The notes below the pieces were generated by a model that saw only the letters and a list, made by a program, of their open reading frames with translations, made no database searches and was not told where the DNA came from. Shown here in pieces: positions 1 through 37,809 of a stretch of DNA of 37,809 nucleotides. The position numbers were made by a program, and so were the translations under genes. The stretch is taken from NCBI GenBank assembly GCA_030527905.1, contig JAUMZX010000002.1:1-37809 (forward strand). Reading direction: 5' to 3'. Positions within the stretch are counted from its first letter, which is position 1; the number at the start of each line of letters is the position of its first letter. This stretch comes from Cardiobacteriaceae bacterium (GTDB taxonomy: Bacteria > Pseudomonadota > Gammaproteobacteria > Cardiobacteriales > Cardiobacteriaceae).

Positions 1-155
1 AGGATAGAGATGGCTTTTCCTGTCTAAAAGGCGGGGAATCGTCCAGATATTGGGTGGTTCAGGGATGATGATGCAAGAAAATGAGCAGAAAACAGGCTCA
101 TTTGTGTTGAAAAATGAATGAGTAGATGAGTTGGAGGGTTTTGCACAGGTCTCAA
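1..155. mobile_element. possible terminal remnant of an IS5-type element
   Basis: No open gene is seen here. On the minus strand the stretch begins GAGACCTGTGCAAAAC (from position 155 downwards), which resembles the GAGACCTTTGCAAAA ends that I associate with IS5-family elements of Neisseria-like bacteria (family recollection, not checked by search). The rest would lie left of the window. A short inverted repeat, aatgagcagaaaacaggctcatt, split as AATGAGC and GCTCATT around 87-109, is also visible. From 156 to 302 nothing recognisable is found. The call rests only on the end motif, so it is weak. Confidence 0.28.
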
Positions 156-302
156 AGCTAAAGTTGATAGATTTGCAGAAAAGTGGGGAACGAAGTGGCG
201 CGTGTTTGTTTGAGGTTGCTACCCATATGATAGATATATGATTCCTATTAAGGTATGGTTTCAATTCTTTATCTCAACACTAGATTCAAACAGAACCTAT
301 AC

Positions 303-341
303 AAAAAAAGCATCCCGCTTGACATAAGTCGTAGGGATGCT
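303..341 (-). terminator. intrinsic terminator after slam
   Basis: Read on the minus strand, AGCATCCC (341-334) pairs with GGGATGCT (316-309), and seven T residues follow. The hairpin lies just downstream of the slam stop codon, so it ends the lipoprotein/Slam transcription unit. Confidence 0.85.
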
Positions 342-376
342 TCTATTTACGGTGATTTTATGTATAACTAATTGAA

Positions 377-1915
377 TTAGAAAGTTTTACTGAAATCAAG
401 ATACACTTTACTGGTATCATAGATATAAAAGCGGTTATTACTATGAATCTTACTATATGAGAAAACCAAACGTGGGGTTATGCCAAAGAAATGGATATTC
501 CGATGCCATAATGTCAGATTAGCGTTATATTCATCATCTTTACGTTTGATATTGAAAAAATCATATCCCTTCGCGTAACGTTTCCCATAGCTACCGGTTA
601 AACGGGTGGATATTCCTTTCCCCCATTCTTGCCCCCAACCCAAACGAGTACCGTAGCGGTTATAAGCGTCGCTATCACTACGTGCATCTTTATGACTCAG
701 GTCAAGACCTGCGAACCAATACTGTTTCTGATTTGGGGAAAAGAGGACAGTGTTGTTAAGGCTAACGCGTTTTCCATCAAGGTAATCGTAGAGTTTGACG
801 TGATCGTCATAACTGAACTCGGCGGCATTTTGTAGGCGCCAGCGAGGTGTTAGCCAGAGAGAACTGTTTACGCTTAAACCGGCACTTGTTGCATAGGCAT
901 GCAGCTTTTCATCACCGCTACTACCCCGAGCATAAAAGCGTTTTTGTACGAAAGGCGTTACTTCAACATCAATGCGGGAATTACGAAAGCCGCCACCAGC
1001 AGCAACTCTCGTTGTCACGTCATTATAATTCTTATTATTGAAATAATAGACGCCGTTTACGGAACCATGCAATGAGGTGTAGTAGTTATCGTTCAGAGAC
1101 CATTTTTTATCAACATCCACATCGTAGCTCACGCCATTGGCTTTTTCTTGATCACGGTTGGAAACAAGGCTTCTGCCATCGCCCAAATCAATACGGGTGC
1201 CTTTGGGTGCGACATTATTAATATTATTGTCATGAATATAGCTAAGGCTGCCGCTGAATGACCATTGGTCTCGGAGGTCAATACCAGCTATATATTGATC
1301 CAGAACCTTACGGTCAGCTTCTGAAATATCTGCACTTCGCAACTTCTGCAACTGTTCTTTGGCCGCTGTCATCTCATTATTGCGATATAACGCAAGTGCT
1401 GTTTGGAAGCGCAGCATTTTATTATCTGGCAGCGCGGCAATCAGTTTACGGTATAGATTAACAGCATCAGATGTACGGTTTTCTTCCATAGCAATGATGG
1501 CGTTACCCCAGTCAATCAATGAGTCATCGCGGTTTTCTACCTTAGCATAAATAGGAAGTAATAATTTCAAACCATCGACTTCGTTACGGCGAATGAGTTC
1601 GGTCAATAATTTTTCTAGCTCATCTGGATGGGCCATAAGATATTCGGGTGTAAAAACGATATCTTCTTCTGAGTTAGCCGCTGCATCGCTCGGTAATGTC
1701 GTGGCAGTAGGATGCTGGATGGTTGGCTGTTTGGGTAATGGTGTTGTTTTATTAATACTATCTGGCGATAAGCGCTCATTACCTCGATCAATTGCAACTG
1801 GAATATCACGAGTAGTTGGCGGAGTACGAGTCTGGGCAATACTAGGTGTGGCGGCAGATAGTAATAGGGAGGAAAGGGCTATGTGTAGGGCGGTAGACTT
1901 TGGATTGATAGTCAT
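377..1915 (-). CDS. Slam family outer-membrane surface-lipoprotein assembly modifier
   Basis: A 512-residue protein that should move lipoproteins across the outer membrane to the cell surface. Seen: an N-terminal signal peptide of about 27 residues ending TPSIAQ, a proline/threonine-rich linker, a helical TPR-like region at about residues 90-210 (NLYRKLIAALPDNKMLRFQ and neighbours), then a long stretch of alternating, aromatic-rich strands from about residue 215 to the end, finishing in Phe as outer-membrane barrels do. This is the Slam layout (periplasmic TPR domain plus DUF560 barrel), and the length is close to known Slams. The gene directly upstream encodes a TbpB-like lipoprotein, its likely substrate. 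A strong terminator separates the two. The Slam assignment is confident; the pairing is inferred from adjacency and from the known linkage of Slams to their substrates. Confidence 0.88.
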   Translation of the reverse strand: MTINPKSTALHIALSSLLLSAATPSIAQTRTPPTTRDIPVAIDRGNERLSPDSINKTTPLPKQPTIQHPTATTLPSDAAANSEEDIVFTPEYLMAHPDELEKLLTELIRRNEVDGLKLLLPIYAKVENRDDSLIDWGNAIIAMEENRTSDAVNLYRKLIAALPDNKMLRFQTALALYRNNEMTAAKEQLQKLRSADISEADRKVLDQYIAGIDLRDQWSFSGSLSYIHDNNINNVAPKGTRIDLGDGRSLVSNRDQEKANGVSYDVDVDKKWSLNDNYYTSLHGSVNGVYYFNNKNYNDVTTRVAAGGGFRNSRIDVEVTPFVQKRFYARGSSGDEKLHAYATSAGLSVNSSLWLTPRWRLQNAAEFSYDDHVKLYDYLDGKRVSLNNTVLFSPNQKQYWFAGLDLSHKDARSDSDAYNRYGTRLGWGQEWGKGISTRLTGSYGKRYAKGYDFFNIKRKDDEYNANLTLWHRNIHFFGITPRLVFSYSKIHSNNRFYIYDTSKVYLDFSKTF

Positions 1916-1949
1916 ATTTGTTCTCTAGTTTAGTAACGCAAAGCGCGGA

Positions 1950-1955
1950 ATTATA
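1950..1955 (-). promoter_or_regulatory. candidate -10 box for slam
   Basis: On the minus strand a perfect TATAAT lies about 35 bases before the slam ATG, between the lipoprotein terminator and slam. No good -35 hexamer is seen 16-18 bases upstream. It could give slam its own weak promoter; otherwise slam depends on read-through of the terminator at 2030-2059. Confidence 0.3.
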
Positions 1956-2029
1956 TCGTAATCTTTTTGAGGTTGTTATACATCTGGGAAATAATTATTG
2001 GGCTGAATTAGTTATATAAATAGAGAAAT

Positions 2030-2059
2030 AAAAAACGGTCACCGAAGTGACCGTTTTTT
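2030..2059 (-). terminator. perfect 13-bp UUCG-loop terminator between lipoprotein and slam genes
   Basis: The stem AAAAAACGGTCAC / GTGACCGTTTTTT is perfect over 13 pairs. Read on the minus strand the loop is TTCG, an extra-stable tetraloop, and a run of T ends the stem. The A/T flanks make it usable in both directions. It lies 36 bases after the lipoprotein stop codon and about 115 bases before the slam start. Confidence 0.9.
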
Positions 2060-2095
2060 ACTTTTTCAGTTCTTCAAACTGAAGCTATTGGTGGC

Positions 2096-4135
2096 TTACA
2101 GAGAACCGTAGTTGTTGGCGCCATCGTCACCTTGGAAGGTGTTGCCGCTAGAACCTTTGGTAGCACCGAATACGCCACCCCAGTCACCAGTACCGTAGGC
2201 AGAACCATATTTGTCTTTATCAGCTACAGAGTTGAAAGAACCACCAAGTTCTTGTGCTTTTTCACCGAAGAAAGATGCTTTAAAGGTTGCATTATCATCA
2301 CCAGTGATATAAGTACGGTCAGCAGTACCCACTACAGTGTTACCAGCAATTTGACCTTGGAATTGTACTAAGTTATCACGAGTAGTCGCTGCTTTAGCAG
2401 GATCTAACAACCATTCGTTGTAAACTTTACCAATCAAACGTTTAGTGCCAAAGTTAGCTTGTGCTTCAACGAAGTTACCTAAAGCAAGGCCAGTGGTATT
2501 GTTACCAGCAAAGGCGTTAGGAAGATTTCTAGCAGCACCACCACCATGGAAGCTGTTATCAATACCGTACATCAAAGCATGACCTTGGTAAGTTGCAACT
2601 TGATCACTTGGTAAAGCAGCCATTTGTTCGATGCTTGTTGCATCAGTACCACGATAGAAGTAGTTATCTACAGAAGAATCGTCGCCTTTATTAGCATAAG
2701 GGCTACGGATAAAGCCATCTGGGTATTTACCTTCACCTGCATTCAGGTCTAAGTTACTAGTAACGCGACCATATTGAACATATTGCAACGTGATTGGAGT
2801 AGCACCAATACTATATTGAGTAGCTTTATTTGGTTTGTCTTTTTCGTGTTCTGCGACGAAAGATTTAGCGCCACTATAGCTATTCAAGCTAACTTGTTTA
2901 ACACCTTTGCTTGTGCTGGTAGTGTCTGCATAAGCTAAGTGGTAACGACCGAAAATACGAGAAGTGGTATTGTGATGGTCTTCCCATTTGCCAGTTGTAG
3001 AATTGTAGTTTAATTCTTGACCTAAAGTGGAGAGGTTACCGCCAACACGTACCAAGCCATTAGTAGCTGCAGCACTGTTAGTCATGTTTGCTGGAGACGC
3101 AGGTGCATCGGATTCATTACCAACGCCACCTGTACGAGTGTATTGGTTTTCAAAAGCCGTTTCTGGTGCACTCCACCAAACTAATCCTTTACCCAAACGA
3201 GAAGTTGTTGCTGTATCAAGTGTCACTACAGATTTACTAGTAGCTGGAGCTACAGCAGTAGTATCGCCTCTATAAACATAGATGTCTTTACCATCAACGT
3301 CTTTACCAGTGGTTACTGCAGTACCATCAGCAGCTTGCCATTTAACAGGATCAATAATGGCTGATAATTTTGTAGCTGTGCTCGCAGTAAGGTTTGTTAT
3401 TTGACCTGGATTTACAGTATTAGCGGTAACAGCAGCAACTGCAGTAGGAGCTACACGTTTACCCGTGGTACGGTCAACACTTGCATATTGGTATACATTA
3501 GCGGCTGCAACAGCAGTACGATTAATATTGCCTTTAGTATCTACGTTATTAGCACTATCAGCATGTTTGGTGTCAGTGTTGCCATTACCTACTTGATAAA
3601 GACCAGCAAGTACGTCAACATTCTTGAAGTTTTCAGCTTGTAGGCTTAGACCTGTAGAAACTTGGCTGTCATTAATTAATGTGCCATCAGCATTTAATGG
3701 GTTCGGGTTATCGCTACCATTAAACTGGGCTTTAACCGGAGTGCCATCAGCGCGAACTAAGTTTTGACGAGCTACAACAATGTTAGTTAAGCTTGGGTTT
3801 TGGTCGTTAAGGGTAACACCGAGCAATGGAGAAGCAGAAGCAGGATTGCTTGGGTTGTTATCACGGTCATATTGAGAACCGTCACGACGGATATACTGCA
3901 AAGTACCAACCGTAGTTTGTTTGGTCAGGTCTTTGTCATCTACTACTTGAGTACCAGTAGGGTCAACGATTTGTTTTTCGTTGGTTGTAGTGTCGTTATT
4001 GGTATTTGGCGTTGATGGAGTAGTGTTCGGAGTTTTAGGATCAGCAGGTTTGTTGCTGTTATTGTCGTCACTACCACCACAAGCGGCAACACCAACTGCC
4101 ACCATGATTGCCAGAGAAAGGTTAGTCAGTTTCAT
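2096..4135 (-). CDS. TbpB-like surface lipoprotein, probable Slam substrate
   Basis: A 679-residue lipoprotein. Seen: a short signal peptide with lipobox VAAC, Cys19 followed by GGSDDNNSNK, then a linker of Pro, Thr and Asn to about residue 50. The body is rich in Asn, Thr, Ala and Gly. The last 230 or so residues contain a strand-rich Gly/Asp/Thr domain (YVQYGRVTSNLD, then GKVYNEWLL, and a closing GSFNSVADK / YGTGDWGGVFGA pattern) like the C-terminal beta-barrel of the TbpB/HpuA/Slam-dependent lipoprotein superfamily. The neighbouring Slam gene supports surface exposure. The ligand is unknown: the N-terminal two thirds resembles no transferrin, haemoglobin or factor H binder that I recognise. 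The start is set by the signal peptide, with GAAGG upstream of ATG. Confidence 0.82.
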   Translation of the reverse strand: MKLTNLSLAIMVAVGVAACGGSDDNNSNKPADPKTPNTTPSTPNTNNDTTTNEKQIVDPTGTQVVDDKDLTKQTTVGTLQYIRRDGSQYDRDNNPSNPASASPLLGVTLNDQNPSLTNIVVARQNLVRADGTPVKAQFNGSDNPNPLNADGTLINDSQVSTGLSLQAENFKNVDVLAGLYQVGNGNTDTKHADSANNVDTKGNINRTAVAAANVYQYASVDRTTGKRVAPTAVAAVTANTVNPGQITNLTASTATKLSAIIDPVKWQAADGTAVTTGKDVDGKDIYVYRGDTTAVAPATSKSVVTLDTATTSRLGKGLVWWSAPETAFENQYTRTGGVGNESDAPASPANMTNSAAATNGLVRVGGNLSTLGQELNYNSTTGKWEDHHNTTSRIFGRYHLAYADTTSTSKGVKQVSLNSYSGAKSFVAEHEKDKPNKATQYSIGATPITLQYVQYGRVTSNLDLNAGEGKYPDGFIRSPYANKGDDSSVDNYFYRGTDATSIEQMAALPSDQVATYQGHALMYGIDNSFHGGGAARNLPNAFAGNNTTGLALGNFVEAQANFGTKRLIGKVYNEWLLDPAKAATTRDNLVQFQGQIAGNTVVGTADRTYITGDDNATFKASFFGEKAQELGGSFNSVADKDKYGSAYGTGDWGGVFGATKGSSGNTFQGDDGANNYGSL

Positions 4136-4201
4136 TTTGAATGTACCTTCTTAACTTAAGTTGAAAGAAATTTTTCCATAGCCACAACTTGGCTAGGGGG
4201 C

Positions 4202-4230
4202 ATATTAGCGAAAGCCCTAAGGGTTTGCAA
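4202..4230 (-). promoter_or_regulatory. sigma70-type promoter of the lipoprotein gene
   Basis: On the minus strand TTGCAA (4230-4225) and TAATAT (4207-4202) are separated by exactly 17 bases, about 65 bases upstream of the lipoprotein ATG. The leader holds a small hairpin, TAGCC/GGCTA. No Fur-box-like palindrome was recognised. From 4231 to about 4479 I see no gene or clear signal. Confidence 0.6.
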
Positions 4231-4479
4231 GCCTTTGTCTGCCTTTTTTGTAGTTTTTTTGAAACAATGAGTAGGAGATGCCTTGTTTTTGTAAGGTGCT
4301 GTCAGCGGTTGCGGGTTTTTAATAGAGGATGATGTTGTTGCATCTTTGCCACATTAAAGATGGCTTTGCTGTGGATTTTGTGTCTTGTTGTTATGTTGCT
4401 GTCGAGATGGTTTTGTGTACCACATAGTGGATAGGGTGTCTGAATGTAAAAGTTTATGTGTGACCTACGGATAAGGCAC

Positions 4480-4750
4480 AGCGCTGAATGAACTCCGATT
4501 GCATAGTAGAAAAGCTGCGGCATTTTGTGTTTGTTGGGTGTTACGGTATCAGGGTGATTTGCCCTGTGCTGCGCGTCCATTTGTACGCGCTGTCCGTTTT
4601 GCGGGCGATGACAGGCATCTCGGATGCTCATGACGGTAGGAATGCTGAGTTCTCGCGCCGTTACTGCGCTGCGTGAGCGTGGGCGCCGCTTTCGACCATG
4701 ACGCCAATAGCATGGTAGAAAAGCGGTGCCATTCTGTGTTGGTTAGAGGA
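4480..4750 (-). pseudogene. decayed duplicate C-terminal fragments of the downstream-facing dikinase
   Basis: Translation of the minus strand in changing frames gives pieces of the dikinase C-terminus: AVTARELSIPTVMSIRDACH, then QNGQRVQMDAQ (against QNGQRVQLDGS in the intact gene), then further on FYYAIGV (against FYHAIGV). Copy 2 carries an extra base near 4572 and a missing base near 4683, so it cannot encode the intact fold. No start signal is seen. The pieces lie in tandem directly after the stop codon of the intact gene. Confidence 0.7.
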
Positions 4751-4960
4751 TTACGGTATCAGGGTGATTTGTCCTGTGCTGCCGTCCAGTTGCACGCGTT
4801 GTCCATTTTGCAGGCGATGGCAGGCGTCTCGGATGCTCATGACGGCAGGGATGCCGAGTTCTCGCGCCGTTACTGCGCCGTGTGAGAGTGGTCCGCCACT
4901 TTCGGTGATGACACCAATGGCATGGTAGAACAGCGGTGTCCATGCGGGGTTGGTGGTACG
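4480..4960. repeat. three tandem copies (209-210 bp pitch) of the dikinase 3' end
   Basis: The word CATGGTAGAA occurs at 4711 and 4921 and as CATAGTAGAA at 4502. TTACGGTATCAGGGTGATTT occurs at 4541 and 4751. The spacings are 210, 209 and 210 bases. The copy at 4751-4960 is the functional 3' end of the dikinase gene; 4541-4750 is a full second unit; about 4480-4540 is the remaining part of a third. Point differences and compensating one-base indels separate the copies, so the duplication is not recent. Confidence 0.85.
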
Positions 4961-7231
4961 TGCGACAAGGATGGCGCCTTGGGGGAAGTCGGCAAATTGT
5001 TCGGGACTGGTAATGATGTAAACGTTTCCTTCAACTGTACCCGGACTGCCGCCCAGTCCTTGCCAGCCGTTGTTATGGGTATCGGTATTGGTGGCGGCCG
5101 TTTTGTTGCCATATTCCCAATCAGGGGCGCGATTTTTTGCGGTTTGGTATGTGGCTTTTTCTGTGTTTACGGTGCTACGGATATTGCTGTAGTCGTTGTT
5201 CTTGATGGCTTGCGCTAAGGTTTCTGGCGGGAGGAAGAAGATGTCCATCGGTTCATCAAGGGCTCCGAGGTTTTGTAGGCGTTTGCCGGTTTCGTATGCG
5301 GCACGGCGGAAAGGGATGGTGAGGCGGGTGGTTTGGTAGTGTTCAATGTCGTCCAATGCGGTGTAGCTACGAACGAGGCGGATAAGTTCTTGTAGGAAGA
5401 AGCGCAGTTCCGGCGGGGTTTGTTGTAATAGGCTGCGTTCGCTTTCGTACATGCGTCGTTTTTTTTGCCAGTATTGTTGTTCTCGTTCGGCGTTTTCTTG
5501 GCCCGCCATCATTTGGATTTGGGTGAAGACGGTGTATGGCGCTTCAATCCAAGTTGGGTGGTAGGCATCAAAGTCCGTTTCGCGGTGTCCATGTAGGGCA
5601 AGGAATTGTGCAAAGTTTTGCGCAAGTGATGGTGCGGTTTGTAGGGCTTTTTGTAGGCTGTCGCTATCGTGGAAGCGTGGTGTGATGAGTGCTGGATATT
5701 GGCGTAATTGGCGTGAGAGTTGCCACATGGCTTGGTTTACTGCGCCTGTTTTGCTGTCAATGACGGCGATAAGGCTGTCAAAGGTGTTTTGGGCGTTGTC
5801 GCCGACGATGATGTCGAGGATATGGCGCAAGACGCGGTAGAGTAAGGTTTGGGTGAGTGATATGGCGATGTTGGGTAGGAAATATTGTGTTCCTAGGTCG
5901 TTAATTTTTTGTAGTATCTCCCAGCATTGCGCTAGGTTTTTGTTGTCGTAATTGATGGCGTTAAAGCGTCCGAGTTCGAGGAGGTAGTGATCAAGGTCGT
6001 TCATCCAGCGCAATGGTAATTCGCTGATCCATGTGAATTGCCATAAACCGCCGTTTTCGATGAAGGTAGTCAGGCTAGCGGCATCGCGTAATGGCGCCAG
6101 CGGTAGGCGACCTGCATAGATGTCCACCGCGTTTTGGTTGCCATAGACATAACCATCTTTGAGGCTGAACCATTTGTCGTGGAAGGGTGGGAGTCCCATC
6201 AGGGTGAAGGAGTAGTTGAGTGATTCGTGAAAGCCTGCTTCGCATAGGTTCCATGTGAGTGGTGTTACAGGGTTAGGGAAGCGTTCGGCGGATTCGTCGC
6301 GCGTCCAACGTGGGGCAAAGCGGGTGACTGGTCGCGATTGTAGTAGGTAGAGGTTGTCGCCTGAGTATGCCCATTCGATGTCTTGTGGGAAACCGAAGTG
6401 TGCTTCAGCCTGACGTGCAAGGTTGGCGATGGCTGCGGCTTGTTCGGGATTGATGCAAGCTTGTTTTTGTTGTGAGGATGGTAGGTTAACGGTACCTTCT
6501 CGGACGATGGCTTGTGTTTTTTCGGCTATTTGTTGCATGCTGATGTTGCCCTTTTTGTCCACGCGGTATTCGTCCACGGGAGATTCTCCGGCAACGACGG
6601 TTTCACCGAGCCCAAAGGCTGCGTTAATCAGTACTTGTTGTATGTCGCCACGAATAGGGTCAACAGAGAAGGCAACGCCTGCTGCTTCATCGGCATGTAC
6701 GTCAACCATTTGTTGAATGACAACGGCCATCGCCGCTTGTTCGTGCGTAACGCCTAGTCGTTCGCGATAGGGAAGTACTTCCGCATTCCATAGGCTAAGC
6801 CAGCAACGTTTGACTGCTTGAATGAGGGCTTCCGCGCCGTGAATGTTGAGTAGAGTGTCGTGTAGTCCAGCGAAGGCTGCGCCGGGTAGGTCTTCAGCAC
6901 TACCTGATGAGCGTACGGCAAAGTAACGTTCTGGATGTTGTGCTTGTAATGCTGTGAGGGCGCGGGTTAGTGCGTCTGGTAACGGTTGGGCAGCAAGGTA
7001 GTCCATGATGGCTGCGCTTTGGGTTTGCGGTGTATGATGTGTGCTGAGGTAAGTGGCGATTTGTTCGCGATGCGGGGCAAACCATTCACGGTAAGCAGCG
7101 GTGGTAAGGATGACACCATCAGGGACGGGGAGGCCGCTTTGTGTCGCTTTGGCTAGTCCAAGCCCTTTGCCACCGACGAGATTGACGTGCAAGGCTTCGG
7201 GGTTTTGAAATTCGAGTAGTTGTGCGGTCAT
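4751..7231 (-). CDS. PEP-synthase-related dikinase with rifampin-phosphotransferase-like architecture
   Basis: An 826-residue soluble protein. Seen: an N-terminal ATP-grasp-type PPDK domain (residues about 1-310) with GGKGLGLAKA including Lys22, AVRSSGSAEDLPG and AFGLGETVVAGE; a central region (about 315-690) that I do not recognise; and a C-terminal swivelling phospho-His domain with GGPLSHGAVTARELGIPAV, where His784 is the expected phosphoryl carrier. The PEP/pyruvate TIM barrel of true PEP synthase is absent, so it is not PpsA. The order ATP domain, substrate domain, His domain is that of rifampin phosphotransferase and PigC-like enzymes, which phosphorylate or join small molecules using ATP. 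The acceptor here is unknown. The start ATG overlaps the PAP2 stop (ATGA) and has AAGGAG upstream, so the two are translationally coupled. Confidence 0.8.
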   Translation of the reverse strand: MTAQLLEFQNPEALHVNLVGGKGLGLAKATQSGLPVPDGVILTTAAYREWFAPHREQIATYLSTHHTPQTQSAAIMDYLAAQPLPDALTRALTALQAQHPERYFAVRSSGSAEDLPGAAFAGLHDTLLNIHGAEALIQAVKRCWLSLWNAEVLPYRERLGVTHEQAAMAVVIQQMVDVHADEAAGVAFSVDPIRGDIQQVLINAAFGLGETVVAGESPVDEYRVDKKGNISMQQIAEKTQAIVREGTVNLPSSQQKQACINPEQAAAIANLARQAEAHFGFPQDIEWAYSGDNLYLLQSRPVTRFAPRWTRDESAERFPNPVTPLTWNLCEAGFHESLNYSFTLMGLPPFHDKWFSLKDGYVYGNQNAVDIYAGRLPLAPLRDAASLTTFIENGGLWQFTWISELPLRWMNDLDHYLLELGRFNAINYDNKNLAQCWEILQKINDLGTQYFLPNIAISLTQTLLYRVLRHILDIIVGDNAQNTFDSLIAVIDSKTGAVNQAMWQLSRQLRQYPALITPRFHDSDSLQKALQTAPSLAQNFAQFLALHGHRETDFDAYHPTWIEAPYTVFTQIQMMAGQENAEREQQYWQKKRRMYESERSLLQQTPPELRFFLQELIRLVRSYTALDDIEHYQTTRLTIPFRRAAYETGKRLQNLGALDEPMDIFFLPPETLAQAIKNNDYSNIRSTVNTEKATYQTAKNRAPDWEYGNKTAATNTDTHNNGWQGLGGSPGTVEGNVYIITSPEQFADFPQGAILVARTTNPAWTPLFYHAIGVITESGGPLSHGAVTARELGIPAVMSIRDACHRLQNGQRVQLDGSTGQITLIP

Positions 7232-8043
7232 GTGAACTCCTTGAGTTGTGGTGCGGTACGGTAGGTGATGTATAGGGCAAGAGCGCTACCAACAAGGACA
7301 TCGATGCCGTAGTGGTAACGTAGGTAAATCGTGGCAGCAATAATACCGAGGGTAATGGGCGCAAGAGCTATCGCTAAGCATTTTTTGCCATCACGCCAAA
7401 GGAAAAGGTTGATGTATAAGCTGATAGCGGTATGTAGGCTAGGAAAAACGTCCATTCCGGTAACGCCATCTTTGATGATGGCTATCAAGGTTGGCGCGAT
7501 GAGTCCTGGTGTTCCTTGATCCGGCATGGTGGTGAAAGCAGGACCGGCCGCAGGGAGCGCAAAATAGCCGATGAGTCCAATCAGGTAGAGGGCGAGTAAT
7601 CCGTTGTAGTAGGCGTGTGCCTGTTGGCTATGGCGGCGGACGGTATAGTAGGCCGCGCTGCCAATGATGATGAAGAAGAAACAGAAATAGCAGATGACAA
7701 GGATATCTGTTAAGACAGGGTGTGCTTCGTAATGAAAGTAGGCCGGAAGGATGCTGCCGCCCCAGAGGGTTTGGTCAATACGGGTAAGCAATGCGTCGGC
7801 ATGCCATGTGAGCCAAGTGGTATTGATCGGTTTTAGTAAGGGGAAAACCATCCAGATTAGGGTAAGTGTGAGAAAGCCTAGCCAATGGTTATGGCGGTGG
7901 CGGATGACGTATAGCCATAGGATGGCAGCTACGGCAAGGTTAATCAAAGGTTGTGTTTGTGGGTGTTTTATTAGGGCTGCTGCTGCGAGCAATTGTATGC
8001 CCAGAAGTATGAGGAGAAGGGGAAAGGTTATACGGGGAGACAT
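7228..8043 (-). CDS. PAP2-superfamily integral membrane phosphatase / phosphotransferase
   Basis: A 271-residue protein with about six or seven membrane segments. PAP2 motifs 2 and 3 are visible: FPSLHTA with His204 and RYHYGID with His244 and Asp248. The first PAP2 motif (K-x6-RP) is not seen, as in the inositol-phosphorylceramide/sphingomyelin-synthase-like branch, so it could transfer a phospho head group instead of simply hydrolysing a lipid phosphate. It comes first in a two-gene unit with the dikinase, whose ribosome site lies in the last codons of this gene. A shared substrate, phosphorylated by one and dephosphorylated or transferred by the other, is inference. Confidence 0.8.
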   Translation of the reverse strand: MSPRITFPLLLILLGIQLLAAAALIKHPQTQPLINLAVAAILWLYVIRHRHNHWLGFLTLTLIWMVFPLLKPINTTWLTWHADALLTRIDQTLWGGSILPAYFHYEAHPVLTDILVICYFCFFFIIIGSAAYYTVRRHSQQAHAYYNGLLALYLIGLIGYFALPAAGPAFTTMPDQGTPGLIAPTLIAIIKDGVTGMDVFPSLHTAISLYINLFLWRDGKKCLAIALAPITLGIIAATIYLRYHYGIDVLVGSALALYITYRTAPQLKEFT

Positions 8044-8500
8044 GATGGGGCTGTGTTTGGTGTGGTGATATAAGGGAGTCTTTATTACATGTTATAGCGG
8101 CATTGTCGCTGTTGGAATTGTATTTTGCTATTTATGTCATTTATTTTGTAGCAAGGTTTTAGCGAGGGGGCATCGGGCAGTTCAATCCTGATGTAAAAAA
8201 TGCCGTAGCTGGTAGGCTTTGGTGTGCGGTTAAGCGGTGAAAGTTTGAATTCAGTGTACGTGTGTGGGCATTGGTTTTTTTGTGTATTGGAAGAAGTCGA
8301 ATAACGCTTACCAAGAAAGTACGGGCTATAAGTCCGTGCATGGTATGAGTTTTTTGTATTTTGTCGCTTGGCTTGTGGCGGCTATCTGATGGCTTTAAGA
8401 AGCCGCTATATCATCATCCTTTATGTTCAGCACCTTCATTTTCGTAGGAAGGTATTAGAGATGATGACAAGCGGTAATCGTTTTTATGGTTGTTTGTATT
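8044..8500. other. intergenic stretch without recognised gene
   Basis: About 460 bases with no convincing coding region on either strand. An inverted repeat GCGGCT/AGCCGC lies near 8379-8407 without a U-tract. A TATAAC about 50 bases before the PAP2 start on the minus strand could be a -10 box, but no clear -35 accompanies it. The PAP2-dikinase promoter should be in this stretch. Confidence 0.4.
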
Positions 8501-8535
8501 GAAAAGAAGCAATAGTTTTTTTGAAGTTTATTGCT
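8501..8535 (-). terminator. probable terminator after the DUF1311 gene
   Basis: On the minus strand AGCAATA (8535-8529) and TATTGCT (8514-8508) form a seven-pair stem with a 14-base A-rich loop, followed by TCTTTTC. It lies 37 bases after the DUF1311 stop. The loop is long and the T-tract interrupted, so the call is moderate. Confidence 0.45.
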
Positions 8536-8571
8536 ACAAGGTTGCGCTTAAACGTGTCGTTTTAAATGTGA

Positions 8572-9267
8572 TTAGAATTCTTCTGCGGTGTGTGACAACT
8601 CATCGGCACGTTTGCTGGTCAGGGTCGCAAGGCAATCGGGGTTTTCGTTAGCTTTTGCAGAATGTAGGTCCATAAAGGCACATTGGGCATCTCGCCATTT
8701 AATCCAAGCTTTTTGTAGGGTTACGACTTCTTTCTGTTTGCGTTGTTCAACCCTTTTTTGTAGCGCTTGGTAGTTTTCGTTGAGACGTTTGTCTTGATAG
8801 GCTCGCTCAGTCACGATACAGGCGCTCCGTTGTTTAGCATCTTTTGCCTCTGCCAGGCATGTCGTGGCAGTGTCGCTGTAAGCAGCGGCGATTTCTGTAC
8901 CGCCAAGTTCGTCAGCACGCTCATGTGTGATGCCTTCTAAGCAGCCTATGTTCTCCAGTCGATCCATCGTGCCACCCGTGAGGTCTGCTAAAAAATCACA
9001 TTTCGCATTGCGCCATGCTATCCATTGTTTTTGTGCTTTTTTAAGTGCTTGTCCTTCTTTAGATGGGAGAGATTTGAGTTGTTTTTGGTAATTTTTGTTC
9101 AGCCGTTTGTCTTGCCGATCATATTCGTCACCAGTGCATTCGACCATGCCGGCGGTATCTTGGTTTTTTTCCATACAGGCTTTGTACGCGCTATCGTCGT
9201 TGTTTTCTTGTGCCGCAATAAATGGACTCATAAAGAGTGCACTAAGCAAGAAGATTTTTCTGTTCAT
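8572..9267 (-). CDS. secreted protein with two LprI-like (DUF1311) repeats
   Basis: A 231-residue protein with a signal peptide of about 19 residues (LFMSPFIAA before QEN). Two copies of the DUF1311 unit follow, at about residues 30-125 and 140-225. Each has Cys near its start, a YDRQDKRLNKNYQ / YQDKRLNENYQ helix, a W-x2-WR-x2-C core (WIAWRNAKC, WIKWRDAQC), then a Cys and ERADEL / KRADEL. The family includes the N-terminal domain of the mycobacterial lysozyme inhibitor LprI; conserved Cys pairs suggest disulphides in the periplasm. The start lies two bases after the stop of the acyltransferase gene, so the two are co-transcribed. Lysozyme inhibition is possible but unproven. Confidence 0.8.
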   Translation of the reverse strand: MNRKIFLLSALFMSPFIAAQENNDDSAYKACMEKNQDTAGMVECTGDEYDRQDKRLNKNYQKQLKSLPSKEGQALKKAQKQWIAWRNAKCDFLADLTGGTMDRLENIGCLEGITHERADELGGTEIAAAYSDTATTCLAEAKDAKQRSACIVTERAYQDKRLNENYQALQKRVEQRKQKEVVTLQKAWIKWRDAQCAFMDLHSAKANENPDCLATLTSKRADELSHTAEEF

Positions 9268-9269
9268 GT

Positions 9270-10277
9270 TCAGTTTCCTTGTTTGATGGGAAGTGGGAGG
9301 GGTTCAGGGTAATCATACCAGCCAATGATGCCAGCTATGAGCCAAAGGCTCGCGATAAGCGGTGCGTAACAAAAAAGGATGAGCCAAAGTATGGCGTGTA
9401 AGAGCAAACCAGCGCCGCCGCCGAGGAGACGGAAGAAGGTGATGTTATTACGGGCATCTGCATAGCGAGTAGTAAGCTGTGCTGCGAGGACGACAAACGG
9501 GAAACCTAAATAGAATAGGTATTTTGCCCAGTGGTTTCTGTTTGCAGGGGGTAGGATTTTGAGCAGACTGTTTTCAGGAGCATATTGCGCGCGTAGAAAG
9601 GCTTTGCCGTAGTCTTCCCCAGATTGCGCTGCTTGCCATGCGGTGGCTTGTACGTGGTTGAAATGCTCTGTGTCGTGGCAGTTAACCGATACGGCGTTGA
9701 GTGCGGCGCTGAGTTCAGTTTGTAGGTCTGGTATGTTGTTGCTTTGCGGGGTAAAAGTCTCGCCCAAGATGATGCTAACACGACTGCGGAATCCATCAGG
9801 TTTGCTGTAAAAGGAACCTAGCGCTTGTACGTTAAAAGGGATGCCTGCTGCTTTGAGTTTGGCAGCGATAACGGCCATGCCACTTTGGTAAGGAAGCGGT
9901 TGATGTTGCCAAGCGCTGGTGCCTTCAGGGTAGATGATGAGGCTGCCGCCTTGTCGGATTTGTTCGATGGCGCTGTAAATGGGTGAAGGGACACTATCCG
10001 CACTGATGCCATAGCGTTGACGGTCTTTAGGGCGAACCACCGGAATGCCATCAAAAAAGAAGCGGAGATACCGATGTCGTAGTAGTTGGATGGAGATGAG
10101 TGAAGGTGTGTTGCCTAGCACTTGCAAGAAGACGTAACCATCAGTGGCGCCATTGCGGTGGCTAGCGAGGTAAAGGGTGGGGGTAGTGGAAGGTGTTCCG
10201 TGGATGCTGAGCCGTTTGTAGTAGAAACGGCAAAAGAGACGTGTAATAAAGGTGATACGGTACGGTAAGGTTTTCAT
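9270..10277 (-). CDS. PlsC-like 1-acylglycerol-3-phosphate acyltransferase family protein
   Basis: A 335-residue membrane-associated acyltransferase. Seen: an N-terminal amphipathic segment, the block I sequence YLASHRNGATDGYVF at about residue 35-50, block III YPEGTSAWQ at about 120, and two or three hydrophobic segments in the last 100 residues (YLFYLGFPFVVLAA, LLLHAILWLILFCYAPLIA). Block I reads H-x5-D instead of the usual H-x4-D. The likely reaction is transfer of an acyl chain to a lysophospholipid or related hydroxyl. The gene overlaps the upstream CPBP gene by four bases (ATGA) and abuts the DUF1311 gene. Confidence 0.75.
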   Translation of the reverse strand: MKTLPYRITFITRLFCRFYYKRLSIHGTPSTTPTLYLASHRNGATDGYVFLQVLGNTPSLISIQLLRHRYLRFFFDGIPVVRPKDRQRYGISADSVPSPIYSAIEQIRQGGSLIIYPEGTSAWQHQPLPYQSGMAVIAAKLKAAGIPFNVQALGSFYSKPDGFRSRVSIILGETFTPQSNNIPDLQTELSAALNAVSVNCHDTEHFNHVQATAWQAAQSGEDYGKAFLRAQYAPENSLLKILPPANRNHWAKYLFYLGFPFVVLAAQLTTRYADARNNITFFRLLGGGAGLLLHAILWLILFCYAPLIASLWLIAGIIGWYDYPEPLPLPIKQGN

Positions 10278-11098
10278 AAAGGAGGCTTGTTGAAAAATAG
10301 GGCGTGTTCGTGTCGTACCAGATAGATGACTAATAATAGGAAGAGTAAGCTTTGAATGATTTTGCTGTCAGGATGCGTGGCGAAGATTTCGTTAGATAGG
10401 TTGGCGGATAGATGGAAGATGACGGTAATCCAAATATTGCGTGCGGCTTTCATATAGAGCCAGTTGATGAGAATGACAAAGATGAAAACACTAAGGAAGA
10501 AATTCAAGGTGTATTGCCAGCCTTCAATGAGTAAGTTGTTTTGGTAGTAACCTTTGACGCTGGCAAGTGGTATGTGCCATAGCGCCCAAAAGATGGCAAA
10601 GATGATGCCCGTGGTAAAAAGGTTGTAACGGCGACGTAGAGCATCGGTACCGTAGCTGTGCCACGCGAGTTCTTCAACGAGTGGTGCGAACATTAAGAGA
10701 AACCAGGGTGAGAATAGGGCACTGCTAAAAGAAGGATGGCCAGATATGTGGAATTGCGCCAGACTGTGCCCCATCAGAAGCGATAAAAGCTGCGCGATGA
10801 TAATGGAAATGGGAGGGAGCAGGAGGGCGATGAGGAGATAATGAAGGGTAATGCCTTTTAGGCTGAATAAGCGCGTTTTTAGGTCAGTAAGTAGGTTTCG
10901 ATTGCTGAGGAATAAATAGGTTGCAACGAGGATGGGCGCAAGGAGTCCGATGATGCCGAGGATGCCTTGTAAGGCGGTGTAATCGCTGTATGCCGAGTGG
11001 CTAATATAGCCGACTAGAAACCAGAAACCCCATGGAATGACGAGCGACCATCCGTAAAAAAATAGGGGGCGGTTATATGCTGCGAGTGATGGTTCCAT
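10274..11098 (-). CDS. CPBP-family (CAAX protease/Abi-like) intramembrane metalloprotease
   Basis: A 274-residue protein with about seven or eight membrane segments. The three CPBP motif positions are visible: EELAWHSYG (paired Glu), FWALWH (F-x3-H type) and FHLSANLS (H-x3-N). Motif 1 ends in His where EExxxR is usual. Such enzymes cleave prenylated or other membrane proteins; in bacteria they often act in peptide maturation or immunity, and in many cases the role is unknown. The gene is first of a tight CPBP-acyltransferase-DUF1311 unit downstream of metZ. An AAGG about 10 bases before ATG serves as ribosome site. Confidence 0.75.
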   Translation of the reverse strand: MEPSLAAYNRPLFFYGWSLVIPWGFWFLVGYISHSAYSDYTALQGILGIIGLLAPILVATYLFLSNRNLLTDLKTRLFSLKGITLHYLLIALLLPPISIIIAQLLSLLMGHSLAQFHISGHPSFSSALFSPWFLLMFAPLVEELAWHSYGTDALRRRYNLFTTGIIFAIFWALWHIPLASVKGYYQNNLLIEGWQYTLNFFLSVFIFVILINWLYMKAARNIWITVIFHLSANLSNEIFATHPDSKIIQSLLFLLLVIYLVRHEHALFFNKPPL

Positions 11099-11155
11099 TT
11101 CTATACCTTTAAGTTGTTAGGTTTTAACAAGGGTGTGTTGTCCTGATTTATATGG

Positions 11156-11186
11156 CAAGCCCTTGTCGTTTTTTTATGTGGGCTTG
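11156..11186. repeat. short inverted repeat between metZ and the CPBP gene
   Basis: CAAGCCC (11156-11162) and GGGCTTG (11180-11186) are perfect inverted arms with a 17-base spacer. It starts just after the metZ stop codon. There is no T-tract on the minus strand, so terminator function is doubtful. Confidence 0.35.
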
Positions 11187-11190
11187 GAGT

Positions 11191-12375
11191 TCAGTTTTTG
11201 AGGCTTTGCGCCAGCGCTGCGCAAATGTCGTCGGCATCTTCTAGTCCAACTGAAAGGCGAATAGCGCCGTCGGTCAGGCCGATACGCGCTTTTTCTTCTG
11301 GTGCGACACGACCATGTGTAGTGCTGTCAGGGTGGGTAATGATAGTGCGGGCATCACCAAGATTGCCAGAGACAGAAAGCCAGTCGCAATGGTCTATCAG
11401 ATGCCAAGCAGCATCTTTGCCGCCTTTCAGGTCAAAGCTGACGATGCCGCCATAACCGCCGTGCATTTGTTGTTGTGCCAAGGCGTGCTGTGGATGACTG
11501 GCAAGTCCTGGATAGTACACTCGACTGATTTCTGGACGACTTTCCAGCCAACGCGCAATATGTAAAGCATTCTCGCTATGGCGCTGCATCCGGATATGTA
11601 GGGTTTCCAGACTTTTTAGGCAGATCCATGCTTCAAAGGCATTCATGGTGGTCCCAATGCCGCGCATTAATCGGTAGAGTGCATCGCCATCCTCCGCGTG
11701 CCGACTAACAACTGCGCCACCAATAATGCGGCCTTGCCCATCTAAGTATTTTGTTGCCGAATGTAAACTGAAATCAGCGCCTAGGGTTAAGGGAAGTTGG
11801 AGATACGGGGTGGCGAAGCAGTTATCAATAACCAGTTTGGCACCGCCTTGATGCGCGATGTCTGCCAATGCAGCAATGTCGGCGAGGTCAAGCAAAGGGT
11901 TGGCGGGCGTTTCGGCAAAGAGGAGTTTGGTGTTGGGGCGCATCGCGGCACGCCATTCATCTAGTTGAGCAATATTGACGAGCGTGGTTTCAATGCTAAA
12001 TTTGGCTAGCGTCTGGGTAAATAAGTTGATGGTTGAACCAAAGCTGTTACGCGCGCAAATAATGTGATCGCCTGCCTGTGTTTGCGCCAACGCCAAGGAG
12101 AGGATTGCGCTCATGCCGCTTGCGGTGGCAGTACAACGGGCACCTTCTTCTAAGGCACATAAGCGTTTTTCAAAGGCGTCGGTTGTCGGGTTTCCGAAAC
12201 GGCTGTAGCTGAATGCGGCTTCGCGTTCTGCAAAGATATCGGCGGCTTGTGCGGCACTTTCAAAAACAAAGGAAGAGGTTAGATGAAGTGCGGGAGAGTG
12301 CTCACGGTACGCGCTGCGTTGTTCTAGTTCACGAATCGTACGAGTAGCAAAATGTTTTTTACTGAAATCGGTCAT
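11191..12375 (-). CDS. metZ: O-succinylhomoserine sulfhydrylase MetZ
   Basis: A 394-residue PLP enzyme of the Cys/Met metabolism family. It would join O-succinylhomoserine and sulfide to give homocysteine in methionine synthesis. Seen: SYSRFGNPTTDAFEKRL near the N-terminus, ATASGMSAI, ETPANPLLDLADI, and the PLP-binding lysine in LHSATKYLDGQG at about residue 205, followed by IIGGAVV; the C-terminal RLSVGLEDADDI is typical. The position after cvpA matches the metZ of Pseudomonas and betaproteobacteria, where purF lies in between. MetB or MetY-type activity cannot be excluded from sequence, but context favours MetZ. A terminator stands 27 bases before the start, so metZ may be read at a lower level than cvpA or from its own unseen promoter. 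Confidence 0.88.
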   Translation of the reverse strand: MTDFSKKHFATRTIRELEQRSAYREHSPALHLTSSFVFESAAQAADIFAEREAAFSYSRFGNPTTDAFEKRLCALEEGARCTATASGMSAILSLALAQTQAGDHIICARNSFGSTINLFTQTLAKFSIETTLVNIAQLDEWRAAMRPNTKLLFAETPANPLLDLADIAALADIAHQGGAKLVIDNCFATPYLQLPLTLGADFSLHSATKYLDGQGRIIGGAVVSRHAEDGDALYRLMRGIGTTMNAFEAWICLKSLETLHIRMQRHSENALHIARWLESRPEISRVYYPGLASHPQHALAQQQMHGGYGGIVSFDLKGGKDAAWHLIDHCDWLSVSGNLGDARTIITHPDSTTHGRVAPEEKARIGLTDGAIRLSVGLEDADDICAALAQSLKN

Positions 12376-12390
12376 GATGTAAGCTCTGAT

Positions 12391-12424
12391 AAAAAAGAAG
12401 GAACGAGAGGAAGATCCTCTCGTT
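12391..12424 (-). terminator. intrinsic terminator after cvpA
   Basis: On the minus strand AACGAGAGG (12424-12416) pairs with CCTCTCGTT (12410-12402), nine pairs with a five-base loop, followed by CCTTCTTTTTT. It closes the argS-to-cvpA run and sits directly before metZ. Confidence 0.75.
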
Positions 12425-12451
12425 TAAAGGCAGGTGGTTGTTTGCCGGTTT

Positions 12452-13150
12452 TTATTGTTGTTGTGTGTCAGAAGATTCTAGTCCGTTAAGGCTAGGCGCC
12501 TCTGGTAAAGCCGCAGGTGCGTTATTGTTATTCGATTCGGGCGCGATTTTTTTGATAATGCCGCTACTGATAGCTTCATTTTTTGCCGCGTTGTCGGTTT
12601 GTATTGCTTCTTTTTTCTCGTCTTTAGCATCGCCACTGATATTGTTATCTATCCATGCGCGGACGTTTGAAGGTAAATTGTCGAACCCCCATTGCGCGGC
12701 TGTTTCAAAGTAAGGCGCAAGCTGCGATTGTTGCCACATCGGAAACTCTTCTTTTTTACCAACGAATTTCATGGCAAAGACAATGACGCAGCCGATAAGC
12801 ACGCCGCGCACAACGCCGAGTATCAGACCAAGCAGACGGTCAAGGAAGCCTAGTCCGCTGGCTTTTAATACTTGCGAGATGAGGAGGTTGAGAACGCCTA
12901 TTAGGAAAAGGACTCCGAGGAAGATGCCACCAAAAGCTGCGATGTAGCTGATGTAGCTATCTTCTATGTATCTTTTGACATAGATTTGCGCGACTGGCTC
13001 GGCGAACATCCAAGCAGCATAGAGCGCGACGCTCCAAGCAATGAGTGATAGCACTTCTTTTAGGAAGCCTCGCATGAGACCAATGAGCGCCGAGATGACG
13101 AAGGCACCGCCAAGAGCGACGTCTATCCAATTCAGGGTTTCCCAGTTCAT
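12452..13150 (-). CDS. cvpA: CvpA family membrane protein
   Basis: A 232-residue inner-membrane protein with four hydrophobic segments in the first 150 residues (WIDVALGGAFVISALIGL, EVLSLIAWSVALYAAW, AAFGGIFLGVLFLIGVL, LLGLILGVVRGVLIGCVIV), the classical CvpA core with the R-G-F motif LMRGFLKEVL. A long hydrophilic tail rich in Lys, Asn, Ala and Gln follows (from about residue 165). CvpA is needed for colicin V production and for bile and envelope tolerance in enterobacteria. It follows the SPOR gene by 37 bases. purF, its usual partner, is missing. Confidence 0.9.
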   Translation of the reverse strand: MNWETLNWIDVALGGAFVISALIGLMRGFLKEVLSLIAWSVALYAAWMFAEPVAQIYVKRYIEDSYISYIAAFGGIFLGVLFLIGVLNLLISQVLKASGLGFLDRLLGLILGVVRGVLIGCVIVFAMKFVGKKEEFPMWQQSQLAPYFETAAQWGFDNLPSNVRAWIDNNISGDAKDEKKEAIQTDNAAKNEAISSGIIKKIAPESNNNNAPAALPEAPSLNGLESSDTQQQ

Positions 13151-13187
13151 GTTGTTTTGTATCTCCGTTGGTTATTTAAGTGTGAAT

Positions 13188-13841
13188 TTAACGGGTAATC
13201 GGACGGGCGTTAATGCCCATTTTTCCGAGAATATCAATGTAAGTGTTAACGTCTGCAGCAGATAGCGGGCCAACGAATACACGGTGTACGTTTTTGCCGT
13301 TGACGTTGGCTGATTCGGTATCAACCGGCCAACCTTTTTTTTGTAGTTGACCGACAAGGTTGTCTGCATTCTCTTTACTACTGAAGGCGCCAGCCTGTAC
13401 CCATGAACCACCACGACGTGGTTTTGGCTTTTCTACCGTTTTTTCAGGTGTAGGTACGGGCGCTTCTGCGACTGGCGGTTTATTGTTAGCGGGTGGCGCG
13501 GCGGTGGTCTTATTTTGTGCCGCTTTTTGATTAGCCGCGATTTGTGCATTTTCGCGTGCTTTGGCTTTATCTGAACCAGGGTTACTCAAGATAGGTTGAG
13601 GTTCGGGGACTTCGTCTTCAAGAGATGTAAGCGAGAAAGCTGGCTGTGGTTTTGCACCGTTTTCTTGTTGTGGCGTTGGTGGTGGCGGCGCAGGTATGGT
13701 TTGCGTTTCACCGTTCACTTCTAATGAGATATCTTGCTGGAGCGCCGGTGGTATTTGTGGCGAAAACCAGCCGTCAAAAACGACGAGCCCAATAACCAGC
13801 AGCAATAGTAAGCCGATCATTCTGATCGTCCATTTTTTCAT
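13188..13841 (-). CDS. DedD-like SPOR-domain cell-division protein
   Basis: A 217-residue bitopic protein: a short cytoplasmic start, one membrane segment (MIGLLLLLVIGLVVF), a proline/alanine-rich periplasmic linker, and a C-terminal SPOR domain from about residue 140 (GGSWVQAGAFSSKENADNLV through VHRVFVGPL). SPOR domains bind denuded glycan at the septum, so a role in constriction is expected. The place between folC and cvpA is that of DedD in E. coli. The start overlaps the folC stop by four bases. Confidence 0.88.
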   Translation of the reverse strand: MKKWTIRMIGLLLLLVIGLVVFDGWFSPQIPPALQQDISLEVNGETQTIPAPPPPTPQQENGAKPQPAFSLTSLEDEVPEPQPILSNPGSDKAKARENAQIAANQKAAQNKTTAAPPANNKPPVAEAPVPTPEKTVEKPKPRRGGSWVQAGAFSSKENADNLVGQLQKKGWPVDTESANVNGKNVHRVFVGPLSAADVNTYIDILGKMGINARPITR

Positions 13842-15094
13842 GTGTGTTCCTCCAAAGCAGCGGCAACTGTGACAAATGATCCAAAGACCACAATGGTATC
13901 TTCAGGAAGCGCTAAAGCGCTCGCTTGTCTATAAGCCGTGTGAATATCGTCGCATGATACCAATTTTTCAGCAGTAATGCCTGCTTGTAGTGCATGTGTG
14001 TATAAGGTCTGTACGGGAGTTCCGCGTTCTCCGGAGAGTGAGGTCAGTACCCATTGGTCAATTTCCGGCGCTATCTGGTGAAAGATGGCTAGGTGATCTT
14101 TGTCGCGTAACATGCCGCATAAGGCGATAAATTTCCCACCTCGTCGCGGTAAGCTGTGTAGCCAGGTGGCAAGCACTTCTGCACTATCGGCGTTATGTGC
14201 GACGTCAAATAACCAACGTGGTTCTCCTTCGCATAGCATTAGACGAGCAGGGTTCTGTGCATGCTGAATGGCATCAGCTACCTTGTCCGTGTTGAGCGCA
14301 ATCCAAGGAGCTAGTGCAGCCAGCACGGCGGTAAGGTGGCCGTATTGATGGTGACCATGCATATGAGGTGGGTAAGGTAGATCGGCACTAAAACCCGGAA
14401 CGTTGAGGTGTAGTCCATCAGAAGCACTATCAACGCGTAAGTCGCGACCATAGGCAAAGACTTGTGCATCCAGTGCAGCAGCATGTTGGTAAAGTACTTG
14501 TGGCGGATGCGCGTCTGGGAAATAGACACGCTGTTGTGGACGCATGATGCCTGCTTTTTCGATAGCAATGCTGTCAATGTCATGCCCTAACCAGGCTTGG
14601 TGATCAAGTCCTATACGGGTGATGATGGCAACATCCGCATCAATGAGGTTGGTTGCATCGAGACGTCCACCAAGCCCCACTTCAAGAACGGCAATCTGCG
14701 GGCGATGCTGAGCAAAACAGTAAAAGGCGGCAAGTGCCGACCACTCAAAGTAACTGAGTGAAATATTGCCGCGTACGTGATCAATGGCATTAAAAGCGTT
14801 GACGAGTTCATCTGTTTCAATCCATTTGCCATCAAAACGGATACGTTCACGATAGTCATGTAGATGTGGTGATGAGAAGCTAGCAACGCTGACGTTATGT
14901 GCTTGGCACAGGGCTTCTGTCCAGCAAACACAGGAACCTTTACCATTGGTACCGGCAACCGTGATGATATGTTCGGCAATACGCGGCGCACCAAGCGCCT
15001 GCCAGACGGCGCCAATGCGTTCCAACCCTAAATCCCAAGCTTTGTTGTGCGCATTTTCTTGCCACGTTAGCCACTCAGTTAATGTACGTTTCAT
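13838..15094 (-). CDS. folC: bifunctional folylpolyglutamate synthase / dihydrofolate synthase FolC
   Basis: A 418-residue Mur-ligase-like enzyme that adds glutamate to dihydropteroate and to reduced folates. Seen: the P-loop VAGTNGKGSC at about residue 47, SPHLHDYRERIRFDG, the central VLEVGLGGRLDATNLID and RIGLDHQAWLG, and the C-terminal LFDVAHNADSAEVLATWL. Length and order match the family. It lies downstream of accD, separated by 139 bases that carry a possible promoter, and overlaps the SPOR gene. Confidence 0.92.
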   Translation of the reverse strand: MKRTLTEWLTWQENAHNKAWDLGLERIGAVWQALGAPRIAEHIITVAGTNGKGSCVCWTEALCQAHNVSVASFSSPHLHDYRERIRFDGKWIETDELVNAFNAIDHVRGNISLSYFEWSALAAFYCFAQHRPQIAVLEVGLGGRLDATNLIDADVAIITRIGLDHQAWLGHDIDSIAIEKAGIMRPQQRVYFPDAHPPQVLYQHAAALDAQVFAYGRDLRVDSASDGLHLNVPGFSADLPYPPHMHGHHQYGHLTAVLAALAPWIALNTDKVADAIQHAQNPARLMLCEGEPRWLFDVAHNADSAEVLATWLHSLPRRGGKFIALCGMLRDKDHLAIFHQIAPEIDQWVLTSLSGERGTPVQTLYTHALQAGITAEKLVSCDDIHTAYRQASALALPEDTIVVFGSFVTVAAALEEHT

Positions 15095-15190
15095 GGTTAT
15101 TCTTCTTCGGTCATGTCGTTTAGTGTTGGCAGGGATACTTGATTTAGCAATCGGTTCTGATCTTGTTGTTTGCCATTTATCTTGGATAGG

Positions 15191-15219
15191 GAATTATGGA
15201 GTAGCCGTCAGCCATTCAA
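15191..15219 (-). promoter_or_regulatory. candidate promoter of folC-SPOR-cvpA
   Basis: On the minus strand TTGAAT (15219-15214) and TAATTC (15196-15191) are 17 bases apart, about 95 bases before the folC ATG, in the only longer gap of this gene run. Both boxes match the consensus only in part. Confidence 0.35.
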
Positions 15220-15233
15220 GTGTTGGTATGGGT

Positions 15234-16199
15234 TTATGGCGATTCGTTTTCTTTTATGTCCTCTGCGCTTGGGGCTATTTCCTCACTATAAACGGGTTGT
15301 GTTGCTGGAGGAGTGGACTCATCGTTTTCGCTGGGTTGTGGTAAGACCGGCTCTTTCATCAAGATACCCAGTAGGGTTGCGAGGGTTTCACGGATCTTGC
15401 GTCGATCAACAATCATGTCAATCGCGCCTTTTTGCAGTAGAAATTCACTGCGCTGGAAACCTTCAGGTAATTTTTCGCGCACCGTTTGTTCAATAACACG
15501 CGGTCCAGCAAAGCCGATAAGTGCGCCTGGTTCGGCGATGATGAGATCGCCCAACATAGCGAGCGAGGCGGAAACGCCTCCCATGGTCGGATCGGTCAGG
15601 ACGGAGATGAATGGTAGACCCGCTTCTCCTAATTGTGTGAGGGCAGCACTGGTTTTTGCCATTTGCATGAGCGAGGTAAGTCCTTCTTGCATGCGTGCGC
15701 CGCCACTGGCACTGAAGCAGACGAAAGGCGTGCGTTCGGCTAAAGCGTATTCAACAGCAAGAGCAAAGCGTTCGCCAACAACTGACCCCATAGAGCCTCC
15801 CATAAACTCAAATTCAAAGGCGGCGGCAGTGAGTGGGCGATCATAGAGCAAGCCACTCATGGCGATGAGGGCGTCGTGTTCGTCGGTCTTTTTCTGTGCT
15901 TGAATGATGCGGTCACGATAGCGTTTGCTGTCTTTGAATTTGAGGAAGTCGGCAGGTTGTAAACCCAATCCGATTTCCGTGGGCATACAGTCAGCATCAA
16001 ACAGTTGTTCCAAGCGCCGTCGCCCTCGAATGCGCATGTGGTGACCGCATTTCGGACAGACTTGTTGGTTGAAGTCGAGATCCTGCGCGTAAAGGACTTC
16101 GTTACAGTCATCGCATTTTTTCCAGAGTCCATCTGGAACTTGTTGGTTTTTGTTTTTGGTTTTTATGCGTGAGGGCATGAGGTTATCAAACCAGCTCAT
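15234..16199 (-). CDS. accD: acetyl-CoA carboxylase carboxyltransferase subunit beta AccD
   Basis: A 321-residue subunit that, with AccA, transfers carboxyl from biotin to acetyl-CoA to make malonyl-CoA. Seen: the N-terminal four-Cys zinc ribbon (CDDC at about residue 28 and CPKCG about 20 residues on), the crotonase-fold core with [36 protein letters not shown] and [20 protein letters not shown]. The last 35 residues form an acidic Pro/Glu/Ser tail not needed by the fold. It follows trpA by ten bases, as in many beta- and gammaproteobacteria. Confidence 0.95.
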
Positions 16200-16209
16200 G
16201 TCTTACTCC

Positions 16210-17013
16210 TTAATGATCAAGATGGGCGCGGATATCGCTAATAAAGGTCTGAGCGGCAGCAGGTAGATTGCCGTTGGTTTTGGCTGTTGCATGTAAGTGC
16301 GCAACAAGCGCACTACCAATCACAATGCCATCAGCAAGTTCTGCCATGGCGCGTGCTGTTTTACCATCACGGATACCGAAGCCTATGCAAACGGGTAGCG
16401 TGGTCTCCGCTTTCAGTGCCTTAACGTCGGCGGCAATAGCGTCGGCAGCAGCCAGTTGTGTGCCGGTGACCCCGCGCAATGAGACAAAGTAGAGGAAGCC
16501 CGTCGCGTGTTGGAGAATGTTTTTGCGGCGTGTTGCTGTTGTTGTCGGGGCGATCAACATGATAGGGGTGATGTTATGGGCTTGTAGCTCCGCATCGTAG
16601 TCAGGTAACGCTTCTACTGGACAATCTACCAAAATGACCGCATCGCCGCCTGCCTGCTGAATGTCTGCCATCGTTTGTGCAAAACCGGCGCGCTCGAAGC
16701 TGTTAAGATAGCCCATGAGGACAATAGGCGTATCGCTATCTTTTTGACGGAAGTTATGTACGATGTTTAGGGTTTGTTTGAGCGTAACACCGCGAGATAG
16801 CGCGCGTTCGTTTGCTTGTTGGATCGTTTCGCCATCCGCAGCAGGGTCAGAGAATGGGATACCAAGTTCTAAAACATCGGCACTTCCTGCAACTAATGCA
16901 TGCAGGATATCGGCCGTTTGTTTAGGATCGGGATCGCCCGCGCTGATGTAAGGGATAAGGGCTTTGCGGCTTTGCTGGTGTAATTCGGCGAAACGCTTAG
17001 AGAGTCGAGTCAT
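16210..17013 (-). CDS. trpA: tryptophan synthase alpha subunit TrpA
   Basis: A 267-residue TIM-barrel subunit that cleaves indole-3-glycerol phosphate and passes indole to TrpB. Seen: PYISAGDPDP, ELGIPFSDPAADGETIQQAN with the catalytic Glu and Asp, the flexible LIAPTT loop, LYFVSLRGVTG, and the phosphate-binding GFGIRD and DGIVIGSALV. It starts nine bases after trpB. Adjacent trpF and trpB show a trpFBA cluster; trpE, trpG, trpD and trpC are not in the window. Confidence 0.96.
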   Translation of the reverse strand: MTRLSKRFAELHQQSRKALIPYISAGDPDPKQTADILHALVAGSADVLELGIPFSDPAADGETIQQANERALSRGVTLKQTLNIVHNFRQKDSDTPIVLMGYLNSFERAGFAQTMADIQQAGGDAVILVDCPVEALPDYDAELQAHNITPIMLIAPTTTATRRKNILQHATGFLYFVSLRGVTGTQLAAADAIAADVKALKAETTLPVCIGFGIRDGKTARAMAELADGIVIGSALVAHLHATAKTNGNLPAAAQTFISDIRAHLDH

Positions 17014-17022
17014 GGTTATGCC

Positions 17023-18225
17023 TTACAGGGTGATGCCGTCATGGGCGGCAATGGTGTTGATGTCTTTGTCACCACGGCCGGAAAGGTTCACGATGATGCG
17101 TTTGCCTTTACCAAGTGTAGCCGCAAGTTTCATGCCGTAAGCGATGGCATGTGAGGATTCCAACGCGGGGATGATGCCTTCCAGTCGGCAGAGGTCATGG
17201 AAAGCGGCGAGGGCTTCGTTGTCATCAACAGCAACGTAAGTAGCGCGACCTTCGTCTTTTAGCCAAGCATGTTCAGGACCAACACCCGGATAATCCAGCC
17301 CTGCCGAGATAGAGTGGGTTTCGGCAATCTGGCCGTCAGCATTACTCATGACATAGGTACGGTTGCCATGGAGAACGCCGACGGGAGTTGCTTGATCTGA
17401 TAATGGTGCGGCATGTTTACCACTGGCTAGTCCGTAGCCGCCAGCTTCAACACCGTAAAGGGCGACAGGGTCGTTGTAAAAGGGATAGAACAGTCCCATG
17501 GCATTGGAACCGCCCCCTACACAGGCAACGACGGCATCAGGTAGTGCGCCGAAATGAGCTTGTGCTTGGGTTTTGGCTTCTTCACCAATAATTTTCTGAA
17601 AATCGCGCACTAACATTGGGTAGGGATGTGGGCCAGCCACGGTACCGATAATGTAGAAGGTGTGGTCAACGTTGGCTGCCCAGTCGCGCAGTGCTTCGTT
17701 CATCGCGTCTTTTAAGGTCCGGCTCCCCGCGCTAACGGGAACAACGCTGGCACCAAGTAATTTCATACGATAGACGTTGGGCGCTTGTCGTTGCACATCT
17801 TCTGCCCCCATGTAAACAACGCATTCCAGTCCAAGGCGTGCGGCAACTGTCGCTGTCGCCACGCCGTGTTGTCCGGCACCGGTTTCAGCAATGACGCGTG
17901 GTTTGCCAAGGCGTTCGGCGAGCAATGCTTGTCCGATGGTGTTATTAATTTTATGTGCCCCAGTGTGGTTGAGGTCTTCCCGTTTTAACCAGATTTCTGC
18001 TCCGCCTGCTTTTTCGCTGAGGCGTTTGGCGAAGTATAAAGGGGAAGGGCGGCCAACGTAGTCGGCCAGCTCGGTACGAAAGCGCACCCAAAATTCAGGG
18101 TCGTTTTGGGCTTGTCGATAGGCGTCTTCAAGCTGTAAGACTGCTTGCATCAGGGTTTCAGCGACGAATTGTCCACCAAAACGACCAAAGTAGCCACGTA
18201 CGTCGGGAAGAGGGGGAAGTTTCAT
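17023..18225 (-). CDS. trpB: tryptophan synthase beta subunit TrpB
   Basis: A 400-residue PLP enzyme that condenses indole with serine. Seen: [13 protein letters not shown] at the N-terminus, the PLP lysine in [12 protein letters not shown] at about residue 90, [11 protein letters not shown], the phosphate-binding [12 protein letters not shown], and the closing [10 protein letters not shown]. The start overlaps the trpF stop by four bases, indicating coupling. The substrate channel partner TrpA follows at once. Confidence 0.97.
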
Positions 18226-18848
18226 AGTGCGCTCCGTACGGCTGCGATAAAGCGGTGCATTTTAGCAGAGGATTTTAGCCCCGGGGCGCTTTCCACGCCA
18301 GAGGAAACATCAACCGCAAAGGGATGGTAATGTTGGATAACGGTACTGACGTTATCGGCGTGTAAACCGCCCGCAATAATACGCGGTTGTAAGGTTTCGG
18401 GCAGTTGTGCCCAATCGAAGGTTTTGCCGCTCCCTCCACTTTGTGTACGTCCGAAAGCATCAAAGAGAAAAGCACTGCTGTCTGGGTAGGCGGCAATATA
18501 GCGCGCGCTACTTTCTTGATTGGATAAATCACGCATCGGTACGGCTTTGAACCAGCGGTGCCCAAATTGGCGGCAGAAAGCTGCTATTTCAGCGCCATGA
18601 AATTGCAGTTGTTCTAACGGTAGGTTAGCGAGCGTTTGTCTTACGGTAGCCGCATCTGCATCGGCAAAGAGGGCGACCGTTGATACGAAAGGCGGGACTA
18701 CGGCAAGCAATGTTTCAGCTTGCGTTAAAGATAAATGGCGAGGCGAGGGCGGATGAAAGACAAAGCCCAAAGCGTCTGCACCAGCATCAACTGCCGCTTG
18801 TACATCCTCAACACGAGTGAGTCCACAAATTTTGACGCGTACGCGCAT
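18222..18848 (-). CDS. trpF: phosphoribosylanthranilate isomerase TrpF
   Basis: A 208-residue TIM-barrel isomerase of tryptophan synthesis. Seen: [20 protein letters not shown] with the catalytic Cys, [23 protein letters not shown], and the phosphate loop [10 protein letters not shown] with [14 protein letters not shown] near the end. I set the start at [12 protein letters not shown] because the family begins there; a longer in-frame extension upstream would overlap the preceding gene and has no family support. It is separate from trpC, unlike the TrpCF fusion of enterobacteria. Confidence 0.93.
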
Positions 18849-18852
18849 GGGA

Positions 18853-19197
18853 CTAGTCGACAAATTCATCGCTAACATCTTCCCAACCTTCCGCTGAAAA
18901 AGGAAGGTCATGGTAGAAAGCATGGAATGGCGCAAGCGCTAACTCTGCATTGTCGGCAAAACAGCGATAGTGGATAAAACTGCCATCAGGCGCATAGCGG
19001 CGGGTCTCTATTAAATAACGATCGCTTTCGCTATCCAGATCAGTCAGATCAATAGTCGTTTGGATATAGTCACCACTATCCTCATCAAAGAATACGATAA
19101 ATTCTTCCGCACTGAATGGTAGGTCGGCAATGAGTGCCGCCAGCGCAGGAAAATTCATTTCGCGACATTCCTCTTGCGCTGTATTAACACGTTTCAT
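18853..19197 (-). CDS. acidic orphan protein of unknown function
   Basis: A 114-residue protein that I do not recognise. It is strongly acidic, with DEDSGDYIQTTIDLTDLDSE in the middle and WEDVSDEFVD at the end, and lacks signal peptide and membrane segments. The internal repetition DLPFSAEEFIVF / DLPFSAEGWEDV at about residues 25-37 and 97-108 hints at a duplicated motif. The ATG overlaps the YrdC-like stop codon (TGATG) and the stop lies four bases before trpF, so it is co-transcribed with both. A second start, MNFPALAAL at 19158, has a better AGAGGA ribosome site and would give 101 residues. It may be a small regulator or partner of a neighbour; nothing in the sequence decides. Confidence 0.7.
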   Translation of the reverse strand: MKRVNTAQEECREMNFPALAALIADLPFSAEEFIVFFDEDSGDYIQTTIDLTDLDSESDRYLIETRRYAPDGSFIHYRCFADNAELALAPFHAFYHDLPFSAEGWEDVSDEFVD

Positions 19198-19973
19198 CAG
19201 TAATATTCACCGTGACGGTAATCCCAAGTGTTGAAGCTGTCTGCCAAGTGCATCATGATACGATCAATAGCGAGCCCTTTGCGGATAACGACGGGACATG
19301 GCGTGATGGAACGTTCGTTTTTCTGTTCAGGAATGAGTTTGCCGTCTTTATCAACCATAGAAACCATCACGCCTTGTTCGTAACGGGTTTCTACTGTTTT
19401 ATCTGGTTGGATTGAGGCGACGTAATCATCGGCTTCTATCACTAAATCAACTTTGCTTTCGATGCGTGCGCCGATACCTTCAACTTTGCCCCGATTGCCT
19501 TTTCCAGACGGGTTGGCCGAGGAGGCATAAACCATTTTATTTTCCGTGCGCCAGAGATGTTCTGCCAGTTGTTCGCCCGGGATGCCAAATTTGATAACAA
19601 AGCAGCTTGTGCCACGTCCATCCATCATCAATTCTGCGCGTCCGTCCTGTGGTAGTGCCGCTTTGGCATCTTCACGCCATGGGAGTATGCAGCCAAGAAG
19701 GATATCTTCATCCCAGTGCTTTTGGTAAAACGCTTCAATTTCTGGACTAAGCTGCGCGAGTGCTTTTAATTGCGCCATACTGCCGCAAAGGACTACACCT
19801 GGTTTATTACGTTTACGCTCTTTGGCATCAAATTTACGTTCTAGTCCGGCTTTGTCGGTGGTCATGATGATATAGCCAACTTTGGTCGGACAGACAATCA
19901 CGCCGCCTTCTTTTTGTAATACGGCTAGTCCTTCTGTTGAGAGGGTTTTGTTCCAGTGAATATGTTGGGTCAT
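19197..19973 (-). CDS. YrdC/YciO/Sua5-fold protein
   Basis: A 258-residue cytosolic protein of the YrdC fold, which in TsaC makes threonylcarbamoyl-AMP for tRNA t6A. Seen: GGVIVCPTKVGYIIMTTD at about residue 20-35, a KERKRNKPG segment equivalent to the KxR motif, and YASSANPSGKG equivalent to SxN; both motifs bind ATP and threonine in TsaC. The protein is longer than TsaC and YciO, with an extra C-terminal part rich in charged residues. The start at 19973 is chosen for AGGAG six or seven bases upstream and the MTQHIHW start. It sits beside trp genes, as yciO does near trp in E. coli. Whether it replaces or only resembles TsaC is unclear. Confidence 0.75.
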   Translation of the reverse strand: MTQHIHWNKTLSTEGLAVLQKEGGVIVCPTKVGYIIMTTDKAGLERKFDAKERKRNKPGVVLCGSMAQLKALAQLSPEIEAFYQKHWDEDILLGCILPWREDAKAALPQDGRAELMMDGRGTSCFVIKFGIPGEQLAEHLWRTENKMVYASSANPSGKGNRGKVEGIGARIESKVDLVIEADDYVASIQPDKTVETRYEQGVMVSMVDKDGKLIPEQKNERSITPCPVVIRKGLAIDRIMMHLADSFNTWDYRHGEYY

Positions 19974-20014
19974 ATGAACTCCTTTAATGGTTGATAGGGT
20001 AATTGTGGGGGTGT

Positions 20015-20776
20015 TTATTTCAGCAGTGCCGCGACAACCGCAACTAAGGTCATGAAAAACATCACCCACTTAAGCGTATGGGATTTAACTTTAACAGCAA
20101 GGCGGACGCCATAGTGTGCGCCGACCATATTACCAGCGGCAAGAACCAAGCCTATAAGCCATTCGACCTGTCCTTTAAGTACGAATATAAGGAGTGCTAC
20201 CGCAGTAAAGCAAAGTGTGCAGACCAGTTTTAGCGCGCTAGAGCGAACAATATCGTAACGTAAGCAACCAGAGATAGCTGTGATGAGAACGAATCCAACG
20301 CCTGCCTGTACAAAGCCGCCATATACACCAGCAAGCCACAACCAGAACCATGCACGTACGCCGCCTTGTTTGATCGTGAGCGGAATAGTGCCTTTAGGAG
20401 GCATAACAACGGAAGGGACGAAAAGCATAATAGCCGCCATGGCGAGCATGGTGCCTAACAGTAACGGTTTAATCAAAAAGGACGGGGCAAATGCTGCGAC
20501 GATTGCGCCGCAAATACCGCCGATAATGGTTGGCGTTAGGATTCCAGGTAAATCATGAGTCGCCAGTTTTCCAGCTTTGAGAAAACCGCGTACACCAACA
20601 ATACTTTGCAACAGTATGCCGACGCGGTTGGTTGCGTTAGCGACTTGAGCGGGTAATCCCATCATCATCATGACAGGTAGAATAATATTTGAGCCACCAC
20701 CCGCCATAACGTTAATAACGCCGCAAATCACACCAAGTACAGCAAGAAGCAGATAGTGGTAAAAATGCAAATCCAT
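20015..20776 (-). CDS. TauE/SafE family sulfite/organosulfur exporter-like permease
   Basis: A 253-residue inner-membrane protein with about eight hydrophobic segments, covering nearly its whole length. Family features are GVICGVINVMAGGGSNIILP in the first half and the parallel GVYGGFVQAGVGFVLI in the second, the paired half-repeats of TauE/SafE (formerly DUF81). These proteins are proposed to carry sulfite, sulfoacetate or other organic anions; the substrate here is not known. It starts two bases after the SPOR gene stop and is followed after 41 bases by the YrdC-like gene. Confidence 0.85.
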   Translation of the reverse strand: MDLHFYHYLLLAVLGVICGVINVMAGGGSNIILPVMMMMGLPAQVANATNRVGILLQSIVGVRGFLKAGKLATHDLPGILTPTIIGGICGAIVAAFAPSFLIKPLLLGTMLAMAAIMLFVPSVVMPPKGTIPLTIKQGGVRAWFWLWLAGVYGGFVQAGVGFVLITAISGCLRYDIVRSSALKLVCTLCFTAVALLIFVLKGQVEWLIGLVLAAGNMVGAHYGVRLAVKVKSHTLKWVMFFMTLVAVVAALLK

Positions 20777-20778
20777 AT

Positions 20779-21351
20779 TTAGGGATTAGAGAAAGTTTTT
20801 AATAGTGTCTGGATTTTTTCATTTTCCAGTTTTTTCTGAATGGAAACAGCCTGATCTTTACTGGCATACGGTCCGATTTGTACGAGGTAACGGTTTCCTT
20901 CGCCCAAAGATATTTCAGTGGGTAAATTGCGCATTAGCATGCGTTCACGCATCTGTTCCGCCTGTTTTTTATCCTTAAATGCACCAATTTGAATCCGGTA
21001 ATTCGTTCCTTTTATGGAAGCACTACGCTTTTTCTGTATTTCGCTTTTTGCGGCAACTTCAGCGTGAACCTCATCGCTACGACGCTGTAACTCATCGTAA
21101 AAAGAGTATTTGGCTTGTCCTGGCTTGTGATTGCGGGGTGCTGTTTTTTCTACCGAAGCGCGTTGTTGTTGAGGGGTAGGGGAAACCTCAGCTTTGGCTA
21201 ACTGTGGATTGGTATGAATACCGTCTTTTTGTCCGAACATATTGCCGAGGACAAAACCGAAAATAATAAGTACCACTGCCATCATCGAACCGCCGAGTAT
21301 GCGTGCGGCAAAGTAATTATTCTCTTTGTTTTTTTTCTTTTTTCTGGTCAT
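20779..21351 (-). CDS. FtsN-like SPOR-domain protein
   Basis: A 190-residue bitopic protein. Seen: a basic cytoplasmic start (MTRKKKKNKENN), one membrane segment at about residues 19-40, a linker, a YSFYDELQRR segment like the FYxLL motif found in argS-linked FtsN-type proteins, and a C-terminal SPOR domain from about residue 113 (NYRIQIGAFKDKKQAEQMR, YLVQIGPYASKDQA). It should bind septal peptidoglycan. The start overlaps the argS stop by one base, a linkage known from many gammaproteobacteria. It is the second SPOR gene of the window. Confidence 0.85.
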   Translation of the reverse strand: MTRKKKKNKENNYFAARILGGSMMAVVLIIFGFVLGNMFGQKDGIHTNPQLAKAEVSPTPQQQRASVEKTAPRNHKPGQAKYSFYDELQRRSDEVHAEVAAKSEIQKKRSASIKGTNYRIQIGAFKDKKQAEQMRERMLMRNLPTEISLGEGNRYLVQIGPYASKDQAVSIQKKLENEKIQTLLKTFSNP

Positions 21352-23129
21352 TACATGCGCTCCTTAGCTGCAACACCGATAAGTTCTAATCCATTGTGTA
21401 ATACCTGACGTACGGCATGGGTAAGTAACAGACGTGCATCACGAATATCCGTATCGTCGTGTAGTACTTTATGGCCGGCGTCGTAGTACTGATGCCAAGC
21501 ACTGGCCAGCTCTCTCAGATAGTTAACAATGAGATGCCCGGCCATTTGTGTTCCTGCTGTCGCGACAATATCTGGATAGCGGGAAAGTTCGCGTAACAAG
21601 GTTTTTTCTTCCACTTCAACTAAGCGATCTTTATGTGCCAATGCTGCTTGCGCGTTGAAGGTAATACCTTCCTCGATTGCGCGTTCTATAACGCGGCAGG
21701 TACGAGCATGTGCGTATTGTACGTAGTAATAAGGGTTGTCTTTGCTGTGTGAAGTGGCAAGATCAAGGTCAAAATCAAGATGCTGTTCGGGTTTGCGCAT
21801 AACATAGAAAAAACGCGCAGCGTCAGAACCAACTTGTTGGCGTAAATCCCGTAGCGTGACAAATTGACCAGAACGCGTCGACATTTGCATTTTTTCGCCA
21901 TTTTTATAGAGAATGGCAAACTGCACTAAGGAGATGGTGAGTTTTTCAGGATCGACACCTAGAGCGGTAAGTGAGGCTTTGACACGTGCCATGTAACCAT
22001 GATGGTCAGCACCAAAGATATCAATGAGGCGATCATAACCCCGCTCGTATTTATCAAAGTGATAGGCAATATCAGAAGAAAAGTAAGTTGTGATACCGTT
22101 CTCCCGTTTAACAACGCGATCTTTTTCATCGCCAAATTCAGATGATTTAAACCATAAAGCGCCATCTTTTTCATAAAGATAGCCTTTCTGTTGCAGGACA
22201 TGTAATGTTTTCTCAATTTGTCCATTTTCAAATAATGAGCGCTCTGAAAACCAACGATTAAAGATAACACCAAATTCTTGTAAGTCTTCACGAATATCAT
22301 CAACTTCAGTGTTTAGTCCTGCGTTGAAAACGATGCGGTATGCGGGTTCACCTAATAGATTTTTTAGTGCGGCAATAGCCGCATCAATCCATACGTCACG
22401 TTCACCATGGTCAATAGCTGCTTGTGTCCATTCATCGGGTGCCACGGGAACCCAAGTTTCGGCAGCATGATAAAGCGTATCTTGTTGTGTGGTATGTAAA
22501 TGGCGCGCAATATCGGTAACGTAAGCACCCTGATAAATACCTTGCGGTAGCGCGCTTGTACTGCCACATAGCTGCATATAACGCCAATAAACGGAAAGGG
22601 CGAGAATATCCATTTGTCGCCCTGCATCATTAACGTAATACTCACCATCTACATGGTGTCCGTTAGCTCGGAGAATATTGGCCAGCGTTGCCCCATAGGC
22701 CGCTCCTCGACCATGACCAACATGCAGCGGACCCGTAGGGTTGGCTGATACGTACTCAATGAGGATTTTTTGTGGCTGTTCTGCTTTATGAGTACCAAAG
22801 CGAGCGCCTTCCGTCATGATGTTTTGTAATACGGCTGTATCACTTCCACTGGACAAACGAATGTTGATAAATCCCGGACCGGCAATTTCTAACGCAGCAA
22901 CGCCATCAATAGCTGGTGTGGCTGTAATGATTTCTTCAGCAAGCTGACGTGGGTTTGTGTGAAAAATTTTAGCGTATTGCATCGCCACATTGCTGGAGAA
23001 GTCTCCGTGTGCCGGGTTTTTACATCGTGACAGTTCAAGTGCAGTCTCAATAGAATCAATGGCAACGTTTCGTGCGCGGGCAACGGCTGACAGTGCAGTG
23101 GATAATCCTGACAGAATTTTGTTTTTCAA
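21351..23129 (-). CDS. argS: arginyl-tRNA synthetase
   Basis: A 592-residue class I synthetase that charges tRNA-Arg. Seen: the N-terminal Arg-specific tRNA-binding domain (about residues 1-115, with CKNPAHGDFSSNVAM), the HIGH-type motif NPTGPLHVGHGRGA at about residue 130, YVNDAGRQMDILA, SSDIAYHFDKYERG, IFGADHHGYMARV, the KMSKS-like MSTRSG near residue 405, and the DALR anticodon domain ending in VLHNGLELIGVAAKERM. Length and order are normal. It is the first gene of the long minus-strand run and has a clear promoter 40 bases upstream. Confidence 0.97.
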   Translation of the reverse strand: MKNKILSGLSTALSAVARARNVAIDSIETALELSRCKNPAHGDFSSNVAMQYAKIFHTNPRQLAEEIITATPAIDGVAALEIAGPGFINIRLSSGSDTAVLQNIMTEGARFGTHKAEQPQKILIEYVSANPTGPLHVGHGRGAAYGATLANILRANGHHVDGEYYVNDAGRQMDILALSVYWRYMQLCGSTSALPQGIYQGAYVTDIARHLHTTQQDTLYHAAETWVPVAPDEWTQAAIDHGERDVWIDAAIAALKNLLGEPAYRIVFNAGLNTEVDDIREDLQEFGVIFNRWFSERSLFENGQIEKTLHVLQQKGYLYEKDGALWFKSSEFGDEKDRVVKRENGITTYFSSDIAYHFDKYERGYDRLIDIFGADHHGYMARVKASLTALGVDPEKLTISLVQFAILYKNGEKMQMSTRSGQFVTLRDLRQQVGSDAARFFYVMRKPEQHLDFDLDLATSHSKDNPYYYVQYAHARTCRVIERAIEEGITFNAQAALAHKDRLVEVEEKTLLRELSRYPDIVATAGTQMAGHLIVNYLRELASAWHQYYDAGHKVLHDDTDIRDARLLLTHAVRQVLHNGLELIGVAAKERM

Positions 23130-23168
23130 AGTAGTTTTCTCGTTGTGTGAGCATGAATAACATCTAAT

Positions 23169-23197
23169 ATTCTAGCGCCTGAACAAAAGATTGCCAA
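23169..23197 (-). promoter_or_regulatory. sigma70 promoter of argS and downstream genes
   Basis: On the minus strand TTGGCA (23197-23192) and TAGAAT (23174-23169) are 17 bases apart and about 40 bases before the argS ATG. Both hexamers match the consensus at five of six positions, the best promoter in the window. Confidence 0.75.
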
Positions 23198-23462
23198 ACG
23201 GTTTTCAAGTGTACAGAAAAGAAAATGAAAGTTTGGGAAAGTGTTTTTTTGTGGCATGAGAATATTCGAACAGTGAATTGATTATTATGAAATTATCAAG
23301 GATATTAGGGTTTTAATTGTGTGTTGATAATTAAGTTGGTTTAGAGGTGTGAATTTATAAAGCCTTGTAAAACAACGTTGGTGTGTTTTTGTGTTCGATT
23401 TTTCACACGAGTGTGTTAATTAAGTACAAAATTGCCTCAGGGCTGTGCATAAGGAGTTTGTG
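23198..23462 (+). promoter_or_regulatory. AT-rich divergent regulatory region upstream of the glycogen operon
   Basis: This 265-base stretch between argS and malQ-glgB is much richer in A and T than its surroundings and has no gene. A TTGATT (23278-23283) and GATATT (23301-23306) pair with a 17-base spacer is one promoter candidate, leaving a leader of about 150 bases. Half-site-like words TGTGA and TCACA occur (near 23348 and 23402), but not at the spacing of a proper CRP site. The promoter position is uncertain. Confidence 0.3.
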
Positions 23463-26400
23463 ATGGGATCACATGCCAATATAGAGCAAATGAAATTGCT
23501 TGGTATTGAAACGGATTACTTTGCCGCTGATGGTAGTTTTGTGCGTGTATCTAACGAAGTGTTGTCAGCACTTGCTTCAATTTTAACAGCGCCTGGTCAG
23601 CGCGTTGATTCTGATGATTTTTATGATGAGGTCTTTACCGTCACGCCTGAAATCGTGACTTTGTTGCCTGTTGGTGAATTGTTATCAAAATATGCAGCGG
23701 CCTATTTGTTGGACGAAATGGGACAGAACCTTCCTTATTCTTTTGTGATGATGGAAGGAGGGCGAATTGAGTTACCACCATTACCGCCAGGATATTACAC
23801 ACTAGAATTGCACGGCACGCATCAGATGCGACGTTGTTTGGTTATTGTTGCGCCTAAAACGGTTTATCAACCAGAGTCGTTACGGCGTGGTGAGCGTTTG
23901 AGTGGCATGAATGTGCAGTTATACAGCTTACGTTCAGCGCATAACTGGGGGATCGGCGATTTTGGTGATTTGCGTCGATTGGCAGAAGAGTTTGTTGTTG
24001 ATGGTATCGATTTTATCGGTATCAATCCGTTACATGCGCTATTTACGACGCAGCCTAATTGGGCAAGTCCTTATAGTCCGTCATCAAGGCGTTGGCTGAA
24101 TCCTATTTATCTTGATGTGGCGAGTATGGCGTTGTTTAAAACCTCGCCAGCAGCCCAAGCATGGTTTGCCGACAAAGATACACAGACAAAGCTCATGGCC
24201 TTGCGAGACAGCAAGTGGGTCGATTATGCGCAGGTTTTGCAGTTCAAAATGCGTGCCTTACAGTTGATCTATCGTGATTTTGAAACACTGGAAGAGCATA
24301 CGTCTTCACGAGAAAACTTTGATGCTTTTGTCCATAGAGAGGGAAGGGATCTCCATCTCTATGCAACTTTTGAAGCTTTGGATCATTTTTTCTATTCACA
24401 AAATGCCTCTATTCCTTTTAGTGAAGACAATGTTGGCTGGTTCGGTTGGCCAGAAGCTTTTCGCTATCCGGAAAGTGCAGAAGTTCGAGCTTTTATTGCG
24501 TCGCATACGGCTGATATTCGTTTTTATATGTGGCTGCAATGGCTTTTGTCAGAACAATTGGAAGGTTTGGTCCAACTTTGTTCTGAATTGGGCATGTGTC
24601 TTGGATTGTACGGTGATTTGGCGGTTGGCGTTTCTCGGGGCGGTGCGGATACTTGGATGAATCGCAATATGTATTGTTTGCAGGTTTCCGTTGGTGCGCC
24701 ACCCGATGAGCTAGGACCTGCAGGACAGAACTGGAATTTGCCGCCTTTGCATCCTCAACGTTTGAAGCGTAGCGGTTATCAAGTTTTTATTCGTATGTTG
24801 CGTGCCAATATGCAGATTTATGGATTGTTGCGTATTGATCATGTGATGGCGTTGTATCGTTTGTGGTGGATTGCTTACGGAAATAGCGCAGGATTTGGTG
24901 CTTATGTACGTTATCCGCTGGCCGATTTGATGGCAATTCTCTCTTTGGAAAGCCACCGTGAGCGTTGTGTGGTTATTGGTGAGGATTTGGGGATTGTTCC
25001 AGATGAAATGCGCAAGGCATTACATGATTATGGTGTTTATTCTTATGGCGTGATGTATTTCAATCAGGAATACGGACGCTATCTCATGCCTGAAGATTAC
25101 CACGAACAAGCGCTTGCCGTGGTCAGTACGCATGATCTTGCTCCTCTGTTTGGTTTTTGGACAGGTAAAGATATTGAAACGATGAATGAACTGGGCGTTT
25201 TTGAGACTTCAGAGCAGTATCGTCGATTGCAGATTCAGCGTGAGCAACGTAAACGGCAGATTGTTGCTGCTTTAGCACAGGCCGATGTTCTTGATATTGA
25301 CCATGACTGTACGGTATTGGATCAGGACGTGGTACTTGCCTTACACCGTTTTGTGGCGATGAGTCGTAGCAAGTTGTTTGCGATTCAGCCAGAAAACTTA
25401 TTGCCAGTTTGCGACTCTTTTAATATTCCGGGGATTGCTAGTGCTTATCCCAATTGGCGTTATCGCTTGCCAGAGGATATTTTTAGCGATAAGGCTTCTT
25501 TTATGCACGAGATGTTGCGCAAAATTGTTGCAACTCGTGCGCATATCCGAGAGCAGCGCCCACCGGTTGCTATTCCGGCTACTATCGCAACCCTACTAGG
25601 AGGTGTTGAAGTGACTTCGGTTGATAAGTATTTAATCGATCAATTGTTCTCAGGGACGTTTGCCGATCCTTTTTCCTATTTAGGACCACATGATAATGGC
25701 GGTGGTGTTGTGGTACGCGTGTTACTGCCGGGGGCAGATTCGGTTCGTATTTTGGATAACGATGGTAAAACGTTATTGGCTGAAATGAGCGTTTTGGATG
25801 AGCGCGGCTTTTTTATTGCGACACTAGATACAAGTGCACAGATTCATTATGTGCTCGAAGTCCAGTACGGCAACCAGACGATAATCATAGAAGACCCTTA
25901 TCGCTTTACCTCCAGTTTGCATGATTTTGATAGTTGGTTGCTGGCTGAAGGAACGCATTTGCGTCCGTATGAAAAGTTTGGCGCGCATTTGACAACACTT
26001 GATAGCGTTGCGGGTGTGAGTTTTAGTGTGTGGGCTCCAAATGCACGTCGGGTATCTGTCGTTGGCGATTTTAATTTTTGGGATGGTCGTCGTCATGTGA
26101 TGCGCTTCCACCCGCAAAGCGGAATTTGGGATATTTTTATTCCAGATGTTAAAGAAAATACGCTATATAAGTATGAAATTCTGGATGCAAATGGCAACAT
26201 TCGTCTGAAATCAGATCCTTATACCTTTGCTGCACAGCTACGACCAGAAACCGCTTCGGTGGTGACGCGGTTACCAGAGAAACAACCGTATAATCCGGAA
26301 CGCATCGCTGCTAATGGAATTGATGCGCCTATCAGTATTTATGAAGTTCATCTCGGTTCTTGGCGACGGAATCCGGAAAATAATTTCTGGTTAACGTATA

Positions 26401-27806
26401 AGCAGCTAGGTGATGAGCTTATTCGCTACGTTAAAGATATGGGATTTACACATATTGAGTTGTTGCCGATATCTGAATTTCCGTTTGATGGTTCTTGGGG
26501 ATACCAGCCGCTGGGTTTATACGCAGCTACGAGCCGCTTTGGGAGTCCGCAGGGGTTGTGTGATTTCATTCGCAAGGCGCACGATGCTGGTATTTATGTC
26601 CTATTAGATTGGGTTGTTGGGCACTTTCCTACGGATGAATATGGACTGGTCAGGTTTGACGGGTCGCCGCTTTATGAGCATGCTGATCCGCGCGAAGGCT
26701 ATCATCAGGACTGGAATACGCTTATTTATAATTTCGGTCGCCACGAAGTACGCAATTTCTTAACCGGTAATGCTCTGTATTGGATTGAGCATTATGGTAT
26801 AGATGGTTTGCGGGTTGATGCGGTCGCTTCCATGATTTATCGCGATTATTCTCGTAAAGAAGGAGAATGGATACCGAACCAATACGGCGGTCGGGAAAAT
26901 CTCGAAGCGATTAATTTCTTACAACGTACCAATGCGATTTTGCAAAATGAACAGCGCGGTGCGGTGTCAATAGCAGAAGAAAGTACAGCTTTTACTGGTG
27001 TCAGTCATCCGACTGAGCAAGGCGGTCTTGGATTCCAGTTTAAATGGAACATGGGTTGGATGAATGATACGTTACGTTATATGCGCGAGGATCCAGTTAA
27101 TCGCAAATATCATCATAATCTGCTTACTTTTGGCATGATTTATCAATATAGCGAACATTTTGTGTTACCACTTTCTCATGATGAGGTGGTACATGGGAAA
27201 GGTTCTCTGCTCTCTAAAATGCCGGGAGATTGCTGGCAGCAGTTTGCCAATTTACGTGCTTACTATGGCTATATGTGGGGTTATCCGGGTAAAAAATTAC
27301 TCTTTATGGGCAATGAATTTGCTCAAGGCAGGGAATGGAACTACCAAGAAAGTCTGGATTGGTTCTTGTTGCAACCAGAGCAAGGAGGATGGCACGAGGG
27401 CGTACAACGTTGGGTTCGCGACTTGAATCATGTGTACCGTGATTATCCGGCATTGTGGAGGAGAGATTGTCAGCCTGAAGGTTTTGAATGGCTGGTGGTT
27501 GATGATGCGGAACAGTCGGTTGTTGCCTTTGCTCGACATGATGGCGAGGGAAACCCTGTGGTTATTGTGAGCAACTTTACACCGGTGCCACGCGAAAATT
27601 ATCGCATTGGCGTTAGTCAGGCAGGGCGTTACCGCGAGATTCTCAATTCTGATGATGTTGATTACAACGGTAGTGGTATGACGGGTGGAAAGGTAATCCA
27701 CACCGACGATATCGGTAGTCATGGTAAAGCGCAATCGCTCAATCTCACGCTTCCACCGCTTGCGACTATTTTCCTAGCGCTAGATAAGACGGGAGGCAAC
27801 GTTTGA
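23463..27806 (+). CDS. MalQ-GlgB fusion: 4-alpha-glucanotransferase joined to glycogen branching enzyme
   Basis: A 1447-residue fusion of two full-length enzymes. Residues 1 to about 716 are amylomaltase (GH77): [18 protein letters not shown], the nucleophile Asp459 in RIDHVMAL, Glu507 in GEDLGIV and Asp558 in STHDLAP. Residues from 717 are branching enzyme (GH13): two N-terminal beta domains ([32 protein letters not shown]), the nucleophile Asp1119 in [10 protein letters not shown], Glu1172 in SIAEEST and Asp1240 in LSHDEVVHG. The 53- and 68-residue spacings equal those of E. coli GlgB. MalQ rearranges maltodextrins; GlgB makes alpha-1,6 branches. I chose ATG at 23463 because AAGGAG lies six bases before it; GTG at 23445 is less likely. 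The junction has an internal start signal. First gene of the glycogen operon, overlapping glgX by one base. Confidence 0.93.
25598..25613 (+). promoter_or_regulatory. glgB: internal Shine-Dalgarno and GTG start at the MalQ/GlgB junction
   Basis: AGGAGG at 25598-25603 is followed seven bases later by GTG (25611-25613) in the reading frame of the fusion. Initiation there would give a 731-residue GlgB beginning (M)[20 protein letters not shown], which aligns with the natural GlgB N-terminus and length (728 in E. coli). Stops in the other two frames lie at 25597-25599 and 25607-25609. It looks like the intact start of a once separate glgB. Confidence 0.6.
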
Positions 27807-29830
27807 TGAGACAACGATCACCCCTTCCGCTTTGCCATCGCGGTTGTAATTATCCGCTAGGCAGCACCCTTACCCATATAGAGGGTAAGGCTGGGGTGAA
27901 TTTTGCCTTGATGAGTCGCTATGCCAACAAGGTTGAGCTCTGTCTTTTTGATGTTGAGGGTCGTGAGACGCGGATTCATGTTACGAACCGCAGCAATGAT
28001 GTGTGGCATGTTTTTGTCGTCGGCATAGAAGCGGGACAACGTTATGGTTGGCGTGTTGATGGCGACAATACGGCAGCAGGTAGCTGTTTCAATCCCAATA
28101 AACTCCTTCTTGATCCTTATGCAAAAGTGGTAGATGGACTGCCGCAGTATCGTAATGATGAAGAACTGGCGTTATTCCAGCATACCGATTCTCGTGATAA
28201 TGCTCATGTGGCGGCAAAAAGCGTTGTTGTCGCTCCTTCAGATTTTCAGTGGGAAGGTGACACGGCACCACGAACGTTGTGGCGCGATACGGTGATATAT
28301 GAAGCGCATGTTAAAGGCTTTAGTCAGCTCAATCCTGATGTTCCGAAGGATATTACTGGTAGTTTTGCAGGAATGGCTCATGAGGCGAGTATTCGTCATC
28401 TTAAAGCGCTTGGAATTACCGCAGTAGAACTGTTGCCCGTAAGCCAGCATCTAGACGAAGTACATCTGCAACGGCGCGGCTTAAGGAACTATTGGGGCTA
28501 CAACGTTTTTGCGCATTATGCTGTCGATATACGTTACGGTACTCCAAATGATTTCAAGCAGCTCGTGAAAACGCTGCACCGTGAGGGTATAGAGGTTATT
28601 CTGGATGTCGTATTCAATCACGGCGCAGAGCAAGATATTTATGGACCTATGCTCTGTCAGCGTGGCATTGACAACCGCTATTACTATTGGCTTGATGAGC
28701 ATGGTAACTATATTAATGATACTGGCTGTGGCAACGCGTTTAATTTATCGCAGCCGGCTGTGATGCAGTGGGCAATGGATTGTTTGCGTTATTGGGTGCA
28801 GGAATATCATGTTGATGGTTTCCGATTTGACTTGGCCGCTACGTTAGGCCGGATGCCTGCTTTCTCTTCGAATGCGCCGTTCTTTGCTGCCATTCAACAA
28901 GATCCCATTCTAGCTGGTTGCAAAATGATTGCTGAACCGTGGGATATTGGAATGGATGGTTATCAGCTTGGACATTTTTCACAACGTTTTTCCGAATGGA
29001 ATGGCCGTTTTCGAGACGATATGCGCGGTTTCTGGTTATGGGAAAACGGCTGGTTAGGCGCGTTGGCGCAGCGTTTTTGTGGTAGTGATGATATTTTCCG
29101 TAATAACTGGCGTGCGCCACATAGTGCAATTAACCTGATTACAGCACACGATGGTTTTACTTTACGGGATTTGGTTAGCTACGGTTATAAACATAATGAA
29201 GCGAATGGCGAAGATAACCGTGATGGCGAAAACCATAATTATTCATGGAATCACGGTGTTGAAGGAAATAGCGATAATGAAACAATCAATACGGCACGCG
29301 AACACAGTCAAAAAGCATTGCTAGCTTGTTTGTTGCTAGCTCATGGCGTGCCGATGCTTCTTGCGGGCGATGAGTTAAATCAGAGTCAGCGCGGGAACAA
29401 TAATAGCTATTGTCAAGATAACGAAATTACTTGGCTGGATTGGGAATCTGGCAAAACAACGAGTTTGATGACCTACATTCAATCATTGACCGCGCAGAGG
29501 CGTCGCATGGCGCAAGATGGTATTTATGACGGTTGGTGGCATCATGACAATGCCCGTTGGTTCAATGCAAGCGGTGAAGCTATGCAAGAGAACGATTGGC
29601 ACAATGAGGAAAGTAAAGCGCTCGCCTTGTTATTACAAGAGAAATATCTGGTTCTATTTAATGCGAACAGAAGTGCACAGACCTTTGTATTACCAGATGG
29701 TGGCTGGCAGCCACTGTTTGGTGAAGGATTATCTGTTACTTCTTGTGAGGCTAGGCTTGCTCATTTGGGCGTGTGTGTTTTAACTCGAAACAGCGCGGAG
29801 AAAAAAACGTTCATCGGAGAAACGATATGA
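27806..29830 (+). CDS. glgX: glycogen debranching enzyme GlgX
   Basis: A 674-residue isoamylase-type GH13 enzyme that removes the short branches left by glycogen phosphorylase. Seen: an N-terminal CBM48-like domain (GVNFALMSRYANKVELCLFD), VIYEAHVKGFSQLNPDVP, the WGYNVFAHYAVD strand, the nucleophile Asp in DGFRFDLAATLG at about residue 343, the acid Glu in MIAEPWDIG, and the third Asp in TAHDGFTLRDLVSY. The ATG shares one base with the GlgB stop (TGATG), with GGAGG nine bases upstream; TTG three bases earlier is less likely. It overlaps glgC by four bases, so branching, debranching and ADP-glucose synthesis are coupled in translation. Confidence 0.94.
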   Translation: MRQRSPLPLCHRGCNYPLGSTLTHIEGKAGVNFALMSRYANKVELCLFDVEGRETRIHVTNRSNDVWHVFVVGIEAGQRYGWRVDGDNTAAGSCFNPNKLLLDPYAKVVDGLPQYRNDEELALFQHTDSRDNAHVAAKSVVVAPSDFQWEGDTAPRTLWRDTVIYEAHVKGFSQLNPDVPKDITGSFAGMAHEASIRHLKALGITAVELLPVSQHLDEVHLQRRGLRNYWGYNVFAHYAVDIRYGTPNDFKQLVKTLHREGIEVILDVVFNHGAEQDIYGPMLCQRGIDNRYYYWLDEHGNYINDTGCGNAFNLSQPAVMQWAMDCLRYWVQEYHVDGFRFDLAATLGRMPAFSSNAPFFAAIQQDPILAGCKMIAEPWDIGMDGYQLGHFSQRFSEWNGRFRDDMRGFWLWENGWLGALAQRFCGSDDIFRNNWRAPHSAINLITAHDGFTLRDLVSYGYKHNEANGEDNRDGENHNYSWNHGVEGNSDNETINTAREHSQKALLACLLLAHGVPMLLAGDELNQSQRGNNNSYCQDNEITWLDWESGKTTSLMTYIQSLTAQRRRMAQDGIYDGWWHHDNARWFNASGEAMQENDWHNEESKALALLLQEKYLVLFNANRSAQTFVLPDGGWQPLFGEGLSVTSCEARLAHLGVCVLTRNSAEKKTFIGETI

Positions 29831-31125
29831 ACATAAAAGAAAACCCCTTACCCTCAACCGAAGAAATCGCTAAGGACACCTTGGTTTTGATTTTGTCAGG
29901 AGGACGAGGTTCACGGCTCTACGAGCTGACCGATCAACGCGCCAAACCTGCCGTTTATTTCGGTGGTGGGCATCGTATTATCGATTTTGCGCTTTCTAAC
30001 TGTGTTAACTCCGGATTATTGAAAATCGGCGTCATCACGCAATATGAAGCGCATTCTCTGCTACGTCATTTGCAGCATGGTTGGTCATTCTTACCGCGTG
30101 AGAGAGGACAGTTTGTTGACATGCTACCCGCACGGCAACAGTTGAACGATCAAACATGGTATCGCGGCACTGCTGACGCGGTTTGGCAGAATGTGCATAT
30201 CATGAAAGATCACTATAAGCCGCGCTATGTGCTTATCCTTGCTGGAGACCATATTTACAAAATGGATTACATGCAGATGATTCGCGATCATGTAACCAGT
30301 GGTGCGAAAGCAACTGTAGGTTGTATTGAAGTACCACGCGAACAGGCAACCGCATTCGGTGTGATGGCAGTTAATGAGAAGCTGAAAGTTAAAGCTTTTG
30401 TTGAAAAGCCAGCTGATCCTCCGCCTATGCCTGATCGCCCAGGTTCATCGCTCGCTTCGATGGGTATCTATGTTTTCGATGCCGATTATCTCTATGAAGT
30501 CTTAGAACGCGAGGCAACCAGCGCAGATACTTCACACGATTTTGGTAATGACGTTATCCCTGCTGCGGTACGAGAAGGCGTGCTTTATGCGCATCCGTTT
30601 GAAAAATCAAGTAAAGGTCGCAATACACAAGGCACAATTTATTGGCGTGATGTGGGAACGATTGATAGCTATTGGAGTGCGAATATTGATTTGGTCAGCG
30701 AACATCCGCAATTGGATATGTTTGATGATAATTGGCCTATCCGAACTGTGCCAAAACAAACCGCACCGACAAAATTCTTCTACAAACACAGCCATACCCG
30801 CACGATTGATAATTCGTTGATTGGCGGCAGTGGCGTGATTACGGATGCAGAAATCAGTAACTCGGTCATTTTTGATCACGTCAATGTTGATGAAGGTTCA
30901 CATATCGAATATGCCGTTGTATTACCACAAGTCCGAGTGGGAAAAAATTGCGTTCTGCGACGCTGCATCATTGATCGTAATTGTGTTATTCCCGATGGCA
31001 TGCAGATTGGAGTTGATGCTGAGCTGGATAAAAAACGGTTTCGTGTCAGTCAGGGCGGTGTTGTTCTTGTCACCAAAGCAATGTTGAAAGTGATTGCTGA
31101 AAGGCAAGAAAAACCAGACTCTTGA
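29827..31125 (+). CDS. glgC: glucose-1-phosphate adenylyltransferase (ADP-glucose pyrophosphorylase)
   Basis: A 432-residue enzyme that makes ADP-glucose from ATP and glucose 1-phosphate, the committed step of bacterial glycogen synthesis. Seen: the nucleotide loop LILSGGRGSRLYELTDQRAK at about residue 20, GGGHRIIDFALSNCVNSG, WYRGTADAVWQN, LILAGDHIYKMDY, and VEKPADPP, then SMGIYVFDADYLYEVL and the C-terminal left-handed helix with hexapeptides (SNSVIFDHVNV, RRCIIDRNCVI). The start at 29827 overlaps the glgX stop (ATGA) with GGAGA upstream; longer in-frame extensions into glgX are not supported. Allosteric control by sugar phosphates and AMP is usual for the family. Confidence 0.96.
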   Translation: MNIKENPLPSTEEIAKDTLVLILSGGRGSRLYELTDQRAKPAVYFGGGHRIIDFALSNCVNSGLLKIGVITQYEAHSLLRHLQHGWSFLPRERGQFVDMLPARQQLNDQTWYRGTADAVWQNVHIMKDHYKPRYVLILAGDHIYKMDYMQMIRDHVTSGAKATVGCIEVPREQATAFGVMAVNEKLKVKAFVEKPADPPPMPDRPGSSLASMGIYVFDADYLYEVLEREATSADTSHDFGNDVIPAAVREGVLYAHPFEKSSKGRNTQGTIYWRDVGTIDSYWSANIDLVSEHPQLDMFDDNWPIRTVPKQTAPTKFFYKHSHTRTIDNSLIGGSGVITDAEISNSVIFDHVNVDEGSHIEYAVVLPQVRVGKNCVLRRCIIDRNCVIPDGMQIGVDAELDKKRFRVSQGGVVLVTKAMLKVIAERQEKPDS

Positions 31126-31180
31126 AGCAATATTCTCTTTTGTCAAAAACCACCATTTGAGGGTTTAGGAGAAATATAAA

Positions 31181-32620
31181 ATGAAGATACTAAAGATTCT
31201 ACATGTATGTTCCGAATTATTTCCACTTGTGAAAACAGGTGGACTGGCGGATGTTATGGGAGCGCTGCCTTTGGCGCAGCGGACGTCTGATATGGACGTT
31301 CGTGTTGTCTTACCCCTCTATCCACAAGTTGCGGAAAAAATTGGTGAAACAGGGCACGTTGGTTATTACCATACCTTCGCCGGAGATATTGAGCTGCGCT
31401 ATACAGAATATCGTGGGGTTGGTATCTATCTTATTGATGCGCCACATCTTTATCAGCGGGAAGGTAATCCATATCATGATCAGCACTATGCTGATTATGG
31501 TGATAATTACTTGCGCTTTGCACTGCTCGGTTGGGTGGGCGCTTCTCTAGCTGCTGGCGCAGATAGTTGGTGGAAACCGGACTTGTTACATGGGCATGAC
31601 TGGCAGGCAGGGCTTGCTTTTGCCTATCTGCGTGCTTGGGATATCCCGATAAAAACCGTTTTCACTATCCATAACCTTGCCTATGCAGGTATTTTCAGTG
31701 CACATCATCTGACTGAATTAGGGTTACCTTCCTATATGTTCGGAACCTACGGTTTAGAATTTTATGGACAAATATCCTACCTTAAAGCAGGTCTTTATTA
31801 CGCTGATCACATTACAACCGTGAGTCCTAGCTATGCGCGAGAAATTATGGAACCCGAACATGGTTATGGCTTCCATGGTTTATTACAGGAGCGCGCGGCG
31901 CAAGGGCGATTGAGTGGCATTTTGAATGGCGTGGATGATAATGTCTGGAATCCGGAGAGTGATGTCAATATTAGCAAACCGTATAAGCAAAGCTATATGC
32001 AAGGTAAGCGCGTGAATAAGCACCTTTTGCAACAAGCTTTCAATTTACCCACGGACGACAGCATTCCTTTGCTTGTTATGATTACACGTCTTACGGAGCA
32101 AAAAGGCGCGGATATACTTTTAGGTGCAGCGGAAAGTCTATTATCACGACCCTTGCAATTGGCTATTCTGGGAACAGGATCGCCCGATTTGGAGCATGCT
32201 TTCCGTGATTTAGCGGGGCGTCATCCCGATAAAGTTGGTGTACGGATTACTTATAACGAGGGTTTATCGCACCAGATGATTGCAGGTGGAGATGTTATTC
32301 TCGTACCTAGCCGCTTTGAACCTTGCGGTCTAACGCAGCTTTATGGTTTGAAGTACGGCACGCTTCCGCTAGTGAGAGCTACCGGTGGACTTGCTGATAC
32401 TGTCGTTGATACGACAAAAGAAACGGTGAAAGCGCGTCGTGCGACAGGTTTCGTTTTCTACGAAGCAGCACCAGATGCCTTGTTGCAGGCGGCGGGAAGG
32501 ATGTTGGAAAGCTGGAAAAACACCAAACAGTGGGCGGAAATCCGTTCTAATGCAATGAATGAAGATTTCAGTTGGCATAAAGCGGCACAGTCTTATCAAG
32601 AACTGTATCAACGTCTTTAG
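31181..32620 (+). CDS. glgA: glycogen synthase GlgA (ADP-glucose type)
   Basis: A 479-residue GT5 glycosyltransferase that extends alpha-1,4-glucan from ADP-glucose. Seen: LKILHVCSELFPLVKTGGLADVMGALP with the KTGGL ADP-glucose motif at about residue 20, LLHGHDWQAGLAFAYL, TIHNLAYAGIF, and in the second Rossmann half MITRLTEQKGADILL and VPSRFEPCGLTQLYGLKYGT, with the Glu and the STGGL-like ATGGLADTV. Length equals that of E. coli GlgA. AGGAGA lies eight bases before the ATG. It follows glgC by 55 bases without a terminator. Confidence 0.97.
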   Translation: MKILKILHVCSELFPLVKTGGLADVMGALPLAQRTSDMDVRVVLPLYPQVAEKIGETGHVGYYHTFAGDIELRYTEYRGVGIYLIDAPHLYQREGNPYHDQHYADYGDNYLRFALLGWVGASLAAGADSWWKPDLLHGHDWQAGLAFAYLRAWDIPIKTVFTIHNLAYAGIFSAHHLTELGLPSYMFGTYGLEFYGQISYLKAGLYYADHITTVSPSYAREIMEPEHGYGFHGLLQERAAQGRLSGILNGVDDNVWNPESDVNISKPYKQSYMQGKRVNKHLLQQAFNLPTDDSIPLLVMITRLTEQKGADILLGAAESLLSRPLQLAILGTGSPDLEHAFRDLAGRHPDKVGVRITYNEGLSHQMIAGGDVILVPSRFEPCGLTQLYGLKYGTLPLVRATGGLADTVVDTTKETVKARRATGFVFYEAAPDALLQAAGRMLESWKNTKQWAEIRSNAMNEDFSWHKAAQSYQELYQRL

Positions 32621-32677
32621 GTGAGAGAGCAATGCACTGCTTGTTTGGATTTAACCTAGATTGTGTGAGGGGTAGGA

Positions 32678-32706
32678 TTTTCAAATTCCCCTGACAAGCG
32701 TACAAT
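32678..32706 (+). promoter_or_regulatory. candidate internal promoter for glgP
   Basis: TTTTCA (32678-32683) and TACAAT (32701-32706) are 17 bases apart in the 118-base gap between glgA and glgP. The -10 box is good, the -35 weak. It also overlaps an AGGGG/CCCCT inverted repeat. glgP may therefore be partly independent of the upstream genes. Confidence 0.3.
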
Positions 32707-32738
32707 TTTACAAATCTTTATCAGAACCGGAGTCGGTT

Positions 32739-35216
32739 ATGCCTAATAGTCACAAGTATGAGTTTCGTGCGCCAGGAAGCGATGTAAAAAGTCTAAAAGA
32801 ATCGCTTGTTTATAAATTGATTTTCAGTCTAGGTTGTCCGCCTGCGGAAGCAACAAAAACCAATTGGTTGAATGCTGCTTTACTCGTTGTTCGAGACCTT
32901 GCAACTGAACGTTGGTTACAAACGACGCGTCATTTCAGACGAGAAAAGCTGAGACGGGTGTATTACCTATCTATGGAATTCTTGATGGGGCGCGCCCTGT
33001 CGAATGCATTGATTGCTGAAGATGTTTATGAATCCTTGCGGGAAGCGATGGCAGAGCTTGGGCAAGATCTGAATGAGATTATCGCGGAGGAGGGCGATCC
33101 GGGTTTAGGTAACGGGGGACTTGGTCGTCTTGCCGCATGCTTTATGGATAGTCTTGCGACGTTACGTATTCCTGCGATGGGTTATGGCATTCGCTATGAG
33201 TACGGTATGTTTCGCCAAGAAATAGAAAATGGCAAACAGATTGAAAAACCTGACACTTGGACAGAGCAAGATATTGCTTGGCAATTCAGACGCCCAAGTA
33301 AGCACTATACGATTCGCTATGGCGGCAATGTTCATTATCAAGGAGAGCAATGTATCTGGAATAATAGCGAGCAAATTACAGCGTTAGCCTATGACCAAAT
33401 TATTCCCGGTTACGATACTGACGCGGCCAATACGTTGCGTTTGTGGTCTGCGCACGCTGGTAATATGTTTAACCTTGGGGATTTCAATAAAGGCGATTAT
33501 TTTGCTGCTATGGAACAGCAGAATACGTCAGAGAACGTTTCGCGTGTGCTTTATCCAGATGATTCGACCACGGTAGGTCGCGAACTGCGGCTACGCCAAG
33601 AATATTTCCTGACCTCGGCATCGGTGCAAGATATTGTCTTTCGTCATCTAAAAGAAAATGCCGACCTCAGTAATCTCGTGGATACGGTTGCGATTCATTT
33701 GAACGACACGCACCCTGTGCTTGCGATTCCAGAATTGATGCGCATTCTAATTGATGAATACGGCATAAAATGGGACGATGCTTGGGCCACCTGTGGCAAA
33801 ATTTTCTCTTACACCAATCATACTTTGATGGGCGAAGCGCTTGAGACATGGCCGGTTGAAATGATGGGACGTATTTTGCCACGGCATTTACAAATAATTT
33901 TTGAGATTAACGAACACTTCTTAGTGGGCTTGCGTAAGCGCGGTTTTGATGATGACTTTATTCGTCGAGTTTCGTTGATTGATGAAGATGGCGGACGTAA
34001 AGTGCGAATGGCATGGTTGGCCGTTATTGGTTCTCATAAAATCAATGGAGTGGCCAAGATACACTCTGACCTCATGGTTAAATCCATCTTTGCTGATTTT
34101 GCACGACTCTATCCAGAACGTTTCACTAACGTGACGAATGGTGTTACACCGCGACGCTGGATTGCATTGGCAAACCGTGGTTTGGCGCAACAGATAGACC
34201 GTCGTATTGGTACAGGTTGGCGTAGCCATTTGGATGAGCTTTCTCGCTTGAATGGTTTACAGGATGACGCGACATTCCGTAAAGAGATTGCTAGCGTGAA
34301 ATTGGAAAATAAACGGCGTCTTGCTGAATGGATTCGGAACGAGATGGGAATCAAGGTTAATCCTGAAGCGCTGTTTGATGTGCAAATTAAACGGATTCAT
34401 GAATATAAGCGGCAGCTGCTCAATGTGTTGCATATTGTGAGCCGCTATAACCAGATTCTTAAAAATCCTAATGCTAATTGGGTTCCTCGGGTATTTATTT
34501 TTGCGGGTAAAGCTGCAAGTGCTTATTATGCTGCGAAGAAAATTATTCATCTTATCAATGATGTTGCCAAAGTCATCAATAATGATGGCCGTATTCGTGA
34601 TCTGATTAAAGTTGTTTTTATTCCAAATTATGGGGTTAGCCTCGCTCAACTTATTATTCCAGCAGCGGATCTATCAGAGCAGATTTCGTTGGCAGGAACC
34701 GAGGCGTCTGGTACCAGCAATATGAAATTCGCATTAAATGGTGCGCTTACTATTGGAACGCTGGATGGTGCTAATGTCGAAATCCTTAATGCAGTCGGTA
34801 AAGATAATATTTTTATTTTTGGTAATACGGTTGAGCAAGTCGAAGCGTTGCGGCAGCGTGGTTATTCACCTTTACTCTATTTGGAACAAGATTCTGAACT
34901 GCATGAAACAGTGATTCAAATTACCTCTGGCGTCTTCTCACCAGAAGAACCGAGTCGTTATCACGAGAACCTGCATATTTTTAGTGATTATTATCAGGTT
35001 CTAGCAGATTTCCGTAGCTATGTAGAAGCGCAGGATCAAGCGGACAGACGTTATCGCAATCAAGACGCTTGGGTAAAATCTGCAATTACTAATATTGCCA
35101 ATATGGGTTATTTTTCTTCTGATCGCTCAATTGAGGATTATGCGCGTGATATTTGGCATATCAAAGCGTTACCAGAAGTTAGAAGAGATGCTGCTGAGAG
35201 TATTGGAGACGAGTAA
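32739..35216 (+). CDS. glgP: glycogen phosphorylase
   Basis: An 825-residue GT35 PLP enzyme that releases glucose 1-phosphate from glycogen ends. Seen: [17 protein letters not shown] at about residue 75, [51 protein letters not shown], the PLP region [20 protein letters not shown] and [20 protein letters not shown] with the Schiff-base lysine, then TLDGANVEI. It begins after a GGAG ribosome site. Length matches E. coli GlgP and MalP; the operon with glgX, glgC and glgA favours a role on glycogen. A strong terminator follows. Confidence 0.97.
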
Positions 35217-35243
35217 GGGAATCGTTTTTCATCATCACCTAGA

Positions 35244-35273
35244 AGAAACGGGTTCATCGCCCGTTTCTTTTTG
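35244..35273 (+). terminator. intrinsic terminator of the glycogen operon
   Basis: AGAAACGGG (35244-35252) pairs with CCCGTTTCT (35260-35268), nine pairs with a seven-base loop, followed by TTTTT. It lies 27 bases after the glgP stop and separates the glycogen operon from the phospholipid genes. Confidence 0.92.
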
Positions 35274-35425
35274 CTTCTCTTTTAGTATGGTGTTATAAAT
35301 TTAAATAGAGATTTTATGGATATATGGATTTTATTGTGATTTTTTTTCGGCGTAACAAGCTGAAGAGTATCCATACATGATTAAAGCAATGCTTTCTTTT
35401 TTATTTGCGGTTTTATGGAGTATCT

Positions 35426-36054
35426 ATGTCGGATTTGGTAAAAAATCGTCGTCCTATTGCAGCGCGTCATAGTAGATGGGCAACGTGGTTGGCTGGGTGG
35501 TTAGCGACTAAACCATTCGTGACACCGAATGGCATTTCTGTCTGTAGTGCGATTTTTGCCGCTGGCGCAGCTGCATTATTGTTATTAGGTGGTTCTCTTT
35601 CTCTTGTTTTCGGCGCCCTTGGTATTCAATTACGGCTAGTCTGTAATTTATTAGATGGTATGGTTGCGCTTGAAGGCGAAAAAAAACAACAAGTGGCGCT
35701 ATTTATAATGAATTTCCCGATCGTGTTGCTGATAGTTTTTTGTTGCTAGCCACAGGCTATGCGGTTCATTTCAGCTGGCTGGGTTGGTTGAGCGCATTGT
35801 TAGCAATGGCGACGGCCTATATTCGCGTTTTTGATGGAAGTTTGGGGCAGGAGCAATGTTTTGCTGGACCTATGGCAAAGCAGCAACGGATGGCTGTGCT
35901 GACCTTTGCCTGTTTATTTAGTGCAGTAGAACGGTATATATGGGGAACGTCGTATGTGCTGTTGTTAGCGTTATCATTGATTACGATTGGTAGTGCGTGG
36001 ACATGTATTGTCCGTACACGTGTGGTTGCGGCTGCACTGGCGGTGAAAGAATGA
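35426..36054 (+). pseudogene. YnbA-like CDP-alcohol phosphatidyltransferase, frameshifted at an A8 run
   Basis: A CDP-alcohol phosphatidyltransferase of about 209 residues if a -1 shift at 35679-35686 (eight A) is allowed. The first frame gives MSDLVKNRRPIAARHS through LVCNLLDGMVALEGEKK and then runs into a stop at 35747-35749. The -1 frame continues with TTSGAIYNEFPDRVADSF, completing the family signature DG-x2-A ... G-x3-NE-x-PDR-x2-D, and ends in the ATGA overlap with the next gene. Several membrane segments follow. Such enzymes exchange CMP of CDP-diacylglycerol for an alcohol; YnbA of E. coli is of about the same length. The ATG at 35426 is preceded by TGGAG; a TTG at 35405 is in frame. 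The break may be a mutation, an assembly error, phase variation or programmed slippage. Confidence 0.75.
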
Positions 36055-36722
36055 AGACCATAAAAGAATCTCGTTTCTGGGCTATGTGGATAGAACGGCT
36101 ATTATCTTGCCTGATTATATTATTGACGGGCGTACGTTCCCAACCATTATTAACATTGCGGGAGAGAAAAGGCGGTGGACGTGTCTATTATGCCAATCAT
36201 AATAGCCATGGTGATTTTATGCTGATTTGGGTATCGCTACCCGCTATGCTTCGTGGACATGTTCGGCCCGTTGCTGCAGCGGATTATTGGCTTTCTTCTC
36301 CACTGCGTCGTTTTATTGCATGTAAAGTTTTTAACATGGTGCTGGTAGTTCGTAAAAGTGGCGAGCCACAGGCTGCGATAACGCAAATGGCTGAGGCCTT
36401 GGATGAAGGTGCTGACTTGATTATTTTCCCCGAGGGAACGCGCAATAGTGATGATACCGTGTTATTGCAACCGTTTAAGAGCGGTATCTATCATCTTGCA
36501 CAAACTCGCCCTGAATGTGAGTTTGTGCCGGTGTGGATTCATAACATCCAGAGGGTCTTACCAAAAGGACGCCTATTACCTGTACCGATGCTATGTAGTG
36601 TACGTTTTGGCTCTCTTTTTAGAGGGGGGGATTTCCCCGAAAAAGAAGATTTTCTTGCTTATGCGCAAACATCGCTTTTGGCGCAACAACCCATATTACG
36701 GCAGGAGGAGCGCGGATTGTGA
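36051..36722 (+). CDS. lysophospholipid (1-acylglycerol-3-phosphate) acyltransferase
   Basis: A 223-residue PlsC-type enzyme. Seen: a membrane-associated N-terminus (LLSCLIILLTGVRSQ), the canonical block I H-x4-D in YYANHNSHGDFMLIW at about residue 45, block III IFPEGTRNSDD at about 127, and PVWIHNIQRVLPKG after it. It would acylate lysophosphatidate to phosphatidate, the substrate of the next gene. I set the start at 36051, the ATGA overlap with the CDP-alcohol transferase; an in-frame extension upstream lies inside that gene. It overlaps the cytidylyltransferase by four bases. The three genes give acylation, activation and head-group transfer in one unit. Confidence 0.87.
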   Translation: MKTIKESRFWAMWIERLLSCLIILLTGVRSQPLLTLRERKGGGRVYYANHNSHGDFMLIWVSLPAMLRGHVRPVAAADYWLSSPLRRFIACKVFNMVLVVRKSGEPQAAITQMAEALDEGADLIIFPEGTRNSDDTVLLQPFKSGIYHLAQTRPECEFVPVWIHNIQRVLPKGRLLPVPMLCSVRFGSLFRGGDFPEKEDFLAYAQTSLLAQQPILRQEERGL

Positions 36723-37651
36723 ATCACAATACTATTATTTGGCTATTTTTGGCAATTCTGTTGACTCTGTGTAGTGCCAGCGGGGTTACACATATATTGC
36801 TCCGGCGTTATGGCAGCACATCAACTTTGTTGAATTTGCGTGCCCGTGTTCACGCTTGGTGGCTAATGTCCGCTATCCTAATCATGGCTTTTGCGGTGGG
36901 ACGTGGCGGAACGATTTTTTTATTTTGGCTTATCTCATTCTTCGCATTACGTGAATTTCTTTCATTACTCTATTGCCGCCGTAGCGATTATCGTGTGATG
37001 GTATTGTGCTATTACGTGATTCTCCCACTACAGTACCTATTGATTTATTATGGTGACGAGAAATTCTTTGTTACCTTTATTCCCGTATACGCCTTCCTAT
37101 TTATGCCAATTGCCGCGTCTCTGGCAGGAGATGTTCGTTCTTTTCTGATTTGCGCGGCAACTGCACAATGGGCTGTAATGATTGCTATCTACTGTATTTC
37201 TCACATCCCCGCGTTGCTGAATTTGCATATTCCCGGCTATCAGCACAATATTCTTCTCTTGCTATTTCTTGTGGCAGTAGTACAAGCGAGTGACGTCTTA
37301 CAGTATATTTGGGGAAAGCTGCTTGGGAAAAAGAAGATTATTCCTGCATTATCCCCATCTAAAACCATCGCGGGCACCATATTAGGTATATGTAGTGCTG
37401 CACTGGTTGGAGGCGGGTTATATACAATTACCCCATTTACTTTATCAGAGGCCGTAATCATTGCTTTTCTAATGTCCATAATAGGATTCTTAGGCGGATT
37501 GGTGATGTCGGCAATTAAAAGAGATCGGGGCGTTAAGGATTGGGGTGCACTCATCGAAGGACATGGCGGGATGCTTGATCGTATGGATTCTCTTTGTTTC
37601 GCAGCCCCCGTATTTTTCCATTGCGTTCAATATTTCTGGAGTGTGGGGTGA
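36719..37651 (+). CDS. CdsA/YnbB-like phosphatidate cytidylyltransferase
   Basis: A 310-residue membrane enzyme that makes CDP-diacylglycerol from phosphatidate and CTP. About eight hydrophobic segments run through it. The CdsA signature is intact near the C-terminus: SAIKRDRGVKDWGALIEGHG followed by GMLDRMDS, with the lysine, the HGG and the DRxDS aspartates. The start is GTG at 36719, overlapping the acyltransferase stop (GTGA), with AGGAGG ten bases upstream. It resembles YnbB, the second CDP-DAG synthase of E. coli that accompanies YnbA, more than the housekeeping CdsA next to the isoprenoid genes, judging by context. An insertion sequence starts 42 bases after its stop. Confidence 0.9.
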   Translation: MNHNTIIWLFLAILLTLCSASGVTHILLRRYGSTSTLLNLRARVHAWWLMSAILIMAFAVGRGGTIFLFWLISFFALREFLSLLYCRRSDYRVMVLCYYVILPLQYLLIYYGDEKFFVTFIPVYAFLFMPIAASLAGDVRSFLICAATAQWAVMIAIYCISHIPALLNLHIPGYQHNILLLLFLVAVVQASDVLQYIWGKLLGKKKIIPALSPSKTIAGTILGICSAALVGGGLYTITPFTLSEAVIIAFLMSIIGFLGGLVMSAIKRDRGVKDWGALIEGHGGMLDRMDSLCFAAPVFFHCVQYFWSVG

Positions 37652-37693
37652 TAAGTAGATTGCTGTTCCTAATAGAAAACCCTGTTTTAATAA

Positions 37694-37809
37694 GGGGCTG
37701 ACTTAGATTAGCAGTTATGTTACCCTCTGAAAATGAAGATAACCAACTGTAAAATATCAAAAAAGATACAAAACAAACTGCTAGAATTTTTTGTACTGGA
37801 AGTTACGGC
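37694..37809 (+). mobile_element. left end of an IS1016-type (IS1595 family) insertion sequence, cut by the window edge
   Basis: From 37694 the sequence GGGGCTGACTTAGATTAG looks like the terminal inverted repeat of IS1016-group elements of the IS1595 family, and 39 bases in begins the typical short transposase N-terminus. The right end and target duplication lie outside the window. Inserted just after the phospholipid operon. Confidence 0.65.
37733..37809 (+). CDS. IS1595-family transposase, N-terminal fragment (runs off the window)
   Basis: The first 25 residues, MKITNCKISKKIQNKLLEFF followed by VLEVT, are seen before the window ends. This basic start with K-x-QNKLLEFFV is that of IS1016-type transposases, whose next part is a helix-turn-helix and then a DDE ISXO2-like domain. 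Whether the gene is intact cannot be judged. The ATG lies 39 bases inside the element end. Confidence 0.65.
   Translation, partial: MKITNCKISKKIQNKLLEFFVLEVT

Follow-up and report, generated by a model that had tools for sequence, protein, structure and literature searches.

A fused malQ-glgB gene with a conserved inner glgB start, a probable dual-start gene in Cardiobacteriaceae and two further families

Dual-start genes are well known in bacteria, with IF2/infB, clpB and cheA among them. SpaO and HrcQ also belong to this class (PMC13059759, PMC8553256). Fusion of malQ with glgB has been described as well: in Neisseria sicca/'suica', the two genes are joined into one large protein (Chem Rev 2024, PMC11046441). 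In the passage concerned, that account gives the fusion alone, in one sentence, with nothing there about an inner start, a second product or the distribution of the gene. Here we analyse a fused malQ-glgB gene in a window of 37,809 nt (the whole stretch of DNA under study) from a Cardiobacteriaceae bacterium. As far as the passage on Neisseria goes, the domain order is alike in both, MalQ being first and GlgB last. The accessible text of the open-licence literature yielded no report of an inner start in this fusion, and the literature on the branching enzyme of Neisseria denitrificans and on Cardiobacterium glycogen gave nothing further. We propose, with a probability of roughly 0.8 and from comparison of sequences, that the window gene is a dual-start gene, one message of which would give both the MalQ-GlgB fusion protein and free GlgB, and that selection keeps it so.

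The fused gene and its junction

Translation of positions 23463-27806 (+ strand) gave a single frame of 1447 residues plus a stop, running from the ATG at 23463 to the TGA at 27804-27806, with MalQ first and GlgB second. Judged from the bases at the 5' end of the frame (23445-23462, +), the malQ ribosome site is TAAGGAG (23450-23456) and the ATG at 23463 is the likely start, although an extra in-frame GTG is present upstream, at 23445. The MalQ part (23463-25610, +; 716 codons) is a 4-alpha-glucanotransferase of family GH77. Its Pfam domain was found at residues 151-672 (PF02446; 395 bits versus a cut-off of 25), and it matches the NCBIfam model TIGR00217 with 572.8 bits, the curated cut-off being 205.7. 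This part missed the narrower NCBIfam equivalog PRK11052.1 (733 bits, cut-off 806); by these matches the window protein is a MalQ, though one outside the narrow model. The motifs that carry the MalQ catalytic Asp-Glu-Asp are present, at D459, E507 and D558, putative positions that we take to be the catalytic residues. The GlgB part (25611-27806, +; 731 codons) is a glycogen branching enzyme of family GH13, with GlgB_N (PF22019, residues 724-813), CBM48 (PF02922, 838-920), catalytic and C-terminal domains (Alpha-amylase_C, PF02806, 1343-1440), and it scores 966 bits against TIGR01515, well over the cut-off of 464. Counted from the GTG described below, its catalytic Asp-Glu-Asp are D403, E456 and D524; their spacing of 53/68 is that of E. 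coli. The preliminary description had claimed two complete enzymes in one frame, which the open translation and the Pfam and NCBIfam domains bear out, and a 731-residue GlgB with the E. coli catalytic spacing, which also holds.

The two enzymes meet in a variable linker region (25551-25613, +). On the MalQ side the final helix runs to about residue 697, and the first helix of GlgB begins at about residue 719. The predicted structure of a junction fragment has confident stretches on both sides of a low-confidence linker, with low pLDDT at residues 697-708, and was used solely for the position of the linker, its overall pLDDT being 67.5. In this model, residues 697-708 are probably flexible. The linker carries the internal Shine-Dalgarno AGGAGGTG (25598-25605, +), the strongest in-frame site of the whole gene, and the internal glgB start codon GTG (25611-25613, +), which is in frame and placed 7 nt after AGGAGG. 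GGAGG is kept in two congeners. Among the 126 in-frame start codons of the gene, the junction is the top combination of Shine-Dalgarno and start. Moreover, when 14 fused genes were pooled as background, an equally strong internal start was found elsewhere in 0 of 1250 start codons (18,815 codons), and the chance of such a site in the linker was P ~0.002 in the same pooled background. An AGGAGG ribosome site and a GTG exactly at the joint had been reported before; both are there, except that the match extends over 8 nt and not 6. Stops in both other frames, given earlier as 25597-25599 and 25607-25609, were seen again, as TAG 25597 and TGA 25612 in the +1 frame and TGA 25607 in the +2 frame. 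An internal promoter was rejected: the region from 23060 to the joint gave no + strand sigma-70-like site, and the numbers found were no higher than in shuffles.

The window also holds the rest of a glycogen operon on the + strand: glgX (27806-29830), glgC (29773-31125), glgA (31181-32620) and glgP (32739-35216). The glgX start overlaps the glgB stop (TGATG) and has GGGAGG upstream (27790-27810), suggesting that the remaining genes of the operon are coupled translationally in the usual manner.

Distribution and ancestry of the fusion

The fusion was found in 10/12 genomes of the window's family, that is, in every gene-bearing one, the remaining two being without both genes. Family members with the open fused frame include near-complete genomes of 1-2 contigs. 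No genome of the rest of the window's order carries it, and in a class-wide scan of 369 evenly drawn genomes the fusion was confined to the window's family. Wider searches detected it in two further families. The search of the Pasteurellaceae gave four Gallibacterium genomes, two of them named (Gallibacterium salpingitidis and genomosp. 3) and the two others from the same search and next to them in the trees. The search of the order of Chitinibacter reached a Neisseriaceae-like family, that of genome G771, in which 25/83 genomes have the fusion; we infer that this family is the Neisseriaceae, because of the malQ-glgB fusion that the 2024 review gives for Neisseria (PMC11046441). Note that two Gallibacterium proteins (L028 and L029) carry some tens of extra residues, rich in Lys and Thr, after the GlgB C-terminal domain, a tail that is absent from the window protein.

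In other Pasteurellaceae, malQ and glgB are neighbouring but separate genes, or glgB has no adjoining malQ. In the separate pairs, the malQ stop touches or overlaps the ribosome site of glgB, for example TAAGGAGtaaatATG. Ten Haemophilus-type loci have both genes in one frame with a single TAA between them, and this TAA is part of the glgB Shine-Dalgarno. The comparison of the junction in relatives that the preliminary description had proposed locates the separate genes in Haemophilus and its relatives, with the malQ stop at the glgB ribosome site.

The MalQ trees placed all fused genes in one clade (100/99), which the window gene shares with the Neisseriaceae-like fused genes and to which neither the separate Haemophilus genes nor those of one Neisseriaceae-like genome belong. 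Since the fused MalQ form a single clade, several independent fusions are disfavoured. The main nesting of the GlgB trees agrees with that of MalQ: Gallibacterium adjoins the window genus, and the Neisseriaceae-like genes lie inside the window's family. The simplest account of these trees is one fusion event, after which the fused gene would have moved as a unit between families. By the same MalQ and GlgB trees, the window fusion would be of the same lineage as the Neisseria fusion, a reading that hinges on our naming of the G771 family. A recent one-base fusion was ruled out by the MalQ tree and by the presence of the fusion throughout the family. The recent origin through a small indel that the preliminary description had implied is thus discarded, the fusion being long established, and its remark that a one-base indel would separate the genes is formally true but misdescribes the present gene. 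The single MalQ clade implies, therefore, that the inner site has lasted through old divergence.

The GlgB trees also contain lineages that have GlgB only. A stand-alone Pasteurellaceae GlgB clade stands beside the fused genus g7 (98/96 to 100/98), and the GlgB-only gene L227 of a Neisseriaceae-like genome stands beside a fused GlgB (100/100). The AU test against monophyly of the fused GlgB gave p 0.016 with 14 fused rows and p ~2e-36 with a larger set, in which L227 breaks the fused clade too. GlgB-only lineages nested in the fused clade are most easily read, on these trees, as later loss of MalQ; a slim chance is left that GlgB was fused a second time, to a MalQ from the one fused MalQ clade. 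In the GlgB-only descendants, GlgB begins where the inner start lies, and these descendants would fit a working inner start. L225, from another Neisseriaceae-like genome, has a MalQ half frameshifted near residue 557, with the GlgB half and the inner start intact. MalQ was seemingly lost in different ways in L227 (genome G993) and L225 (genome G981), by deletion and by a frameshift in the MalQ half, respectively, with GlgB kept from the inner start in both. Twelve stand-alone Pasteurellaceae GlgB are nested near g7, many of them with AAGGAGA before their ATG; the position of this clade beside g7 suggests a product of fission.

Conservation of the inner start and other readings of the junction

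The linkers of the 39 fused genes from the three families differ in both length and sequence. Yet 38 of these genes carry ATG or GTG in frame at the N-terminus of GlgB, the exception being L011. The Neisseriaceae-like rows have an invariant inner ATG (Met; 26/26), flanked by residues that vary. A Shine-Dalgarno match of at least 4 nt precedes 35/39 junction starts (a count that takes in L225 and leaves out L011), compared to 183/2570 (7.1%) of the control in-frame ATG/GTG codons. Furthermore, in nearly every species folding around the start is weaker than over most of the gene, and A-rich codons follow the inner start in many fused genes. The inner site is weak in two Gallibacterium genes, and the Neisseriaceae-like L220 has the inner ATG without a Shine-Dalgarno. 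L011 (genome G004), a member of the window's family, is fused but lacks a good inner start, which makes it a natural negative control. An old fusion with neither Shine-Dalgarno nor start conserved was what the preliminary description had set against its own reading; the fusion is old, yet both are conserved.

The codons at the junction distinguish the bases from the residues that they encode. The junction reads GGAGG in each of the three species of the window genus, and its Gly is GGA in all of them, the sole such column of 95 shared Gly columns; GGA accounts for 4/121 Gly codons in L003 (3%) and 11/122 in L004, and the three species agree at only 28-56% of their fourfold codons. For the Glu that precedes the inner Met, 20/21 Neisseriaceae-like genes use GAG, the highest share among 72 Glu columns (mean 21%), and where this Glu is replaced by Gly the bases are still GGAG. 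Compared across these genes, the choice of codons at the junction shows that nucleotides, not residues, are held by selection. With residues fixed and codons random, the site was significant for the window genus and for one g7 genome, L005 (P ~0.03). In the other single genomes tested this way the site was not significant alone; the case for the inner start therefore rests on comparison across species.

Could the inner Shine-Dalgarno and start be unused relics of a once separate glgB? The fused junction descends from a site such as that of the separate relatives, whose malQ stop adjoins or overlaps the glgB ribosome site, and L011 has lost the inner site and kept the fusion, as would be possible with a relic. 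However, in a fusion that is old and of single origin, and despite turnover at synonymous positions, the inner site persists, with differing codons and residues yielding the same GGAG/GAGG bases, so that we consider this explanation unlikely. It is more doubtful still that the Shine-Dalgarno-like bases serve as a translational pause between domains, the Met or Val being a linker residue. The site does lie exactly between two folded domains in the predicted structure, but a pause needs no start codon, and ATG or GTG is present in 38/39 genes at start-like spacing, with A-rich codons after it in many, while background ATG/GTG codons seldom have such sites. The invariance of the Met in the 26 Neisseriaceae-like rows would agree with a third explanation, in which it is the protein that requires the Met and the preceding Glu or Gly, the bases merely following. 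We judge this very improbable: beside the codon use of these same genes, the junction codons (GAG in 20/21; GGA in the three window-genus species) are extreme, and elsewhere the linker varies both in its residues and in its length. On the codon bias we reject a protein-level reason for the inner Met. Finally, the window assembly is a fragmented metagenome bin (263 contigs, 86% completeness), but a sequencing or assembly error can be dismissed for the family, as two further families and nine other genomes of this one, some of them in 1-2 contigs, have the same open frame. For the same reason it is very unlikely that a base is missing at the joint, a possible flaw named in the preliminary description: the complete or near-complete genomes of relatives show this frame.

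A proposed dual-start mechanism and its relation to known systems

The preliminary description had suggested that the cell may make both a bifunctional protein and free GlgB from one message, and the conservation of the start, the synonymous selection on the Shine-Dalgarno and the nested GlgB-only lineages all support this dual-start reading. Ribosomes starting at 23463 would make the 1447-residue protein, with MalQ and GlgB tethered through a short flexible linker, and other ribosomes would bind AGGAGGTG at 25598 and start at the GTG at 25611, giving a free GlgB of 731 residues. MalQ would then exist solely within the fusion and GlgB in both forms, and we propose that the branching enzyme is therefore in excess over the glucanotransferase. 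The fusion would have been born once, from adjacent malQ and glgB genes, and then travelled between families. We further propose that purifying selection keeps the old glgB ribosome site because the fusion alone would give the cell too little GlgB. The presence of two products, their ratio and its benefit are what we deduce; the sequences themselves show the fusion, the conservation of start and Shine-Dalgarno in their bases, and that the MalQ half arose once.

MalQ lengthens and shuffles linear glucans, and long linear chains are the substrate of GlgB. On this general knowledge of the enzymes, tethering may hand chains from MalQ to GlgB, and extra free GlgB would release branching from a fixed ratio. 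Taken as a whole, we regard it as reasonably probable that a fusion of single origin spread horizontally through three families with its working start kept, that the gene permanently makes the tethered protein plus excess GlgB, and that the start later let some lineages shed MalQ.

Gene fusions are usually read as one protein, with a fixed 1:1 ratio of their parts. The codon-level conservation described here indicates that a fusion can long keep the second gene's own start, uncoupling the dose of the two enzymes. If this is true, annotation as a single bifunctional protein would miss a product. Codon bias at the joint is a test that would serve for other fusions too. The conservation also has a bearing on the way in which fusions break up, since with a working inner start the loss of the first half would be harmless to the second.

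Compared with known systems, Haemophilus and its relatives have the same malQ-glgB order as the window, and their malQ stop adjoins or overlaps the glgB ribosome site, as in TAAGGAGtaaatATG; unlike the window, they make two proteins and their MalQ is free. GlgX-MalQ (PRK14510) and TreS-maltokinase resemble the window protein in joining enzymes of neighbouring pathways in one chain, but the partners differ. With the known dual-start genes the window gene has in common one frame, an inner translation start and a shorter protein that shares the C-terminal part, and it has the in-frame inner start with a Shine-Dalgarno and the nucleotide-level conservation of that class. It differs from them in that the shorter product predicted here is the whole of a second enzyme, keeps the ancestral N-terminus and comes from inside a gene fusion. 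The fusion itself is already known, and so is the class of dual-start genes, of which a dual-start fusion under codon-level selection across families is a variant.
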